Assembly: GCA_030447525.1 (NCBI GenBank)
Contig: JAUJOR010000016.1
Location: forward strand, 1 to 64,000
Length of the DNA: 64,000 nucleotides
Source: Chloroflexota bacterium
GTDB taxonomy: Bacteria > Chloroflexota > UBA11872 > UBA12225
Direction of reading: 5' to 3'
Shown: piece after piece, positions 1 to 64,000 of the stretch
How positions within the stretch are numbered: position 1 is the stretch's first letter
Layout: the number at the start of each line of letters is the position of its first letter
The notes under the pieces: generated by a model
The model's database searches: none
What the model saw: the letters and a program-made list of their open reading frames with translations, nothing else
What the model was told of the DNA's origin: nothing
Made by a program: the position numbers and the translations under genes

Positions 1-954
1 GGGCGTGCTGGCCAGGGAGCGCAAGGCCCAGCCACGGGAGCCCCCGCTGGACTGGGTGGGCCCGTAGAGCGCCCATCGCCCGGTATCTACCACCGGGGCG
101 CAAAGCAGAGGGCCGGTGGCCGCCGGTCGGTCGCTCAGCGTCCGGCCCACAACTTCGGACGTCCCGGAGACGTCGGCCGCCAGGCCGGGGCGGCCGAGCG
201 CCCCGCTCCCCAGCATGGCAGCCATGGCGTCCGTCCAACCGGCGGCCACCGGCAAGCCTTCGGGGAGCCCGGTGGCGCCGGCCCCGGCGGCCGAGACGCG
301 GCCGATCACCTCGTCGGATCGGGCAACAGGGGGCACAGCCGCCGGGTCGATGCCACAGAGATCGCGGAGCGCCGACAGGGGGGCGCGCGTTTCCTGGTGC
401 ACGAGCCCCTTGGCCGACCAGCTATCCGTCGCCCGGCGGCCGGTGAGGCGCAGGTGTACGAGGTCTTTAGGGAGCAGCACGGTGCGGGTGCGGGCCAGCT
501 GCTCCGGCTCGTTGTGTCGCAGCCAGAGGAAGCGGGCCAGGGGCAGCGAGGCGTCAACCGGCCAGCGCAGCCCCAGCCAGGCGGCCAGCGTGTCGGTGCC
601 CGGGTCATGGGCCAGGGCCTCGGCCTCGGCCACCGCCCGCGTGTCTTGCCACAGGATGGCGGGCCGGATGGGCCGCAGATCGGCGTCCAGGAGGATGAGC
701 GTGGGCGCCTGGCCACAAGCGCTCAGCCCGGCCAGTAGACGGGGCTCGGCCGCCGGCGAGGCCAGCAGCTCCCGGATGCACCGCCTGGCCCCGTCCCAGT
801 ACCACTCTGCGTCCTGCTCGACGAATCCTGGCCGGGGGCGCTGCACCGGGTAGGGGGCCATTGCCAGGGCCAGCAGCCGCCCGTGGCCGTCAAATAGGCC
901 CCCTTTGCACGAGGAGGTGCCTACGTCCAGGCCGATGAGCTGCGAATCCGGCAT
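1..954 (-). CDS. FGGY-family carbohydrate kinase (xylulokinase-like), 3' end beyond window
   Basis: The frame starts at ATG 954 and stays open to the left edge, giving 318 codons of a family usually near 500 residues, so the C-terminus is missing. The N-terminus carries the FGGY phosphate-binding motif LIGLDVGTSSCKGGLFD. ILWQDTRA and, later, the second-domain signatures AGWTDAMAAMLGSGA and DVSGTSE follow at the expected spacing. The family phosphorylates pentuloses, hexuloses or polyols in the cytoplasm with ATP. The substrate cannot be read from the sequence; general similarity is to xylulokinase. It is not the glycerol kinase, which is encoded separately near 36 kb. The next gene upstream on this strand is a flavin oxidoreductase that ends about 55 bases away. 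Confidence 0.85.
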   Translation of the reverse strand, partial: MPDSQLIGLDVGTSSCKGGLFDGHGRLLALAMAPYPVQRPRPGFVEQDAEWYWDGARRCIRELLASPAAEPRLLAGLSACGQAPTLILLDADLRPIRPAILWQDTRAVAEAEALAHDPGTDTLAAWLGLRWPVDASLPLARFLWLRHNEPEQLARTRTVLLPKDLVHLRLTGRRATDSWSAKGLVHQETRAPLSALRDLCGIDPAAVPPVARSDEVIGRVSAAGAGATGLPEGLPVAAGWTDAMAAMLGSGALGRPGLAADVSGTSEVVGRTLSDRPAATGPLLCAPVVDTGRWALYGPTQSSGGSRGWALRSLASTP

Positions 955-1007
955 CGGTAGGCCATCCCCGTCTCCCCCGTGAGCTGGAGGCAAGGGGGCA
1001 CAGGGTA

Positions 1008-2246
1008 CTACACCGCCAGGAGCTTTTCCCGCTCGCCCGGCTCGATCACCTGGCGAGACTTGATGATGTCCACCAGCTGGCGCCGCACGCGGATATCGCC
1101 GATCAGCACCGCCCCGGCGAGGCGCCCTTCCAAGAAGAAGAGACGCCGGTAGACGTGGGCACCCAGGTCCAGCCGGCTGATCGCCTCCATACCGGCACGG
1201 ATGTCCGGCGTTGTGCCAATGGCCGCCATCTGGCTCTCGAACATGGTGCTGGTGTAGAAGGGAACTTCCCCGTACACCTGGCGCCCGCCCATCATGTTGA
1301 CGGCGGCCGTACGCCCGTGGGCAGCGGCGTTGTTCCAGGTGCCCATCTGGTTGTGGGCGCCGATGTGGACGTCGAAGAACTCTGCCACATCTCCGGCGGC
1401 GTACACCTCCGGGACGGACGTCTCCAAATACTCGTTCGTCACCACGCCGGTGCGCACTTGGACCGGCGTGTCTTTGAGGAACTCAGTGCGCAGCGTGAGC
1501 CCGATGCCGACTCCCACCAGGTCGCAGCTGAAGCGCTTGCCACTGTGGGTGGTGATGCCGGCCACGTCGCCGCACTCCGCCTGCACCTCAGCCCCCTGCT
1601 CACCGTAATAGGTCTCCACCCCTACCTCCCGCGCCAGCCGGTCGACAAGGGCGCCCCCGTCCTCGTCAATGATCCGGTGCAGGAAGCGTGGTCCGCGGAC
1701 GAGCCAGGTGGTGGGGATGTTGCGGTGGCGGAAGGCCTCGGTCAGCTCGTAGGCGATAAAGCTGCCCCCCAGGGTTACCGCCGACTTGGCCCGCTCCGTC
1801 CGGGCCAGGATGGCCTTGGTGTCGTCCAGGGTCTGGAAGTGGTAGATCCCCCTGGTGCCGGCGGCGCCGGGGAGACGAAGGGGATTGGGCGTTCCGCCGC
1901 TGGCGATAAGGAGCTTGTCATAAGGGAGCTCTCGTCCGTCTCCGGTGGTGACGGTCTTGGCCTCCGTATCTACCCGCGTCACCGTCGTCTCCAGCAGGAG
2001 ATCGATGCGGTTGTCGGCGTGCCAGCCGAGCTGCCTGATAATCGTCCGCTCCGGGAGCGTCGTCTTCTTCAGGACGCGCGGCAGGGCAATGCGATTGTAG
2101 AGCGGATAGGGCTCATCGGCGAGGATGGTGATCTGGCACTCGGCGTCCGCCTTGCGCAGGGTCTCAGCGGCAGTGGTACCGGCGACGCCGTTGCCGACGA
2201 TGACGTAGCGCTTTCGACCGGCGGATAGAACGCTCACCGTAAACAC
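1008..2246 (-). CDS. FAD-dependent NAD(P)H oxidoreductase, nitrite-reductase/rubredoxin-reductase type
   Basis: A 412-residue pyridine nucleotide-disulphide oxidoreductase-fold protein with a GTG start. The FAD Rossmann motif VIVGNGVAGTTAAE lies near residues 16-29, and the late FAD motif VYAAGDVAEF near residue 280. The middle NAD(P)H motif reads LGGSFIAYE, where GxGxxG/A would be expected. The family passes electrons from NAD(P)H to small redox proteins such as rubredoxin or ferredoxin, and is also the N-terminal module of NirB-type nitrite reductases. No redox partner is encoded beside it. The C-terminal 80 residues resemble the extra domain of NirB-like reductases (GAVLIGDIRVRRQLVDIIKS). 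The precise partner is unknown. Confidence 0.8.
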   Translation of the reverse strand: MFTVSVLSAGRKRYVIVGNGVAGTTAAETLRKADAECQITILADEPYPLYNRIALPRVLKKTTLPERTIIRQLGWHADNRIDLLLETTVTRVDTEAKTVTTGDGRELPYDKLLIASGGTPNPLRLPGAAGTRGIYHFQTLDDTKAILARTERAKSAVTLGGSFIAYELTEAFRHRNIPTTWLVRGPRFLHRIIDEDGGALVDRLAREVGVETYYGEQGAEVQAECGDVAGITTHSGKRFSCDLVGVGIGLTLRTEFLKDTPVQVRTGVVTNEYLETSVPEVYAAGDVAEFFDVHIGAHNQMGTWNNAAAHGRTAAVNMMGGRQVYGEVPFYTSTMFESQMAAIGTTPDIRAGMEAISRLDLGAHVYRRLFFLEGRLAGAVLIGDIRVRRQLVDIIKSRQVIEPGEREKLLAV

Positions 2247-2548
2247 TCGCTACTTGATGACCTGTGCCACCTGTAAGCCTACCACCGTCCCTCCAGGGCC
2301 CGAGCCCAAGTCCGCCCAGCGATCGCCCTCACCGTCGCCCCTGGTCGTCTCTTCGCCGCGCTCCAGGGCAAGCTCCTGGGCGGCGCGAAGAATCCATCGC
2401 TTTCTTCTGGCAAGCACGGATGTGCCGTCACGCTCACTATGACATACCCATTGCACCGGCCGGCACCGGAATCTCTCGTTGTCCTGCTAGACGTGGGATG
2501 CCGAATGGCCTTGCCTGGGGTGGGTGGTTGGTTACACTTTCCCCGGCC
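2247..2548. other. Divergent intergenic region with a degenerate palindromic repeat
   Basis: About 300 bases separate the divergent oxidoreductase and kinase-pyrF genes. Positions 2349-2395 form an imperfect inverted repeat: ctcttcgccgcgctccagg, then near its complement cctgggcggcgcgaagaat. This resembles the gcgaag-containing REP-like sequences seen at 33.5 and 40.1 kb. Short open frames cross it, but I see no gene. Confidence 0.5.
2511..2538 (+). promoter_or_regulatory. Candidate sigma-70-type promoter of kinase-pyrF
   Basis: The -35-like TTGCCT (2511-2516) and -10-like TACACT (2533-2538) are 16 bp apart. The -10 ends only 10 bases before ATG 2549, so the transcript would be leaderless or nearly so. 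Confidence 0.45.
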
Positions 2549-4048
2549 ATGGGCATCGCCGGCTTGGCCGCGCGGCTGCGGGCACACTTCGGCTGGGACG
2601 GGCCGGCGCCGCCGGGCCAGCGGCGGGCGCTGGTCTTTCTTTCCGGCTTGCCGGGGACGGGCAAATCCCACCTGGCGGCGGCCGTTGCCGCCCGCCAGCC
2701 CGCGGTGACGGTGCGGACGGACGAGGTACGCAAGGCGCTCTTCCATCCCCCAACCTACAGCAGCGGCGAAAGCGGCGTCGTCTATCTGACCTGCTACGCC
2801 TTACTGGAGGCCCTGCTGGCAGATGGCTACAGCGTCATCTTTGATGCCACCAACCTGACCCGAGCCGGGCGCAAGCGCCTTCGGAAGATCGCCGGCCGGG
2901 CCGGCGCGCCCATCCTGCGTGTGGAGACGGCAGCGCCGGCTGAGGTAGTCGCCCGGCGCCTGGAGCGGCGCGCCGCCGGGGAGCTTGAGCCGTTCTCATC
3001 TGATGCCGACTGGCCGGTCTACCAGAGGCTGGCCGCTGGGGTTGAACCGGCGTCGGGCGAAGAGGGGATCGTCGTGGACACGTCAGGGGATATCGCTCCC
3101 GCGGTGACCGCCATCATCAGTTTTGTACAGGCTAGCGCCACCGGGGGGAGGCCGCCGGTTCAGGCTGAATGCCAGACCGCCACCCGTGCGGCCGGCGGGC
3201 AGAGACCCGAGGGGGGACAAGGTGTGCCTGGCTCCCGATCGTTTCACGCCCGTCTGGTGGAGGGGATCGTGCGCCAGGACAGCCTGCTGTGCATTGGCCT
3301 CGACCCGGAGATCGGCCTGCTCCCCGCCCACCTGCGCGCCCTGCCCCCAGGAGAGGCCGTGCTGACCTTCAACCGCCAGATCATCGAGTCCACCGCTGAT
3401 CTGGCGGTGGCCTACAAGCCGAACCTGGCATTCTATGAGTCTCTGGGACCGGCGGGACTGGAGGCGCTGCGCAGCACGTTGCGCCTGATCCCGTCGGGGC
3501 TCCTGGCCATCGGCGATGCCAAGCGGGGAGACATCGCCAACACCATGCGCCATTACGCGCGGGCCCTCTTCGACGTGTACGGCTTTGACGCCGTGACGGC
3601 TAGTCCATACTTAGGGAAAGACGCCCTGGCGCCCTTCTTTGGCCGTGCTGATCGCGGCATCTTTGTCCTCTGCCGAACGTCGAACCCCGGAGCGGCCGAG
3701 ATCACCGACCTGGACGTTGCCGGACAGCCCCTGTTCCTCAAGGTTGCGGAGCGTGTGCAGGCATGGAACGAGAACGACAATCTGGGGCTGGTCGTCGGGG
3801 CGACAGTCCCGGAGGAGCTAGCCGCCGTGCGGCAGATATGCCCGCAGCTCCCAGTGCTCCTGCCGGGGGTGGGGGCACAGGGTGGCGACCTGGAGGCGGC
3901 CGTGAGGGCGGGCCTGGATGGGGAAGGGGCCGGTCTGCTGGTGGCAGCCGCCCGCCAGATACTGTACGCCTCAAGCGGCGACGACTTCCCCTTGGCCGCC
4001 CGCCGGGTAGCCTCGGATCTCCGAGACCGGATCAACCGGATGCGATGA
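2549..4048 (+). CDS. pyrF: P-loop kinase fused to orotidine-5'-phosphate decarboxylase (PyrF)
   Basis: A 499-residue product in one uninterrupted frame. Residues 1-195 are an AAA_33-type P-loop kinase: Walker A SGLPGTGKS near residue 31, then VIFDATNLTRAGRKR, typical of small predicted kinases that modify nucleotides, sugars or proteins. After a low-complexity linker (about 195-225), residues 226-499 match long-form OMP decarboxylase, with LCIGLDPE and the catalytic DAKRGDI. That enzyme makes UMP in the last step of pyrimidine synthesis. The start at 2549 is preferred because a promoter-like element lies just upstream and the kinase domain begins there. An in-frame GTG at 3224, behind a ggggggacaa stretch, could give a separate 274-residue PyrF of normal size. 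The stop overlaps the next gene's ATG (ATGA), so the two are coupled. Confidence 0.88.
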   Translation: MGIAGLAARLRAHFGWDGPAPPGQRRALVFLSGLPGTGKSHLAAAVAARQPAVTVRTDEVRKALFHPPTYSSGESGVVYLTCYALLEALLADGYSVIFDATNLTRAGRKRLRKIAGRAGAPILRVETAAPAEVVARRLERRAAGELEPFSSDADWPVYQRLAAGVEPASGEEGIVVDTSGDIAPAVTAIISFVQASATGGRPPVQAECQTATRAAGGQRPEGGQGVPGSRSFHARLVEGIVRQDSLLCIGLDPEIGLLPAHLRALPPGEAVLTFNRQIIESTADLAVAYKPNLAFYESLGPAGLEALRSTLRLIPSGLLAIGDAKRGDIANTMRHYARALFDVYGFDAVTASPYLGKDALAPFFGRADRGIFVLCRTSNPGAAEITDLDVAGQPLFLKVAERVQAWNENDNLGLVVGATVPEELAAVRQICPQLPVLLPGVGAQGGDLEAAVRAGLDGEGAGLLVAAARQILYASSGDDFPLAARRVASDLRDRINRMR

Positions 4049-4299
4049 TGGCCGGCCCGCCCCCTGAAGCCCCCATCCCAGCCCCCCGCTACGATCCCAC
4101 CCACCCCCTGGAGTTCCGCATCGATGACGTGCTGCGCCTGCGCAAGGCCCATCCTTGCGGGAGCTTTGACTGGCAGATCTACCGCCTGGGGGCGGACATC
4201 GGCATGCGCTGCCTCGGGTGTAGCCACCGCGTGCTGATCCCGCGGCGCACCTTAGAGCGCCGGCTGCGTCAGTTTCTCCGCCGTGGCCCCCAGGTGTGA
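4045..4299 (+). CDS. DUF951 family small protein
   Basis: An 84-residue basic protein. The motif HPCGSFDWQIYRLGADIGMR, followed by CLGCSHRVLIPR, is the signature of DUF951, a small conserved family of unknown function in Gram-positive-type bacteria and Chloroflexota. Three cysteines (one in HPCG and a CLGC pair) may bind metal. The start ATG at 4045 overlaps the pyrF stop, and its own stop sits inside GTGA, which begins the MFS gene. The three genes therefore look translationally coupled. ATG 4048 is an alternative start one codon later. Confidence 0.85.
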   Translation: MMAGPPPEAPIPAPRYDPTHPLEFRIDDVLRLRKAHPCGSFDWQIYRLGADIGMRCLGCSHRVLIPRRTLERRLRQFLRRGPQV

Positions 4300-5765
4300 C
4301 CGCGGTGCCTCCCCTCTCGGAGAGCCAGCGGGGCACGCCGGCCGGCGCCGGTGACTTCCCACTCGATCCTCCTGCCCCGCCGCCGGGCACCCTGCTGCGC
4401 CCCCTGGCAGATGAGCTCCTCGCAGGCGCGGTCACCGAAGAGTCCGTCACCAGTGGTGGCTACGGCGCGCTGCTACGCAGCCGCCTGTTTCTCCTCATCT
4501 GGGCGGCACAGCTCCTGTCCCAGTCGGCCCAGAACGTGGTCAACTATGCCCTGGTGGTGGAAGTGGAGCGCCTGACCCAATCCAGCGCCAGCGTGGGCGC
4601 TGTGGTGGTCGCCTTCAGCCTCCCCGTACTCCTCCTCGGTCCGTCCGCCGGGGTGTTCGTTGACCGCGTGGGCAAGCGCGGCGTGCTCCTGTGGACGAAC
4701 ATCCTCCGTGGCCTCCTGATGGCCGGCTATCTCGTCCTTCCCCAATCCCTGTTGGCCATCTACACCGTGACGTTCGTCGCCTCGGTGATCAGCCAGTTCT
4801 TCGCCCCGGCGGAGGGGGCCATTCTCCCCCTCTTGGTGAAGCGTCGGGCCTTGATAACGGCTACGTCCCTCTTCAATCTCACCTTTACCGGGGCGCAGAT
4901 CGCCGGCTTCATCCTCGTGGGCCCAACGCTCTACAAGCTCCTGGGCCCCGCCGCCCTGTTCATCGCCGTCGTCGTCATGTACGCCCTGGCGGCACTATGC
5001 GTCAGTCTTCTGCCAAGGGGGGAAACCACTTCGGGTGGCGTGCGTGACGCCCTGTCCCGCGCCCTGCAGCTCCGCCTGGTCTGGGGGGACATGCGGGAGG
5101 CGCGGCGCTTCCTCCAGGGCACCCCGGGGATCACCCAGGCCATGGTACACCTGGCGCTGGCCTCCGCCTTGCTGATGACCCTGGCCACGCTGGGTCCCGG
5201 CTTCGTCGCCCGTGTGCTGGGGCTGGGCCCTGAAGACGCCGGCTACATCCTCGCTCCCGCCGGTCTGGGCATGATCCTGACCACTGCCCTTATCGGGCAG
5301 TACGCCGTAACGGCGGATCGGGCTAAGCTGGCCAGCCGGGGCCTGGTCGCCATGGGGGTCTCGCTCGCCCTGCTGGCCTTAGTGCGTCCGGTCTTCGAGG
5401 CGTTTACCGCCGAGCTGGCGCGAGGAGGGCCGGGGGCCATCCCCACCGTAGAGACGATTGGCTACCTGGGGCTGGTCTGCGTGGTCACCTTTTCTATGGG
5501 GGTGGAGTTTAGCTTCGTCACCATCCCCGCGCAGACCATGATCGCGGAAGCGACTGAGCCCCACCTCCGTGGCCGGGTCTTCGCCCTCCTATTCATGATC
5601 ACCGGATCTGTCTCCACGGTCCCGGCCCTGATGATAGGGTGGCTGGCCGACACCCTGGGAATCATCCCCATGCTCCTCTGCCTGGCGTCGATCGTAGCCG
5701 CGGCCGGTATATGGCCCCTGGCCGGGGCAGGACGTCCCCCAGCCGCAACACGCGCCGCTCCCTAG
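4296..5765 (+). CDS. MFS transporter
   Basis: A 489-residue major facilitator protein starting at a GTG inside the previous stop (GTGA). After a hydrophilic stretch of about 60 residues there are 10-12 hydrophobic segments. The motif-A-like loop after the second helix reads GVFVDRVGKRGV, matching the G-x3-D-R-x-G-[KR]-[RK] pattern of proton-linked efflux carriers. The overall pattern resembles MFS_3/macrolide-efflux-like families. Substrate and direction are unknown. It closes a coupled operon with pyrF and the DUF951 gene, and converges on the anti-sigma gene 80 bases downstream. Confidence 0.85.
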   Translation: MTAVPPLSESQRGTPAGAGDFPLDPPAPPPGTLLRPLADELLAGAVTEESVTSGGYGALLRSRLFLLIWAAQLLSQSAQNVVNYALVVEVERLTQSSASVGAVVVAFSLPVLLLGPSAGVFVDRVGKRGVLLWTNILRGLLMAGYLVLPQSLLAIYTVTFVASVISQFFAPAEGAILPLLVKRRALITATSLFNLTFTGAQIAGFILVGPTLYKLLGPAALFIAVVVMYALAALCVSLLPRGETTSGGVRDALSRALQLRLVWGDMREARRFLQGTPGITQAMVHLALASALLMTLATLGPGFVARVLGLGPEDAGYILAPAGLGMILTTALIGQYAVTADRAKLASRGLVAMGVSLALLALVRPVFEAFTAELARGGPGAIPTVETIGYLGLVCVVTFSMGVEFSFVTIPAQTMIAEATEPHLRGRVFALLFMITGSVSTVPALMIGWLADTLGIIPMLLCLASIVAAAGIWPLAGAGRPPAATRAAP

Positions 5766-5846
5766 CGCTGGGTCAAGGGGCGCTGGAGGGGCCGGCGCCA
5801 GGGTGGAGTACCCGCAGCGACGAGCGGTGACGGTAAGGTGTTGCGG

Positions 5847-6404
5847 TCAGAGCCGTTTGACCAGCCGCCATGTATTACGGCCTCCTGGCGTGCGGGTGTA
5901 TTCGAGCTCATCCAGGGTGGCGCGGGCAAGCCGCAGCCCGTAGCCACTCTCGGCAACGCGTGAGACGTCATCGAGTGGATCGGGGCCTGGTCCGCCCTTC
6001 ACGTCACCACAGCCCGTCGCCGCCGGCTCGGCCGATTCACCGACTGCGATGGGCTGTGGTGACGTGAAGGGCAGACCGCGGTCGGTGAAGCGGGCCTCTA
6101 TGCGGTCGGGGAAGGCGCGCAGGCGCAGCCGTAGCCTGCCCGACTGGGCCGTCCCGGCCGGGTAGGCGTGGCGCACGATGTTGGCCGCGATCTCGGCCAC
6201 CGCCGTGGCGAAGGACAGGCGACAGACCAGCCGGGGCGGCGCGGGGACGGCTTGATCAACCCCTGCCCAGAAGCGCCCCAGCAGGCCGTGCAGCACCCCT
6301 AGCCGCGCAGGCGCCGCCACGACCACGACCTGCCTGTCGACCAGCGATCTCTGGTCAGAGGCCAGCGAGAGCCTCCCCTTCCGTGGCGTAGGGCCGCAGC
6401 ACAC
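5847..6404 (-). CDS. RsbW-like anti-sigma regulatory factor (HATPase_c_2 kinase)
   Basis: A serine-kinase/anti-sigma protein of the GHKL fold: the N-box-like ATAVAEIAANIVRHAYP and the C-terminal GYGLRLARATLDELEY are typical of RsbW/SpoIIAB relatives. It would bind a sigma factor or phosphorylate the STAS protein encoded just upstream. The 185-residue form starts at GTG 6404, 50 bases inside the STAS gene; a later GTG near residue 30 may be the true start. Between the metal/ATP region (TDRGLPF) and GYGL there is an unusually long linker of about 45 residues. It is encoded across a 22-bp perfect inverted repeat (5994-6072), which looks inserted. Confidence 0.75.
   Translation of the reverse strand: MCCGPTPRKGRLSLASDQRSLVDRQVVVVAAPARLGVLHGLLGRFWAGVDQAVPAPPRLVCRLSFATAVAEIAANIVRHAYPAGTAQSGRLRLRLRAFPDRIEARFTDRGLPFTSPQPIAVGESAEPAATGCGDVKGGPGPDPLDDVSRVAESGYGLRLARATLDELEYTRTPGGRNTWRLVKRL
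5994..6072. repeat. 22-bp perfect inverted repeat inside the anti-sigma gene
   Basis: The left arm is 5994-6015 and the right arm 6051-6072, exact reverse complements with a 35-bp spacer. Pairing continues past single mismatches on both sides (4 bp outward, 4 bp inward). It lies wholly within coding sequence and encodes the odd linker of the RsbW-like protein. A small palindromic element that inserted in frame is plausible. Confidence 0.8.
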
Positions 6405-6690
6405 GATGCAGCGTCGTCAGCTCCAGGATCACGCGCGCCTGTGGGGCCGGCGAAGCAATTCGCAGGTCACCGCCGGCGAGGCGGGCCGTTTTCAGGCCCC
6501 CAATCAGCGCCCCCAGGCCCGAGCTGTCGATAAAGGGCACGGCGGCCAGGTCTACCACCAGCCGGCGCTGCCCGCCGGCAACCAGGTCTGCCAGCTGCTG
6601 CCGCAGGTCGGCGGCGGACACCAGGTCGAGCCGGCCCGTCGGCCGGACGACGGCGACACCATCGCGGCGGGTGTGAACGGTCAGCTCCAT
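6355..6690 (-). CDS. STAS-domain anti-sigma factor antagonist
   Basis: A 111-residue single STAS domain. ATG 6690 is chosen because GGAGG sits five bases upstream; the longer reading from 6729 has no such site. The sequence VRPTGRLDL and the phosphorylatable-serine region VPFIDSSGLGALIGGLKTA match SpoIIAA/RsbV antagonists, with the DSSGLG serine as the likely target. With the RsbW-like gene overlapping its end, it forms a partner-switching pair. The regulated sigma factor is not in the window; the downstream hybrid kinase and glycosyltransferase genes are possible context. Confidence 0.88.
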   Translation of the reverse strand: MELTVHTRRDGVAVVRPTGRLDLVSAADLRQQLADLVAGGQRRLVVDLAAVPFIDSSGLGALIGGLKTARLAGGDLRIASPAPQARVILELTTLHRVLRPYATEGEALAGL

Positions 6691-6834
6691 AATATCCTCC
6701 ATAGTGCCCGATTTCGCGTGTGGTTCCAAATGCGGATCGACGGCTCCTGTGCGCGACGCGGAGTGCGCTCGCCCGATGACCGGCTCACCGCGGCGGCACC
6801 TGGCGCTGGACTACCACTCACCGGCCCAGTTCCC

Positions 6835-8961
6835 TCAGGCCCCGGCGGGCCGGCGGGCCGCCAGGACTCCCCTCTGGGCGGCGCCGGCGGCCCCCCCCTG
6901 GTTTGGCACCGCTGTCTCGGAGACCTCTACCGGCCGGTAGGCGGCGGCCTTGATCACGACACTGAGCTGGAGGATGTCGTAGCTGGCCCAGAAGACGTTT
7001 GCCCCGGTGGCAAGCACGTCCCCGTCCACCCCCCATGCCAGGCGAGCCAGCTTCAGGAGTACCGCGCCGGCCAACAGGCCCATGGCCACCAGCTGTAGTC
7101 GAACCAGCCCCCAGGGCATGCCCGGCCGGGTCTTTGGGCGAGTCTTGGGCGTGACGACAAAGCCCAGCCTGCGCCCGAAATAGACGTTCCCCAGGCCGCT
7201 GGTCACGGCCTTGATCCACACGGGGAAGAGGGCCAGACTGTACTGCTGTCCCCGCCAGGTGCTGCGGCCCCAGCCGACGATGACGAACTGCAACTGGTTT
7301 ACCGCCAGGTACGGGAGCAGGTGGAGGAAAAAGTCCCCGCCGTATGCCCGCACCGGGAGCCAACCAAGGGTGAGGTAGAGCACCGGGGCCGCCAGATAGA
7401 CCACGGTGGCGAACCCCGAGAGGTACGTCCACATGGTGGCCAGGTACATCAGGCGTTGACCGAGCGACAACCCTCGTACAGTGAGGGGGCTCTCTCGAAA
7501 CAGGACCTGGATGGTGCCTTGCGCCCAGCGCAGTCGCTGCTGCAGGGCAGTGCGCAGGTCTTCTGGCGCCAGGCCGCGGGCGAGCACCTCGTGGTGGTAG
7601 ACAGAGCGCCATCCCAGGGCATGCAGGCGCATGGCCGTAGCCATATCTTCGGTGACGGAGATCGTCGCCAGGGGCATCAGCGGCTGTGCCTCGTCGGACC
7701 GGTGGACGTCCACGGCCAACAGCAGGGCTCGCACCGCCCCCACAGCGGCCAGGGGCGACGAGTCCCGGGCCGTGAGCGCAGTCAACGCCCGGTCGTCGTC
7801 CAGGGCTTCTGCCACGCTGCCCTCCGGGTCGGCCGAGTCCAGACCCGGGGTCTCTGCCAGCTCAGCGCGAATGCGCGCCAGGTCTCCTTGCACCAGCAGG
7901 CGCGAAACGGCCGCTGCGCGGCGTTGAAACGCCCACGTCAACTCCTGGACCGGCATGCCGGCGCGGAGGGCGTCGCCGGCATCGTGCACGGCCGCTCGGA
8001 GCTCGCTGAAGGCAGCCCGCATCCGCTCGCCGTCGGACTCGCTGCGCTCGCCTGACCTTGCCAGGTGTCCCTCGGCTGATCGGAGCACGCGGTCGGCCGC
8101 GTCAAGGGCCCGCCGGACGCGCCGCTCCAGGTCGCGGACGTAGTGTGTGATGCCCAGCTGCAGCAGGGCCTCCCGGCGCAGGACGGCGTTCGAGCCGCAG
8201 AAGAAGGCGGCGTTCCAGCCATCCTTGCCCTGCTGGATCGGCCCGTAGAACAACGTCGCCTGGCTGCCGAACGGGTCGCCGGGCGGGACGTTGGAAAACC
8301 ACTGCGGCGTCTGGACGAAGGCCACCTGTGGATCGCGGAAGTACCCCAGCGTGCGGTCCAGGATCTCAGGTGCCGGCACTTGATCGGCGTCCAGGACGAG
8401 GACAAACTCGCCCTGCGTTTGCAAGATAGCGTTGTTGAGGTTGCCGGCCTTGGCGTGCCGCTGGAGGCCCTCCCACTCGGCCGTGCGGACGATGTAGTCT
8501 GCGCCCTCGGCCTCAACCATGACCCGCATGGCGGCCGAGCTCCCGTCATCCAGGACGTAGGTGCGGTGCGGGGTGTGGATGGCCAGGGCCGCGCGGACGG
8601 TCTCCCGCACCAGCTCCACCGGCTCGTCGTAGCAGGTGATGAACACGTCCACCGTCGCCTCTGGGAGCGTTGGGGGCGCCTCGCGGCGGCGCAGGCGCCA
8701 GATGGTCAGCCCGAACAGCCAGGCGCCGAGGTAGCTGTAGGTCTCCGCGGCCAGCAGGGCCAGGGCCAGCGGCCAGGACTCCCAGTTGACCGAGTGGAGG
8801 TAGCGCCAGCTCAGGTACCAGAAGCCGAGGGCCAGGTTCGCGCCGATCACGAGGCGCAGCAGGCCCAGCCGCAGGGCATGGCGCGCCGCGGCATCGGCCG
8901 GCAATAGCCGTCGCAGCCAGCGGGGCGTGGTCGTGGACTGGGGCGCGATGACCACATTCAT
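6835..8961 (-). CDS. Cellulose-synthase-like processive glycosyltransferase family 2
   Basis: A 708-residue membrane glycosyltransferase; ATG 8961 is chosen for the GGAGGAG ten bases upstream. There are two N-terminal helices, then a GT2 domain with the BcsA-type motifs TYVLDDGSS, LVLDADQVP, VTEDMAT and QQRLRW, then four or so C-terminal helices. It should polymerise a UDP-sugar into an exported polysaccharide. A stretch of about 165 mostly helical, charged residues (about 7660-8145) separates the acceptor region from the TED motif, where BcsA enzymes have only a few residues. No PilZ domain is seen at the C-terminus, so direct c-di-GMP control is not indicated. No BcsB-like partner is nearby. 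Confidence 0.85.
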   Translation of the reverse strand: MNVVIAPQSTTTPRWLRRLLPADAAARHALRLGLLRLVIGANLALGFWYLSWRYLHSVNWESWPLALALLAAETYSYLGAWLFGLTIWRLRRREAPPTLPEATVDVFITCYDEPVELVRETVRAALAIHTPHRTYVLDDGSSAAMRVMVEAEGADYIVRTAEWEGLQRHAKAGNLNNAILQTQGEFVLVLDADQVPAPEILDRTLGYFRDPQVAFVQTPQWFSNVPPGDPFGSQATLFYGPIQQGKDGWNAAFFCGSNAVLRREALLQLGITHYVRDLERRVRRALDAADRVLRSAEGHLARSGERSESDGERMRAAFSELRAAVHDAGDALRAGMPVQELTWAFQRRAAAVSRLLVQGDLARIRAELAETPGLDSADPEGSVAEALDDDRALTALTARDSSPLAAVGAVRALLLAVDVHRSDEAQPLMPLATISVTEDMATAMRLHALGWRSVYHHEVLARGLAPEDLRTALQQRLRWAQGTIQVLFRESPLTVRGLSLGQRLMYLATMWTYLSGFATVVYLAAPVLYLTLGWLPVRAYGGDFFLHLLPYLAVNQLQFVIVGWGRSTWRGQQYSLALFPVWIKAVTSGLGNVYFGRRLGFVVTPKTRPKTRPGMPWGLVRLQLVAMGLLAGAVLLKLARLAWGVDGDVLATGANVFWASYDILQLSVVIKAAAYRPVEVSETAVPNQGGAAGAAQRGVLAARRPAGA

Positions 8962-9135
8962 CGAGGGGGTTCTCCTCCCTGACGTCTCATGCCTTTCGGC
9001 CCTGTTAGGCACACTGGAGCAGTCCGGAGGAACGGCCTCGCCGCCTCACGTATGAGGTTCCTATCACCCCCGCCGGTCCCCTCCCCAGCGCGCCCGGGGC
9101 GCGGACGGATAGGCGGATAGAAGGACGCATCGTCG

Positions 9136-11295
9136 TCACTGACCGGACTCTGTTGGCCCCGCAGGCGTCTCAGGGCTCCTGAGGACGGAGGCCAGGGCGT
9201 CATAGAGCTGGGACTGCCGCACCGGCTTGGTGAGGGTGGCCGGGATCCCCAATCGGCGTGCCCCCTCCGCGGCGTGGTCGCCCACTGAGGTGAGCAGTAT
9301 CAGCCGGGTCGCCCCCAGGGCGGGGTCGGCCATGATCACCTGGGCCAGCGCCAGGCCGTCCATGCCCGGCATCTGCATGTCCAGGATGGCCAGCTGGAAC
9401 GGCTCTCCCCGCCCTACCCCCGCTCGCAGCAGCCCGAGCGCCACCGGCCCGTCCACGGCCGAGGTGGGATGCATGCCCCACGCGCCGAGCTGGCGGTCTA
9501 AGAGGGCGCGGCTGGTGGCGTTGTCGTCCACGACAAGGACGCGCAGGTTCTGTAGATCCGGCGCGTCGGCGGCAACGAGCCTACGGGGCTCGGGGGACGC
9601 CCCTGGCTGCGGCGCAAACGGCGCGGTGAACCAGAAGGTGCTGCCGTCGCCCGGCGCGCTCTCCACCCCTATGGTCCCGCCCATCAGCTCCACCAGCTGC
9701 TTGGAGATGGCCAGCCCCAGCCCGGTGCCCCCGTAGCGGCGGGTAGTCGAGGCGTCGGCTTGCGTAAAGGCCCGGAACAGGCCGGTCCGGGCAGTGGGCG
9801 TGAGCCCAATGCCGGTGTCTCTGACCGCAAAGCGGAGGATCGTCGCCACGGCACCCGTCTCAGCCGCACCTACATGCACGCTGACCTCCCCGCGCTCGGT
9901 GAACTTGATCGCGTTGCCGAGCAGGTTGCTCAGCACCTGCCGCAGGCGGAACGGATCGCCCTGCAGGGCACGCGGCACCTCGGGGGCAACCGAGACCGTC
10001 AGCTCCAGGCCCTTCTCCTGCGCGCGGGCGGCGAGCGAGCCGGCGACGTGCTCCACCGTGGTCAGCAGGTTGAAATCGATGCACTCGAGGCGCACCTGCC
10101 CCGCTTCGATCTTGGAGAAGTCCAGGACGTGGTTGATGGTGCGCAGCAGCATCTCTCCCGAGTTCTGCACCGCCGTCGCGTACTCCTGCTGCTCCTGCGT
10201 CAGTGGCGTCTCGAGGAGGAGCTCCGTCATGCCCAGCACCCCGTTCATCGGCGTCCGGAGCTCGTGGCTCATGTTGGCTAAGAACTCGGACTTGGCCTGG
10301 GAGGCCGCCACCAGGCGCAAACGCTCGCGTTCTGCTCTAACCCGGTCGGTGACGTCCAGGGCCAGCCCGATGGTGCCGGTGATGGCGCCGCCAGGGCCCC
10401 GCAGGGGCTCCACCCGCGCCTCCAGCGTGTGGCCGGCCCACTCCAGCTGGTAGTCCGCCGTTGCCCCGCTGAGGGCCCGCCGATGCGCGGCAACGGCCGG
10501 GAACGCCGGATCGTCGGTGCGGAAGTACTCGGCGATAGGCTTGCCTACGAGTTGCCCGGCGGCTACGCCCAGGCTGGCCAGCCCGGCGCCCTGGCTGGAG
10601 GTGAACCGCAGGTCGGCGTCCGTTGACCACAGGACGGCGGGCATCTGCTCGGCCAGGAGCCGCACGCGGCCCTCGCTCGCCGCCGTGCCGGCGCGGGCGA
10701 CCTCGTTGAGGCGCCAGTTGGCGACGGCGGCCGCGCTCGCGGCGAGCACGAAGGCGCCATGGATCGAGGCCCACTTCCAGGGGTGCTCCAGGGCGTCTGG
10801 ATGGTTATAGATAGATGTCGGGTCGAGGACGCCCAGCACGCCGTGGTGCACGATGACGTACCCCAGGGCCACGCCGAAGGGCAGCCAGTCCTGGTACAGG
10901 GCGATAACAGCCACCATCACGAAGAAGTGGAAATGCATCTCTACGAAGCCGCCGGAGAGGTGCACCAGTACCGCCGAGGCGGTGATCAGGCCTATGCTTG
11001 CCGCGGCGCTGCGCCAGCGCCGCCCGCCGGCGTTGCGGCCGGCGAGCAGGGCCGCGGTGGCCACCAGCGCGCCTTCGGGGACGACGTGGGCCAGCCCCTC
11101 GCCCATCAGCAAGCCAAAGGCGACTAGCCCTCCGGCGTGGAGCCACAGCAGCACAAGCATGACCCGGTGGCGGGCCCGCCAGGCCGGCTCCGGCAGCGGG
11201 TGCCCCTGGGGCAGGGCCGCCTGGAACCGGTTGAGCAGGCCAGAGAGCTGCGGCCGGAACAGCCCGGCGGGCCCAGCAAGCGTCCGTGCGGCCAT
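9136..11295 (-). CDS. Hybrid sensor histidine kinase/response regulator
   Basis: A 719-residue protein. In order: about six N-terminal transmembrane helices including MHFHFFVMVAVIALYQDW (1-200), a PAS domain (about 210-325), HisKA with the phospho-accepting His344 in MSHELRTPMN, HATPase_c with N, G1 and G2 boxes (NLLGNAIKF, DTGIGL, GGTGLGL), and a C-terminal receiver with acceptor Asp near 638 in DMQMPGMDG. It should autophosphorylate on His and pass phosphate to its own receiver. The ligand sensed by the membrane module is unknown. No output regulator or Hpt protein is adjacent; the glycosyltransferase gene follows about 175 bases downstream on the same strand. Confidence 0.9.
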   Translation of the reverse strand: MAARTLAGPAGLFRPQLSGLLNRFQAALPQGHPLPEPAWRARHRVMLVLLWLHAGGLVAFGLLMGEGLAHVVPEGALVATAALLAGRNAGGRRWRSAAASIGLITASAVLVHLSGGFVEMHFHFFVMVAVIALYQDWLPFGVALGYVIVHHGVLGVLDPTSIYNHPDALEHPWKWASIHGAFVLAASAAAVANWRLNEVARAGTAASEGRVRLLAEQMPAVLWSTDADLRFTSSQGAGLASLGVAAGQLVGKPIAEYFRTDDPAFPAVAAHRRALSGATADYQLEWAGHTLEARVEPLRGPGGAITGTIGLALDVTDRVRAERERLRLVAASQAKSEFLANMSHELRTPMNGVLGMTELLLETPLTQEQQEYATAVQNSGEMLLRTINHVLDFSKIEAGQVRLECIDFNLLTTVEHVAGSLAARAQEKGLELTVSVAPEVPRALQGDPFRLRQVLSNLLGNAIKFTERGEVSVHVGAAETGAVATILRFAVRDTGIGLTPTARTGLFRAFTQADASTTRRYGGTGLGLAISKQLVELMGGTIGVESAPGDGSTFWFTAPFAPQPGASPEPRRLVAADAPDLQNLRVLVVDDNATSRALLDRQLGAWGMHPTSAVDGPVALGLLRAGVGRGEPFQLAILDMQMPGMDGLALAQVIMADPALGATRLILLTSVGDHAAEGARRLGIPATLTKPVRQSQLYDALASVLRSPETPAGPTESGQ

Positions 11296-11674
11296 CTGTG
11301 GGCATGCTCCCCTTTTCGAGGCGGGTCAGCCGCGCGTCCCGCCGTCTCCGCGGACGATCGTGGGCGCAGGCCAGGACTATCGGTCAGGTGGCGCAAAGCG
11401 CGTCGCGCCGGAGCAGCCCGCCCCATGGCACGACCCTCTCCCACGCCTGGTCCCCGTCCCGGCAGTTCCCCCGGTACTGACGCCGCGCAATTGGCCGCCG
11501 CACTCCCGGGGCTCCCGCTGCCGGATACAAGGGCGCCCGCCCTGGCGACGGGATGGGCTGGCGCTGCCCGCGCCAAGTGCCAGGGCGCTCGGCGGCGGCC
11601 CGGCGTGCTGCCTTCAGCCAAACGCCGGCACGGGCGTCCCGGGGACACACCTGTGCCTGAAGACGAGCGCCTGC
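11296..11674. other. Intergenic region, nothing recognised
   Basis: About 380 bases lie between a membrane-protein gene that ends at 11675 and the hybrid kinase start. The DNA is very GC-rich, and open frames exist on both strands with no domain-like composition. I see no convincing promoter, riboswitch or repeat. Confidence 0.4.
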
Positions 11675-12565
11675 TCAGGCCGCGCGGCGAGACAGGCCGG
11701 CAATCGCTATCAGGAGCGTCCCGGCGATGGCCACAACGCCGTACTCGGCCATCAGACGCCGAGACAGGCGCTCCTGGAGGTGATGAGAGAGGATGCCGAT
11801 GAGAAAGTAGAACGACGATAAGAGGAAGGCCCCGCCGAACAGGCCGTTGAGGGGCCAGTAGTTCAGCGCCCAGGTGATCTCGCCCACGGCCAGGGCCACG
11901 ACGGCGGCGTAAAGCAGGGCCCGCGGCCAGGGTGCCGCCGGGACGAGGCTTGCTCGGGGTGAAGACTCCAGCCGGCTGGAGCCCTCCGACGCCGGCAGGC
12001 CCGCACCATCCCCCGCCCCACTCACTCCATCCTGTCCGCCCTTCCCCTGTGAGTCCCCGGCCCCTTCCCGTACCAGCCGGAACTGCCGGGCCGCTAACAG
12101 AAAGGTAATCAAGACGATCCCCGGGGCGGAGATCAGCGTCCTGGCCTTGGCCTGGTAGATGGCTGCGTACAGCGCGAAGGCGGCCACATACCCGACCATG
12201 CTGAGGAGCAGAGTGGCCTGGCGGGGCTCGGCGATTCCCAGTCGTAGACGGTGCTCGGCCCAGAATACGGCGAACAGCAGGGCGCCAAATGTAGCCAGGC
12301 CAAGCACGATAGCCACGCCGTTGTCGAGGAGCTGCAGGAAGAGCACGGCCCCCAGCGCCAGCGTGGCCGGCAGAATGAAGAGGTCGGGGGAGGGGCGGTA
12401 GCGAGCCTCCCCGCGTAGCACCAGGTCAAGCCCGGCCGAGAGGGTCACCACCAGGACGCCCACCAGCAGCACCACCAGCGGCGAGCGGACGTTTACCGCC
12501 AGGGCAACGCCGAGAACGCCCACGGCCACGACGACCGTGATCTTCTCCAAGGTCCGCGAGGTCAT
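11675..12565 (-). CDS. Polytopic membrane protein of unknown function
   Basis: A 296-residue protein with about eight hydrophobic segments: paired helices at the N-terminus, a group around SMVGYVAAFALYAAIY, then a hydrophilic low-complexity loop (about 165-215, rich in G, S and A), then three to four C-terminal helices. I do not recognise the family with confidence; a DUF5656-like membrane protein is one possibility. No catalytic motif is visible. The start ATG at 12565 lies 50 bases from a 169-bp dispersed repeat. Its neighbours do not suggest a role. Confidence 0.7.
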   Translation of the reverse strand: MTSRTLEKITVVVAVGVLGVALAVNVRSPLVVLLVGVLVVTLSAGLDLVLRGEARYRPSPDLFILPATLALGAVLFLQLLDNGVAIVLGLATFGALLFAVFWAEHRLRLGIAEPRQATLLLSMVGYVAAFALYAAIYQAKARTLISAPGIVLITFLLAARQFRLVREGAGDSQGKGGQDGVSGAGDGAGLPASEGSSRLESSPRASLVPAAPWPRALLYAAVVALAVGEITWALNYWPLNGLFGGAFLLSSFYFLIGILSHHLQERLSRRLMAEYGVVAIAGTLLIAIAGLSRRAA

Positions 12566-12917
12566 GCCACCATACTACGGCCTCACCAAGGCTTTGCCAC
12601 GCCGGGCACGCGGCGCCCAGGGCCTTTTCATTAGAGCCGCTCCTGGGGCACCGCCCGCGGCGTGGTCACGCCGAGCCCCGCGAGGCACCCGGGCCGCCGG
12701 TCCACGGACGGTGGGACGACTCGCTGATCCCTCGCTGCCCTCGGGATGACCCGCAACCACCGCCTACCCCTGATGAAAAGGCCCTGGCGGCGCCCAGGAC
12801 TCCCGAGAGGCTGTGCTAGAATCCTGCAGCCGATGTTCTTGTCGGATCGTAGGCGCCGAAGAAGTCAGCAGGCCGGCGGGTATAGAGCCAGGGCCTGAGC
12901 CGAGGTGTACGTTGCAG
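12566..12917. other. Divergent intergenic region holding a dispersed repeat and a possible leader
   Basis: About 350 bases lie between divergent genes. Most is the 169-bp repeat at 12618-12786. Then come a -10-like TAGAAT (12817-12822) and a 20-codon open frame (12833-12898, ATG to TGA, Arg-rich) ahead of the HNH gene. The short frame is only a possibility; I see no -35 box. Confidence 0.4.
12618..12786. repeat. 169-bp MITE-like dispersed repeat, copy 1
   Basis: Bounded by 17-bp terminal inverted repeats with one mismatch (cagggccttttcattag and the complement of ctgatgaaaaggccctg). A second copy of exactly the same length and high identity lies at 25417-25585, sharing for example ggtccacggacggtgggacg and actcgctgatccctcgctg. 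It has no coding capacity. It looks like a miniature transposable or REP-like element. Confidence 0.85.
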
Positions 12918-13442
12918 ATGGAGCGCGTGCCCGTGACCGCCGCCGTCCTCGTGCTGAACCAGAACTACGAGCCGCTCAACATCTGCAACGCCCGGCGCGC
13001 CTTCGTCCTCGTCGACCGGGGCAAGGCTGAAGTGCTGGAGCACAGCGCCGTTGGCTTTCGCACGGCCACTACGGTGCTGCCCCGTCCCAGCGTAATCAAG
13101 CTGGCCTACATGGTCAAGCGCCCCCGCCCCCAGGTACGGCTCTCGCGGCGGGAGATCTTCATGCGTGACGATTACACCTGTCAGTACTGCGGCAGCCGCG
13201 CCCGCGACCTCACGCTTGACCATGTGGTGCCAAAGCACCGTGGCGGGGGGCACAGCTGGGACAACCTGGTCAGCGCCTGCCGCTCGTGTAACCACCACAA
13301 GGGCGGGAAGACGGTGGACGAGGCGCGCATGCGCCTGGTGCATCCGCCGCGCCGGCCCCAGCCGGTGCAGTACTTTCTGTGGGTGCAGCGCCTGCACGGC
13401 GAGGCCTATCAGTCGTGGCTCAAGTTCTTGCCCCAGGGGTAG
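12918..13442 (+). CDS. HNH endonuclease family protein
   Basis: A 174-residue protein typical of stand-alone bacterial HNH proteins: the N-terminal VLVLNQNYEPLNICNARRAF, then the HNH nuclease core with zinc cysteine pair CQYCG, LDHVVPKHRGG and CRSCNHHKGG (about residues 89-135). ATG 12918 is chosen because homologous proteins begin a few residues before VLVLN. A gaggtg stretch lies ten bases upstream. The family is widespread and conserved in Chloroflexota, Actinobacteria and Cyanobacteria. Its target and role are not established, and it is not obviously part of a restriction or homing system here. Confidence 0.85.
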   Translation: MERVPVTAAVLVLNQNYEPLNICNARRAFVLVDRGKAEVLEHSAVGFRTATTVLPRPSVIKLAYMVKRPRPQVRLSRREIFMRDDYTCQYCGSRARDLTLDHVVPKHRGGGHSWDNLVSACRSCNHHKGGKTVDEARMRLVHPPRRPQPVQYFLWVQRLHGEAYQSWLKFLPQG

Positions 13443-13484
13443 GTCACTCAGAACCGCGCGCTGTCTAGCGTCGGCTCTGCGCCC

Positions 13485-14066
13485 TCAGCTGAGCTCGGCC
13501 CCTTCCTCAGCTACTCCGCCTCTGGCCCTTGCAATCCCGGGCGGGCCCTCAGCCCGCTGGGCCAGGAGCTCGATCCGCTCGGCGGCGAGGTTGCCGGCAA
13601 TACGCCCGCCGAGCAACGCCGCCAGCGCCAGCACGATGACCAGGGCCACTACGGCACCGGCCGCTCCCTGGTACCAGGACCATACCCCCAGGAAGAGCAG
13701 GATCATCCCTGCCCACCTCAAGGTCTTGGCGGCAAAGCTCCCCAGCATGGCCCCTCGATCACTCGTACGTACGGCCCACTCCAGTACCTGCCGCGCCAGC
13801 TGAGAGACGATTGTCCTGCCGCCGGCGGCCGCCTCCTCGCGGTCGACCATCGCCTGCCAGTCTTCCAGCGGCCGGCCATCGCGGATAAAGCGATCTCGTA
13901 GGGCGGCGTAGAGCACCAAGCGCCGGCGCCGCACGCGATCCACGGCCAGGTCCTCTTCGTCGTCGTAGTCCACCGGGCGGCTGAGCGCGGCGGCTTCGTC
14001 CGTGGAGAGAAACGTCCGCTGCCGGCGCAGCTCTTCGCTGGCGATGGAGACGAGCTCAGATCCCAT
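13485..14066 (-). CDS. Small membrane protein of unknown function
   Basis: 193 residues. The first 125 are charged and probably helical, with an acidic patch (VDYDDEEDLAVDRVRRRR). Two close hydrophobic helices follow (about 125-165), then a short polar tail. I recognise no family. The layout suggests a cytoplasmic N-terminal domain anchored by a membrane hairpin. It converges on the HNH gene and lies upstream of nothing obvious. Confidence 0.65.
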   Translation of the reverse strand: MGSELVSIASEELRRQRTFLSTDEAAALSRPVDYDDEEDLAVDRVRRRRLVLYAALRDRFIRDGRPLEDWQAMVDREEAAAGGRTIVSQLARQVLEWAVRTSDRGAMLGSFAAKTLRWAGMILLFLGVWSWYQGAAGAVVALVIVLALAALLGGRIAGNLAAERIELLAQRAEGPPGIARARGGVAEEGAELS

Positions 14067-14151
14067 CTCTGAGACTCTAGCGCCCTCTGAGATTCAAGCA
14101 CCCTGCGGGTGGCGGTGTCCTTCGGGGGGCAGCCGGCCCGGACGGCCGGGC

Positions 14152-14604
14152 TTAGCGTACGGTGAAGCCCGCCGCCTGCTTGTACTCCTGACCCTGGTAG
14201 CGCATCACCACCTCAACGCGCACATTCGACCCGCGCGTCGCCGGGGCGACCGGGATCGCCAGGTCCGGGGCGCGGCCGTCCGGAAAGGTGGTCACCTCGG
14301 ACGTAAAGGTTTGCGGGCCAGAAGGGTACGCGACCGTGGCCGACACCTGGGCACCGGAGACGGGGCGTTGCTGCCCGCCGGTGAAGCGAAGAAAGGTGGC
14401 CCGCACGATGACGTTCTCGTCCTGCCCAAGGCGGGCTTCCTGGGGAATCATCTGGACGCGCACCTGAAAGGGCGGCGGCGACGGCGTCTCCGCCGGGGCT
14501 GTCACGGCGGCCGCCGGGGCGGCCGCCGGGCCGCTCTCGCAGGCAATCAGTACAGCGGGGCCGGCAGCGGCCAGGCCGGAGAGGATCACGCGTCGGTTGA
14601 CCAT
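14152..14604 (-). CDS. Putative lipoprotein of unknown function
   Basis: 150 residues from ATG 14604, chosen because AAGGAG lies seven bases upstream. The N-terminus is a signal peptide with a lipobox-like AVLIAC, so the mature protein would be lipid-anchored at Cys. An Ala/Pro linker follows, then an all-beta domain (FQVRVQMIPQEARLGQDENV and onward) that resembles an immunoglobulin-like or bacterial surface beta-sandwich fold. No enzymatic motif is visible. It is divergent from the Fe-S carrier gene. Confidence 0.7.
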   Translation of the reverse strand: MVNRRVILSGLAAAGPAVLIACESGPAAAPAAAVTAPAETPSPPPFQVRVQMIPQEARLGQDENVIVRATFLRFTGGQQRPVSGAQVSATVAYPSGPQTFTSEVTTFPDGRAPDLAIPVAPATRGSNVRVEVVMRYQGQEYKQAAGFTVR

Positions 14605-14694
14605 ACCCGCGCTCCTTACCAAACCAGTGGGGACGAGCTCGAATCCCATTCTAGCAAAGGACAGCGGCCGTGCCTGCAGCGCCCCCGCCCCTTC

Positions 14695-14723
14695 TTGTCA
14701 CCCTGGTGACACTCTGGTAGGAT
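14695..14723 (+). promoter_or_regulatory. Candidate promoter of the Fe-S carrier gene with overlapping inverted repeat
   Basis: TTGTCA (14695-14700) and TAGGAT (14718-14723) are 17 bp apart, 29 bases before the ATG. The sequence gtcaccctggtgac (14697-14710), two 6-bp arms around a 2-bp centre, overlaps the -35 and could be an operator. Confidence 0.55.
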
Positions 14724-14752
14724 TTCATTAGCAGAAGGGGTACATTTGGATC

Positions 14753-15130
14753 ATGGTGGCCTCAGAGACGCAGTTGGTGCAGCTCACCGGAACGGCCGTT
14801 GCCGAGCTCCGAAAGATCATCGCTGAAGAAGGCCGTGATGATATCGGCCTGCGTGTCTTCGTCAGCCCCGGGGGCTGCTCCGGCCTGTCGTACGGGATGT
14901 CGCTCGAAGAGCGCTCCGACGACGGGGATTTCGTCGTCCAGCAAGAAGGATTGAGCGTCTTCGTGGACGAGTTCACCGCCAACTTCGTGCGGGGCGCGCA
15001 GATTGACTTCGTCAAGGGACTGATGGGCGCCGGCTTCACCGTGCACAATCCGAACGCGAAGAAGAGCTGCGCCTGCGGCCAGTCCTTCGATACGGGGGCC
15101 AACGCGGCCACGGCGCAGAAGTGTAGCTAG
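14753..15130 (+). CDS. erpA: A-type iron-sulfur cluster carrier (ErpA/IscA/SufA family)
   Basis: A 125-residue HesB/IscA-fold protein. The three conserved cluster-binding cysteines are present: one in SPGGCSGLSYG (about residue 43) and two in SCACGQSF (about residues 104-106). It would receive and deliver Fe-S clusters to target enzymes in the cytoplasm. The ErpA, IscA and SufA subtypes cannot be separated from this sequence alone. It is a single-gene unit: a promoter-like element lies just upstream and a strong hairpin terminator follows the stop by 35 bases. Confidence 0.9.
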   Translation: MVASETQLVQLTGTAVAELRKIIAEEGRDDIGLRVFVSPGGCSGLSYGMSLEERSDDGDFVVQQEGLSVFVDEFTANFVRGAQIDFVKGLMGAGFTVHNPNAKKSCACGQSFDTGANAATAQKCS

Positions 15131-15572
15131 ACCGGCGTACTACCCGTTCGACCGGACGCCCTTCAAGACCCCCGCCTTAGCGGGGGTCTTCGTCTTGGCG
15201 GCATCGTACCTGGGCTGCCCGGCCCACCTCACCTATGGAGCAGTCGGTCGTGGCTCCATTACAGGAGTTGCGCAGTCCCAGAGAGGAGCCCATCCCGGCA
15301 TCCAGGAGGGACGGCGTAGGTTCTGTCCATTAGTTGAGCGTAGTTGAGCGCCGCGCCAAGGCGCACCCTAGGCACGCTCAGGCCGAAGACGCGGGGAGTG
15401 GTGGGAAGCAGGGCAGCGGCCTGTGGCCCGCTCTTACCAGGCTCTTACCACCGGCGCCGGGTCGCCATGGTATAAGAACTGTAGATTATGTGACGTGCGG
15501 CCCCATCCCCCGGCAACGTTGCCGAGGGGGTCGAGTTGGGCCGGCGAATGACGTTTTCGGAGGCAAGTGGAC
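15131..15572. other. Intergenic region with terminator and hairpin
   Basis: About 440 bases. Besides the terminator at 15165-15190, positions 15507-15530 form a near-perfect palindrome centred on ggcaacgttgcc, about 40 bases before the zinc peptidase start. That could be an operator or leader hairpin. A TATAAG hexamer at 15471 lacks a convincing -35. I see no gene. Confidence 0.45.
15165..15190 (+). terminator. Rho-independent terminator after the Fe-S carrier
   Basis: A perfect 11-bp stem (aagacccccgc and gcgggggtctt) with a 4-base loop, followed by the moderately T-rich cgtctt. It starts 35 bases after the stop. Confidence 0.75.
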
Positions 15573-16265
15573 ATGTTCTTCGATCCGATGTACTTCGTCT
15601 TCGCCTTGCCGGCGTTGCTGCTGGCGATGTACGCCACCTTCAAGGTCCGGAGCACCTACGCCAAGTATTCGCAGGTGCCGAGCGCCACCGGCCTCACCGG
15701 CGCCGAGGTGGCGCGTCATCTGCTCAATGCCGCCGGGCTCAATCATGTGCAGGTGGAGCGCGTGCCTGGGGATCTGACCGACCATTACGACCCATCCCAG
15801 AAGGTAGTGCGCCTCTCGGACTCCAACTATGCCAGCTACTCAGTGGCTGCAATCGGGGTCACCGCCCACGAGGTAGGGCATGCCATCCAGGATGCAACGG
15901 CGTACGCCCCGATGCGCCTGCGTACCGGCCTGGTGCCCATCGCCGGGCTGGGGAGCAACCTGGGCTACATCCTGTTCATGGCCGGTTTCTTCCTCCAGAT
16001 GTTCAACCTGGCGATCATCGGTCTGGTCCTCTTCAGTGGGGCAGCCGTGTTCGCCGCCGTGACCCTGCCGGTGGAGTACAACGCCTCGAACCGAGCCATG
16101 GCCCTGTTGGAGGCGAATGGCCTCGTCACCGTCCAGGATGCGGGGATGGCCCGCAAGGTGCTGGACGCGGCCGCCCTCACCTACGTAGCCGGCCTGGCGC
16201 AGGCCATCTCCCAGGTGCTGTATTTCGCCTTCCTCTTGATGGGGATACGCCGGAGTGAGGACTAG
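15573..16265 (+). CDS. Membrane zinc metallopeptidase (YugP/Zn_peptidase_2 family)
   Basis: A 230-residue membrane protein. ATG 15573 is chosen since GGAGG lies nine bases before it and the family begins with FFDPMYFVFALPA; GTG 15567 is too close to the ribosome site. It has an N-terminal helix, the zinc motif HEVGHAIQD (about residue 103), a hydrophobic pair of helices (about 125-168) and a final helix at the C-terminus. The family is a neutral zinc metallopeptidase of unknown substrate, common in Gram-positives and Chloroflexota. The rlmN start overlaps its last codons. Confidence 0.88.
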   Translation: MFFDPMYFVFALPALLLAMYATFKVRSTYAKYSQVPSATGLTGAEVARHLLNAAGLNHVQVERVPGDLTDHYDPSQKVVRLSDSNYASYSVAAIGVTAHEVGHAIQDATAYAPMRLRTGLVPIAGLGSNLGYILFMAGFFLQMFNLAIIGLVLFSGAAVFAAVTLPVEYNASNRAMALLEANGLVTVQDAGMARKVLDAAALTYVAGLAQAISQVLYFAFLLMGIRRSED

Positions 16266-17529
16266 CCCGTCTGACCTCTCGCTGGGGCCGGGCGCGTCCA
16301 CAGGCGCGCCCGGCCCGGCGTTGCCAACTGCCCTGCTCATCGCCGAGCCGGCGCCCGGGCAGGACATAACCCCCTCGGCGGGGGACGCCGTCCTCAGGCC
16401 GATCATCGACCTCCCCCTGCAGGAACTACGGCAGACTGTGGCCGGCATGGGGGAGCCGGAATACCGCGCCGTGCAAGTGGCGAGTTGGCTCTACCGCAGC
16501 ACGGCCACCAGCTTTGGCGAGATGACCAACGTCCCCAAGGGCCTGCGCCAGGCCCTGAGCGAGCGCTTCCGCTTTTCTGCCCTCGCCATCAAGGAAGAGC
16601 GTATCGCGGCCGACGGGGAGACGCGCAAAGTGGTGCTCCAGCTGCCGGACGGGGAGCAGATCGAAAGCGTGCTGATGCGCTATCCCCAGCGCTCGGATGG
16701 TACGGGGGCAGACCGGGCGACGGTCTGCGTCAGCACCCAGGTAGGCTGCCCGGTGAAGTGCGCCTTCTGCGCCACCGGTCTGATGGGCTTCGGGCGCAAT
16801 CTCACCTCCGGCGAGATCCTGGAGCAGGCGCTGTACTTCTTGCGCTGGTCTCGCCGGCACCCGCCGGTGGTGCGTAACGTGGTATTCATGGGCATGGGCG
16901 AGCCAATGCTGAACTACGACGCCACGATGGCTGCCGTGGAGCGCCTCGTCCACCCCGCTGGCGCCGGGCTAGGCGTACACCGGCTTACGGTGTCTACCTC
17001 CGGCTGGCTCCCGGGTATCACCCGCCTGACGCACGACCCCCTGGCCGTACGCCTGGCCGTATCGCTTCATGCCCCCAACGATGCGCTGCGGGATCAGCTG
17101 GTGCCCCTGAACCGCCGCTACCCCGTCGCCGATCTGATGGCGGCCTGTCGCGAGTACCAGGGAGTCACCGGGCGACGTGTGACCTTCGAGTACACCTTGC
17201 TGGCCGGCGTGAACGACTCTCCCGGACTGGCCCTGGAGCTGGTGGCGCTCTTGAAGGGGCTGGACGCCCACGTGAACCTGATCCCCATGAACCCGGTCAG
17301 CGACCTCCCCTTTGCCCCATCCCCGTGGCCGGTGGTGGAGACCTTTCACGACGTCTTGCGCGAGCGCGGCATCATCTGCACCGTGCGACGGGAGATGGGG
17401 CGAGACATCCAGGCGGCCTGCGGGCAGCTGCGCGCCGAGGTTGAGCGCCGGGAGCGCCGCCCCGGTAGCCGCGGCGCCCGCCGTGGGGTGGAGGCCCCGA
17501 GCATTGCCGGTGTCGCCAGCCACGGATAG
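16255..17529 (+). CDS. rlmN: 23S rRNA (adenine2503-C2)-methyltransferase RlmN
   Basis: A 424-residue radical-SAM methyltransferase. The cluster motif CPVKCAFCATG (about residue 165) and the C-terminal DIQAACGQL, which holds the Cys that forms the methyl-enzyme intermediate, are both present. So are GMGEPMLNYD and SLHAPND. It methylates A2503 of 23S rRNA and, in some bacteria, tRNA. The GTG at 16255 overlaps the peptidase gene by 11 bases. About 50 N-terminal residues precede the conserved start (PIIDLPLQELRQ), so a later start is possible. The C-terminal Arg-rich tail runs over the start of rpe. Confidence 0.95.
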   Translation: MRTSPSDLSLGPGASTGAPGPALPTALLIAEPAPGQDITPSAGDAVLRPIIDLPLQELRQTVAGMGEPEYRAVQVASWLYRSTATSFGEMTNVPKGLRQALSERFRFSALAIKEERIAADGETRKVVLQLPDGEQIESVLMRYPQRSDGTGADRATVCVSTQVGCPVKCAFCATGLMGFGRNLTSGEILEQALYFLRWSRRHPPVVRNVVFMGMGEPMLNYDATMAAVERLVHPAGAGLGVHRLTVSTSGWLPGITRLTHDPLAVRLAVSLHAPNDALRDQLVPLNRRYPVADLMAACREYQGVTGRRVTFEYTLLAGVNDSPGLALELVALLKGLDAHVNLIPMNPVSDLPFAPSPWPVVETFHDVLRERGIICTVRREMGRDIQAACGQLRAEVERRERRPGSRGARRGVEAPSIAGVASHG

Positions 17530-18202
17530 CGCGGTCAGGATCGCCCCCTCTATTCTCGCCGCCGACTTCTCCGCCCTGGACCGGGCGGTACGCCAGGCGA
17601 CGGCGGCCGGGGCCGACGCGATTCACGTGGACGTCATGGACGGCTGCTTTGTCCCGGAGATCTCTTTCGGCCGGGGCATGGTGGAAGCCCTTCGAGGGCA
17701 CACCCATCTGCCGATGGACGTGCACTTGATGGTGGCTGACCCGCAACGGCACATCGCCCCCTTCGCTCGCTCCGGGGCCAGCGCCATCACCGTGCACGCG
17801 GAGGCCTTTGGCGAGACGGGGCTGTTACGCGCCGCCCTGCAGGAGATCAAAGGGGCCGGGGCTAGCGCCGGCGTCGCCCTCAAGCCGGCGACGCCGGTGT
17901 CAGCCATCGACGGCGTCTGGGACTCCCTTGACCGTATCCTGGTAATGACGGTGGAGCCGGGGTACGCCGGGCAGCCATTCCTCGAGGGGATGGTGCCCAA
18001 GATCGCGACCGTCGTTGCCGAGGGGCGCCGGCGCCAGCGAGAGGTTGTGATCGGCGTTGACGGCGGGATAGACGAGGGCAATGCCCGGGTCTGTGTGGGG
18101 GCCGGGGCGACGTGGCTCGTCGCCGGCTCGTCAGTCTATAGCTCCCGCCGGCCGGTGATCGAAGGGATGCAGGCCCTACGAAGGGCCCTGGGCCAGACCT
18201 GA
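17504..18202 (+). CDS. rpe: Ribulose-phosphate 3-epimerase
   Basis: A TIM-barrel epimerase of about 230 residues interconverting ribulose-5-phosphate and xylulose-5-phosphate. Family motifs present: IAPSILAADF, IHVDVMDGCFVP, MDVHLMV, VMTVEPGYAGQPF and VDGGID. The metal-binding His and Asp of these motifs are intact. TTG 17504 has GGAGG nine bases upstream; GTG 17510 is the alternative and would be 15 bases away. Either start overlaps the end of rlmN. It converges on rpmB. Confidence 0.93.
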   Translation: MPVSPATDSAVRIAPSILAADFSALDRAVRQATAAGADAIHVDVMDGCFVPEISFGRGMVEALRGHTHLPMDVHLMVADPQRHIAPFARSGASAITVHAEAFGETGLLRAALQEIKGAGASAGVALKPATPVSAIDGVWDSLDRILVMTVEPGYAGQPFLEGMVPKIATVVAEGRRRQREVVIGVDGGIDEGNARVCVGAGATWLVAGSSVYSSRRPVIEGMQALRRALGQT

Positions 18203-18285
18203 GCTCGGCCCGGGCAAGGGGGCCTTGGGCAAAGAGCACGCTCTCGCTGTAGGGAGAGCCGGCATCGGCCCGACCGGGTATCGGA

Positions 18286-18504
18286 TCAGGCCGGCTTGGG
18301 GGTCTTCGAGCGGGTGCGCAAGCAGCGGGTACAGATGTGTATCTTGGTCGCCAGCCCATCGACCATAATGGTGGCGTTACGTATGTTGGCCTTGAACGTC
18401 CGGCTGGTCTTGTGTGCCCTCAGCAACCATCCTTGAGACACGTTACTGCGGATGTTGCGGCCGGTAACGGTGCCTTTTCCACATACTTCACATCGGGTGG
18501 CCAC
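18286..18504 (-). CDS. rpmB: 50S ribosomal protein L28
   Basis: A 72-residue L28 with the N-terminal CEVCGKG and later CTRC cysteine pairs of the zinc-binding form, and the family core RNIRSNVSQGWL. GTG 18504 is chosen because AGG lies seven bases upstream; TTG 18510 would be too close to it. It is transcribed divergently from the DAK2-kinase gene, as in many Firmicutes and Chloroflexota. Confidence 0.93.
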   Translation of the reverse strand: MATRCEVCGKGTVTGRNIRSNVSQGWLLRAHKTSRTFKANIRNATIMVDGLATKIHICTRCLRTRSKTPKPA

Positions 18505-18687
18505 GATCAAACCTTTCCAGGCGCGCTCGATGCGCCGTCACTCCCAGGGCGTAGGGGCACCCTGTGCTATGCTACATCCAGTTCTTGATTATCCGGCGGC
18601 GCCCGACAAGGGACGGCAGCGGCGTGCATGGCGCCAAGGGGCCGTGAGATTCGGGTGGCCCACCGCCGATCCCTAAGTCTACCAAAG

Positions 18688-20436
18688 ATGCCACGCAGCA
18701 CTGAAGCCCCGGATGCCGGCGCGGTTGTCAGACCGGAGGGGCAGGGACTGGCGCTAGACGGCAACGACTTCCGCCGCCTGCTGCGATCAGGGACGGCGTG
18801 GCTTGAGCGAAACGCGGCGGCGGTGGACGCCTTGAACGTGTTTCCGGTACCGGACGGCGACACCGGCACCAATATGCTGCTGACGATGCGGGCCGCTCTG
18901 GAAGGGGCGCTCAAGCCGAAGGGCGGCGGTGCGGCGCAGGTAATGAAGGCGGCGAGCCAGGGTGCCGTTATGGGCGCTCGGGGCAACTCCGGCGTCATCC
19001 TCTCCCAGATCATAGCCGGCATCGCTCGCGGCCTCGGCGAGCGGACGACGTGTGACGGACAATCGCTGGCCGGCGCCCTGGCCGAGGGGGCGGCCACGGC
19101 ATACCGCGCCGTCTCCCGCCCGGTGGAAGGGACGATCCTGACCGTTGCTCGGGCTGCCGGTGAAGGGGCGGTCGCCGCCGCGGGACAAGTCGCCGCCGGG
19201 GCGGAGACTTCCTGCTTGAATGTCCTCGACCGTGCCGTCGCCGCCGCCCAGGACGCCGTGCGGCGGACGCCGGAGCAGCTCCCCATCCTCCGGCAAGCCG
19301 GGGTCGTCGACGCCGGGGGCGAAGGGTACCGCGTCATCCTGGAGGGTATGGCCCTGGCCCTAGCCGGACGGGACTTGCCGGAGATGCCGGCCGCCTCTAC
19401 TCCCACGGCGCCGGACGCGGCAAGGCCGCCGGCGGCCGTGGGCGACGCCGCGCCCGTACCAGGCGAGGAATGGGGCTACTGCACGCAGTTTGTGATCCAG
19501 GGGAACCGGCTGGATGTGCTTGCGTTGCGACGCGAGCTGCAGGAGATCGCCGAGTCCGCCCTCGTCGTCGGCGACGAGTCCCTGGTGCGTGTGCACGGCC
19601 ATACGGAAGACCCCGGGCAACTGCTCTCCTACGCCGTGCGCCATGGCCGGCTGGAGCGCGTCTCCATCGAGGATATGGACGCCCAGCATGATGCCTGGCT
19701 GCGGTCCCAGGTGGAAGCCAGGGCTCCCGATCCCGGCACTGAAGTGTTCACCGCTGCGCCCGGGGCGGCCATGGCCCAGGCCACCGTGGCCGTCGCTCCC
19801 GGAGCGGGGCTGGCGGCCGTGTTCCGCAGCCTCGGCGTCGGGGAGGTCGTCCCTGGGGGGCAAACAATGAACCCCAGTACAAACGACATCCTGGAAGCCG
19901 CCGGGCGAACCGGAGCGAGCAGCGTGTTGGTGCTCCCGAACAACAGCCGAATCCTGCTGGCCGCCCAGCAAGCGGCTGCGGTGGCGGCTGAGCGCGGGCA
20001 GCAGCTTCTGGTCGTTCCAACGCGCACCATCCCCCAGGGAGTGGCCGCGCAGCTGGCTTTCGACCTCGCGGCTACCCCGGAAGCGAACGCCGGGGCCATG
20101 GCCGAAGCGGCCGCCCGCGTCCGTACGGTGGAAGTGACGCGGGCGACGCGCTCGGTCACGATCAACGAGATCGCCGTCGTCGAAGGGGACTACCTGGCGC
20201 TCCTGGACGACGTCGTCGTCCACGCCGCGGCCGATCCTCTGACGTCTGCGATGGCGGCCCTCGATCAAGCCGGGGCTGAGCGCGCTGAGATCATCACGGT
20301 CTACCGTGGTGAGTCGCCCGGCGAGGCAGAGGCGCAGGCCTACGTTCGCGCCCTGCGGCAGCGCTACCCGTCTGCCGAGATCGAGCTGGTCTACGGCGGC
20401 CAGCCGCACTATGACTACTCCATCTCGGTGGAGTAG
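18688..20436 (+). CDS. fakA: DAK2-domain fatty acid kinase FakA-like (YloV)
   Basis: A 582-residue protein. The N-terminal DAK2 kinase domain has NVFPVPDGDTGTNM (about 50-63) and GARGNSGVILSQI (about 97-109), the ATP/Mg-binding motifs. A central YloV-type domain follows (GYCTQFVIQG, VRVHGHTEDPG), and the C-terminal half resembles FakA-C. In Gram-positives FakA phosphorylates fatty acids held by a FakB (DegV) partner; no DegV gene is in the window. The ATG at 18688 is preferred, with a possible earlier start at 18628. Its place between rpmB and recG is conserved in many genomes. Confidence 0.88.
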   Translation: MPRSTEAPDAGAVVRPEGQGLALDGNDFRRLLRSGTAWLERNAAAVDALNVFPVPDGDTGTNMLLTMRAALEGALKPKGGGAAQVMKAASQGAVMGARGNSGVILSQIIAGIARGLGERTTCDGQSLAGALAEGAATAYRAVSRPVEGTILTVARAAGEGAVAAAGQVAAGAETSCLNVLDRAVAAAQDAVRRTPEQLPILRQAGVVDAGGEGYRVILEGMALALAGRDLPEMPAASTPTAPDAARPPAAVGDAAPVPGEEWGYCTQFVIQGNRLDVLALRRELQEIAESALVVGDESLVRVHGHTEDPGQLLSYAVRHGRLERVSIEDMDAQHDAWLRSQVEARAPDPGTEVFTAAPGAAMAQATVAVAPGAGLAAVFRSLGVGEVVPGGQTMNPSTNDILEAAGRTGASSVLVLPNNSRILLAAQQAAAVAAERGQQLLVVPTRTIPQGVAAQLAFDLAATPEANAGAMAEAAARVRTVEVTRATRSVTINEIAVVEGDYLALLDDVVVHAAADPLTSAMAALDQAGAERAEIITVYRGESPGEAEAQAYVRALRQRYPSAEIELVYGGQPHYDYSISVE

Positions 20437-20480
20437 GACATCTCCGTCGCCGGGCCGCGGCGGCCTATACTCTAGAACGG

Positions 20481-22982
20481 ATGGTCGCAACGTCGCCGGC
20501 CGAGTCGCCGGCCGGGCTACAGAAAGCGGTGCGAGAACGCCTGCGAAAAGTGTTGCTCCACGAGCAGCGCACGGGGTGTCTTGACCGGGCGGCCGTCGGG
20601 GGCCTGGAGCGCTTTGTCCAGCAGCTCAGGTCGGCCGCCGATGGCCCCGCCACCTGCTGGTGGATGGGAGTGCCCGAGACGCTGCACGAATACGGCAGCA
20701 AATCTCCTGAGACGCGCCGCCGGCTGGTCGTCCGCGTCCTGGCGCAGCTCGAGGAGGTCGACGCCGTGCCGGCGGCTCCCTCAAGACCCTCGCCAGCCGC
20801 CGGTGCGGGCAAGCTCCAGGGAACTCGCCAGGAGGTGTCCGACGTGGAACGGCCGCCGGTTGCGGCCAAACCATCACCGTCGGTGACCGCGGGGAAGACC
20901 CCCAGCCCGGCGCCCCGGGCTGTTCTGACGCTCTCGCCACAGGCCCCCGTGGGGAGCCTTTCGGGGGTGGGCCCCAAGGCGGTGGTGGCGTTGGGGCGCC
21001 TGGGTATCCACAGCATCAAGGATCTGCTGTATCACTTCCCCCGCCGGCACCTCGACCGGCGCAGCGTCACGGCCATCGCCGATCTTGCGCCCGGCGTCGA
21101 GGCGACCGTCTGCGGCACCGTGTGGCAGGTGCAGACGAAGCGCTCGCCGGTGCAGGGGCTCACCGTCACCGACGCCGTGATCCAGGACGAGAGCGGCGCC
21201 CTTCACGCCGTATGGTTCAACCAGCCGTACCTCGCCCGAACGCTCTCCCGGCCCGGGCGCGTGGTGCTTAGCGGTAAGGTAGAGATCGCCGCCGATGGCG
21301 CGGTACAGCTCGCCTCTCCCGAGCTGGAGTTCGACTCCAACGACCTGTTGCATACCGGACGGCTGGTGCCGTTCTACGGGAAGACGGAGGGCCTATCGGA
21401 CAAGCAGATCCGTACCTGGGTGCGCCTGGCCCTGGGGGCCACCAGCGGCCAGCTGCGCGAGCCCCTACCAGCAGACGTGCTCCAGGATTCCGGGCTCCCG
21501 GGGCTGGCTGAGGCCCTGTCGCAGGCCCATTTCCCGGACGACGACGCAGCGCTGGCCGGGGCGCGGCGCCGGCTGGCCTTTGACGAATTCTTGCTCATCC
21601 AGCTGGGGGTGCTCCGCCGGCGGCGGGAGTGGCGTGAGAGCGAGCCGGGAGTGGCCATGCCCGCCGGCCCCCGGGTGCTGCAAGAGTACTTTGATCTGCT
21701 CCCCTTTGAGCTCACCGCCGCGCAACGGCGCGTCATCGATGAGATCCTGGTGGACATGGCCCAGGCCCTTCCGATGAGCCGGCTGCTGCAGGGGGATGTC
21801 GGATCAGGGAAGACGGTCGTTGCGGCGGCGGCCTGTCTGGTAGCCGTGCGCAGTGGGTACCAGGCGGCCTTGATGGCCCCCACGGAGGTACTGGCACAGC
21901 AGCACCACCGCACCGTTGCCCGTCTGCTTGCTCCCTTCGGGCTTAGCGTCGAGCTGGTCAGCGGCAGCCTGCGCCGGGGGGAAAAGGGGCGGGTGTGGGC
22001 GGCCTGCGCCGCCGGGGAGATCGACGTCCTCGTGGGGACGCACGCCCTGATCCAGGAGGACGGGTCGTTCAAGTCGCTGGGCCTGGCGGTGGTCGACGAG
22101 CAGCACCGCTTCGGCGTACGCCAGCGCGGGGCCCTGCGGCGCAAAGGGTATCACCCTGACCTGTTGGTGATGACGGCGACCCCCATTCCTCGTACGCTGG
22201 CCTTATCGGTGTATGGCGACCTAGACGTCTCGGTGATCGACGCTTTGCCCCCTGGCAGACGCGCGATCAAGACCTTTCCCGTCTCACCGGACAACCGGCA
22301 CAGCGCGTACGACTTCCTGCGCAAGCAGGTACGCGGCGGACGCCAGGGGTTCATCATCTGCCCCTTGATCGAAGAGTCGGACAAGATCGAGGCCCGAGCC
22401 GCCAAGGCAGAGCACGAGCGCCTGCAGCGTCAGTTCACCGACCTGCGCCTGGCGCTGCTCCACGGCAAAATGTCCCCCAAAGAAAAGGACGCCGTGATGA
22501 TGGCCTTCCGTGACGGCTTCGTCGACGTCCTTGTCTCCACCGCAGTGGTGGAGGTGGGGATCGACGTCCCCAACGCCACGGTGATGTTGATCGAAGGCGC
22601 CGAGCGCTTCGGCCTGTCTCAGCTTCATCAGTTCCGGGGGCGGGTAGGGCGTGGGGAGCACCAGAGCTACTGTCTGCTCCTCTCAGACAGCCCAGGGGCA
22701 GAAGACAACCCCCGTTTGCGGGCGGTGGTGGAAAACCAGGATGGATTCGCCCTGGCCGAGGAGGACCTCAAGCTCCGCGGTCCCGGGGAGTTCTTCGGCA
22801 CGCGCCAGAGCGGCCTTCCCGACCTCAAGGTAGCCAAGCTCTCCGACGTGACCGTCCTGGAAGCGGCGCGGCGCCAGGCCCGGCGCATCGATGAACGCGA
22901 CCCCACGCTGGCCCTCCCGGAGCACGCCCTGCTCAAGTCCCTGGTCGACGCGTTCTGGCGGAGCGCCGAAGAAGCGGCCTGA
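20481..22982 (+). CDS. recG: ATP-dependent DNA helicase RecG
   Basis: An 833-residue branched-DNA helicase of recombination and replication-fork repair. An N-terminal extension of about 150 residues precedes the wedge/OB domain (about 150-360). The helicase core follows, with Walker A GDVGSGKT (about 438), DEQH box (about 540), MTATPIPRTL and QFRGRVGRG. The C-terminal TRG motif region LRGPGEFFGTRQSG is present. A TATACT hexamer ends ten bases before the ATG, so the mRNA may be nearly leaderless. The stop overlaps the rsmD start by one base. Confidence 0.96.
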   Translation: MVATSPAESPAGLQKAVRERLRKVLLHEQRTGCLDRAAVGGLERFVQQLRSAADGPATCWWMGVPETLHEYGSKSPETRRRLVVRVLAQLEEVDAVPAAPSRPSPAAGAGKLQGTRQEVSDVERPPVAAKPSPSVTAGKTPSPAPRAVLTLSPQAPVGSLSGVGPKAVVALGRLGIHSIKDLLYHFPRRHLDRRSVTAIADLAPGVEATVCGTVWQVQTKRSPVQGLTVTDAVIQDESGALHAVWFNQPYLARTLSRPGRVVLSGKVEIAADGAVQLASPELEFDSNDLLHTGRLVPFYGKTEGLSDKQIRTWVRLALGATSGQLREPLPADVLQDSGLPGLAEALSQAHFPDDDAALAGARRRLAFDEFLLIQLGVLRRRREWRESEPGVAMPAGPRVLQEYFDLLPFELTAAQRRVIDEILVDMAQALPMSRLLQGDVGSGKTVVAAAACLVAVRSGYQAALMAPTEVLAQQHHRTVARLLAPFGLSVELVSGSLRRGEKGRVWAACAAGEIDVLVGTHALIQEDGSFKSLGLAVVDEQHRFGVRQRGALRRKGYHPDLLVMTATPIPRTLALSVYGDLDVSVIDALPPGRRAIKTFPVSPDNRHSAYDFLRKQVRGGRQGFIICPLIEESDKIEARAAKAEHERLQRQFTDLRLALLHGKMSPKEKDAVMMAFRDGFVDVLVSTAVVEVGIDVPNATVMLIEGAERFGLSQLHQFRGRVGRGEHQSYCLLLSDSPGAEDNPRLRAVVENQDGFALAEEDLKLRGPGEFFGTRQSGLPDLKVAKLSDVTVLEAARRQARRIDERDPTLALPEHALLKSLVDAFWRSAEEAA

Positions 22983-23554
22983 TGCGGGTCATCGCCGGCG
23001 AGGCGCGGGGCGTGCCCCTGCTGGCGCCTGCCGGCCATGGGACGCGCCCCACCTCGGATCGGACCAAAGAATCGATCTTCTCCGCCTTGGGTGACCTGGG
23101 CTGCCAGGGACGTGTGCTCGACCTCTTCGCCGGCTCCGGGGCCCTGGGGATCGAGGCCCTGAGCCGCGGGGCGGTAGCCTGTGACTTCGTCGAGTCGTCG
23201 GCCACCGCCTGCCGGACGATCGCGGCCAATCTGGCGAAGACGAGGCTGTCGCACCTGGGCCGCATTCACCGGCTGCCGGTGGCCCGCTATCTGGTCATGG
23301 CCGGGAAAGCGGGGGCCATCAAGCCGGCCGGGTGCGGGCCCTTTGACCTGATCCTCATGGATCCACCTTATGCCTTGGAAGGGCTGGATGCCCTCCTGCG
23401 TGACCTGGCTGCTGGCTCCCTGGTGGGGCCGCAGACGGCCCTGCTGGTAGAGCACGACCGGCAGCGGACGCTCCCTGCCAGGGTGGGGGACCTGGAGCAA
23501 CTCAAGGCGCGGGCGCTCGGAGACAGCGCCTTCACCCTCTATCGGGCCACGTAG
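22982..23554 (+). CDS. rsmD: 16S rRNA (guanine966-N2)-methyltransferase RsmD
   Basis: A 190-residue Rossmann methyltransferase. MRVIAGEARG is the typical N-terminus, RPTSDRTKESIFSAL the family block, DLFAGSGALGIEALSRG the SAM-binding loop and LILMDPPYA the N-methylation motif IV. It modifies G966 of 16S rRNA in the nascent 30S subunit. The start ATG shares a base with the recG stop (TGATG), and coaD follows 24 bases later, a common pairing. Confidence 0.94.
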   Translation: MRVIAGEARGVPLLAPAGHGTRPTSDRTKESIFSALGDLGCQGRVLDLFAGSGALGIEALSRGAVACDFVESSATACRTIAANLAKTRLSHLGRIHRLPVARYLVMAGKAGAIKPAGCGPFDLILMDPPYALEGLDALLRDLAAGSLVGPQTALLVEHDRQRTLPARVGDLEQLKARALGDSAFTLYRAT

Positions 23555-23578
23555 CGGACTGCCGTATACTAGGCAGTC

Positions 23579-24193
23579 GTGCCGCCAGAGAGCAAGCGGG
23601 GGCGGATCGCCGTTTTCCCGGCGACGTTTGATCCGCCGACGAACGGGCACCTGGAGATCGCGCGAAAAGCGTCGCGCCTCTTCGACCAGGTCGTCGTCGC
23701 CGTGTATGCAACGCCCAACAAGCAGACCATCTTTAGCGCCGAGGAGCGCCAGGCGCTGGTGGAGGCGGCCGTAACGGAGTGGGGCCTGACCAACGTCCGT
23801 GTGCGCTCCTTCGGCAGCCGGCTGGTGGTTGACGTGGCCCGCGAAGAAGGGGCGGTGGCCCTGGTGAAGGGCCTGCGCGCCGTGTCCGACTTTGACTACG
23901 AGTTCCAGATGGCGCACATGAACGAGCAACTGGCCCCGGAGATCGTGACTGTGGCCGTGCTCGCCAGCGCCGAGGCCAGCTTTCTCAGCTCCACGTTGGT
24001 GCGCGAGGTCGCTCGCCTCGGCGGCGACGTCGGCAAGTGGGTGCCGGCGGGGGCGGCGGCCGCCCTGCGCCAGCGCTTCGGGGCGCCGTCGGTCGTGCCC
24101 CGGGACACGGGCGCTGCCGGGACGGTGCCGGACGCTGAAGGGGGCGCAGATCGTATCGGGGGGTTCGTCGTCCAAGATGAGGGCGTGCGGTGA
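23579..24193 (+). CDS. coaD: Pantetheine-phosphate adenylyltransferase
   Basis: 204 residues from GTG 23579. The nucleotidyltransferase motif reads ATFDPPTNGHLEIARKA, a variant of the usual GSFDPxTNGH with the catalytic TNGH intact, and the late motif is SSTLVREVARLGGDV. CoaD makes dephospho-CoA from 4'-phosphopantetheine and ATP. The last 35 residues (after ALRQRFG) extend beyond the usual 160-residue length and look disordered. A 7-bp stem with a TATACT in its loop (23557-23578) sits immediately before the start. The stop overlaps the next GTG (GTGA). Confidence 0.92.
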   Translation: MPPESKRGRIAVFPATFDPPTNGHLEIARKASRLFDQVVVAVYATPNKQTIFSAEERQALVEAAVTEWGLTNVRVRSFGSRLVVDVAREEGAVALVKGLRAVSDFDYEFQMAHMNEQLAPEIVTVAVLASAEASFLSSTLVREVARLGGDVGKWVPAGAAAALRQRFGAPSVVPRDTGAAGTVPDAEGGADRIGGFVVQDEGVR

Positions 24194-24717
24194 CCGCTGA
24201 AGGGGAGGTGAAGCCCATCGATATCCTATACCTGGTAGATCGCCTGGAGACCGCGCTGAACACCGGGCAGCGCGTGCCCTTCACCAACAAGATCATGGTG
24301 GACGAGCGGGAGTGTCTGGACATTGTCGACCAGATGCGCATCGTCGTACCGGAGGAGATCAAGCAGGCGCGAAGGGTCAGCCAAGATCGCGACCGCATCA
24401 CCGGTCAAGCCCAGGAAGAGGCCGACCGAATCATGAGCCGGGCTCAGGAACAGGCCGAGCGCCTGATGGACGACCGGGGACTGCTCGACCGCGCCCGTGA
24501 GCGGGAGCGAGAGATCGTGGAGGAGGCCGAGCTGCAAGCCCAGCAAGTCCGCGAAGAAGCCGACCAGTACGCCTTTCAGATCCTGGACGACCTGAACCGG
24601 CGCCTGGGACCGATCCTGAGCCAGGTGCAGGCGGGGATCGACGCCTTGCGCCCGCAATCAGCCCCCGCCCCGTCGCGCATTGTAGAGACCCGCCCGGCCG
24701 TCTCCGACGACGACTGA
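24190..24717 (+). CDS. Coiled-coil protein of unknown function
   Basis: 175 residues from a GTG that overlaps the coaD stop. The N-terminal 50 residues (IDILYLVDRLETALNTGQRVP) form a small domain also seen in Chloroflexota proteins loosely labelled ATPase. From about residue 60 to 150 there is a long charged coiled coil rich in E, Q, R and A (RAREREREIVEEAELQAQQ). The acidic tail ends SDDD. No nucleotide-binding motif is visible, so I would not call it an ATPase. The constant linkage to coaD suggests a housekeeping, perhaps scaffolding, role. Confidence 0.75.
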   Translation: MTAEGEVKPIDILYLVDRLETALNTGQRVPFTNKIMVDERECLDIVDQMRIVVPEEIKQARRVSQDRDRITGQAQEEADRIMSRAQEQAERLMDDRGLLDRAREREREIVEEAELQAQQVREEADQYAFQILDDLNRRLGPILSQVQAGIDALRPQSAPAPSRIVETRPAVSDDD

Positions 24718-24794
24718 CGCCTGGCCATGTCCCGGGGGCGGTGAACGCCTCCTACCCTGCTCTCCTCGTTAGAATGATGACAGGAGGCAAATAC

Positions 24795-25346
24795 ATGAAC
24801 GCCTTGCGTTTGAACGTGGCTGGCCTGCTGAAGGAGCAGTCTGGAGCGGCGCGCGATTACACCGTCCAGGTAGCGCCAGAGGAGCTGGCTGGCATGCTCG
24901 AGGATGCCCGGCCGGCTGCGCCACTCGAAGGCGACCTACGTTTGATGCGGGCCCCACGGAGCATCTTCGTCCGCGGGCAGCTGGGCACCGACGTCAACAT
25001 CGAATGCAGCCGGTGCCTCGCCGAGGTGGAAACACCGGTGGAGCTGGAGCTCGAGGCAGAGTACTTCCCGCAGATCGACATCTCCAGCGGAGCCCCTCTC
25101 CCGGCCCCGGATGACGACCTGGCATTCACCATCGATGGGAACCACGAGCTTGATCTCTCCGAGATCGTGCGCCAGAGCCTGTTGCTGGCCTTGCCGATGC
25201 ACGCCCTGTGCGCTGAGGCGTGCCGCGGGTTGTGCCCGGATTGCGGTGCCAATCTCAATCAGGGCCTGTGTACCTGCGAGCCCGAACCGGCAGACGAACG
25301 CTTGACGCCCCTACGCGCCCTGTTGCAGGGGCGGACGGGGTCCTGA
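24795..25346 (+). CDS. DUF177 (YceD family) protein
   Basis: 183 residues. ATG 24795 is chosen because AGGAGG ends seven bases upstream. The DUF177 features are present: IECSRCLAEVE, DLSEIVRQSLLLALPMHALC and CPDCGANLNQGLC, with cysteine pairs that suggest zinc. In bacteria this family is nearly always encoded just before rpmF and is linked to 23S rRNA accumulation and ribosome assembly. Here rpmF follows after a 169-bp repeat that appears inserted between the two. Confidence 0.88.
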   Translation: MNALRLNVAGLLKEQSGAARDYTVQVAPEELAGMLEDARPAAPLEGDLRLMRAPRSIFVRGQLGTDVNIECSRCLAEVETPVELELEAEYFPQIDISSGAPLPAPDDDLAFTIDGNHELDLSEIVRQSLLLALPMHALCAEACRGLCPDCGANLNQGLCTCEPEPADERLTPLRALLQGRTGS

Positions 25347-25416
25347 CCGCGCCTCAGCACGCTCGCGTCTCGAGGCCCGAGGTCACCGCTCTGGCCGGGC
25401 ATCGGGACGTAAGGGG

Positions 25417-25585
25417 CAGGGCCTTTTCATCAGAGCCGCTCCTGGGGCACCGCCCGCGGCGCGGTCATGCCGAGCCCGGCGAGGCATCCGGGCCGCCGGT
25501 CCACGGACGGTGGGACGACTCGCTGATCCCTCGCTGCGCTGGGGATGACCCGGACCCACCGCCCACCGCTGATGGAAAGGCCCTG
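25417..25585. repeat. 169-bp MITE-like dispersed repeat, copy 2
   Basis: Begins cagggccttttcatcag and ends with its near complement ctgatggaaaggccctg. It has the same length and is highly similar throughout to the copy at 12618-12786. It lies between the DUF177 gene and rpmF, which are usually tightly linked. Confidence 0.85.
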
Positions 25586-25603
25586 CGTAAGGGGAAAGGG
25601 GAC

Positions 25604-25633
25604 CTGACTCCGTCCCCCCAAAGCTGCTATCCT
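25604..25633 (+). promoter_or_regulatory. Possible promoter of rpmF
   Basis: CTGACT (25604-25609) and TATCCT (25628-25633) lie 18 bp apart, just after the repeat. If real, it restores expression to rpmF and the fatty-acid genes downstream of the insertion. Confidence 0.35.
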
Positions 25634-25662
25634 GTTCCGGTTGCCATCTGGAGGATCTTGAA

Positions 25663-25857
25663 GTGGGCGCCCTACCAAAAAAGAAGATCTCGCGGCGCCG
25701 GCGTGACAATCGCCGCGGCCACATCCGGCTGAATCCGCCGGTCCTTGTTCAATGCCCAAACTGCCGACGGCCGACCGTCGGCTATCAGGCCTGCCCGCAT
25801 TGTGGTCAGTATCGCGGCCGTCAGGTGCTGCCGATCGAGACCGCCGCCGGCGGGTGA
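25663..25857 (+). CDS. rpmF: 50S ribosomal protein L32
   Basis: A 64-residue L32: basic N-terminus MGALPKKKISRRRRDNRRG, then a zinc ribbon with CPNC and CPHC pairs. GTG 25663 has GGAGG seven bases upstream. As in many bacteria it precedes fatty-acid synthesis genes; plsX and fabH, often next, are absent here and fabD follows directly. Confidence 0.94.
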   Translation: MGALPKKKISRRRRDNRRGHIRLNPPVLVQCPNCRRPTVGYQACPHCGQYRGRQVLPIETAAGG

Positions 25858-25930
25858 CCATCTCTGTCAGGCCGCCAATACCCACGGAGGTGGCTTCGGT
25901 ACGTCTTGAGCCGTCCGGGGCGGGGGGTGT

Positions 25931-26935
25931 ATGACGCTGGCCTGGTTGTTCCCCGGCCAGGGGACACAGTCCGTGGGTATGGGCCAGGACCTCTATGCGG
26001 CCAGCCCGGCGGCCCGGCGTGTCCTGGACTCGGCCGACGAGATCCTGGAATTTCCGCTGACGCGTCTCCTGTTTCAGGGTCCGGCCGAGGCGCTGCAGCT
26101 AACGGTCAACGCCCAGCCGGCCATCGTCGCCGTGAGCCTGGCCGCTCTGGCCGCCTTCAAGGAGGCTTGGGAGGCGGCCACCGGCGCCTCGCCGCCGGCG
26201 CCGGTCTTTGTCGCCGGGCATAGCGTAGGGGAATACAGCGCCCTGGTGGCCAGTGGAGCGGCGAGTGCGGCCACCGGCTTGCGGCTGGTACGTGAGCGCG
26301 CTCGCTTGATGCAAGAGGCCGGTCAACAGCTGCCGGGCGGGATGCTGGCCGTACTGGGGCTCGAGCGGGCCACCGTGGAGGCGGCCTGCGCCGCGGCTCG
26401 GGCGCAGGTCCCCGGGAGCTATGTCGCGGTTGCCAATCATAACGCCGCCACCCAGGTGACGATCGCCGGCGATCCGCAGGGACTGGCCGCCGCCCGTGGC
26501 GCCCTTGAGGCCGCGGGGGCGAGGCGCTGCATGCCCCTTCCGGTGAGCGCCGCCTTCCACTCGGCGGCGATGCTCCCGGCAGCCGCCCCCCTGGCTGCGG
26601 CCGTCGCCGCCGCTGAGATCGTTGACGCCGGCGTCCCCCTCGTCGCCAACGTGGACGCCCGGCCCCTCAGCCTGGCCGCCGACCTGCGTCTGGAGCTCTC
26701 CGAGCAGGTGGCCAAGCCGGTGTTGTGGGCCGATAGCATGCAATGCATGATAGACGCCGGCACCACAGCGTTCCTCGAGTTCGGCGCCGGGCAGGTGCTC
26801 ACGAACCTCGTCCAGCGCCTGGACAAGGGGCTGGCGGGGCATGCCGTGGGCAATGCCGCCACGGCCCGTGCCGCCATACCGTGGCTCCTTGGGTGCTGTC
26901 CGGCTCCCGTCCCTTTGCCCCAGGCCGGCCCTTAG
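25931..26935 (+). CDS. fabD: Malonyl-CoA:ACP transacylase
   Basis: A 334-residue acyltransferase. WLFPGQGTQSVGMG opens the fold, the catalytic Ser is in AGHSVGEYSAL (about residue 98), an active-site His lies in SAAFHSAAM (about 209), and LEFGAGQVLTNL is the late motif. It moves malonyl from CoA to acyl carrier protein for fatty-acid elongation. A G-rich run just before the ATG may serve as the ribosome site. It starts the fabD-fabG-accC group; the carrier protein encoded with it lacks the prosthetic-group serine. Confidence 0.94.
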   Translation: MTLAWLFPGQGTQSVGMGQDLYAASPAARRVLDSADEILEFPLTRLLFQGPAEALQLTVNAQPAIVAVSLAALAAFKEAWEAATGASPPAPVFVAGHSVGEYSALVASGAASAATGLRLVRERARLMQEAGQQLPGGMLAVLGLERATVEAACAAARAQVPGSYVAVANHNAATQVTIAGDPQGLAAARGALEAAGARRCMPLPVSAAFHSAAMLPAAAPLAAAVAAAEIVDAGVPLVANVDARPLSLAADLRLELSEQVAKPVLWADSMQCMIDAGTTAFLEFGAGQVLTNLVQRLDKGLAGHAVGNAATARAAIPWLLGCCPAPVPLPQAGP

Positions 26936-27018
26936 CCGTGCAACGACACGTCCTCCCATACCCGAGCTTGCGTTCTTCGATCAAGAAGGCGACGTTGTCG
27001 TGCTAGGGGAGAGGAGGC

Positions 27019-27777
27019 GTGGTGCAAGACAGGCGGTTTGAAGGCAAGGTAGCCCTGGTGACCGGCGCCTCCGGGGCCATCGGCGGGGCCATCGCCCGGC
27101 GCCTGGGTGCCGGCGGGGCGCGGGTAGCCATCCACTACCGAACGGGAGAAGGGGCCGCCCAGGCCGTGCTGGAGGCGGTGCGCGCCGCCGGCGGAGAGGG
27201 CCTGCTGGTGTCGGCCGACGTGACGTCCGGGGCCGAGGTGACGTCTATGGTGCAGCAGGCGATGGACACCTGGAGCCGCATAGACATCCTGGTCAACACT
27301 GCCGGCGGCGTGCGGGATAAGCTCCTCCTGCGCATGGAAGAGGATGATTGGGACGCCGTCATCAACACAAATCTACGGTCGGCTTATCTCTGCACCCGCG
27401 CCGTGTTGCGCACCATGATGCGCCAGCGCTGGGGCCGCATCGTCAACATCAGCTCGGTCGTGGGGATCGCCGGCAACGCGGGACAGACCAACTACTCGGC
27501 CGCCAAGGCAGGGATGTTGGGCTTTACCCGCTCCCTGGCGCGCGAGGTAGCCTCGCGGGGGATCACGGTCAACGCCGTTGCCCCTGGCTACATCGACGCC
27601 GGCCTGACCACCGGCTTGGGGGAAGATATCCGGCAGCGCTTTCTAGAGAGCGTGCCGGTGGGGCGCGCCGGCAACCCGGATGAGGTCGCGGCCGCCACCG
27701 AGTTCTTGTGCAGCGCGGACGCCGGATACGTCACCGGCCAGGTACTGAATGTGGACGGCGGGCTGGTGATGGGGTGA
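27019..27777 (+). CDS. fabG: 3-oxoacyl-ACP reductase
   Basis: A 252-residue short-chain dehydrogenase. The cofactor loop is TGASGAIGGAIA, the NAG-like motif is NTAGG, and the catalytic Ser (NISSVVG, about 146) and Tyr/Lys (YSAAK, 160-164) are intact. The Arg of the NADPH-binding IHYRTG fits NADPH use. It reduces 3-oxoacyl-ACP. GTG start, with GGAGAGGAGG upstream. The operon position supports FabG rather than a generic SDR. Confidence 0.88.
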   Translation: MVQDRRFEGKVALVTGASGAIGGAIARRLGAGGARVAIHYRTGEGAAQAVLEAVRAAGGEGLLVSADVTSGAEVTSMVQQAMDTWSRIDILVNTAGGVRDKLLLRMEEDDWDAVINTNLRSAYLCTRAVLRTMMRQRWGRIVNISSVVGIAGNAGQTNYSAAKAGMLGFTRSLAREVASRGITVNAVAPGYIDAGLTTGLGEDIRQRFLESVPVGRAGNPDEVAAATEFLCSADAGYVTGQVLNVDGGLVMG

Positions 27778-27840
27778 CCTCGAGGGGCCAGGCTACAGCG
27801 CTCGGACGAGGGTCCAGCCACAGGGCCAGGGTGCGGCGGC

Positions 27841-29211
27841 GTGTTTAGCAAGGTACTGATCGCCAACCGCGGCGAGGTGGCTGTACGAGTTATTCGCGCC
27901 TGCCGGGAGCTAGACGTCCGCACCGTGGCCGTCTTCTCGGAGGCCGATCGGGAGTCCTTGCATGTACGGCTGGCGGATGAGGCGGTGTGTATTGGCCCGC
28001 CTGTGACCCAGAGGTCGTACCTCAACATGCCGAACATCGTCATGGCAGCCCTGATGACCGGGGCCGACGCCATTCATCCCGGCACCGGCTTTCTCGCCGA
28101 GCGGCACATCTTCGCCGAGATCTGCGCCGGCTACCAGGTGACGTTCGTCGGCCCGCGCCCGGAGACGATCGAGCGCCTGGGCAAGAAGACGCTCGCCCGG
28201 CAGGCAATGCGCGAAGCCGGGCTGGACGTCATGCCGGGATCCTCGGAGCCGGTGCGCAGCCTGGACGACGCCCGTGCCCTGGCCGAGGCCCTGGGCTACC
28301 CGGTGATGCTCAAGGCCGTGGAGGGTGGTGGGGGGATGGGTATCCGGCTGCTACGCGCCGAGCCGGAGCTGGCCAAGGAGTACGCCGTGGCTCAGATGGA
28401 GGCCGAGCGAGCCTTCGGTAACCCCGGCGTCTATCTAGAGAAGTACATCGAAGACGCGCGTCACGTCGAGGTGCAGGTGCTGGGGGATCACCAGGGTCAC
28501 GTCGTGCACGTGGGGGAGCGGGACTGCTCCTTGCAGCGACGTCAGCAAAAGCTGATCGAGGAAGCCCCGGCGGTCGACCTGTCCGCGGCCCTACGGCAGG
28601 AGATCTGCGGGGCCGCCGTGCGCGGCGCGCAGGCGGTGGGCTACGTCAACGCCGGCACCTGGGAGTTTCTTGTAGACCGCCAGGATCGGGTCTACTTCAT
28701 GGAGGTGAATACCCGCATTCAGGTGGAGCACCCGGTGACCGAGGCCATCACCGGCCTGGATCTGGTCAGGGCTCAGCTCCGCATAGCATCCGGAGAGCCG
28801 CTGCTGTGGCGCCAGGAGGACATCACTTCCCGAGGCCACGCGATCGAGTGTCGGATCAACGCCGAAGACGCCGCGCGGGGATTCGCCCCCGACAGCGGGC
28901 AGGTGCAGCGCTACGTCCCGCCGGGGGGACCCGGCGTGCGCGTCGACTCCCACCTCTACTCCGGTTACCAGATCCCTGCCCACTATGACTCGCTGCTGGC
29001 CAAGGTGATCGTCTGGGGTGAGGACCGGGAAACGGCGCGCTGGCGCATGAAGCGTGCCCTGGCAGAGTGTATGATCGAGGGCGTGGTAACAACCATTCCG
29101 TTCCACCAGTGTCTCCTGGACGATCCGGCCTTCGTCCGCCACGAAGTTTCCACGACGTTTGTGGAGCGCTGGCTGGCCACCACCGGCGCCGCCGCCCTGG
29201 CGACGGCGTAA
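27841..29211 (+). CDS. accC: Biotin carboxylase subunit of acetyl-CoA carboxylase
   Basis: A 456-residue ATP-grasp biotin carboxylase. FSKVLIANRGEVAVRVIRAC is the typical N-terminus, the glycine-rich lid is VEGGGGMGIRLL, and the catalytic block YFMEVNTRIQVEHPVTE is complete. It carboxylates biotin on BCCP to supply malonyl-CoA. The lid reads GGGGMGIR where GGGGRGMR is usual, a mild substitution. No accB, accA or accD is in the window, so its partners must be elsewhere. A role in another biotin-dependent carboxylase cannot be excluded, but the fab context favours AccC. Confidence 0.9.
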   Translation: MFSKVLIANRGEVAVRVIRACRELDVRTVAVFSEADRESLHVRLADEAVCIGPPVTQRSYLNMPNIVMAALMTGADAIHPGTGFLAERHIFAEICAGYQVTFVGPRPETIERLGKKTLARQAMREAGLDVMPGSSEPVRSLDDARALAEALGYPVMLKAVEGGGGMGIRLLRAEPELAKEYAVAQMEAERAFGNPGVYLEKYIEDARHVEVQVLGDHQGHVVHVGERDCSLQRRQQKLIEEAPAVDLSAALRQEICGAAVRGAQAVGYVNAGTWEFLVDRQDRVYFMEVNTRIQVEHPVTEAITGLDLVRAQLRIASGEPLLWRQEDITSRGHAIECRINAEDAARGFAPDSGQVQRYVPPGGPGVRVDSHLYSGYQIPAHYDSLLAKVIVWGEDRETARWRMKRALAECMIEGVVTTIPFHQCLLDDPAFVRHEVSTTFVERWLATTGAAALATA

Positions 29212-29259
29212 TCTCCCCGCTTCGCTCTCCAAGTCGCTCTTCAATCAGGGCAGGGACGC

Positions 29260-29763
29260 GTGACCAGCACAACTCAGCACGATGAGGCGCGCGAGCCTGA
29301 CGAGGACGGGTGGCCCAGCGCGGGCCGCCCGCCGGCGGAGAGCGGCCCCCCGGGCGAGCGCCGCCGGGCCCGCATCATCGCCTTACAGGCCCTCTACGAG
29401 ATCGACGCTACCAGCCACGACCCGATGGTCGTCCTGCAGCGGCGTATCGAAGACGAGCAAGTGCCACCCGCGGCCGCCGCCTATGCCAAGCGCCTGGTGA
29501 TGGGCGTGCGGGTCAACCAGCCGGCAATCGACACGCAGATTACCGGCGCCGCGCCGGCGTGGCCCCTGGAGCAGATGTCACGCGTGGACAAGAGCGTCTT
29601 GCGCCTGGCCATTTTTGAGATGCTGTATATGCCGGGCATACCCCCCAAGGTAGCGATCAATGAAGCGGTGGAGCTGGCCAAGACCTTCGGGCATGAGAGC
29701 GCGCCTAAGTTCGTCAATGGCGTGCTGGGCAGTATCGCGCGAGGGCAGCGCGAGAGCGCCTAG
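29260..29763 (+). CDS. nusB: Transcription antitermination protein NusB
   Basis: A 167-residue NusB: after a disordered, charged N-terminal 35 residues come RARIIALQALYEID and the signature RVDKSVLRLAIFEMLY, then VAINEAVELAKTFG and KFVNGVLG. It acts in rRNA antitermination with NusE/S10. The start is a GTG; a later in-frame start close to residue 30 would give the usual size of about 140 residues. It is located between accC and the carrier protein. Confidence 0.92.
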   Translation: MTSTTQHDEAREPDEDGWPSAGRPPAESGPPGERRRARIIALQALYEIDATSHDPMVVLQRRIEDEQVPPAAAAYAKRLVMGVRVNQPAIDTQITGAAPAWPLEQMSRVDKSVLRLAIFEMLYMPGIPPKVAINEAVELAKTFGHESAPKFVNGVLGSIARGQRESA

Positions 29764-29811
29764 TCCCTCTCGGTCGGCCGAACCGGCGCGCGGCGCGCGG
29801 AGGACGCACAG

Positions 29812-30060
29812 GTGAGCGGAAGCACGAGTACCATCTATCGACGGCTTCGTACCTTGATTGCCGAGACGCTCGGCGTCGACGAGGACGACGTCGTCCCTGA
29901 AGCCTCGTTCGAAGACGACCTCAACGTCGACCACCAGGAGCTAGTGGACATGATGGTCGCCATCGAAGAGGAGTTTGACGTGCGCATCCCCGATGACCAG
30001 GTGCCTGCCTTGCACACGGTGGGGGACGCCGTAGACTACTTAGAGGACAAGCTGGCATGA
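29812..30060 (+). CDS. Acyl carrier protein-like protein lacking the phosphopantetheine serine
   Basis: An 82-residue acidic four-helix protein that aligns without gaps to AcpP: VDEDDVVPEASFEDDL, then DHQELVDMMVAIEEEF, then a C-terminal VGDAVDYL. The DSL motif that carries 4'-phosphopantetheine reads D-H-Q. The codon at 29932-29934 is CAC (His41), so the attachment Ser is absent. The rest of helix II is well preserved, which argues against simple decay. The GTG start is typical for the region, and the stop overlaps tatC (ATGA). It could be a non-canonical partner protein, with a functional AcpP encoded elsewhere. Confidence 0.85.
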   Translation: MSGSTSTIYRRLRTLIAETLGVDEDDVVPEASFEDDLNVDHQELVDMMVAIEEEFDVRIPDDQVPALHTVGDAVDYLEDKLA

Positions 30061-31031
30061 CCCTGGAACAGGCGGGGCAGGCCTGGCAGGACTTCCGCGG
30101 CTGGGTGTGGCAGCCAGCCCCCTACACCAGCGCTCCCTGGGCCGCTGTCTTGGGACTGCTGGGGGCCGGACTCCTCGTCCTGGCGGCGACGATCATCTGG
30201 GGCGTGCCCTGGGCGCGTCGCTGGTGGGCGGATGAAACGCCTGGCCCAGATGAGGACGAGCGCGGGGTTTCCACCGTGGAGCTGACGCTGCAGGAGCACC
30301 TCCTGGAGCTACGTAACCGCCTGGTGGTCTCCCTGATTGCCGTGGCCATTACTACCGCTATTGCGGCTGTATTCTACCGCCGCTGGTTCGATATCGCCGT
30401 GGCCCCCATTCGTGGCCTGGGAAACTGCCAGGCGATCTCCGTGGATACGGCGACGGTCGGTGCAGCGGCGGCAGCAAGTGGCCAAAAGCTTTGCTTGCAG
30501 GCAATTACCCCCACCGAGCTAGTCTTTGCCTACTTCCAGCTGGCGCTGGTCGTTGGCCTGATCATCGCCATGCCCTTGATCGCCTACCAGCTATGGGCCT
30601 ATATCGCCCCCGGCCTGACCCGCAAGGAACGGCGCTACGTCATCGCCATCGTCCCCGGAGCCACTATTTCGTTCGTCGTCGGCGTCCTGTTCGCCTATTA
30701 CGGCCTCATGCCGGCGGCCCTTGCCTTCCTCTTTGGCTTCAGCAGCGAAGTGGAGATCCGCCCCACGGTGGCCAGCTACATCTCCTTTGTGAGTCGCCTC
30801 CTGATCGCCATTGGGATCATCTTCCAGCTCCCCCTGGTGATGTTCTTTCTCTCCAAGGTGCACCTGGTCAACCCCAAGCTCCTGGGGGGCATCCGGCGTT
30901 ACGTGATCGTAGCGGCCTTCATCATCTCTGCCATCGTCACGCCTACGCCCGATCCGCTGAACCAGCTCCTGGTAGCCATTCCTATCCTGGTGCTGTATGA
31001 GGTCGGCGTGCTATTGGCCCGCGTCGCCTAG
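30057..31031 (+). CDS. tatC: Sec-independent protein translocase TatC with N-terminal extension
   Basis: A 324-residue membrane protein. The TatC core starts near residue 80 (LTLQEHLLELRNRLV) and has six helices, including the conserved TPTELVFAYFQLAL, FPLVMFFLSK-like FQLPLVMFFLSKV and AIVTPTPDPLNQLL. It is the receptor for twin-arginine signal peptides. The first 80 residues add one extra hydrophobic helix (about 28-46) and an acidic linker not found in standard TatC. The ATG overlaps the carrier-protein stop. No TatA is nearby. Confidence 0.92.
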   Translation: MTLEQAGQAWQDFRGWVWQPAPYTSAPWAAVLGLLGAGLLVLAATIIWGVPWARRWWADETPGPDEDERGVSTVELTLQEHLLELRNRLVVSLIAVAITTAIAAVFYRRWFDIAVAPIRGLGNCQAISVDTATVGAAAAASGQKLCLQAITPTELVFAYFQLALVVGLIIAMPLIAYQLWAYIAPGLTRKERRYVIAIVPGATISFVVGVLFAYYGLMPAALAFLFGFSSEVEIRPTVASYISFVSRLLIAIGIIFQLPLVMFFLSKVHLVNPKLLGGIRRYVIVAAFIISAIVTPTPDPLNQLLVAIPILVLYEVGVLLARVA

Positions 31032-31106
31032 TGGGTCACGTTGCATTTGACTGGCCATAATCTGATCTGGTGCGAGCACCATTTCTATGCGGTTTGACCC
31101 ACTAGG
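31027..31106. repeat. 80-bp element with 12-bp perfect terminal inverted repeats
   Basis: Arms cctagtgggtca (31027-31038) and tgacccactagg (31095-31106) flank 56 bases that are more AT-rich than the surroundings and contain a small hairpin (tggtgcgagcacca). It spans the tatC stop codon and sits between convergent genes. It may be a bidirectional terminator or a remnant of a mobile element end. Confidence 0.6.
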
Positions 31107-31149
31107 GGGCAGGGAGACAGGGCTCTCGGTCGCTCCGGTAGGCTGGGCC

Positions 31150-32121
31150 CTAGGTGCCCTGCAGGGAGCGCAACGTACCGCCCAGGTCATCCGGTAGGGG
31201 CGCCTCGAATGTCCGCTCCTCGGCGGACGGCAGCCGGAAGGTTAGCCGAGCGGCGTGAAGAAAGTGGCGTTCCAGGGAGAGCGTGGGGTGCTTGCGGCCG
31301 TACACCCGATCGCCGGCGATAGGGCAGCCGATGCCAGCCAGATGCACGCGGATCTGATGCGTCCGGCCCGTCACTGGCCGGCACTCCACGTAGGTGTGAC
31401 GGGGGAACCGTTGCAGCACCCGGAAGTGGGTAATGGCCGGCCGCCCCGCGGCGATGATGGCCATCGGGTGCGTGCGTTCGGGGTGCCGTCCGATCGGGGC
31501 GTCCACTGTGCCGCTGTCTGAGCGAGGTGCGCCGTCGAGTAGCGCCAGGTAGCGCTTGTCCATCGTGCGCTCTTGCAGCTGGGCCGCCAGCAGCCGATGG
31601 ACACGGTCGTGCTTGGCCACGACTATCAACCCTGACGTCTCCTTGTCTAATCGATGGACGATGCCTGGCCGTAAGTCTCCGCCGATCCCGGCTAGGTCTG
31701 AGCAGTGGGCCAGTAGGGCGTTCACCAGCGTGCCGCTAGGGTGCCCCGGGGCCGGGTGGACGACGATCCCCGCCGCCTTGTCCACCACCAGGAGATCGGC
31801 GTCCTCGTAGACGACGCGCAGGGGGATGGATTCCGGCTGCAGGGAGATGCTTGCCGGCAGTGGAATCGCAACGTCGATCTCGTCACCGGGCAGGACCTTC
31901 GTCGACGCCCGTCCGGTGCGGCCCTTGACGCTGACGTCCCCTGCCTCGATCAGGGCCTGCACCCGGGTGCGGCTCAACTCCGGGAAGTGCGCCGCCAGGA
32001 AACGGTCGAGACGCTCCCCCGCCTGCTCCGGCTCGACCACCAGCCGGCGCTCCTGTGACGCTCCCGTGACGCCGGGCTGCGGCCCGTCTGGCCGCGGGCC
32101 ATCAGCCACGCCAGCGCTCAC
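31150..32121 (-). CDS. rluD: RluA-family 23S rRNA pseudouridine synthase (RluD-like)
   Basis: 323 residues from GTG 32121. An S4 RNA-binding domain (ERLDRFLAAHFPELSRTRVQ, about 35-90) is followed by the synthase domain with the catalytic Asp in HRLDKETSGL and the late motif GRTHQIRVHLAG. It isomerises uridines in 23S rRNA, probably in helix 69 like RluD. It is one base downstream of the lspA stop, the usual lspA-rluD pairing. Confidence 0.9.
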   Translation of the reverse strand: MSAGVADGPRPDGPQPGVTGASQERRLVVEPEQAGERLDRFLAAHFPELSRTRVQALIEAGDVSVKGRTGRASTKVLPGDEIDVAIPLPASISLQPESIPLRVVYEDADLLVVDKAAGIVVHPAPGHPSGTLVNALLAHCSDLAGIGGDLRPGIVHRLDKETSGLIVVAKHDRVHRLLAAQLQERTMDKRYLALLDGAPRSDSGTVDAPIGRHPERTHPMAIIAAGRPAITHFRVLQRFPRHTYVECRPVTGRTHQIRVHLAGIGCPIAGDRVYGRKHPTLSLERHFLHAARLTFRLPSAEERTFEAPLPDDLGGTLRSLQGT

Positions 32122-32122
32122 G

Positions 32123-32752
32123 TCATTCGTCGTTCTGCCTCGTCAGGCAGATGAGCAAGATGCCAACGCCGATCACGATCGCGGAGTCGGCCAGGTTGAA
32201 AACCGGCCAGTGGAAGTTGATGGCGTCAATGTGGAACTCGATAAAGTCCACCACTGCCCCATAGCGTAGCCGATCCAGGAGGTTCCCCATGGCCCCACCG
32301 AGCTGCAGCGCCAGGGCGGTGCGGAGCCACAAGCGGCGCCCGCGCAGGGAGCGGTAATACCCCACGATGATAGCCATGATCACCACGGCGATGGGGACAA
32401 ACACGTCCCCAAAACGCTGGAACAGGCCGAAAGCCACCCCGCGGTTGGTGATGTAGTGGAGGTCTAGCACCGGCGGGAGAACCGGGATCACGTCGCCCAG
32501 CTGCATCGAGGCTTTGACAATGGCCTTGCTCGCCTGGTCGGCGGCGAAGACCAGGGCGCTCACTGCCACCAGGAAGCTGTAACGTACCTCGGCGCTGTTC
32601 CAAGCCGAGCGCGCCGGGCCTGCGGGGCCGCTCGCGTCGAGCCCGGCGATGGGTTGCGCTGCACCTGGACGGTCGTCGGCGACCGGTACGGCAGGGACGC
32701 CGCCGGTGTCCCGCGGATGCGCCGGTCCGGCGCTGTCCACCTTGGCAGTCAT
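32123..32752 (-). CDS. lspA: Lipoprotein signal peptidase (signal peptidase II)
   Basis: 209 residues: about 55 disordered N-terminal residues, then a four-helix aspartic protease. The catalytic Asp pair lies in GGAMGNLLDRLRYGAVVDF and FNLADSAIVIG; the conserved ITNRGVAFGLF follows family type. It cleaves diacylglyceryl-modified prolipoproteins in the membrane and would process the lipoproteins encoded near 14.6 and 48.5 kb. The long N-terminal tail exceeds the usual 150-170 residue length. Confidence 0.93.
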   Translation of the reverse strand: MTAKVDSAGPAHPRDTGGVPAVPVADDRPGAAQPIAGLDASGPAGPARSAWNSAEVRYSFLVAVSALVFAADQASKAIVKASMQLGDVIPVLPPVLDLHYITNRGVAFGLFQRFGDVFVPIAVVIMAIIVGYYRSLRGRRLWLRTALALQLGGAMGNLLDRLRYGAVVDFIEFHIDAINFHWPVFNLADSAIVIGVGILLICLTRQNDE

Positions 32753-32843
32753 GCCGTCAAAGTGTACCTAGGCAGCTGTCACCGGCGCAGGCCCCTACCG
32801 CAGGGATGCGGTGACTCATGATTCCGCTCCAGGGGCGCTTCGC

Positions 32844-33305
32844 CTACGTTTCGGCGCGCCAGGCATTGGTCGTCGCTACCCGGCCGGGGGCTGTGCCGCC
32901 CCGTTCCGCCTCAGCCTTGTGCTCCAGGCACAGTGTGGTCTCAGGAATGGCATCCAGGCGTTCGGCCCCGATGGGCCGGCCGCACTGCTCGCAGGCGCCG
33001 TACGTCCCTGCCTCGAGACGTGACAGGGCATGCTTGACCAACCGTAGGTGATCTTGCAACGTTTGCTCGAGGGCGGCGTTCTTCTCTCGCTCGAACAGCT
33101 CGGTCGCGTCATCGGCCAGGTGGTCGCCCAACCCGGAGTGCTCCCAACGCTGGCCCGGCCCCGGTTCGTCCGGTCCGCCGTCCTGCTCCGCCTCGTCGCG
33201 CCGGTAGGCCCCCAGGTCGGCCTCCAGCTGGTCCTTCATCTCTTCCAGCCGCAAGCGGTACCGCTGCACGTCGAGTCCTTCAGGAGTCTTTGCCGGCCCT
33301 GTCAT
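32844..33305 (-). CDS. TraR/DksA-type zinc-finger regulator
   Basis: 153 residues. The N-terminal coiled coil (RYRLRLEEMKDQLEADLG, acidic linker, then TELFEREKNAALEQTLQDHL) leads to a DksA C4-like finger with CEQCG and CLEH, where the last ligand is His. The family binds RNA polymerase in the secondary channel or acts as a small regulator. GAGAGGGG six bases before ATG 33305 supports the start. It lies just upstream of lspA on the same strand, a common order in Gram-positives and Chloroflexota. Confidence 0.88.
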   Translation of the reverse strand: MTGPAKTPEGLDVQRYRLRLEEMKDQLEADLGAYRRDEAEQDGGPDEPGPGQRWEHSGLGDHLADDATELFEREKNAALEQTLQDHLRLVKHALSRLEAGTYGACEQCGRPIGAERLDAIPETTLCLEHKAEAERGGTAPGRVATTNAWRAET

Positions 33306-33660
33306 CGTTACCCCTCTCGATCAATCAATCGGCTGCTATGGCGCCATCGCCCCTTTGAGGCTCTGGCGCCATGCGTCACGGGACAGGAGCACGCCCTGTG
33401 CCATGGTCGCGCAGGGCCCCCTGTCACGCCAGCCCCCGTTTTCGCGTTCAACACCGTAAGGCCGACCTATCGCGTCAAGTACCCAGGGCCTGCCGGCACG
33501 CCACCGAGGGCCTTCTTGCCAGGAGTCCCCCCGGAGGCATGTTGAGCGGCGCGAAGGAGCCTGCCCTGAGCGGAGCGAAGGGGTGACTGAGGGCGCCTGA
33601 CTGCCACCTGGAGCAGCCGCTGATGCGAAGACCCTGCGGCTCCAGCGCTGCCCTTCACCA
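33306..33660. other. Intergenic region with REP-like repeat units
   Basis: About 355 bases between the divergent DksA-like and lepB genes. It contains two tggcgccat palindromic cores near 33340 and 33365, and two related 17-mers: ttgagcggcgcgaagga (33542-33558) and ctgagcggagcgaaggg (33566-33582). Similar units occur at 40.1 kb. I see no gene. Confidence 0.5.
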
Positions 33661-34245
33661 GTGGGGCGAGATCTCGCTGCTATAGTTTCTGGGGGAGGGA
33701 TCGTCATCAAGACCGCGCTCCGGGACGTCCTCGAGACGGCCCTGCTGACCCTGGTGATCTTTCTCGGCGTGCGCCTCGGCGTGCAGAACTTCCGGGTCGA
33801 GGGCTTGAGCATGCAGCCGACGCTGCAGAGTAACCAGTACCTCCTGGTGAACAAGGCGGCTTACATGTTCAGTGAGCCGCAGCGGGGCGACATCGTGGTC
33901 TTCCGTCTGCCCCAGGATCCCCGTCGTGACTTGATCAAGCGTATCGTCGCTCTGCCGGGGGAGGAAGTGGAAGTCCGCGGCGGGGTGGTCTATGTGGACG
34001 GCAAGCCCTTGGATGAGCCGTACATCCGGGATCGGCCCCAGTACCATTTCAACAAGAAAAAGGTTCCGGAGAACGAGTACTTCGTGCTCGGCGACAATCG
34101 CAACAACAGCTTCGACTCCCACGTGTGGGACTGGCTACCAAGGGACTACCTGATCGGCCGGGCCTGGGTCTCCTACTGGCCGGTGGAAACGTGGTCTGTG
34201 GTGCAACACAATAACGTCCACTTCACGACCGCCACGGCGAAGTGA
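33661..34245 (+). CDS. lepB: Signal peptidase I
   Basis: A 194-residue type I signal peptidase: N-terminal membrane helix (LETALLTLVIFLGVRLGV), catalytic Ser in VEGLSMQPTL, catalytic Lys in RDLIKRIVALPGE and the late box LGDNRNNSFDSH. The protein removes signal peptides at the membrane surface. The start is uncertain: GTG 33661 lacks a ribosome site, while gggggaggg lies at 33691 in front of ATC codons. The stop overlaps the next GTG (GTGA) of rsmG. Confidence 0.92.
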   Translation: MGRDLAAIVSGGGIVIKTALRDVLETALLTLVIFLGVRLGVQNFRVEGLSMQPTLQSNQYLLVNKAAYMFSEPQRGDIVVFRLPQDPRRDLIKRIVALPGEEVEVRGGVVYVDGKPLDEPYIRDRPQYHFNKKKVPENEYFVLGDNRNNSFDSHVWDWLPRDYLIGRAWVSYWPVETWSVVQHNNVHFTTATAK

Positions 34246-34994
34246 GCATGTCCGGTGATGAACCGGACCTAGCGCGCCTGGCAACCGCGCGCGCTCGCCT
34301 TGAAGCCGGGGCCACTGCCCTCGGTCTCTCTCTGGATGCAAGCCAGCTCGACCGCTTCGAGCGCTACGCGGCTTGCCTCCGCGAGGGCAAGCGCCGGCTG
34401 AGCTTGACGGCCCTGGTCGATCCCGTCGACGTGGCAGTCAAGCACTTTCTCGATTCCTTGAGCGTCTGTCGAGCCATTCCCCCTGGCGCCGCGCGCGTGG
34501 TCGACGTCGGCACCGGTGCCGGCTTCCCTGGCGTACCTCTCAAGCTGGCCCGCCCCGAGCTGGCGGTCGTCCTCCTGGAGGCAACGGGGAAAAAGGCAGC
34601 CTGGGTGGAGCAGTCTCTGCGAGAGCTGGGGGTGGAGGGGATCAGCGTCCTCACCGCCCGCGCCGAGGACCTGGCCCACCATCCGGCGCATCGTGCGGGC
34701 TATGACGTCGCCGTCGCCCGTGCCGTTGCCCCGCTCCCCATCTTGTGCGAGCTCTGCTGCCCATTTCTCAAGGCCGGCGGGACGTTCGTCGCCTTGAAGA
34801 GCGCCGCCGGGGCCGCCGTTGAGGTGCCTCAGGCCGCGCGGGCCCTCGAAGTCCTCGATGCGCGACTCAGGGCGGTCGATCCTGTGAACCTCCCCGACCT
34901 GCCCAATCGCGTCCTGGTGCTGATCGACCAGGTGCAAGCGGTGCCCCCTATGTACCCCCGGCGGGCCGGAGTTCCGGCGAAACGACCTTTGTAG
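34242..34994 (+). CDS. rsmG: 16S rRNA (guanine527-N7)-methyltransferase RsmG
   Basis: 250 residues. The SAM-binding motif VVDVGTGAGFPGVPLKLARP and the family block LTALVDPVDVAVKHFLDSL, plus the late VAVARAVAPLPILCELCCPF, identify RsmG (GidB). It methylates G527 of 16S rRNA. GTG 34242 overlaps the lepB stop; ATG 34248 is an alternative. Its own stop converges on glpK 30 bases away. Confidence 0.92.
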   Translation: MSMSGDEPDLARLATARARLEAGATALGLSLDASQLDRFERYAACLREGKRRLSLTALVDPVDVAVKHFLDSLSVCRAIPPGAARVVDVGTGAGFPGVPLKLARPELAVVLLEATGKKAAWVEQSLRELGVEGISVLTARAEDLAHHPAHRAGYDVAVARAVAPLPILCELCCPFLKAGGTFVALKSAAGAAVEVPQAARALEVLDARLRAVDPVNLPDLPNRVLVLIDQVQAVPPMYPRRAGVPAKRPL

Positions 34995-35024
34995 ACGGGA
35001 GAGCTCAGGACTCCATCATCCGCA

Positions 35025-36518
35025 CTATGGCCGGCAGCGCACGTGCTCCACAGCGCGCCGCCAGGCGGCCCGTCGCTCCTCTCGCTCGGCACGGCCCATC
35101 GTCGGTTGGAAACGATCCCCCGCGGCCCGCCCGGCGGCAACCTCCTGAGGGGAGGACCAGAATCCCACCCCCAGGCCGGCGAGATAGGCCGCGCCGAGGG
35201 CAGTGGTCTCCAGTTGGACCGGACGCACCACCGGGCAGCCGAGCAGGTCGGCCTGGAACTGCATCAGGAAGTCGTTTGCCGCTGCACCGCCGTCGACAGC
35301 TATCTGACCCAGGGGCGCCCCGGAGTCCCGTTCCATTGCCTCCACCACGTCTGCCACCTGATGGGCCACTCCTTCCAGGGCCGCCCGCACCAGGTGAGCC
35401 TTGGTTGCGCCCCGCGTCAGGCCAGAGATCACCCCCCTGGCATCCTGGTCCCAGTATGGCGCCCCCAGACCGGTAAAGGCGGGGACGAAAACGACGTCCG
35501 CCGAGTTGCGAACGGACATGGCCAAGGCCGCCGTCTCCGCGGCCGTGTCAATGAGCCCCAGCTCGTCTCGCAGCCACTGGACGACCGAACCCCCGGTGAA
35601 CACGCTCCCTTCCAGGGCGTACTGCAAGGGCGACGCCTCGCCGAGGCGCCAGGCGATGGTGCTCAGGAGCTGATTGCCTGACTCTACGCGTCGATCCCCG
35701 GTGTTGAGGAGCAGGAAGCAGCCGGTACCATAGGTGATCTTGGCGTCCCCCGGCGAAAGACAGCCCTGACCAAACAGGGCTGCCTGTTGGTCACCGGCCA
35801 CTCCGGCCACCGGCACGCCCGCCGGAAAGGGACCGGCCCCTGCTGACTCGCCAATCAAGGCGCAGGAGGGGCTGACCCGAGGGAGCATCCTCAGGGGGAC
35901 GTCTAGCACGCCGCAGAGCTCAGGGTCCCAGGTAGCTCCATCTATCTCCAGGAGGAGCGTGCGCGAGGCGTTGGAGACGTCTGTGGCGTGCGTCGCCCCG
36001 CCGGTCAGGTTCCACAAGACCCACGAATCGACCGTGCCGAAGATGGCCGCGCCGGCCTCTGCGCGCGCCCGCAGCCCCGGAATATGGTGGAGGAGCCATT
36101 CCACCTTGGTGCCGGAGAAGTAGGCGTCCAAGATCAGGCCGGTGCGCCTCAGGAACAGGCCCTCTTGTCCGGCGGCACGCAGCTCGTCGCAACGACGCGC
36201 CGTCCGCCGGCACTGCCAGACGATCGCCGGCCCGCACGGCTCACCGGTGTGCCGATCCCAGACGACGGTCGTCTCCCGTTGATTGGTCACCCCGATGGCC
36301 ACGAGACGATGGGAAGGTAAGGGCGCCAGGGCCTGTGCGGTGGCGTCCAGCACCGTCTGCCAGATCTGCAGGGGGTCGTGCTCTACCCAGCCGGGCCGGG
36401 GGTAGACCTGCTCCACGGCGGCGTAGCCCCGGGACCGGATGGTCCCCGCATGATCGACCGCCAGGACGGTCGTTCCGGTCGTCCCCTGATCGATGGCCAG
36501 GATCATCGGCACTGACAT
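35025..36518 (-). CDS. glpK: Glycerol kinase
   Basis: 497 residues from ATG 36518, with AAGGAG nine bases upstream. FGGY-fold: N-terminal MILAIDQGTTGTTVLAVD, then ATP-site motifs and PAFTGLGAPYWDQDARGVI, typical of GlpK. ALEGVAHQVADVVEAM and QFQADLLGCPVVRP follow. It phosphorylates glycerol to glycerol-3-phosphate. No glpF or glpD lies beside it. The terminator of the upstream FtsH-like gene separates the two transcripts. Confidence 0.93.
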   Translation of the reverse strand: MSVPMILAIDQGTTGTTVLAVDHAGTIRSRGYAAVEQVYPRPGWVEHDPLQIWQTVLDATAQALAPLPSHRLVAIGVTNQRETTVVWDRHTGEPCGPAIVWQCRRTARRCDELRAAGQEGLFLRRTGLILDAYFSGTKVEWLLHHIPGLRARAEAGAAIFGTVDSWVLWNLTGGATHATDVSNASRTLLLEIDGATWDPELCGVLDVPLRMLPRVSPSCALIGESAGAGPFPAGVPVAGVAGDQQAALFGQGCLSPGDAKITYGTGCFLLLNTGDRRVESGNQLLSTIAWRLGEASPLQYALEGSVFTGGSVVQWLRDELGLIDTAAETAALAMSVRNSADVVFVPAFTGLGAPYWDQDARGVISGLTRGATKAHLVRAALEGVAHQVADVVEAMERDSGAPLGQIAVDGGAAANDFLMQFQADLLGCPVVRPVQLETTALGAAYLAGLGVGFWSSPQEVAAGRAAGDRFQPTMGRAEREERRAAWRRAVEHVRCRP

Positions 36519-36588
36519 CGTAGGCGGGCTCCTTGTAGCCGGCCGGATGGCCGGCCGGCGCCCGGACGATGGTAGCGCGCGAGGACGC

Positions 36589-36629
36589 AAAAAGCGACGG
36601 CCCGCCCCCAAAGGGAGGCGGGCCGTCGC
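36589..36629 (-). terminator. Rho-independent terminator of the FtsH-like gene
   Basis: A perfect 13-bp GC-rich stem (36594-36606 with 36617-36629) and a 10-base loop, followed on the minus strand by a run of T (A5 on the plus strand, 36589-36593). It starts 21 bases past the stop. Confidence 0.85.
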
Positions 36630-36649
36630 TCGTGCGCCCTGAGTCGAGC

Positions 36650-39079
36650 CTAGGTGCGGGGGATGTCGCCGTCCGGGGCGCCAGATGGGATGGGGAGCTG
36701 CGCCAGCTCCACCGGCGGCGGGGCCAGCACGGCGTCCGCCGTGCGCGGCGGGAGCTTCCCGTTAAGGATGCGCCGCACGTCGTCCGCCTCCAGCTCGCCC
36801 TTTTCCGCCAGAGCCCGGGCCAGACGGTGCACTTCGGTCTCATTCTCCATCAGGAGTCGCTTGACCGCGTCATACTGCTCGCGTAAGAGGCTATCCACCT
36901 GCTGACGCAGGCGCTCGCTTTGCCGGCTCGGCCGGTGTGCCTCACGTCGATCCTCTACCGGCTCGACGTCGTTTCCACCCACCGCGTTCTCATCGAGCGT
37001 GCCCCCCACGCCGGTCGTCCCGGTAGTGCCATTGGCGTGAGACCTACCGTTCCAATGGCCGTCGTCCTCGTCTTCGTCGTTGACGAACAAGACGTCGGAC
37101 GGGTTCATGTAGTTAGCGACATAGCGGGCCAGATCGCGCGCCCGCTTCAGGTCGCTGGCGGACTTGTCCAGCACCGTCCCCAGGAACAGCTCCTCGGCCG
37201 CCCGGCTGGCGAGCTTGATCTGAATCTCGGCCAGCACCTCCTCGCGAGAGTACGTCTGTTGCTCGGTGAGGGGACGCAGCTCATTGAAGCTGCTCATCTC
37301 CACCGACGAGACGATCGAGACGCGCCCCACCTCACGCCGGCGCGCCAGCAGGGCCTCGGCAATTGCCTGCCCCGCTTCATCGTAGGCCAGCCGGCGGGTG
37401 TCCTCGCGGGCGGTGACGTCCTGGCTCTGACGCTCGCGCTCCTTCTCGTCGATGATGCGCTGGATGTCGTCGCCGATCAGCTCGCCCTCGGTGAGCAAGG
37501 CCTGGGCGACGGCGTGCACCGTCTCGGAATGCACCGAAAGGAGGGTCTTGACGCGCGTGAACTGCTCGTCCAGCAGCTCCTCCACCCGACGCTTTTCCGG
37601 GAGGCCCATCGGGCCCATGGCGTTACCCATGGCCAGGTAGGAGAAGAAGGAGCCGCCCATGCCGTAGATGCCGAGGTAGGCCATGGCCAGGCGGGTGGCC
37701 ACCTGCAAGTCGCTGGTCACGCCGTTGAGCTGCGTCCCCAGGAACAGCTCCTCGGCCGCCCGGCTGGCCAGGAACACCTGGATCTCGGCCAGGATCTCTT
37801 CCTTGGTCTGGGTATAGCGTTCCTCCACCGGCTTGGGAGCTACCATCCCCAGGGCGCCGCCCTGGCGGATGATAGTGGCCTTGGCGATGCGCAGGGCGTC
37901 CTTCTGGAGCATCGCCGTAGCAAAGGCGTGCCCCGCCTCGTGGTAGGCCAGCCGGCGCTTCTCCTCCAGTTTCATGCCCCGGATAGGCTGCTTGATGCCG
38001 AACTCGTGCGCCTCGCGTGCCTCGCTGAAGTCCTTGTAGGTAATGGCGTCGTGCCCGCTGAAGTGGGCCACCACCGTCGCTTCGTTGATGACGTACTTGA
38101 TCTCTACCGGGGTGTAGCCAATGGTGTCCCCGGACATCCGGTCAAGGGGCATGTCCTCGTGGCGCACCTTGGAGAGGTAGTACTCGATGATGTCCTTGCG
38201 CCCCTCTTCGTCCGGCTTATCGATCGTCAGCTTACGATCGAAGCGCCCGGCACGCAATAAGGCAGCATCAAGCACCTCCACGATGTTCGTCGCGGCCATG
38301 GTGACCACGTTCGGCCGTACTACCGGCTTGCGACGCAGGCCCAACCGACGCAGCAAGCGGTTCCGCCAGCTTTCGCCGATCCGTGGCGGGTCCATCTCCA
38401 TCAGCAGCTGGTTGAGGGCCCCGCCCCCGCCCCCGAACATGCCGCCCAAGCCCATCCCACCGCCCATCGCGGACGTACGCGCCCCGCCGATGGAGTCGAT
38501 CTCGTCGATGAACAAGATGCAGGCGCCGTGCTTTTCGGCCAGCTTGCGCGCCCTACGGTACAAACGCCAGACGGTCATCACGTCCATGCCGATGAACATG
38601 GCGCGGAAGGAAGAGGCAGAGCTGTAGCCAAAAGGGACGCCGGCCTCGGTGGCGATGGCCTGCGCCAGGTAGCTCTTCCCGGTGCCGGGAGGACCTACCA
38701 GCAAGAGGCCCTTGGATACCTCGCCACCCATGCGCTTGAACTCTTTGACGCCCCGGAGGAGCGTCACCCAACGGGTGGCCACCTCCAGCACATCCTTCTG
38801 GCCCTTGTAGTCCTTAAAGGTAATACCGGTCTCCCCCGGCATTACCCAGTAGGTACGTCCTCGGCTGAGGAAATAAAAGAGCGCGCCAAACTGCACCACC
38901 ATGAACAGCACGGCGAAGAGCAGCTGGAAGAGCAGGGAGATGCCGAACAAGAGGTACGGCATCAGGCTCTCGGCGTTCGGCAGGAACCAGAAGACGAACG
39001 CGCCGAGGATGATCAGCCACAGGAGCAGGCCGCGCCAGTGACGCCCAATGAACCCGGCGAACTTCTCTATCACAACCAT
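36650..39079 (-). CDS. ftsH: FtsH-like AAA protease with tandem M41 peptidase regions
   Basis: 809 residues from ATG 39079. Two N-terminal helices (about 19-33 and 42-71) are joined by a very short loop, so the usual external FtsH domain is missing. The AAA module has Walker A GPPGTGKS (129-136), Walker B ILFIDEID, a Gly-rich stretch (MGGGMGLGGMFGGGGG) and the arginine-finger RAGRFDR. A first M41 region has the zinc motif YHEAGHAF (HEAGH 380-384) and the distal Asp in SDLQVATRLA. A second M41-like copy starts near 565, but its motif reads YDEAGQAI (DEAGQ 567-571), so both His ligands are lost. The repeats share 36 identical bases (37175-37210 and 37733-37768). An acidic low-complexity linker and a third helical repeat end the protein. 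Confidence 0.9.
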   Translation of the reverse strand: MVVIEKFAGFIGRHWRGLLLWLIILGAFVFWFLPNAESLMPYLLFGISLLFQLLFAVLFMVVQFGALFYFLSRGRTYWVMPGETGITFKDYKGQKDVLEVATRWVTLLRGVKEFKRMGGEVSKGLLLVGPPGTGKSYLAQAIATEAGVPFGYSSASSFRAMFIGMDVMTVWRLYRRARKLAEKHGACILFIDEIDSIGGARTSAMGGGMGLGGMFGGGGGALNQLLMEMDPPRIGESWRNRLLRRLGLRRKPVVRPNVVTMAATNIVEVLDAALLRAGRFDRKLTIDKPDEEGRKDIIEYYLSKVRHEDMPLDRMSGDTIGYTPVEIKYVINEATVVAHFSGHDAITYKDFSEAREAHEFGIKQPIRGMKLEEKRRLAYHEAGHAFATAMLQKDALRIAKATIIRQGGALGMVAPKPVEERYTQTKEEILAEIQVFLASRAAEELFLGTQLNGVTSDLQVATRLAMAYLGIYGMGGSFFSYLAMGNAMGPMGLPEKRRVEELLDEQFTRVKTLLSVHSETVHAVAQALLTEGELIGDDIQRIIDEKERERQSQDVTAREDTRRLAYDEAGQAIAEALLARRREVGRVSIVSSVEMSSFNELRPLTEQQTYSREEVLAEIQIKLASRAAEELFLGTVLDKSASDLKRARDLARYVANYMNPSDVLFVNDEDEDDGHWNGRSHANGTTGTTGVGGTLDENAVGGNDVEPVEDRREAHRPSRQSERLRQQVDSLLREQYDAVKRLLMENETEVHRLARALAEKGELEADDVRRILNGKLPPRTADAVLAPPPVELAQLPIPSGAPDGDIPRT

Positions 39080-39377
39080 GCCGTGTGGCCCCTCGTGTTG
39101 TTGGTTGGCGCCTTGCAGCGCCGGCGCATCCCCCCGAGCGGGGGACATTCACAGGGCTCGGGCAACGCGGCGTCCGCCCCGTCAAGCAGCCTGCGGCAGA
39201 TGCCGAGCATAGCGCCAGTATATCCTGACCTCTCCTGGATTTCGTTCAGAATCCTCTTAACTGATCACCGGAACGTCGGCGCCAGCATGCTCTCTCGCCC
39301 GCCGCCGCGCGTTGCCCGCCCGCGGGCGGCCGGGAAACGGTACGGGGACGTGACGCCTGGCGAGAGCGCAGTCGTGA

Positions 39378-39980
39378 CTAGCTTCCCGCGCTGGACCAGT
39401 CTTGCACTCGCGTCGCCGGCGCGAGCTTGCCGCCCGCCTGCACGTCGTACAGGTTGCCCCCGGGCCCACCGATGCGCACTTGGCGCCCAGGAGGCACGTT
39501 GTACACCCCACCGGGATCGGCATCGATCCCCATCACGGCCACGCCTCGGGCGTCGTAGTAGACGCCGTGTGCGTCAACCGTGTCCCGGGGCGGAGGCTCC
39601 TGTGATGGTGGCAGGGGCGTCCTAGCGCCGGCAGAAGTGTCCCCGGCGGCCTTTGACGGACCGGCGGGGGAGTCACGTCCCGAGCCGCCCACTTGCGCCG
39701 CGGACGCTCGCCCCGCGCTCCCGCCGGCCTCCCCCATGGAACCTACAGGGCGGGACGCCCTCAGGGCCGACGGGGGGGGGCGCTGCACGGCCGCCACCGG
39801 GGGGACGCTCACCGCGGGCGGCAGATCCCCCGGCGGTCGCACGCTGGCCGGCCACTGCCAGCCCAGGCCGCGCACAAACAGAAGGACGTACATTCCCAGG
39901 GTAAGCGCGGCCAGCGCAGCCAGGCGGAAGCGGTCGGCCCCGGTGCTACGGGAGATAGAAGCGACCCTGCGCGCGCCCAC
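39378..39980 (-). CDS. Single-pass membrane protein with proline-rich linker, unknown function
   Basis: 200 residues from GTG 39980, which has GAGG seven bases upstream. One N-terminal helix (RLAALAALTLGMYVLLFV), then about 100 residues rich in P, A, S and G, then a conserved-looking C-terminal stretch of about 60 residues with YYDARGVAVMGIDADPGG and GGPGGNLYDVQAGG. A longer start at 40019 is possible. A plus-strand open frame overlaps it but has no membrane-like or domain-like features. I recognise no family. Confidence 0.55.
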   Translation of the reverse strand: MGARRVASISRSTGADRFRLAALAALTLGMYVLLFVRGLGWQWPASVRPPGDLPPAVSVPPVAAVQRPPPSALRASRPVGSMGEAGGSAGRASAAQVGGSGRDSPAGPSKAAGDTSAGARTPLPPSQEPPPRDTVDAHGVYYDARGVAVMGIDADPGGVYNVPPGRQVRIGGPGGNLYDVQAGGKLAPATRVQDWSSAGS

Positions 39981-40096
39981 GCTAGTGCCTCGCCAACGAG
40001 ATTTCGCTCCTCCTGCCAACCGGGTACCTCGCCCGCAGAGTCACCGTGATTAGATACCAATGGGTCAGTTGACATACCCATCGCCGCTGCCGGGTC

Positions 40097-40148
40097 ATCC
40101 CTTCGCCCGGCTCAGGGCCAGCGCTGACCCTCGAGCGGAGCGAAGGAT
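40097..40148. repeat. REP-like imperfect inverted repeat
   Basis: atcccttcgcccggctcaggg (split 40097-40117) pairs imperfectly with ccctcgagcggagcgaaggat (40128-40148). The unit gagcggagcgaagg also occurs at 33.57 kb. Confidence 0.6.
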
Positions 40149-40195
40149 CCGTCTCCTCTGGAGCAGGAACCGTCACGCTCGTGGCAAGGGTGCCA

Positions 40196-40828
40196 CTAGT
40201 CTGGGAAGACCTCCGGCCCCTTGTCCTTGTTCGCGGCGATGAAGCGCCGGATGAAGGGCTCGTCCACGCTATCGAGGTACGCCAGCTTGCCCCAGGCGGT
40301 CAGGGCGATGGGTCGGTTAATGCCCCGGTAGGGGGCCAGGATCACCTTTTTCGGGTAGCTCCGCACGATCGCCTCAAGGGCGGAGACCATTTCCGGGCAA
40401 CCGTCCGGGCAGTCGTACTGGATCAGGATCTCCCCATGCTCGAGGTTGTGCACCTGCACCTCATCGGGGATTTGCTGCGCTGCGACTCCCGGCGGGGCGA
40501 CGGCGTCTGCGTAGTGCCAGCCAGACGTGGGTGGGGTGCTGTTATAGGGCTGGTGGGTCTGGCCGCGGGCAATGTGGACACGCCCTTGGATGGGGAAGGT
40601 CTGCACCTGTGGCCCGGGCTCGGGACGGGTCAGCCAGTACACCAGCAGACCGAGGGCCAGGACGCCGGCCCCGATCCCTGCCCCCCACATCAGCCGGACG
40701 CGGCGGCGCCGGGCCGCTTCTTCCCGGCGGCGTGCTTCCAGCTGTGCCTCCAGCTGCTGGCGGCGTTGCTCGCGGCGGGAAGGCGCCACTCCGTTCACTG
40801 ACCTTGGGCGTGTCCGCGTCTCGCTCAT
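40196..40828 (-). CDS. DUF3105 family membrane-anchored protein
   Basis: 210 residues. A basic N-terminal coiled region (RREQRRQQLEAQLEARRREE), one helix (LMWGAGIGAGVLALGLLVYWL, about 46-66, shown in part), then an extracellular DUF3105 domain with the hallmark YNSTPPTSGWHY and VHNLEHGEILIQY. Two cysteines (DCPDGCP) may pair. The family is of unknown function and typical of Actinobacteria and Chloroflexota. Its ATG overlaps the upstream DUF721 stop (ATGA), so the two are coupled. Confidence 0.85.
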   Translation of the reverse strand: MSETRTRPRSVNGVAPSRREQRRQQLEAQLEARRREEAARRRRVRLMWGAGIGAGVLALGLLVYWLTRPEPGPQVQTFPIQGRVHIARGQTHQPYNSTPPTSGWHYADAVAPPGVAAQQIPDEVQVHNLEHGEILIQYDCPDGCPEMVSALEAIVRSYPKKVILAPYRGINRPIALTAWGKLAYLDSVDEPFIRRFIAANKDKGPEVFPD

Positions 40829-41118
40829 GCCACTGCTACCACTCGCTCCACGGCGGCTTCACCCAGCACCGCGTTCAATGCCCGGACGATCTCAGGATTG
40901 CAGCGCTCCAGTAGGGCGGCCAGGCGAGAGTCCGGTACGCGCACTGTCAGCACGCCCCCCTGTAGGTCGAGCGCCCGGGATGCGGATGCCAGCTCCGGCG
41001 AGCTTTGCCCGGCGGCAGCCGGCCAGGCGCGAAGCGCCCGCATCGTGCGCAAGCGGTGCAGCAGACCCATCCCCTCCAGCGTCTGGGGCATGATCTCACC
41101 TAAACGCCGAAACGACAT
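40825..41118 (-). CDS. DUF721 (DciA-like) protein
   Basis: 97 residues. The N-terminal helix and RAWPAAAGQ, then TVRVPDSRLAALLERCNPEIVRALN, match DUF721. Its members beside recF or dnaA are related to DciA, the loader of the replicative helicase. The position directly downstream of recF supports a replication role. The start follows homologues that begin with a short basic helix. It is coupled by overlap to the DUF3105 gene. Confidence 0.85.
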   Translation of the reverse strand: MSFRRLGEIMPQTLEGMGLLHRLRTMRALRAWPAAAGQSSPELASASRALDLQGGVLTVRVPDSRLAALLERCNPEIVRALNAVLGEAAVERVVAVA

Positions 41119-41308
41119 CCTGCTCTTACTCCCATACTACCAGCCTCGCCCTCGCAAGGATCGCTCCGGCACCGCGGTGTAATCTGGTGGCTTTTCTCAG
41201 GAACCGGTCTGACGCGCACCTCAGCGCGTGTCATCCGGATTCCCCGCAGACCCCAGACGGCCGACCGAGCCCTGCACCAGGGACCTGGCCAGGCGATCTG
41301 ACCAGACG

Positions 41309-42616
41309 TTAGCGTCTGACCCCCAGACCGTCTCGCGTTACCGCCCCGGCCTCCACTCCATAGACGTCCGCGCGCCCCAAAAAGTCCTCGGCAAAGAACG
41401 TCAGGTCGGTAGCCGTCAGCAGCACCTGCTGCTGCTCGAGCACTACCTCTTGCAGGAAGCGCCGCCGGCGAGGGTCGAGCTCAGACATGACGTCGTCGAG
41501 CAGGAGGACGGGACGCTCAGTGGTAGAGCGTTGCATCAGCTCCACCTCGGCCAGTTTCAGGCACAGGGCCGCCGCCCGCTGCTGGCCGCGGGAGCCGTAG
41601 ACGCGTAGATCTACATTTCCGGCGAAGAAGCCGGCGTCGTCACGGTGCGGCCCTACGAGCGTTACCGCCTGTTGTCGCTCCCGAGCCCGTCCGGCGGCAA
41701 GCTGCGCCGTGAATCGCTCCCGCAGCTCCACCACGGCCGCGCCGGGAGGTCCCTGAAGGGCCGTCCCATCGACCGTCGTCCGCTGGGACGGGCGGTAGGC
41801 TTCCGGATCCCATAGCGCCTCCGACGGCCGGCCTTCTAATGGAACGGTGCAGCGGTACTCAGCGCGAAGATCACCCCCATCGCTCGCCAGCCGGGGGTAG
41901 ATCTCAGCCATGGCCTCGTTTAGCCGGTGCATTGCCCGTAGGCGAGCCATGATCATGGTCGTGCCCAGCTCCACCAGCTGCACGTCCCAGTACTCGAACT
42001 GATCCGGGCGCACGGCGCGCTCCCGCCCCTCGCGCAAGAGGGCGTTTCGCTGCTGTAATACCCGCTCGTAACGCCTTGCCGTGCGCGAGTAGACGTGGTC
42101 GATTTGACAGAGGGTGATGTCCAGGTACCGCCGGCGTAAGGCCGCCGGCCCGGCGATCAGCTCCACGTCCTCAGGGGAGAACAGCACGACGTTGAGCTGG
42201 CCCAGCAGCTCCAGCGGCTGCCGCTGCTGTCCGTTGATGCGCACCCGTCGCCGCACCGATGTGGCCGGTGTTTGCAGCAGCCCTCCAGGTGGGCGCGGCG
42301 ACAGATCTCCTGCAGCCGGGGCCGGCGCCAGGGGGCTCTCAGCTAAGATGACCTCCAGCTTCGTCGGCGAGGGCAGACGATCCACCTCAGCCGCCACGCG
42401 AGCGAACACCGGGCCGCCGGCGACGTGCCAGTTGACCATCTCCCGCTCGGCCGCCGTGCGATAAGACCTGGTGGTCGCCAGGACGTATAGCGCCTCGATC
42501 AGGTTGGACTTGCCCTGGCCGTTGTCCCCCCAGAAGATGCTCAAGTGCGGCGAAAGGGCGAGATCGAGCCGGACGTAGTTGCGAAAGTTCGTTAGCGTCA
42601 GGTGGCGACAATACAT
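41309..42616 (-). CDS. recF: DNA replication and repair protein RecF
   Basis: A 435-residue SMC-like ATPase. LTLTNFRNYVRLDL and FWGDNGQGKSNLIEALY give the N-terminus and Walker A. VTLVGPHRDD and the late RPVLLLDDVMSELDPRRR (Walker B/signature) complete the family. RecF loads RecA at gaps with RecO and RecR. It is longer than the usual 360 residues because of low-complexity insertions near residues 90-120. DUF721 follows on the same strand after 190 bases. Confidence 0.94.
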   Translation of the reverse strand: MYCRHLTLTNFRNYVRLDLALSPHLSIFWGDNGQGKSNLIEALYVLATTRSYRTAAEREMVNWHVAGGPVFARVAAEVDRLPSPTKLEVILAESPLAPAPAAGDLSPRPPGGLLQTPATSVRRRVRINGQQRQPLELLGQLNVVLFSPEDVELIAGPAALRRRYLDITLCQIDHVYSRTARRYERVLQQRNALLREGRERAVRPDQFEYWDVQLVELGTTMIMARLRAMHRLNEAMAEIYPRLASDGGDLRAEYRCTVPLEGRPSEALWDPEAYRPSQRTTVDGTALQGPPGAAVVELRERFTAQLAAGRARERQQAVTLVGPHRDDAGFFAGNVDLRVYGSRGQQRAAALCLKLAEVELMQRSTTERPVLLLDDVMSELDPRRRRFLQEVVLEQQQVLLTATDLTFFAEDFLGRADVYGVEAGAVTRDGLGVRR

Positions 42617-42715
42617 CCAGAGTTCGTCCCAGATCTCAAGTCAGACGCCTCACGTCCCTGGCTGTCGACCGGGGCTTGCTGTCGCGACGATCGACTAGAG
42701 ACCGGAGCGCTCGAT

Positions 42716-43618
42716 CTAGGGTCTGGCTCGGACTTCGGTGCCCGTCAGGCGCTCCAAGGGTTTGACCACGGCGGCGATATCTTCTTCGCCGAACCCCATC
42801 TCCCGCGCCTCTTCAAAGACCTGCGCGGCCAGGGCGCTGAGCAGGAGGCGCACCCCGTTGTCCTTGCCTACTTCTAGCCCCAGGTTGAGGTCCTTGTGCA
42901 GTAAATCTACCGAGAACATGGCCTCAAAGCTCCCCTTCAGGATCAGGTCTGGAAAGCAGCGTTGGAGCTGAAAGCTGTTCCCGGTGGCCGAGGCGATCGT
43001 CTCGTAGAGGAGCTGGGCGTCCACCCCGGCCTTGACCCCCAGCACCATCGCCTCGGCGGCCCCGGCAAGGTTGATGCCCACCAGGAGCTGGTTCATCAGT
43101 TTTAGCACCGCCCCGGCGCCCACCGGCCCGGCGTAGACAATCTTCTTCCCCACCTTCTGGAGTATAGGCAGCGCCCGCTCGTACTGGCCCTGGTCCCCCC
43201 CAACCATGACCGTCAGCGTCCCCGCTTCGGCGCCCGTCGTCCCGCCGGAGACGGGTGCGTCCAGGTAGCCGGCCTGCCGCTCCGCCAGGGCCGCGGCCAC
43301 CGAGCGGCAAGTGGACGGGCCGATGGTGCTGAAGTCCACCACGATGCTCCCGGGCCGGATCCCTTCGATCAGCCCGCCCGTTCCCAGCGTGACCTCCTCC
43401 ACCGTGGCCGGCATGGGGAGGCACAAGCAGATCACATCCGAGCGGGCGGCCGCCTCTGCCGGGGTGCGCGCCGGAGTGGCGCCCTCCCCCGCCAACGCCT
43501 CCACCGCCGACTGGCTTCGATTGGCCACGGTCAAAGGGAAGCCCCCCTTTAGGACGTTGCGAGACATGGGCTGACCCATCTTCCCCAGGCCGATAAAGCC
43601 GACGCTCAGCTCAGGCAT
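42716..43618 (-). CDS. NAD(P)-dependent beta-hydroxyacid dehydrogenase (3-hydroxyisobutyrate type)
   Basis: 300 residues. The N-terminal Rossmann loop is VGFIGLGKMGQPMSRN, followed by the family substrate block LDAPVSGGTTGAEAGTL and the catalytic Lys region VGAGAVLKLMNQLLVG. The C-terminal all-helical domain has SVDLLHKDLNLGLE. The group oxidises 3-hydroxyisobutyrate, tartronate semialdehyde or related acids; the substrate cannot be assigned here. It is a probable single-gene unit between recF and the LysM gene. Confidence 0.88.
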   Translation of the reverse strand: MPELSVGFIGLGKMGQPMSRNVLKGGFPLTVANRSQSAVEALAGEGATPARTPAEAAARSDVICLCLPMPATVEEVTLGTGGLIEGIRPGSIVVDFSTIGPSTCRSVAAALAERQAGYLDAPVSGGTTGAEAGTLTVMVGGDQGQYERALPILQKVGKKIVYAGPVGAGAVLKLMNQLLVGINLAGAAEAMVLGVKAGVDAQLLYETIASATGNSFQLQRCFPDLILKGSFEAMFSVDLLHKDLNLGLEVGKDNGVRLLLSALAAQVFEEAREMGFGEEDIAAVVKPLERLTGTEVRARP

Positions 43619-43824
43619 TCCTCAGATCCTCCTCGTTCCCCGTCGAAGGGTACCAGGGTCAGCGACCGGCGAGGCGCTTGCCGTCAGGGGGCTGTCACCT
43701 GGGGCTCTAGAGGGGCCGGCCTGTATTTCGCACGTCGCAGACGGCGGGGCACACAAGAAGGGCGCCTGGCCATCTGGGGCGTGGAAGCCAGGTGCTCGCG
43801 GGATGACCCGCACTTCTCCGGCTC

Positions 43825-44412
43825 TCAGGGGATCACCAGTACCTGGCCGACGCGGAGCGTCTCGTTGCGGCTGCGGAGATTGTTGGCCGCCACGATGGCG
43901 TCTACCGTGGTGGAGTAGCGCTGGGAGATGGCCAACAGGGTGTCCCCCGCCTGCACCGTATGCTCACGCTGGCTCGGGCGCGCCGTCGGCGTGGGGGCCG
44001 GGGGCGGGGTGGCAACCGCCGCCGGCGCCGCGGTCGCAGTTGGGGCTGGCGCCGGGACTTGTCCCCCAGCTGGCGTCGCCGGCGGCATGGCTGCCCCTGG
44101 GGCGGGCGTTGTGCCAGTGGCGACAGTCGGCTGGGGAGCCGCCGCCGGCTGGTTGCCCGGGAGCTGGCCGGAGCCACTCGGGGCTGTCGCCGCCGCCGGG
44201 AGGCGGGAGGGCGGATTGCTGGACTGCCCCCTGAGGGCGCTGCTCGCCGTCCCCACGCCCAGGCCGGCGATGCGGAACATGATGGCCGCCGAGACGAGCG
44301 TAAGCAGGATGACAAAGCCTAGCCCCAGGCGGGCCTTCCAATGCTCGCCGCTGCGGCGCTGCGCGGACGGGCTGGGATAGCGCCGCTCCGGCGCCGGTAG
44401 GTATTCTTCCAT
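43825..44412 (-). CDS. Membrane-anchored LysM-domain protein
   Basis: 195 residues: a cytoplasmic N-terminus, one membrane helix (LGFVILLTLVSAAIMFRIAG), about 80 residues of Ala/Pro-rich linker and a C-terminal LysM domain (HTVQAGDTLLAISQRYSTTV, then LRVGQVLVIP). LysM binds N-acetylglucosamine-containing glycans such as peptidoglycan. No catalytic domain is present, so it is probably a cell-wall tether. It is divergent from murD. Confidence 0.88.
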   Translation of the reverse strand: MEEYLPAPERRYPSPSAQRRSGEHWKARLGLGFVILLTLVSAAIMFRIAGLGVGTASSALRGQSSNPPSRLPAAATAPSGSGQLPGNQPAAAPQPTVATGTTPAPGAAMPPATPAGGQVPAPAPTATAAPAAVATPPPAPTPTARPSQREHTVQAGDTLLAISQRYSTTVDAIVAANNLRSRNETLRVGQVLVIP

Positions 44413-44568
44413 GTCAGCTAGACGTCAGCTGGAGAGTTGCTTCATGGGTTGCACGCCCACCATGGGCGATGCCGTAACCTGTTGACGCCACAGCCAGCAT
44501 ACCGCTCCCTTCACAGGAGCCGCAACGTCCCCCATGGAGCAGCCTGCGCTAGGCCTCTGCCACCCCCT

Positions 44569-45909
44569 ATGACGCCCCGGCAAGAGCACCGACCCTTGCA
44601 ACGTCCCAGCTACCACGACCAGCGTGCCCTGGTCATGGGCTTGGGCGTCTCCGGCGGGGGCGTGGGCGTCGCCCGCTTCCTCGCCCGGCGCGGGGCAAAG
44701 GTCACCGTCACCGACCTCTCGCCACCGGATCGCCTGGCCGAGTCCATCGCCGCCCTCCACGGTCTCGACATCCACTACGTCCTGGGCGAGCATCGTGAAG
44801 CCGATGTTCTGCAGGCCGACTTTGTGGTGCGTAATCCGGCTGTGCCTCGCACCCATCCCTTGCTGCAGCTGGCCGAGGCCCGCGGCCTGCCCATCTATAT
44901 GGAAATGACCTTGTTCTTCCTGGAGTGTCCCAGCTCCCACATCGTCGGCGTTACCGGCACAAAGGGCAAGACAACGACCACCACCCTCTTGGGTGAAGTC
45001 CTCGGGGGCGCCGGTCGCGACGTCGTCGTTGCCGGCAACCTCCGCATATCCGCTCTTGAGCAGCTCTCGCGGATCGGAGCGGAAACGGATGTCGTCTTGG
45101 AGCTCTCTAGCTTTCAGCTGGAGGGCCTGGAGGGAATTGCCACGAGCCCGCCGGTGGCGGTGATCACCAATCTGATGAACGACCACCTCAACCGCTACCC
45201 CTCTCTGGAGGCTTACTACGGGGCCAAGCAGCTCGTCTTCCGCTTCCAGGATCGGAGCGGAATTGTGGCCCTTAACCGTGACAATCCACCGTCGCGGGAC
45301 CTTGCGCGGGAGGCCCCGGGGAAAGTGGTGTGGTTTGGGCGCGACGATGTCGTACCAGGAGCGGATGTTGGCCGGCTGCGAGGGGAGCACAACCGGCTCA
45401 ATAGTGCCGCCGCCGCGGCCGTTGCTCGGGCGCTTGGTATCCAGGCCGACGTTATCGCCCGCGCTGTGGCCTCCTTTCGGGGTGTCCCCTACCGCCAGGA
45501 AGTGATCCGGGAGCGAGAAGGGGTGCAGTTCGTGAACGACTCAGCGGCCACCACGCCTGAGGCGGTGCTGGCCGCCCTGGCCGCCGCCGCCGGGCCGGTG
45601 GTATTGATCGCCGGCGGGGCGGACAAGGCCCTGGACTTCAGCGCCCTGGGGGAGGCGGTTGCCGCCCCCTCCAGCAGGGTAAGAGCCGTCGTCCTGCTGG
45701 AGGGCGATGCCACAGACAAGGTGGCCGCCGCCGTAGGACCGAAGGCGGTCGGGCGCTACCGTGATTTCCCGGCCGCCGTCCACCGCGCCGCCGCCCTGGC
45801 CTCGCCAGGAGACGTGGTGTTGCTTTCACCGGGCTGTGCTTCGTTCGGGATGTTCGCCAACGAGTTTGATCGTGGCGATCAGTTCAACGCCATCGTGCGC
45901 CGGCTATAA
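44569..45909 (+). CDS. murD: UDP-N-acetylmuramoylalanine-D-glutamate ligase
   Basis: A 446-residue Mur ligase. N-terminal Rossmann part VMGLGVSGGGVGVARFLARR, ATP loop GVTGTKGKTTTTTLLGEV (about 127), then LELSSFQLEGL and VITNLMNDHLNRY, then NDSAATTPEAVLAAL and LLSPGCASFGMFANEFDRG. These are the MurD-specific blocks. It adds D-Glu to UDP-MurNAc-L-Ala in the cytoplasm. ATG 44569 fits the family start. No other mur gene is nearby, which is unusual as murD normally lies in the division and cell-wall cluster. Confidence 0.95.
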   Translation: MTPRQEHRPLQRPSYHDQRALVMGLGVSGGGVGVARFLARRGAKVTVTDLSPPDRLAESIAALHGLDIHYVLGEHREADVLQADFVVRNPAVPRTHPLLQLAEARGLPIYMEMTLFFLECPSSHIVGVTGTKGKTTTTTLLGEVLGGAGRDVVVAGNLRISALEQLSRIGAETDVVLELSSFQLEGLEGIATSPPVAVITNLMNDHLNRYPSLEAYYGAKQLVFRFQDRSGIVALNRDNPPSRDLAREAPGKVVWFGRDDVVPGADVGRLRGEHNRLNSAAAAAVARALGIQADVIARAVASFRGVPYRQEVIREREGVQFVNDSAATTPEAVLAALAAAAGPVVLIAGGADKALDFSALGEAVAAPSSRVRAVVLLEGDATDKVAAAVGPKAVGRYRDFPAAVHRAAALASPGDVVLLSPGCASFGMFANEFDRGDQFNAIVRRL

Positions 45910-46014
45910 CGCCCCGCTCGCAGGCGCCGACATTGCCGGCGAGGCCACCGGCGGGCCTGCAGACCTGTACCGGCCGGTGGCGCGGTACATGATCGCCTCG
46001 CGGCAGGACCTCCC

Positions 46015-46746
46015 TCAGCGTGCCCCGGCGGCGTTGATGACCTCCTGCTGTAACGTCAGGAGCTGCCTGATTCCCCGCTCCGCGAGATCGAGCAGACCGG
46101 CCATCGCCTCCCGGGAGAAGGGTTTCCCTTCCGCGGTGCCTTGCACCTCCACGTACTCCCCAGTCTGCGTCATCACCACGTTGAAGTCTACTTCCGCACG
46201 GGAGTCCTCGACGTAACTAAGATCGAGGATCGGCTCTCCATGGAGTATCCCCACGCTGCTCGCGGCTACGGCCGCCCGCAGCGGGGACGTGCGCACCAGC
46301 CCCCGCCGTTCCAAGTGCCTCAGGGCGAGGGCGATGCCGACGTAGGCCCCGGTGATGGCCGCCGTGCGCGTCCCCCCATCGGCCTGGATGACGTCGCAGT
46401 CGACGAAGAGAGTGCGCGGGCCAATACGATCGAGATCGACCGTCGTGCGTAGCGCCCGGCCGATCAGGCGCTGGATCTCGTGTGTGCGCCCCCCGACGCG
46501 ACCCCGGGTGGACTCGCGCGGGCTGCGCGTGTGAGTCGACCGCGGCAACATGGCGTACTCGGCCGTGATCCAGCCCTGCTCCGTGCGCTGGAGATGCGGG
46601 GGCTGAGTCTCCTCGACGCTGACGGCGCACAGGACGCGCGTCTTACCCACCTCGATCAACGCCGAGCCCTCAGCGTGATCGAGGTAGTGGGGCGTGATCC
46701 TTACCGGTCGCAGATCTTCGGGCATCCGGCCGTCGGGACGCGCCAT
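46015..46746 (-). CDS. rph: Ribonuclease PH
   Basis: A 243-residue PH-domain exoribonuclease. RPDGRMPEDLRPVRI, EGSALIEVGKTRVLCAVSVE and the catalytic TRSPRESTRGRVGGRTHEIQ (shortened) are typical, as are QADGGTRTAAITG and LDLSYVEDSRAEVDFNVV. It trims tRNA 3' ends phosphorolytically. It converges with murD and has no obvious operon partner; no rdgB follows. Confidence 0.95.
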   Translation of the reverse strand: MARPDGRMPEDLRPVRITPHYLDHAEGSALIEVGKTRVLCAVSVEETQPPHLQRTEQGWITAEYAMLPRSTHTRSPRESTRGRVGGRTHEIQRLIGRALRTTVDLDRIGPRTLFVDCDVIQADGGTRTAAITGAYVGIALALRHLERRGLVRTSPLRAAVAASSVGILHGEPILDLSYVEDSRAEVDFNVVMTQTGEYVEVQGTAEGKPFSREAMAGLLDLAERGIRQLLTLQQEVINAAGAR

Positions 46747-46830
46747 GCATTCCTCCAGTTCTTCGCCAGGCTGACCTGACCCCTGCCCACCACCGTCGGC
46801 CGATCGTTCGGCCGGCGTGGACGTCGTACC

Positions 46831-48507
46831 CTAAGGATCCGGCGGCATCGGGGTGGGCCGGGGGGGGCGCTCTCTCAGGCTGATCGACCGGAGCCAGGGG
46901 TAGGCCATCGCTGATGTCCCATACCCCTGGACGTACGGCTTCACCAAGACGTAGCGCTTGGAGTGCCAAAGCGGCACCCACGGGGCGTCGCGCAAGATCA
47001 GGCCCTCTGCCTCTTGGTACAGCCGGTAGCGCGCAGCGCTGTCCCGCTCCATGCGCGCCCGTTCCAGGAGCCGGTCGACATCCGGATTGGCGTACTGCGC
47101 AGTGTTCTCATTGCTCCGGCTGTGGAAGAGGAGATCAAGAAAGTTCTGGGGATCGGCATAGTCAGCCAGCCAGCCATAGAAGAACAGCTGGAATTGATCT
47201 CTATGCCGGGACATGGCGTCCATAAAGCCGTTGCGGTCGAACTGCCGGACGCGGACGTCGATCCCCAGGTTCTGCTTGTACATCGCCACTATGGCGTTGA
47301 TCTCCGGCGGGGCGCCGGTACGGTTGCCGGCCAGCGACAGGACGATCTCCGGGAAGTTGCGCACGTCGCGGTAGCTAGACTCGGCGACCAGCTGGCGGGC
47401 GCGAGAGACGTCGAAGTCCAGACCCTTGACGTTGTCGCTCCGCCCGGGCATCCCCGGAGGCAAGATCCCCTCGACCTTGACCACCGTCTTCTTCAAGGTC
47501 AGGTTGGCGATCTTGTCCCGGTCAAGGGCATGGTTGAAGGCCTGACGCACCTTGGCGTCGTCGAACGGCTTGGCCATGACATTCATGCCCAGGTATTGAA
47601 TGTCCATGTCCGTACGCACCCGCAGCTCCCGCGACAGCGGGTTGCTCTTGTCCGTGACGCGCTCGATCTCGGCCAGCTCAACGAGGGCGATGTCCAAGTG
47701 ACCCTCCTCGTACGCCGCTACGGGCGAGAGAGGGACAAACGACGCTTCGGAAAGGGCCGGCCTGGGGCCATAGTAGGCGTCGTGGCGCACTAAGATCAGA
47801 CTCTCGTCCGGTTTCGCTTCTCGGATACGAAATGGCCCCGTCCCGTTGGGGTTGGCCCACCAGTTCGCCCCACCGCCCTCGACGTTCGCGCGATCGACGA
47901 CATAGGCCACCGGGTAGGTCAGCTTGGCCGGGAAGTAGACCCGTGGCTCGTTAAGCGTGATTTCTACAGTCAGGTCGTCGCGCACTTTGACGCCCCCCAC
48001 TTCTGACGTCGTTCCCTGCAAGCGATCGGTGACGCCAGCGATGTCGCCAAGGTAGGTGGCCGCCACGGGAGACTTGCTGGCCGGGTTGGCCGCGCGCTCC
48101 AGGCTGTACTTCACGTCGGCGGCGCGCACCTCTCGCCCGTCGTGAAACCGGGCCCCTTTTCGCAGGCTAAAGGTGTAGGTCAGACCATCCGGGCTCACCT
48201 GCCACTTCTCGGCCAGATCAGGGACGACCTCTGCCTTTTCGTTCAGGCCGGTCAGCCCGCTGAAGACCTGCACGACGTACTCCGCCTCCAGGGCGCCCTG
48301 AGTCATGATGGGGTCGAGCGTCTCGAAAGGGTACAAGTAGGTGCGCAAGACCTGGTCGACCGGCGGACGCCGAAAGGGGTTGAGCTGGCAGGCGGAGAAT
48401 GCCGTAGCCCCCAGGGCCACCGGCAGGCTCAACGCCATACGGCGGTTCCGGCCCCGGCGAGTGGGTGCTTTGGGCGGGCCAGGAGGCGTTGCATCAGACC
48501 GGGCCAT
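46831..48507 (-). CDS. Oligopeptide-type ABC transporter substrate-binding lipoprotein (SBP_bac_5)
   Basis: 558 residues. The N-terminus is basic (TRRGRNRRMALSLPVALG) and ends in a lipobox-like TAFSAC, giving a lipid-anchored protein. The family 5 binding domain has LAEKWQVSPDGLTYTFSLRK and KYSLERAANP, then the late GWLADYADPQNFLDLLF. These proteins deliver oligopeptides, dipeptides, nickel or sugars to ABC importers. No permease or ATPase of that type is adjacent, so it is an orphan in this window. Confidence 0.9.
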   Translation of the reverse strand: MARSDATPPGPPKAPTRRGRNRRMALSLPVALGATAFSACQLNPFRRPPVDQVLRTYLYPFETLDPIMTQGALEAEYVVQVFSGLTGLNEKAEVVPDLAEKWQVSPDGLTYTFSLRKGARFHDGREVRAADVKYSLERAANPASKSPVAATYLGDIAGVTDRLQGTTSEVGGVKVRDDLTVEITLNEPRVYFPAKLTYPVAYVVDRANVEGGGANWWANPNGTGPFRIREAKPDESLILVRHDAYYGPRPALSEASFVPLSPVAAYEEGHLDIALVELAEIERVTDKSNPLSRELRVRTDMDIQYLGMNVMAKPFDDAKVRQAFNHALDRDKIANLTLKKTVVKVEGILPPGMPGRSDNVKGLDFDVSRARQLVAESSYRDVRNFPEIVLSLAGNRTGAPPEINAIVAMYKQNLGIDVRVRQFDRNGFMDAMSRHRDQFQLFFYGWLADYADPQNFLDLLFHSRSNENTAQYANPDVDRLLERARMERDSAARYRLYQEAEGLILRDAPWVPLWHSKRYVLVKPYVQGYGTSAMAYPWLRSISLRERPPRPTPMPPDP

Positions 48508-48701
48508 GGCCGCACTCTACTCCATCATCTGGTGAGAACACGCTCTATCCTTGCGCCGGCCGGAGTGTGGGGCGTTCCGAGCTCGTGCGGTGCCGGCGCC
48601 CCGCCGGGCACGAGTGACTCACGTGTTCATTTCGTGCGCTGGTCATGCGCTGGCACACGGTGTGTCGCGCGGGCGCGCCGGACAGACCGGATACTCCCGG
48701 G

Positions 48702-49319
48702 TCAGGGTCGGCGCCGCCGGCGGGGCGTAGCCGGGGACGCCGTCCTTCCCCTGGGGCTGGCCTTGGGGCCGGCAGCCCCGCCGGCGTGGCCCAGCAAGGC
48801 CAGGGCGCGACGCAAGATGGCCCGTTCGTTCTCGTGGCTGACCATATCCAGGGCATCGGCAGCCGACAGCCAGCGGGCAAAGTCGTACTCTGCATCGTGT
48901 AGGGCCGTGTCCCCGGCTACCGGCCGGAGCAAGAAATGGTAGACGGTCTTGTGGAACCGAGTGTTCGGCGTGGCGGGCCTTACTTGATCACCACGACCAC
49001 GCTCGCTGCGCCAGGGGAGGACGACTCCTCGAGGTGGCGTGCGAAAAGTGTAAGAGATACTCCCCAAAGGGGCCACGATCTGCCCCAGGACGCCGGTCTC
49101 TTCGGCGATCTCCCGCAGGGCCGTTTGCTCAATCGTCTCACCGTCTCGCGGCGTCCCCTTGGGCAAAGCCCATAGCGGGGGCCGGCGCCGACCGACGAGC
49201 AGGAACTCCAGCACGTCATCGTGGGCGTAGCGGTAGAGCACACCACCGCACGAAACGAGCCGTCGAGCCGTCCCTATCTCATCGGCCGGTGGCTCCACGT
49301 GATCACGCGTGGCTGCCAC
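48702..49319 (-). CDS. NUDIX hydrolase
   Basis: 205 residues. The Nudix box GTPRDGETIEQTALREIAEE plus TGV (about 54-76) has all catalytic glutamates. The fold starts with SCGGVLYRY, and the last 35 residues are a basic, Pro/Arg-rich tail. The substrate is unknown (nucleoside diphosphates linked to X); ALPKGTP resembles diadenosine-polyphosphate or MutT-like house-cleaning enzymes. The start is a GTG that overlaps the upstream membrane-protein stop by 17 bases. Confidence 0.85.
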   Translation of the reverse strand: MAATRDHVEPPADEIGTARRLVSCGGVLYRYAHDDVLEFLLVGRRRPPLWALPKGTPRDGETIEQTALREIAEETGVLGQIVAPLGSISYTFRTPPRGVVLPWRSERGRGDQVRPATPNTRFHKTVYHFLLRPVAGDTALHDAEYDFARWLSAADALDMVSHENERAILRRALALLGHAGGAAGPKASPRGRTASPATPRRRRRP

Positions 49320-49956
49320 GGGTCTTCAGTCGCCGCCCCGGCCGGGCCAGGGCGGCCGCGGCCTCCCGTTCCGGCCCACTCGCAAGGAGCTCGATGATGT
49401 TGCGGAAACAATAGCTCCATACCGCCTGCGCCAGCCAGGTGGCACAGAGCATCAAGAGCAAGAACGCAGGGGCGCCGCGGAGGAGGCGTTCTACCTGCGT
49501 CCAGCCTCCATGGGTGGCAGCGACCCCCAGGGCCAGACTCACCAGCAGGCCATAGATAAAGGCGAACTCTCGAAAGAACGGCCGGCGACCAAATGCCAGG
49601 TCGGCAGCCTCTGCGTGGAGGAAAAGCCAGCGCCGGAACTGGGCCAGGAGCACGCCGAGCAGCCCGGCCGACAAGAGCAGCGGGGCCTCGTCCACTGCCG
49701 GGGCAAAGACGGCTCGGAAGTCTGCCCGGGTCAAGGGTCGCCCAACTCCAACGATCGAGTCCTGCCCTTCGTTGACCAGCGAGGCGACGTAGGCGGCCAG
49801 CAAGCCGCAGGCAAGGATTGCCAGGGGGGCGAAAAAGACACACAGCCCGGCAAGGAAGCCACTGGAGAGGATCGTCCGCTCCCGCGCCACGGTCACCAGG
49901 AGGTCTGCCTGGTATGGCGACGGGCCTGGCACGGGCACTCGAGCGCGGTCGTTCAT
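49303..49956 (-). CDS. Membrane protein of unknown function
   Basis: 217 residues from ATG 49956 (a start at 49998 is also open). There are about four hydrophobic helices: FLAGLCVFFAPLAILACGLL, LLLSAGLLGVLLAQF, FAFIYGLLVSLALGVAA and FLLLMLCATWLAQAVW. The C-terminus is basic. No family is recognised. It lies between dcd and the NUDIX gene on the same strand. Confidence 0.7.
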   Translation of the reverse strand: MNDRARVPVPGPSPYQADLLVTVARERTILSSGFLAGLCVFFAPLAILACGLLAAYVASLVNEGQDSIVGVGRPLTRADFRAVFAPAVDEAPLLLSAGLLGVLLAQFRRWLFLHAEAADLAFGRRPFFREFAFIYGLLVSLALGVAATHGGWTQVERLLRGAPAFLLLMLCATWLAQAVWSYCFRNIIELLASGPEREAAAALARPGRRLKTRGSHA

Positions 49957-50007
49957 GGCCTCATGCTGGCGGCCGCCCCTCCCCTGGGGAAGGAGCACCT
50001 CTACCTC

Positions 50008-50580
50008 TTATGTACGCTCGCTGAAGTCGAGGTGGATGCGACTCGCCGTGGGCTCGTCCTGCCCCTGATACTTGCTGCCTAGGGGTTGCGACCCATAGGG
50101 GCGTTCAGCCGGCGTGGTCATCTCCAGAAAAGAAAGCTGGCCGATCTTCATGCGCGGGTAGAGCTGGATGGGGAGGGAAGCGGCGTTACTCAGCTCCAGT
50201 GTCAAGTGGCCACGGAAGCCGGGGTCGACGTATCCAGCCGTGGAATGGATCACCAGCCCCAGCCGTCCCAGCGAGCTCTTCCCCTCAAGCCGGCCCACAA
50301 CGTCGTCCGGGAGAGTGACTTCCTCCCAGGTGTTCCCCAGGCAGAACTGGCCGGGCTGGAGGACGAAAGCCTCACCGTCCCCAACTGTGACCAGCTCCGT
50401 GAGATCCGGCTGCTCCCGCCGCGGGTCGATGTGCGTGTACCGCGTGCTGCGGAAGATGCGAAAGCGTCGATCGAGCCGGATGTCAATGCTGGACGGCTGG
50501 ATGGCCAGGGCATCGAACGGCTCGACGCGCAGGCGCCCAGCCTCGATCAGTTCACGGATCGTGCGATCGCTGAGCACCAT
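50008..50580 (-). CDS. dcd: dCTP deaminase
   Basis: A 190-residue trimeric dUTPase-fold enzyme. ATG 50580 is chosen for GGGGAG nine bases upstream and for the family start [15 protein letters not shown]. Motifs: [37 protein letters not shown] and [18 protein letters not shown]. It makes dUTP from dCTP; a bifunctional deaminase/diphosphatase is possible. A -10-like TATACT lies on this strand at 50609-50614. Confidence 0.94.
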
Positions 50581-51090
50581 CGCCAGTGGCTCCCCTGCCC
50601 CCGACGGGAGTATACCGCCTGTCTTCATCGAGGCTCTCTTCGGAGGGGCGCCGGCGTGTGTCCGGGGGCAGTGGCGCGGATGACGTCTCGTGCCCGGCGT
50701 CTGGATCGCCATGCGTTCCCCAGGGACACCGCGGCGCCGGTGTCTGGCAGGAGGTCCGCCATGCCAGGTGAGACGCTGGAGGTCCTGCAACGTACGGCCG
50801 CTGATCCAGGGCTTGGTAGCTTGCTGGCGCAGTGGAACCGCCGTCCATATACTTCGCGTAACACTGCTGTGAAGAAGATGGACCTGCGCGGGCAAACGGC
50901 GTGCCGACACACCCCAGCCGCTGTCTTCGGATCGATCTTCGTGGGGCAGGGCTGGCCCGTCGCCCGCGCTGGCCTTGAAGTGGCCGGAGTGGCCGGGCTC
51001 TCACCGGGCTGCCACTTCGAGGCTGGAATCGCCGGCGCGCCGTATCCGAGGCGTCGCCGGGCCTGGCCCCCAGCACGTCTCGATGGGCTA

Positions 51091-51119
51091 TTGCTCTATA
51101 GGTTAGATGTCGATATACT
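51091..51119 (+). promoter_or_regulatory. Sigma-70-type promoter of the sugar ABC/DUF5696 operon
   Basis: TTGCTC (51091-51096) and TATACT (51114-51119) with a 17-bp spacer. The predicted start point falls at about 51126, directly at the palindrome. The leader would be about 140 bases. Confidence 0.6.
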
Positions 51120-51126
51120 GGCCCCA

Positions 51127-51146
51127 GGCACGCCAATTGGCGTGCC
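51127..51146. promoter_or_regulatory. Perfect 20-bp palindrome, likely operator
   Basis: ggcacgccaattggcgtgcc equals its own reverse complement and begins 7 bases after the -10. Its place at the start point fits a repressor site controlling the operon. A weak hairpin terminator is an alternative, as ctttgt follows. Confidence 0.6.
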
Positions 51147-51267
51147 CTTTGTACAGGGCATGTGGTGACCGGCCCTAGGGCCGGCTAGGGCCGGCAGGGA
51201 GATCGCCGGCGGAGTAGCCGGTGTGGCGCGCAAAGGCTGCAACGACCGCTGTGTCAGGAGACAGTGC

Positions 51268-54200
51268 ATGAGCTGGATGACCACTCCACATTTGCCCGGC
51301 GTCCCGCGCCACCAGACTCCCCGCCCGACGGGCTGGGCCTGCAGGAGGCGCGCCCTACGTTGGTCACAGCAGGCGATGGCCGCGCTGCTGGTCGCCGGAA
51401 TGCTCCTCCCTGCCTTTCCCCTCCCGGCGGCGGCCGGATCGCTCGATCAGGCGCCGGTGGGCGGCGCCGGGGCCGCCGGTGGGGCGCCGGCGGCCGGCAT
51501 AGGGGTAGGGGCCGCCGGGAGCGCGGCAGCTCCCACCAGCGCGGGGGCGGCCGGGGCGCAGCCGGCCCCCGTACAGCCGGCCCCCGTACAGCAGGTCACC
51601 GCGCAGCAGGCGCAGGGCGACCGGCAGCAAAGGCCGATAGAGGAGCTCACCCCCGAGGATCTGTTCGGCCAGCCCATCTACGCCGACGTCAAGGCCGAAT
51701 GGGACAAGCAGTTCAAGCCGGTCAGCGCCGGCGTGGAGGTGCGGATCCCGGCCGCCGACTACAGCGCCGCCGGCGGGAATGAGGGTCTGCAAGTAGTAGA
51801 CAACTTCCAGGGCAAGGCCGGGCGGACGCTGCTGTGGACGATCGACGACGGCTGGGTGGAGTGGGATGTCACCGTTCCCGAGACCGGGCTCTACGAGATC
51901 ACGGTGGACTACTACCCCATCCCCGGCAAGCGCGCCTCGGTGCAGCGCGACCTCTTGATCGATGGGGAGCTGCCCTTCCGGGAAGCGAAGCGGGTCGTCT
52001 TCCAGCGTGTCTGGAAGGACGCTTACTGGCCCCCGAAGCAAGACAATCAGGGGCAGGACATCCGTCCACCTCAGGTAGAGGCCCCGCAGTGGGAAACCAA
52101 GACCATCGAGGACGCGGATGGGCGCTATGACGCCCCCTTCCAGTTCGCCTTTACTGCCGGGGCGCACAAGCTGCGCCTGCAGACGGTGCGGGAGACCGTC
52201 GCACTGCACACCATCACCCTCCACACCCCGCGGGTAATCCCCACCTACCAGGAGCGCCTGGCGGAGTGGCGGGCCAAGGGGTACAAGGAAGTCACCGGCA
52301 ACAAGATCTCCAGGGTCGAGGCCGAGAACATCTACCTCAAGGCCGACCCCACCATCCGCGGCGAGGTCAACTTCGACGCCCTGGCCTCCCCTAACGCCAA
52401 TGGGGTGTTCCGCCTGAACTCGTTTGGTTGGTGGCGCTGGCGCCTGCCGGGCCAATGGGCGCGCTGGAAAGTCACCGTCCCGGAGGACGGCCTGTATCAG
52501 ATCAGCATGGACGTCTGGCAGGGCTGGGCCGGGCGCCGGCCCCGAATTCGCACCCTGCGCATCGATGGCGAGGTGCCCTTCCGGGAGATGCGCAACATCC
52601 TGTTTCGCAGCGACCGTCTGTGGCGCCTGGAGACAATGCGCCAGGACCAGCTGCCCGAAGGAGAGCCCTATCTCTTCTATCTCAGCAAGGGCGAACACAT
52701 CCTGCAGATGGAAGTCACCCTGGGGTTCATGTCTGAGACGCAGCGGGTGCTGGATCAGACGCTCGGCGAGATGAGCGCCATGAACCGGGAAATGCTCATG
52801 ATCACGGGGGCCAACCCGGACCGGAACATGGATTGGGACCTGCACGAGAAGATCCCCACCCTTGTCCCGCGCCTGCGGTCGATCGTCGAGCGCCTAGAGA
52901 CGCAGGCGACGCGCATGGAGGAGATTGGCAAGTCGCGCAACGACGCCTCTGCCGCCTTCCGCGTCGTGGTCGACCAGGTGCAACGAATGGTCAATCAGCC
53001 GGCGGACATCCATCGCCTGCTAGACGACTTCACTCGCAGCCAGGGCATCCTGGCGGCGCAGATCGTCGCTCTCCAGAACCATCCGCTGGCGGTGGAGTGG
53101 TTCGCCGTGCACTCCCCTGACGCCAAGCTCCCGCGGGTGCAGGCCAACGTGGTGGAGCAGACCATAGCGTCCACCAGGACGTTCATCATGTCCTTCTTCC
53201 GTGACTACACCGGCCTGGGGAGCAGCTACGGCAAGAACGAGAAGCCCCTGGAAGTGTGGGTCGGTCGGGGCTCCGAATGGGGCCAGATCATGAAGGATAT
53301 GGCGGAGGATGACTTCACACCGGCCACGGGCATCAAGGTTAACCTCCACGTCATCCCGCCGGCCAACCTCGGAGAGGGCGCCGGCTCCGTGCTCCTGCTG
53401 GCTGCAACGGCCGGGGAAGCCCCCGACGTGGCCGTCGGCGTCCCTTCGCAGCTCCCGGTGGACTTCGCCGTACGCAAGGGACTGGTCAACCTGAACGAGT
53501 TCCCGGACTACGCCCAGGTGGCGGAGCGCTTCCGGCCGGGCGCCCTGGTGCCCTTCCGCTACAAGGTCCCGTTCACGAATCAGGTGGGGGACTGGGCGCT
53601 GCCGGAGACGCAGGACTTCGCCATGCTCTTCTATCGCACGGATGTGCTGACCGAGCTGGATATCAAGCCCCCGGACACGTGGGAGGACTTGTATGACGCC
53701 CTGCTCAAGCTGCAGCAAAATGGCCTGGACTTCTACTACCCGCCGCCGACCGGCGTGGCGGTGACCGAGGGGGCCGTGGGGTTCACCCCCTTCCTGTTCC
53801 AGAACGGGGGCGACTACTACACCTGTGACGCTGAGGGGTCGTGCAAGTCGTCGCTGAACACTCCCGAGGCCCTGGCCGGCTTCCAGGAGTGGACGGAGCT
53901 CTATAGCAATTACAAGATCCCCCGCGAGGCTAACTTCTTTACCCGCATGCGCACGGGTGAGCAGCCCATCGGCGTCTCAAACTACTTTGTGTACATCCAG
54001 CTCTCCACGGCGGCCCCGGAGCTGACTGGGCGCTGGGAAATGCGCCCCATGCCGGGGCACCGCTGCGGGTCAGTCAACAACACCACGGGGATGATGATCC
54101 CCTGCCCCCCGGGTGAGCAGCCCGGCACCGTCATCCGCACCAGCGGGGGCACCGGCCAGGCGGTGGTCATCTTTAACCAGAGCACGCAGAAAGACGCCTC

Positions 54201-54573
54201 GTGGGAGTTTCTCAAGTGGTGGACGTCCAAGGACGCCCAGCAGCGCTTCGGCGGTGAGCTGGAGGCGCTGATCGGGGTTGAGGCGCGCTGGAACACGGCC
54301 AACCTGGAAGCCCTGCAGGCCCTGCCGTGGCCCCGCCGCGATATCGCCTCCATCTTGGAACAGTGGCGCTGGTTCCGGGAGCCCCCGGTGGTCTTGGGAG
54401 GCTACTTCACCGGCCGTCACGTCCTGAACGCCTGGAACCGCGTGGTGCTGCAGGGGGTCAATCCCCGCGAGTCCTTGGAGGATGCCATCTTCGACATCAA
54501 CAAGGAGCTGGCCAAGAAGCAGGAGGAGTTCGGGATCAAGGTTGATCCCTCTATGTACCGGCGCGGAGGCTGA
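51268..54573 (+). CDS. Large extracellular solute-binding protein with two carbohydrate-binding-like modules
   Basis: 1101 residues; ATG 51268 has AGGAG seven bases upstream. A long signal segment (hydrophobic core about 37-56, ending FPLPAAAGS, no lipobox Cys) is followed by an Ala/Gly/Pro/Gln linker to about 120. Two beta-rich modules come next (about 155-317 and 345-484). Both share a VTVPE-x-GLY core and a later DGE-x-PFRE motif, and the second starts RVEAENIYL, typical of CBM6/35-like domains. A helical region (about 490-645) leads to a family 1 sugar-binding domain (about 657-1100: APDVAVGVPSQLPVDFA, LFYRTDVLTELDIKPPDTWE, WEFLKWWTSKDAQQRFGG). It should capture a glycan outside the cell for the permeases encoded next. 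Family 1 binding proteins usually have 400-450 residues. Confidence 0.9.
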   Translation: MSWMTTPHLPGVPRHQTPRPTGWACRRRALRWSQQAMAALLVAGMLLPAFPLPAAAGSLDQAPVGGAGAAGGAPAAGIGVGAAGSAAAPTSAGAAGAQPAPVQPAPVQQVTAQQAQGDRQQRPIEELTPEDLFGQPIYADVKAEWDKQFKPVSAGVEVRIPAADYSAAGGNEGLQVVDNFQGKAGRTLLWTIDDGWVEWDVTVPETGLYEITVDYYPIPGKRASVQRDLLIDGELPFREAKRVVFQRVWKDAYWPPKQDNQGQDIRPPQVEAPQWETKTIEDADGRYDAPFQFAFTAGAHKLRLQTVRETVALHTITLHTPRVIPTYQERLAEWRAKGYKEVTGNKISRVEAENIYLKADPTIRGEVNFDALASPNANGVFRLNSFGWWRWRLPGQWARWKVTVPEDGLYQISMDVWQGWAGRRPRIRTLRIDGEVPFREMRNILFRSDRLWRLETMRQDQLPEGEPYLFYLSKGEHILQMEVTLGFMSETQRVLDQTLGEMSAMNREMLMITGANPDRNMDWDLHEKIPTLVPRLRSIVERLETQATRMEEIGKSRNDASAAFRVVVDQVQRMVNQPADIHRLLDDFTRSQGILAAQIVALQNHPLAVEWFAVHSPDAKLPRVQANVVEQTIASTRTFIMSFFRDYTGLGSSYGKNEKPLEVWVGRGSEWGQIMKDMAEDDFTPATGIKVNLHVIPPANLGEGAGSVLLLAATAGEAPDVAVGVPSQLPVDFAVRKGLVNLNEFPDYAQVAERFRPGALVPFRYKVPFTNQVGDWALPETQDFAMLFYRTDVLTELDIKPPDTWEDLYDALLKLQQNGLDFYYPPPTGVAVTEGAVGFTPFLFQNGGDYYTCDAEGSCKSSLNTPEALAGFQEWTELYSNYKIPREANFFTRMRTGEQPIGVSNYFVYIQLSTAAPELTGRWEMRPMPGHRCGSVNNTTGMMIPCPPGEQPGTVIRTSGGTGQAVVIFNQSTQKDASWEFLKWWTSKDAQQRFGGELEALIGVEARWNTANLEALQALPWPRRDIASILEQWRWFREPPVVLGGYFTGRHVLNAWNRVVLQGVNPRESLEDAIFDINKELAKKQEEFGIKVDPSMYRRGG

Positions 54574-54744
54574 GGCCAGCCGTGCCTGTGGGGCGGGTCA
54601 GCCGGCGGGTGTGTCCCCCGTCGCTCTGGCCCGCTCCCTACTCGGTCATGACCCTGTAGTGGTGAACTCAGCAGGCGACACCGGGAAGTAGGGCCAGTGT
54701 CGCCGCTGCCGGCGACGGCAAGCGCATAAGGAGGATGTGAACAA

Positions 54745-55701
54745 ATGGCTACCCGACCAGAAGTATTTGTCCCAGCAAGGGCAATACCGGCTCCCCACGC
54801 GCGCCGCTCTCCGCTGAGCGCCTTCTGGTACCGATGGGGTGTCTACTACCTCTTCATGGCCCCCTTCATGACCATGTTCACCGTCTTCATCATCGCCCCC
54901 GTGCTGGTGGCCATCTACCTATCATTCACCTACTTCAACGTCCTGGAGGCACCGCGCTGGATCGGGTGGAGCAACTACAAGCTCTTGTTTCTTGAGGACG
55001 ACGTCTTTATCACGGCCATCGCCAATACCCTGACATTTGCCGTGATCACTGGTCCGGTCGGCTTCTTTATCTCCTTTTTCTTTGCCTGGTTGATCAACCC
55101 GCTGAAGGCCAAGACCGTCCTGGCTTTGTGTTTCTACGCGCCCTCTATCGTGGGCGGCATCGCCATGAGCGTGGTATGGAAGATCGTGTTCTCCGGCGAC
55201 CGCTATGGCTACTTGAACAACTATCTGCTCAATATCGGGGCCATCGACGAGCCGTACCAGTTTCTCTCCGAGCAGGCGTCGATCATGCCGGTGATCATGT
55301 TCGTTTCCTTGTGGATGGGCATGGGCACCGGGTTCCTGGTGTTCCTCGCCGGCCTGCAGACGGTGAATACCGACCTGTATGAGGCAGGCAAAGTGGACGG
55401 CATCTCCAATCCACTACAGGAGGTGTGGTACATCACCCTGCCGTCGATGAAGCCCCAGCTCCTGTTCGGCTCGGTCATGGCCGTTGTCGCGGGGTTCTCG
55501 GTATTTGAGGTGGCTACGGCGCTGGCCGGCCTACCTAGCCCCTTGTATGCCGGGCACACCATTGTGTCTCACCTGTATGACTACGCCTTTATTCGGTTTG
55601 AGATGGGCTATGCGGCCACTGTGGCTGTGATTCTGTTTCTCTGGACCTTCGGCCTGGGCCGGCTCCTGTTCCGGATCTTCTCGTCCAAGAACGAGTACTA
55701 G
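54745..55701 (+). CDS. Sugar ABC transporter permease, MalF type (pair 1)
   Basis: 318 residues, six main helices. The EAA loop that docks the ATPase reads YEAGKVDGISNPLQEVWYIT (about 212). It is similar to LplB/YtcP/UgpA-type permeases. AAGGAGGATG lies before the ATG. It should form the channel with the next gene's product. No ATPase gene is in the operon; a shared MsiK-like ATPase would be needed. Confidence 0.92.
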   Translation: MATRPEVFVPARAIPAPHARRSPLSAFWYRWGVYYLFMAPFMTMFTVFIIAPVLVAIYLSFTYFNVLEAPRWIGWSNYKLLFLEDDVFITAIANTLTFAVITGPVGFFISFFFAWLINPLKAKTVLALCFYAPSIVGGIAMSVVWKIVFSGDRYGYLNNYLLNIGAIDEPYQFLSEQASIMPVIMFVSLWMGMGTGFLVFLAGLQTVNTDLYEAGKVDGISNPLQEVWYITLPSMKPQLLFGSVMAVVAGFSVFEVATALAGLPSPLYAGHTIVSHLYDYAFIRFEMGYAATVAVILFLWTFGLGRLLFRIFSSKNEY

Positions 55702-55818
55702 CTGGATGCGTGCTATGTTGGGGTTTGACGTGACTATCCCGGTGTGCGGTTCGACAGAAGGATCGGTGATGACGTCTGCGGGCTTGCGTCCTGGCGTGCA
55801 TCCTAAGGAGGGTTTGTA

Positions 55819-56724
55819 ATGGCAGTGCTGGCCCGCCCCCGCTCGGTGCCGCGCGTCCCGGTGCTCTTCGGGAGGCGTATCCGGATACAGTGGCCTTCGG
55901 CACAGTATTTCTTGTTGGTGCCGCTGGCGGTGTTCGCCGTGTTGCCCATCGTGTACGTCATATCCACGGCGTTTAAGCCCCTGGAAGAGCTGCTGATATT
56001 TCCGCCACCCTTCTTCGTCCGTCGGCCCACGATGGACAACTTCCAGGACTTGCTGCTAGCGACGAACGCCCTGGCCGTGCCATTCTCGCGCTACCTGTTC
56101 AACAGCGTCTTCGTCACGCTGACCACGGTGCTCCTACAAGTATTGATCTGCTCGATGTGCGCCTACCCACTGTCTAAGGCGCGGGGGCTGCCGGGCGCGA
56201 ACATCGTCTTCGCCATGATTATCGCCGCCTTGATGTTTGCCCCCCAGGTGACCCGCATCCCGCAGTACCTGGTGGTGCAGAAGCTGGGCATGATCGATAC
56301 CTATTGGGCCCTGATCGTCCCGGCCCTGGCGTACTCGTACGGACTGTTCATGATGAAGCAGTTCATGGATAACTCGGTAGATATGGCGCTGATCGAGGCG
56401 GCGCGGATTGATGGGGCGAACGAGTGGACGATCTTCTGGCGGGTGGTGATGCCAAACGTCGCCCCGGCGTGGAACACGCTGCTCATCTTCGGCTTTATCC
56501 AGCAATGGAACGACTCGTTCAGCCCGCTGGTATTCACGCGCAGCGAGGCGATGAAGACGGTCTCGGTGGCCATGATCTCCCTTACCAACGGGCCGGCGAC
56601 GGTGGCCCGCCTGGGGGCGCAGTCGGCGGCGGCATTCCTGATGACCGCCCCGACCATCATCGTCTTCTTGCTGCGGCAGGCGAAGGTGATCCAGACCATG
56701 GCCCACTCCGGGATCAAGGCCTAG
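55819..56724 (+). CDS. Carbohydrate ABC transporter permease, MalG type (pair 1)
   Basis: 301 residues, six helices, EAA loop IEAARIDGANEWTIFWRVVM (about 192), and the typical N-terminal VISTAFKPLEELL. AAGGAGG lies 5-7 bases before the ATG. It is the partner of the permease 117 bases upstream. Confidence 0.92.
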   Translation: MAVLARPRSVPRVPVLFGRRIRIQWPSAQYFLLVPLAVFAVLPIVYVISTAFKPLEELLIFPPPFFVRRPTMDNFQDLLLATNALAVPFSRYLFNSVFVTLTTVLLQVLICSMCAYPLSKARGLPGANIVFAMIIAALMFAPQVTRIPQYLVVQKLGMIDTYWALIVPALAYSYGLFMMKQFMDNSVDMALIEAARIDGANEWTIFWRVVMPNVAPAWNTLLIFGFIQQWNDSFSPLVFTRSEAMKTVSVAMISLTNGPATVARLGAQSAAAFLMTAPTIIVFLLRQAKVIQTMAHSGIKA

Positions 56725-56877
56725 GCGGGCGCCGCTGCATCAGTCGGCAGTGAGCGGCCGTCCGTGGCACGGGGCCTGGCATGGCCCGGCGGGGTGAGGT
56801 GGTGAGGGATCTAGCAGGAATGGCTGGCCAGGCAGGCAGGCGGATTAGGTAGGGACAACGTGTTGAAGGAGGCGATG

Positions 56878-58380
56878 ATGGCGGTCGACACAGCGCGGTT
56901 CGGCCGGCGGGGCGTCGGTCGTGACCCGAGAGGCTGGCTGCGCGCCGGTGCGGCTGCGCTGCTCTCCCTTAGCTTGATGGTGACCACGGTAGCCACGGCC
57001 AGCGCTGATCGGGAGTATTCCTGGACGCTGGACAAGGACGGGCAGCAGCTGCGGTCTCCGATGCCATACATCTACGACTTCGAGGTCGATGGGATGTACA
57101 AGCCTTCGGGGACATTCAAGAACCCGGCCGATATCTTCATCGACAAGGAGTACAACGTCTGGATCGCCGACACCGGGAACAACCGCCTGCTGAAGTTCGA
57201 CGAGCGGGGGAACTATCTACGGGAGTTCGGTACGGCAGAAGATGAAGGGAAGCTGAACGCCCCGGAAGGGATCTACGTCACCGAGCGCGGTGACATCTGG
57301 GTGGCCGACCGTGGTAACGGGCGGATCGTGCAGTACGCCCCGGACGGGACGTTCTTAAAAGCCCTGGGGAAGCCCCGCTCCCGGCTGCTGGAAGAGGACC
57401 AGGTCTACCAGCCGAACAAGCTGGTGATCGACCGACGGGGCTATATCTACGTCCTGAACGGCGGGGGAGATTACCGCGGGATCTTCCTGCTGGACTCCGA
57501 GGGTGAGTTCCGCGGCTTCTTTGGCGCCAACCGGCTCAGCTTCAACCTGGCGCGCCTGCTCGTGCGGTCATTCACCACGGACGCGCAGAAGAAGCAGATC
57601 TCCAAGGTGCTGCCGACGCACCACGCCAATCTCTTCGTCGATCCGCGGGGCTTCATCTACACCGTTTCGCCCCTGTCCCAGCAAGATCAGATCAAGAAGC
57701 TGAACTCAGTTGGGAACAACGTCTACACCACGAGCGCGAAGGCCTTTGGCGAGCGCGAGCGACGCGGGACGCAGATCGTCAACCCGCAGTTTGTGGACGT
57801 GACGGTAGACGAGCAGGGAATTGTCTCCGCCCTGGACTTCAACAGCGGGCGGATCTACCAGTATGATCAGTCGGCGAATCTCCTGGCCATCTTCGGCGGC
57901 CGGGGAGCCCAGCGGGGCCGGTTCGAGCTCCCGCAGAGCCTGGCCGTAGGGCGCGAAGGACGTATCTTCGTCCTGGACGCAAACCGCAATAACATCCAGA
58001 TTTTCCGGCCCACGGAGTTTGCCAATCTCCTGCACGACGGGAGCAAGCTCTACTTCGACGGCAAGTACAACGAGGCGGCCACGATCTGGGAGGAAGTCCT
58101 GCGGCGTAACAGCTTCTACGAGCTGGCCCATACGGGCCTGGGCAAGTCGTTCTTCAAGCGCGGTGACTACGTCACGGCGATGGAGGAATACAAGATCGCG
58201 CGGAACAAGGACGGTTACTCACAGGCATTCGGTGAGTGGCGCCACGACTTCCTGCGTGAGAACTTCGGCTGGCTGTTGCCGATGGTGATCTTTGCCATCT
58301 GGGTATTAACCACGGTGATCTCCCGTACGATGAAGCGCGTGATGAGCATGAAGCTTGAGACGGAGGGGGGACCAGCATGA
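56878..58380 (+). CDS. NHL-repeat protein with TPR-like segment and C-terminal membrane anchor
   Basis: 500 residues from ATG 56878, five bases after AAGGAGG. Signal peptide 1-43 (GAAALLSLSLMVTTVATASA). An NHL-type beta-propeller spans about 70-385, with repeats such as NPADIFIDKEYNVWIADTGN, APEGIYVTERGDIWVADRGN and PQSLAVGREGRIFVLDANRN. A TPR-like helical part follows (YFDGKYNEAATIWEEVLRRN, about 395-450). One membrane helix (WLLPMVIFAIWVLTTVIS, about 464-482) and a short basic tail end the protein. It would display the propeller outside the membrane. The stop overlaps the YIP1 start (ATGA), so the two are coupled and may form a complex. No catalytic residues are evident; a lyase or lactonase role for the propeller is possible but unsupported. 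Confidence 0.85.
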   Translation: MAVDTARFGRRGVGRDPRGWLRAGAAALLSLSLMVTTVATASADREYSWTLDKDGQQLRSPMPYIYDFEVDGMYKPSGTFKNPADIFIDKEYNVWIADTGNNRLLKFDERGNYLREFGTAEDEGKLNAPEGIYVTERGDIWVADRGNGRIVQYAPDGTFLKALGKPRSRLLEEDQVYQPNKLVIDRRGYIYVLNGGGDYRGIFLLDSEGEFRGFFGANRLSFNLARLLVRSFTTDAQKKQISKVLPTHHANLFVDPRGFIYTVSPLSQQDQIKKLNSVGNNVYTTSAKAFGERERRGTQIVNPQFVDVTVDEQGIVSALDFNSGRIYQYDQSANLLAIFGGRGAQRGRFELPQSLAVGREGRIFVLDANRNNIQIFRPTEFANLLHDGSKLYFDGKYNEAATIWEEVLRRNSFYELAHTGLGKSFFKRGDYVTAMEEYKIARNKDGYSQAFGEWRHDFLRENFGWLLPMVIFAIWVLTTVISRTMKRVMSMKLETEGGPA

Positions 58381-59210
58381 CCGCCCGCTCGATTCCGGCC
58401 GTTGCTACTCCGGCGGTACCGCGCCGACGTGTAGCGCGCCCTGGTGCGGGACGCGCCGGGACGGCGGCGCGCTGGCGTGCCGCCGCCGGGCGTGTGCGGT
58501 GGTACCTGACCAAGTGGTTCCGCCAGATGCTGTTCGTCCTGACGCATCCGACTGAGGCGTTCTGGGAGCTGAAGCGCACGGGAGACTGGGCGTCCGTTGC
58601 CTTCCTGGTGTTCCTGGCGGTCATGGCGCGCATGTTGCTCATGAGCTTCATGAGCTTCCACTACATCTTCCAAGGCGTGGAGCGGACGAAGTGGAATCTC
58701 GAACGCGTCATGCAGCAGTTCACCGCCACGATGACGCTGGGCATGACCAACTTCATCTACAACGGTAACCCAGAGGACACCTCGGTCATCCAGGAGGCCC
58801 TGCGCATCTTGATCCCCTTCGTGACCTGGTGCCTGGCGCACTACGCCATCGCCATGATCTTTTACGGTGAAGGGGGCCTGCGCGACATTATGGTGTCGGC
58901 CGCCTTTTCCCTTTCCCCTTACATTTTCTTCTCCTGGCCGGCGTCTCTGATCCTGACCAACGTGACCACCCTGGCGGAGCGTTCGCTGTACTTTAGTATC
59001 AGTTGGCTGGTCAACTTGTGGGTCTTCTACTTATTCTTGACCCATATCCGCATCATTCACGACTTTACATTCAAACGCACGGTGGCAACGTACATCATCT
59101 CGCTGATCACGGTAATCATCATCTGGTCGCTGGTGGCTCTGGTGTATGCCCTGACCAGCAACACGTACGAGTTCTTCTACGAGCTGTTCTACGAGTTGAC
59201 CACGCGCTAG
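58377..59210 (+). CDS. YIP1-family membrane protein
   Basis: 277 residues. After a basic, Arg/Ala-rich 45-residue tail, LTHPTEAFWELKRTGDWASV is the typical opening of bacterial YIP1-domain proteins, followed by about five helices (AFLVFLAVMARMLLMSF, ILIPFVTWCLAHYAIAM, FSLSPYIFFSWPASLIL, LVNLWVFYLFLTHI, VATYIISLITVIIIWSLVAL). The role of the bacterial family is not established. Coupling to the NHL protein suggests a joint membrane assembly. Confidence 0.85.
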   Translation: MTARSIPAVATPAVPRRRVARPGAGRAGTAARWRAAAGRVRWYLTKWFRQMLFVLTHPTEAFWELKRTGDWASVAFLVFLAVMARMLLMSFMSFHYIFQGVERTKWNLERVMQQFTATMTLGMTNFIYNGNPEDTSVIQEALRILIPFVTWCLAHYAIAMIFYGEGGLRDIMVSAAFSLSPYIFFSWPASLILTNVTTLAERSLYFSISWLVNLWVFYLFLTHIRIIHDFTFKRTVATYIISLITVIIIWSLVALVYALTSNTYEFFYELFYELTTR

Positions 59211-59286
59211 GCTGCCGGGTGCTGGGAAAACGCACCGTCGGCTATGAGTTGGGCATAGGCCCCGGAAGATGCAAGGAGTCACGTCC

Positions 59287-61647
59287 ATGAGGCGTCGGTT
59301 GTTGTCGCTGGCGGCGGGTGCCGCCCTGCTCTTCCCGGTAGTGCTGGCCCCCGCCGGGGCCGGCGCAGCCGGGGCGCGGCTTGTCCCGGCGGCCGGCCCG
59401 GCCGCGCCGGCCCCGGCTGCGGCGGGAGCGACGCTCCAGTCTGTCGTGTCCGCGCCGAACCCGCAGGTGCCCGGGGAGTACGAGCCGGTGGCGGAAACGC
59501 CCGGCCTGCGCATGTATGTGAATCGCGCGGACTCGAAGTTGATCGTCGAAGATCGACGCAACGGGAAGTTGTGGTCGAGCAATCCATTGCGTCCGCTGAG
59601 TGACCAGAAGACAATCCTGGACGATGCAGTTTTCCAGCTCAACTACACCAACGCCCGGCGCCAGATGACGAATCTGGCCAGTTCGGCGTCGGAGAGGCCG
59701 GAGCTGTCGTTCCAGAACATCCAGAACGGCGTTCGTGTCATCTATGACATTCAGAAGCTCAAGCTGAAGATCACGGCGGACTACTCCTTGAAGGAGGAGC
59801 CGCGGGTCGACGGGCAGGGGACGGTGGGCTACCTGGAGGTGACCATTCCGGAAGGTGGGGTGCAGGAAGGGGGCGACTGCTCGTCGCCGACGAGCACCTC
59901 CTGCTTCATGGTGGTGACGTTGGAGCTCTTGCCCCTGTTCGGCGCCGCGCCGATAGGGAGTGAAGGCTACCTGATGGTCCCTGACGAGTCCGGGGCTATT
60001 GTCACCTTCAAGCCCGAGTACCCTCAATACCGGCAGCGCTACTCGGCCACCATCTACGGGGCCGACGCCGCCGCGCAGGCCTTTCAGACCGGCTCAGGCA
60101 GCACCTTCCGTAACGATCGGCCGCGTATGCCTCTCTGGGGCCTGAAGGAGGGGGACGCCGCCTATGCCGGGATTGTGACCAAGGGGCAGTTCCAGGCCAA
60201 CATCAACGGCTACCTGGCCGGATACATCACGAACGCCAATCGCGCTTCGACGGAGTTCATCTTCCGGCGTCAGGCCTCCATCCCGCGCCGCCGGACGCTG
60301 TTCGTCAACCGTATCGAGGACAACCTGATACCCGGCGACCGACAGGTGCGCTACGTCCTGCTGAACGGGGAGGACGCCAACTACGCCGGGATGGCCAAGG
60401 CGTACCGCGACTACCTCATGAAGTCGCGGGGGATGAAGAAGCTCCCGGATCAGCCGGCACGGCCATTGATCGACCTCTACATGGGCGCCCTGCGTCGGTC
60501 GTCTTTCCGCGATGACTTCCTGCCTATGACCACGTTCGATCAAGGCATCTCCATCATGCAGTCCTTCCTGGATCGGGGGGTCAAGGACTTTGACGTTCAG
60601 CTGATCGGCTGGAATGACGGGGGGGAGCGGGGCTACTGGCCCCGTCGTTACCCCGCAGAGGAGGAGCTCGGCGGCAACGCCGGGCTACGCCGGCTGACGG
60701 ATTTCGCCCACAAGAACGGCCTGCGCGTCTACCTCCAGGACAATTACTTGTACGGCTACACGATCTCTTCGGGGGGGATCTTCGGCCAGATCCCCATCGT
60801 GCGTAACATCTGGCCCAACTGGAGCTACGGCTTCAATACCCGCTTCGACACGATGCGCGGGGTGAACAAGCTCCCGGTGTTCTCAGGTAGCCGCACCGGT
60901 GGGAGCACCAATATCGGCTTCTATCTCATCAACCCGATCGTTTCCCGCCAGAGCTACGTCGAGCGGGACTACCCGAAGCACAAGTCGCTCGGCGCGGACG
61001 GCGTCAGTCTGTTGCTGATGGGCACCATCATCGCCTCGGACACCAATGAGCGCTACCCGCTCAGCCGTGAGGGTGTGGCCGAGGAATGGATGAAGATGGC
61101 GGATCGTTCTCGGGAGCTGCTGGGCGGGGCTATCGTCACCGGATCAAACGACTACGTCCTGGGGCGCACAGATCGGGTGTATGACGCCCCGGTGGACAGC
61201 ACGGATGCCTTCGGTGATGTGGCGGTGCCGGTGTACCACATCGCCACTCAGGGCCTGGTCGTACGCAACACGTTCGCCGTGAATCTCCGCAACGACCCCA
61301 AGACCGAGATCCTGCGACAGATCGAGTGGGGGATGCAGCCAGTGTACATGCTGACTAGCCAGCCCACGGCCGACCTTATCCGTACCGGCTTCAATCGCCT
61401 CTACAGCGGCGAGGCTTCGGAATGGCTCGAGCCCGCGGCCAACGAATACAAGCAGATGCGTGATGAGTTCGGGTACCTCAGCGGGAAGTTCATCACCAAC
61501 CATGAGATCCTTGCCCCGCGCGTCAATCGCGTAACCTACGAAGACGGCTCACAGGTGACCGTGAACTACAACCCCGTGCCGTACGAAGGCCCCGGTGGAC
61601 GGGTCGATGCCTTTGGATACACCCTCCGCAAGGGCGGCGGTCGCTGA
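59287..61647 (+). CDS. Secreted DUF5696 protein, glycoside-hydrolase-like
   Basis: 786 residues; ATG 59287 is eight bases after AAGGAG. Signal peptide about 1-28. A beta-rich N-terminal part (about 60-330) resembles the supersandwich domain that precedes barrels in some glycosidases. From about 393 the sequence looks like a TIM barrel: PLIDLYMGALRR, QGISIMQSFLDRGVKDFDVQ, YPAEEELGGNAGLRRLTDFA, KNGLRVYLQDNYLYG, SLGADGVSLLLMGTI, then AIVTGSNDYVLGRTDRVYDA. A small beta C-terminus ends it. Acidic residues in DVQLIGWNDGG, LQDNY and IIASDTNE are candidate catalytic positions, not proven. The GH101/GH129-like fold is my inference. Secretion and the ABC context point to glycan processing outside the cell. 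Confidence 0.8.
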   Translation: MRRRLLSLAAGAALLFPVVLAPAGAGAAGARLVPAAGPAAPAPAAAGATLQSVVSAPNPQVPGEYEPVAETPGLRMYVNRADSKLIVEDRRNGKLWSSNPLRPLSDQKTILDDAVFQLNYTNARRQMTNLASSASERPELSFQNIQNGVRVIYDIQKLKLKITADYSLKEEPRVDGQGTVGYLEVTIPEGGVQEGGDCSSPTSTSCFMVVTLELLPLFGAAPIGSEGYLMVPDESGAIVTFKPEYPQYRQRYSATIYGADAAAQAFQTGSGSTFRNDRPRMPLWGLKEGDAAYAGIVTKGQFQANINGYLAGYITNANRASTEFIFRRQASIPRRRTLFVNRIEDNLIPGDRQVRYVLLNGEDANYAGMAKAYRDYLMKSRGMKKLPDQPARPLIDLYMGALRRSSFRDDFLPMTTFDQGISIMQSFLDRGVKDFDVQLIGWNDGGERGYWPRRYPAEEELGGNAGLRRLTDFAHKNGLRVYLQDNYLYGYTISSGGIFGQIPIVRNIWPNWSYGFNTRFDTMRGVNKLPVFSGSRTGGSTNIGFYLINPIVSRQSYVERDYPKHKSLGADGVSLLLMGTIIASDTNERYPLSREGVAEEWMKMADRSRELLGGAIVTGSNDYVLGRTDRVYDAPVDSTDAFGDVAVPVYHIATQGLVVRNTFAVNLRNDPKTEILRQIEWGMQPVYMLTSQPTADLIRTGFNRLYSGEASEWLEPAANEYKQMRDEFGYLSGKFITNHEILAPRVNRVTYEDGSQVTVNYNPVPYEGPGGRVDAFGYTLRKGGGR

Positions 61648-61680
61648 GCTCGGGATACTGCGAGGAGGACACATATAGTC

Positions 61681-62643
61681 ATGAAGATGCGCGTTACCCG
61701 CAAGGAACCGCAGCTTGCCGTGGCCGGCGCCGGCGTCGGGGATACGGCCGCGACGGCGCCGGTGCGGCGCCGTCGCCGGATGACACTGAGCGTCCAGCGG
61801 ACGCTCGAGGGATACTTCTTCGTCTCCCCCTGGGTGCTCGGCTTCATCGTCTTTCTGGCCTGGCCCTTGTTCCAGAGCTTCTTCCTGAGCTTTCACGAGC
61901 TCCAGGCCACCTCCCTGAGCGATCTGAAATTCCGGGGCATTGACAACTACAAAGAAGCATTCTTTATCGATGCCCGCTTCTTACCCCGGCTGAGGGACAC
62001 CCTGCAGCAGAATCTGCTCGACGTTCCGGTGATCATGATCTTCAGTCTTTTCAGCGCCATCCTGGCCAACCAGAAGATCAAGGGGGTGATGGGCTTCCGG
62101 GCCGTTTTCTTCCTGCCCCTGGTGATTGGCTCGGCCCAGGTGATCCAGCAGCTCTTCAGCCAGGGTGTGGGTGGCGCCGTCCTCAGCCGGGGAGTGAACG
62201 TTCAGGAGCTAGCCTTCCAGTACCTGGGACCGGACGCCGCATCCGGTGTCGAGCAGTTGCTCAACCGGCTACTGTTCGTGCTCTGGAAGACGGGCGTGCA
62301 GATGCTGATCTTTCTGGCCGGGTTGAATAGCGTCTCCCCAGTACTCTATGAGGCGGCGCGCGTTGATGGCGCCACCGACTGGGACCGGTTCTGGAAGGTA
62401 ACGCTGCCCCTCTTGTCACCGGTCATTCTCGTGAACCTCGTCTACACTATCGTCGACTCCTTCACGGACACGTTCAACCAGGTACTGCAGTACATCCAGC
62501 AGACGGCCTTTGCCGGGGGCTTCCGCCTTGGATACGCCGCCTCCCTTGGCTGGATCTACTTCGCCATCGTGTTCATCATCCTCGCCACCGTCGTGCGAGT
62601 CACAAACCGCTACGTCTTCTATGCCGGCGAACGGAACTCGTAG
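61681..62643 (+). CDS. Sugar ABC transporter permease, MalF type (pair 2)
   Basis: 320 residues. After a basic 35-residue N-terminus there are six helices; the EAA loop is YEAARVDGATDWDRFWKVTL (about 223). Sequence differs clearly from the pair 1 permease, so this is not a recent duplicate. GGAGGAC lies about 12 bases upstream; ATG 61687 is an alternative start. Confidence 0.92.
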   Translation: MKMRVTRKEPQLAVAGAGVGDTAATAPVRRRRRMTLSVQRTLEGYFFVSPWVLGFIVFLAWPLFQSFFLSFHELQATSLSDLKFRGIDNYKEAFFIDARFLPRLRDTLQQNLLDVPVIMIFSLFSAILANQKIKGVMGFRAVFFLPLVIGSAQVIQQLFSQGVGGAVLSRGVNVQELAFQYLGPDAASGVEQLLNRLLFVLWKTGVQMLIFLAGLNSVSPVLYEAARVDGATDWDRFWKVTLPLLSPVILVNLVYTIVDSFTDTFNQVLQYIQQTAFAGGFRLGYAASLGWIYFAIVFIILATVVRVTNRYVFYAGERNS

Positions 62644-62673
62644 GACCCCGCAGCGCATCTTGGAGGTAACGCT

Positions 62674-63615
62674 ATGGCAGTCGTTTCCCAACAGTGGGTC
62701 CAGCGTCGTCCGGTCTGGCTGCGGGACACCCAGGTGTTCCGCCGGCGCGCGGTTACGTTTATCCAGCGTGCCTTTACGTATATCGTGCTCATCGATATCG
62801 CCTTCGTCTTCCTCGTCCCGATCTTCTACATCCTGGCCACATCCCTCAAGACAGCCCAGGACTTGACTGATCCGACCATCGTCTGGATCCCCTCCGGGTT
62901 CTTCTGGATCAACTACCCCCTGGCCTTCCTGGCCATGAACTACCCTCGGTCCCTATCTAACAGCCTGTGGATCTCATTAGGTTCGGCCTTTGGGCAAACG
63001 GTCAGCTGCGCCTTCGTCGGCTATGGCTTCGCCCGGATTCGCTTTCCTGGGCGCGACCTACTCTTTGCCCTCGTCCTTTTCACCTTCCTCGTCCCACCAC
63101 AGACGATCATTGTCCCTTTGTTCATTCTGTACAAGAACCTGGGGTGGATCAACTCCTATAACCCGTTCATCGTCCCTAGCTTCTTCGGTCATGGTCTGAA
63201 GGGCGCCTTGTTCGTGGTCGTGTTCCGCCAGTTCTTCAAGACCCAGCCCTGGGAGCTCGAGGAAGCGGCCCGCATCGACGGGGCCTCCGCCTTCGCCACC
63301 TGGTGGCGCATCATGCTCCCCATGTCCACGGCGGCCATCGTCGTCGTCTTCCTCTTCAGCGTGGTGTGGCACTGGAACGACTTTTTCGAGCCTTTCATCT
63401 ACCTGAACCGCATGGAGCATTTCACCCTGCCCATGCGCCTCTCGGTGCTCTCCCCTTCATTGGATCAAGTGACCGGCGGACAAGCGGGTGACCTGTTCAA
63501 CGAGGCGCTGGTGATGGCCGCCGTCTTCCTGGTGATCCTTCCGCCCCTGGCGATCTACATGTTCACCCAGCGCTTCTTCGTGGAGTCGATCGACCGTACT
63601 GGCCTGGTGGAGTGA
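62674..63615 (+). CDS. Carbohydrate ABC transporter permease, MalG type (pair 2)
   Basis: 313 residues, six helices, EAA loop EEAARIDGASAFATWWRIML (about 197), and the MalG-like VPIFYILATSLKTAQDL. TTGGAGGTAACGCT precedes the ATG. It is the last gene of the operon; its second binding protein is not in the window. Confidence 0.92.
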   Translation: MAVVSQQWVQRRPVWLRDTQVFRRRAVTFIQRAFTYIVLIDIAFVFLVPIFYILATSLKTAQDLTDPTIVWIPSGFFWINYPLAFLAMNYPRSLSNSLWISLGSAFGQTVSCAFVGYGFARIRFPGRDLLFALVLFTFLVPPQTIIVPLFILYKNLGWINSYNPFIVPSFFGHGLKGALFVVVFRQFFKTQPWELEEAARIDGASAFATWWRIMLPMSTAAIVVVFLFSVVWHWNDFFEPFIYLNRMEHFTLPMRLSVLSPSLDQVTGGQAGDLFNEALVMAAVFLVILPPLAIYMFTQRFFVESIDRTGLVE

Positions 63616-63655
63616 TCCCGGACCGGTAGCAAAACTCCAGGTCCTGGTCCCAAGT

Positions 63656-63691
63656 ATCGACTTCTCAGAGATCCACCTCTGAGAAGTCGAT
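63656..63691 (+). terminator. 15-bp perfect hairpin after the ABC operon
   Basis: atcgacttctcagag (63656-63670) pairs exactly with 63677-63691 around a 6-base loop, 40 bases past the last stop. It is probably the operon terminator, although no T-run follows. Confidence 0.55.
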
Positions 63692-63725
63692 CATCAAGGC
63701 CCGCGCAGGGGCGCGATAGCAACTA

Positions 63726-63782
63726 ACAGGTGCGGCCGTCAGCCCCTCTGTGATGAGAGGAGGGGCCGCCGGCCGCACCTGT
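63726..63782. repeat. Nested inverted repeat (13-bp outer arms)
   Basis: acaggtgcggccg (63726-63738) and its exact complement (63770-63782) enclose a second stem, gcccct with aggggc. A strong nested hairpin. Confidence 0.7.
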
Positions 63783-63842
63783 GTGGCGATCGTAGAAGGG
63801 GAGAGGGACTTGACCTGGTCCAGGCCGTCCCGTGGCTCTGCG

Positions 63843-63895
63843 ATCGCCTGGCTGCAGGCGGGCGACGGGGCCTCTCCTGCCTGCAGCCAGGCGAT
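63843..63895. repeat. 17-bp perfect inverted repeat
   Basis: atcgcctggctgcaggc (63843-63859) and its complement at 63879-63895 with a 19-base spacer. Confidence 0.75.
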
Positions 63896-64000
63896 GGGGC
63901 CTATATGAACGCCTCGCCTGCCATCTGCAGATGGATGGGCCGTGTTGACCCGAGCTGTATGGCTGCGCCCCACCCCCGGCCGGGTACAACCCCCTGCCGG

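Follow-up and report, generated by a model that had tools for sequence, protein, structure and literature searches.

A probable carbohydrate import cassette with NHL-Yip1 and DUF5696 proteins is conserved in Chloroflexota and Bacillota

The closest described relative of the operon analyzed here is the xylan degradation locus (XDL) of Caldicellulosiruptor/Anaerocellum bescii, with the gene order xloEFG-X-GH129-axoFGE-xynF-xynE-xynD-xyn10A-xynX-xynB (PMC8579813, Table 3). This locus is annotated with two CUT1 transporters, is assigned to XynR and AraR, and is induced on xylan (PMC8579813); the XynR operator, ACTAGTAAACGCTTACGATA, has been published (PMC12285236). In C. saccharolyticus, the XDL transporters Csac_2412 and Csac_2417-2419 go up with available xylan (PMC5658599). 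C. bescii is also genetically tractable, with a published deletion of msmK (PMC8579813).

We examined a related operon in a stretch of 64,000 nt (the whole of which we call the window) from a Chloroflexota genome placed near Thermoflexus-labelled MAGs. The cassette it carries is real and widely conserved, is probably a carbohydrate importer, and is partly known from Caldicellulosiruptor. Within the searches made, its novelty lies in the spread and strict order of the cassette, the fusion of its NHL and Yip1 proteins, its movement between phyla, and the loss of the GH129 catalytic pair in its DUF5696 protein.

Operon layout and encoded transport proteins

Eight intact, consecutive open reading frames, all on the + strand, span positions 51268-63615 by ORF reading and Pfam. 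These genes and their putative signals are:

51091-51119, + strand: putative promoter TTGCTC-N17-TATACT (from sequence; 3/6 and 5/6 consensus matches)
51127-51146: perfect 20-bp palindrome GGCACGCCAATTGGCGTGCC, candidate operator, directly past the putative -10
51268-54573, + strand: secreted solute-binding protein (SBP), XloE-like (Pfam, CBM profile, AF2, Foldseek)
54745-55701, + strand: permease F1, XloF-like, MalF/UgpA type (Pfam below cut-off, NCBIfam, gene order)
55819-56724, + strand: permease G1, XloG-like, MalG/UgpE type (Pfam, NCBIfam, gene order)
56860-58380, + strand: NHL beta-propeller and TPR protein (Pfam, hydropathy, start context)
58377-59210, + strand: Yip1-domain multi-spanning membrane protein (Pfam, hydropathy)
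59269-61647, + strand: DUF5696, secreted GH129-fold protein (Pfam, AF2, Foldseek, profile, residue tests)
61681-62643, + strand: permease F2, AxoF-like (Pfam, NCBIfam, gene order)
62674-63615, + strand: permease G2, AxoG-like (Pfam, NCBIfam, gene order)
63656-63691, + strand: perfect hairpin with a 15-bp stem and no T-run (~40 nt past the last stop; z -5.1)

This layout agrees with a sequence-only reading of the same DNA, which had described eight same-strand genes here: the frames are intact and adjacent, and Pfam names each. That reading had also given the genes good ribosome sites and a single promoter. Shine-Dalgarno-like sequence is clear for seven of them and not for DUF5696, and the case for one promoter is weak: it consists of the TTGCTC/TATACT pair listed above, and a consensus scan reported nothing there. 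The SBP gene likely starts at ATG 51268, which AGGAGA precedes, rather than at GTG 51223, and the NHL gene at ATG 56875; the NHL and Yip1 genes overlap by 4 bp. A scan for terminator-like sites found none in the gaps between the eight genes, and the hairpin at 63656-63691 probably marks the end of the operon. This hairpin is the first of three consecutive strong inverted repeats, with arms of 15, 23 and 23 bp, that lie past the last gene (63656-63895).

The palindrome, located at the likely transcription start, is a candidate local operator or 5′ hairpin. It was rejected as a regulon marker, being a single site in the genome (allowing up to three mismatches) and absent upstream of the relatives' operons, where we searched for it. 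The closest upstream neighbor genes have the opposite orientation, and the downstream neighbor, past the window, is an isoleucyl-tRNA-synthetase-like gene (read by eye). The flanking genes include no linked glycosidase, no regulator and no further SBP. PADLOC gave no defense-system link for the operon, and an Rfam search matched no RNA family.

The window SBP (SBP_bac_1 in Pfam, 4.5e-19) is composed of a signal segment, a low-complexity linker, two CBM35/CBM6-like modules, a helical region and a carbohydrate-type SBP domain. That this protein carries CBMs, as the sequence-only reading had claimed, is supported by an internal repeat and by family-profile matches. Toward the N-terminus, a module occurs twice, with 43% identity between the copies across 63 residues; no CBM module is above the Pfam cut-off, and a family profile of the region matches solved CBM35/CBM6 domains (E 4e-4 or better; 2e-9 to 5e-3 for the proteins that carry them). 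In the AF2 model (pLDDT 83.9), the top Foldseek matches of the C-terminal domain are oligosaccharide-binding SBPs.

All four permeases match BPD_transp_1 in Pfam, three of them above the curated cut-off and F1 just under it (23.4 vs 26.4 bits). EAA-type motifs are readable in 4/4, and the best NCBIfam matches are UgpA/UgpE/GlcU. The window contains what characterizes CUT1 systems, namely a MalF/MalG-type permease pair with an EAA loop and a carbohydrate-class SBP. MalFG-type permeases are importers, and we therefore set aside a role in export or capsule assembly. No ATPase gene is found among the eight, and two MalK-OB ATPases are encoded elsewhere in the genome. The same genome has 125 SBP_bac_1 matches against these two ATPases, in line with a shared ATPase; many of its sugar-binding proteins are apparently served by few ATPases.

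Gene order and movement between phyla

DUF5696 exceeds its family cut-off in 29/301 Chloroflexota genomes and in 26/300 genomes of one Bacillota group. Annotating up to 20 kb around each match, using profiles that were built up starting from the eight window proteins, gave 59 operon-type loci from both phyla, with five distant stand-alone relatives left out. Because loci were picked via DUF5696 and include near relatives, the counts that follow are not independent; identity to the window DUF5696 reaches down to 21%. Members of each of the 59 loci are all on one strand. Wherever enough sequence is available, NHL immediately precedes DUF5696 (55/55 loci) and F2-G2 immediately follows it (53/53). 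The SBP-F1-G1 block is upstream in 33 of 40 loci; two loci, L121 and L122, have it downstream. When the window Yip1 was searched in the same 301 Chloroflexota genomes, the 26 positives were the 26 with strong DUF5696 matches, at the same loci. This neighborhood check bears out the proposal that DUF5696, Yip1 and NHL are co-located in other genomes.

Copy number and composition vary around this core. Some Clostridia genomes (L105, L106, L109, L113, L127) contain several NHL-Yip1/DUF5696/F2/G2 cassettes with no SBP-F1-G1 nearby, suggesting that the shorter core may work alone. A second SBP is found near 37 of the 59 loci, and not near almost all loci of the window clade, which mostly has one SBP and DUF5696 for two permease pairs.

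The NHL-TPR protein (Pfam NHL at 2.4e-19, plus TPR) has an N-terminal signal segment and a C-terminal transmembrane segment by hydropathy, and its neighbor matches Yip1 at 4.9e-11. In 33 of 55 loci the two are a single fused protein of about 670-840 residues, which upholds their earlier description as a pair; the other 22 loci encode two proteins, and the DUF5696 tree requires six or more switches between the two states. The Caldicellulosiruptor copy has NHL, TPR and Yip1 on one chain (Pfam). Hydropathy gives the order signal segment, extracytoplasmic propeller/TPR, one transmembrane segment, positive stretch and multi-spanning Yip1, with membrane orientation assigned from charges. Literature searches returned no relevant paper on Yip1 together with NHL, no paper on DUF5696, and no experiment on either protein.

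The exact XynR operator occurs once in locus L125, at 2205-2224 and 151 bp ahead of the SBP gene, which identifies this locus as the C. bescii XDL. From gene order, we infer that the XDL gene "X" encodes the fused NHL-Yip1 and that "GH129" is DUF5696.

On the DUF5696 tree, Chloroflexota appear in two places: the window clade adjoins Bacillota loci L119-L122, and a second Chloroflexota clade joins Bacillota loci L111/L045. A tree constrained to a single Chloroflexota clade is worse by 188 log-likelihood units (p-AU 0.00015), and this rejection indicates that the gene set moved between phyla. The sequence-only reading had supposed a conserved but undescribed system moved between phyla; conservation (59 loci) and movement (p-AU 1.5e-4) both stand, but a relative was already known in Caldicellulosiruptor.

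Enzymes linked to the operon vary by locus and include GH43 (xylan type), GH26 with CBM35, GH42, GH3, an alginate lyase, and GH35 with PF10091. They are too varied for one fixed cargo across the family, which we ruled out. PF10091 proteins together with GH35 occur at L062:13352-19275, with equivalents in L058-L061, L066, L135, L136 and L111 and a LacI regulator in several of these. This distribution, over a Chloroflexota clade and one Bacillota genome, suggests that the PF10091/GH35 genes were transferred along with the operon. Beta-1,2-glucan was considered as cargo on the strength of these PF10091 proteins and of beta-1,2-glucooligosaccharide binders among the Foldseek matches of the SBP, and was not adopted, since PF10091 is restricted to L111 and one Chloroflexota clade and the SBP resembles binders of many sugars in fold.

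DUF5696 and the GH129 catalytic sites

The window DUF5696 protein (Pfam, 4e-132) shares a whole-length fold and sequence kinship with GH129, represented by the alpha-N-acetylgalactosaminidase NagBb and the 3,6-anhydro-D-galactosidase DagB/ZgGH129. These two enzymes are the best PDB matches of its AF2 model (pLDDT 86, pTM 0.87) in Foldseek, with TM-scores of 0.71-0.74 on the target, and the DUF5696 family profile reaches ZgGH129/DagB and NagBb by sequence as well (E 2e-16 and 1e-14). Distant stand-alone relatives of DUF5696 match Pfam GH129 and GH101.

Activity of ZgGH129 needs both Asp486 and Glu517, and of the two NagBb catalytic residues this enzyme retains just the equivalent of Asp435 (PMC5698469). 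Through full-length alignment of one stand-alone relative to ZgGH129, we placed Asp486 and Glu517 at window positions 582 and 624. The window protein has Leu582 and Thr624 there, with no acid nearby, and C. bescii DUF5696 likewise lacks an acid at either site, whereas stand-alone relatives have D and E at the equivalent positions in 5/5 cases. Among 58 operon copies, position 582 is acidic in 12 (D in 10, E in 2), position 624 in 19, and both in a single copy. Residues kept by the operon copies instead include W448 (57/58), D591 (50/58), R600 (57/58), N627 (53/58) and Y629 (54/58). Elsewhere, a close relative of the window genome that also has the operon encodes a stand-alone GH129-like protein with an intact catalytic pair and two solute-binding proteins nearby (genome G004, L065:9038-11245).

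The sequence-only reading had DUF5696 cutting a polymer. The fold fits such a role, but with Leu and Thr at the catalytic sites, and a pair that is rarely acidic in operon copies, the window protein is predicted from its sequence not to be a GH129 enzyme. Acids lie within two residues of both sites in 11/58 operon copies, so some of these proteins, including some Clostridia copies, may still be enzymes. Our best reading is that DUF5696 is, in most operon copies, a non-catalytic glycan-binding subunit with the GH129 fold.

Proposed mechanism and comparison with known systems

Taken together, we favor (probability about 0.6) a CUT1-type carbohydrate ABC import cassette made of two permease pairs, a CBM-bearing SBP, an NHL-Yip1 scaffold and a mostly non-catalytic DUF5696. 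The CBM modules would retain glycan at the cell surface, and NHL-Yip1 would dock the extracellular proteins beside the permeases. DUF5696 would bind glycan chains and hand them most likely to F2/G2, encoded right behind it, as suggested by the window clade mostly having one SBP and DUF5696 for its two permease pairs. F1/G1 and F2/G2 may then take oligosaccharides differing in size or decoration, with one MalK/MsmX-type ATPase, shared and encoded outside the operon, powering both pairs. Separate glycosidases, which depend on the locus and are unlinked in the window organism, would do the cutting. The scaffold role of NHL/Yip1 at the membrane and the presentation role of DUF5696 are suggested by gene order, fusion and fold.

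We regard it as unlikely that DUF5696 is instead a working glycosidase whose catalytic residues have moved (for instance to Asp591 with Arg600 and Asn627) in a classic cut-and-import operon. Such an enzyme would have the fold of active GH129 members, within which the second catalytic residue does vary between NagBb and ZgGH129 (PMC5698469), and it could draw on the retained D591, R600, N627 and Y629 or, in the 11 copies noted above, on acids near both sites. Against this, the nucleophile site is acidic in few operon copies and is Leu in the window, compared with all five stand-alone relatives; D591 is 9 residues away from position 582 and, like N627 and Y629, is not consistently common to the stand-alone relatives; and the neighboring genes act on very different glycans, unlike what is expected around a substrate-specific enzyme.

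The remaining alternatives concern the membrane proteins. Two independent sugar importers might share a promoter with unrelated membrane proteins, leaving NHL-Yip1 and DUF5696 outside uptake. Either permease pair could function alone, SBP-F1-G1 is not upstream in 7/40 loci, and many loci have a second SBP nearby; however, NHL(-Yip1)-DUF5696-F2-G2 is unbroken in every locus with enough sequence despite very divergent proteins, and Yip1 and strong DUF5696 matches fall in the same 26/301 genomes, making this arrangement improbable. We find it more improbable still that NHL-Yip1, rather than being a scaffold, senses glycan outside the cell and reports it inward, or remodels the envelope. Signalling would also suit its architecture, in which an extracytoplasmic beta-propeller is attached to a membrane domain with several spans, but Pfam detected no signalling or cytoplasmic output domain in NHL-Yip1, and regulation in C. 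bescii has been published as XynR and AraR (PMC8579813).

Building on the favored import cassette, we tentatively suggest a more specific possibility: DUF5696 may be a former GH129 enzyme that became a dedicated glycan-presenting subunit for F2/G2, acting much as a further binding protein and docked by a Yip1-anchored beta-propeller, in an unrecognized class of surface glycan-import machine reused across Bacillota and Chloroflexota with varying glycosidases. The operon links two uncharacterized families, DUF5696 and bacterial NHL-Yip1, to glycan import, and it leads to the prediction that, in biomass-degrading thermophiles, a GH129-annotated protein does no cutting. If the scaffold and presentation model is true, Bacillota and Chloroflexota have a Sus-like division of labor built on ABC permeases.

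Like the Sus-like systems of Bacteroidota, the cassette would in outline combine surface glycan binding and import with locus-specific glycosidases. The two are non-homologous, however, as the cassette uses ABC permeases and has no TonB-dependent transporter or SusD; Pfam found no SusC/SusD pair among the eight window proteins. With CUT1 importers that use a shared MsmX/MsmK ATPase, it has in common MalFG-type permeases with EAA motifs, a carbohydrate SBP and the lack of an ATPase gene in the operon, to which the window operon adds a second permease pair, CBM modules on the SBP, and the invariant NHL-Yip1 and DUF5696. The C. bescii XDL has the same order, SBP-F-G-[NHL-Yip1]-DUF5696-F-G, and neither operon has an ATPase. 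Its proteins are homologous to those of the window (SBP 36% and DUF5696 24% identical), whereas the window operon has NHL and Yip1 as two genes and is without an AxoE-type second SBP, xylanases or a linked regulator.
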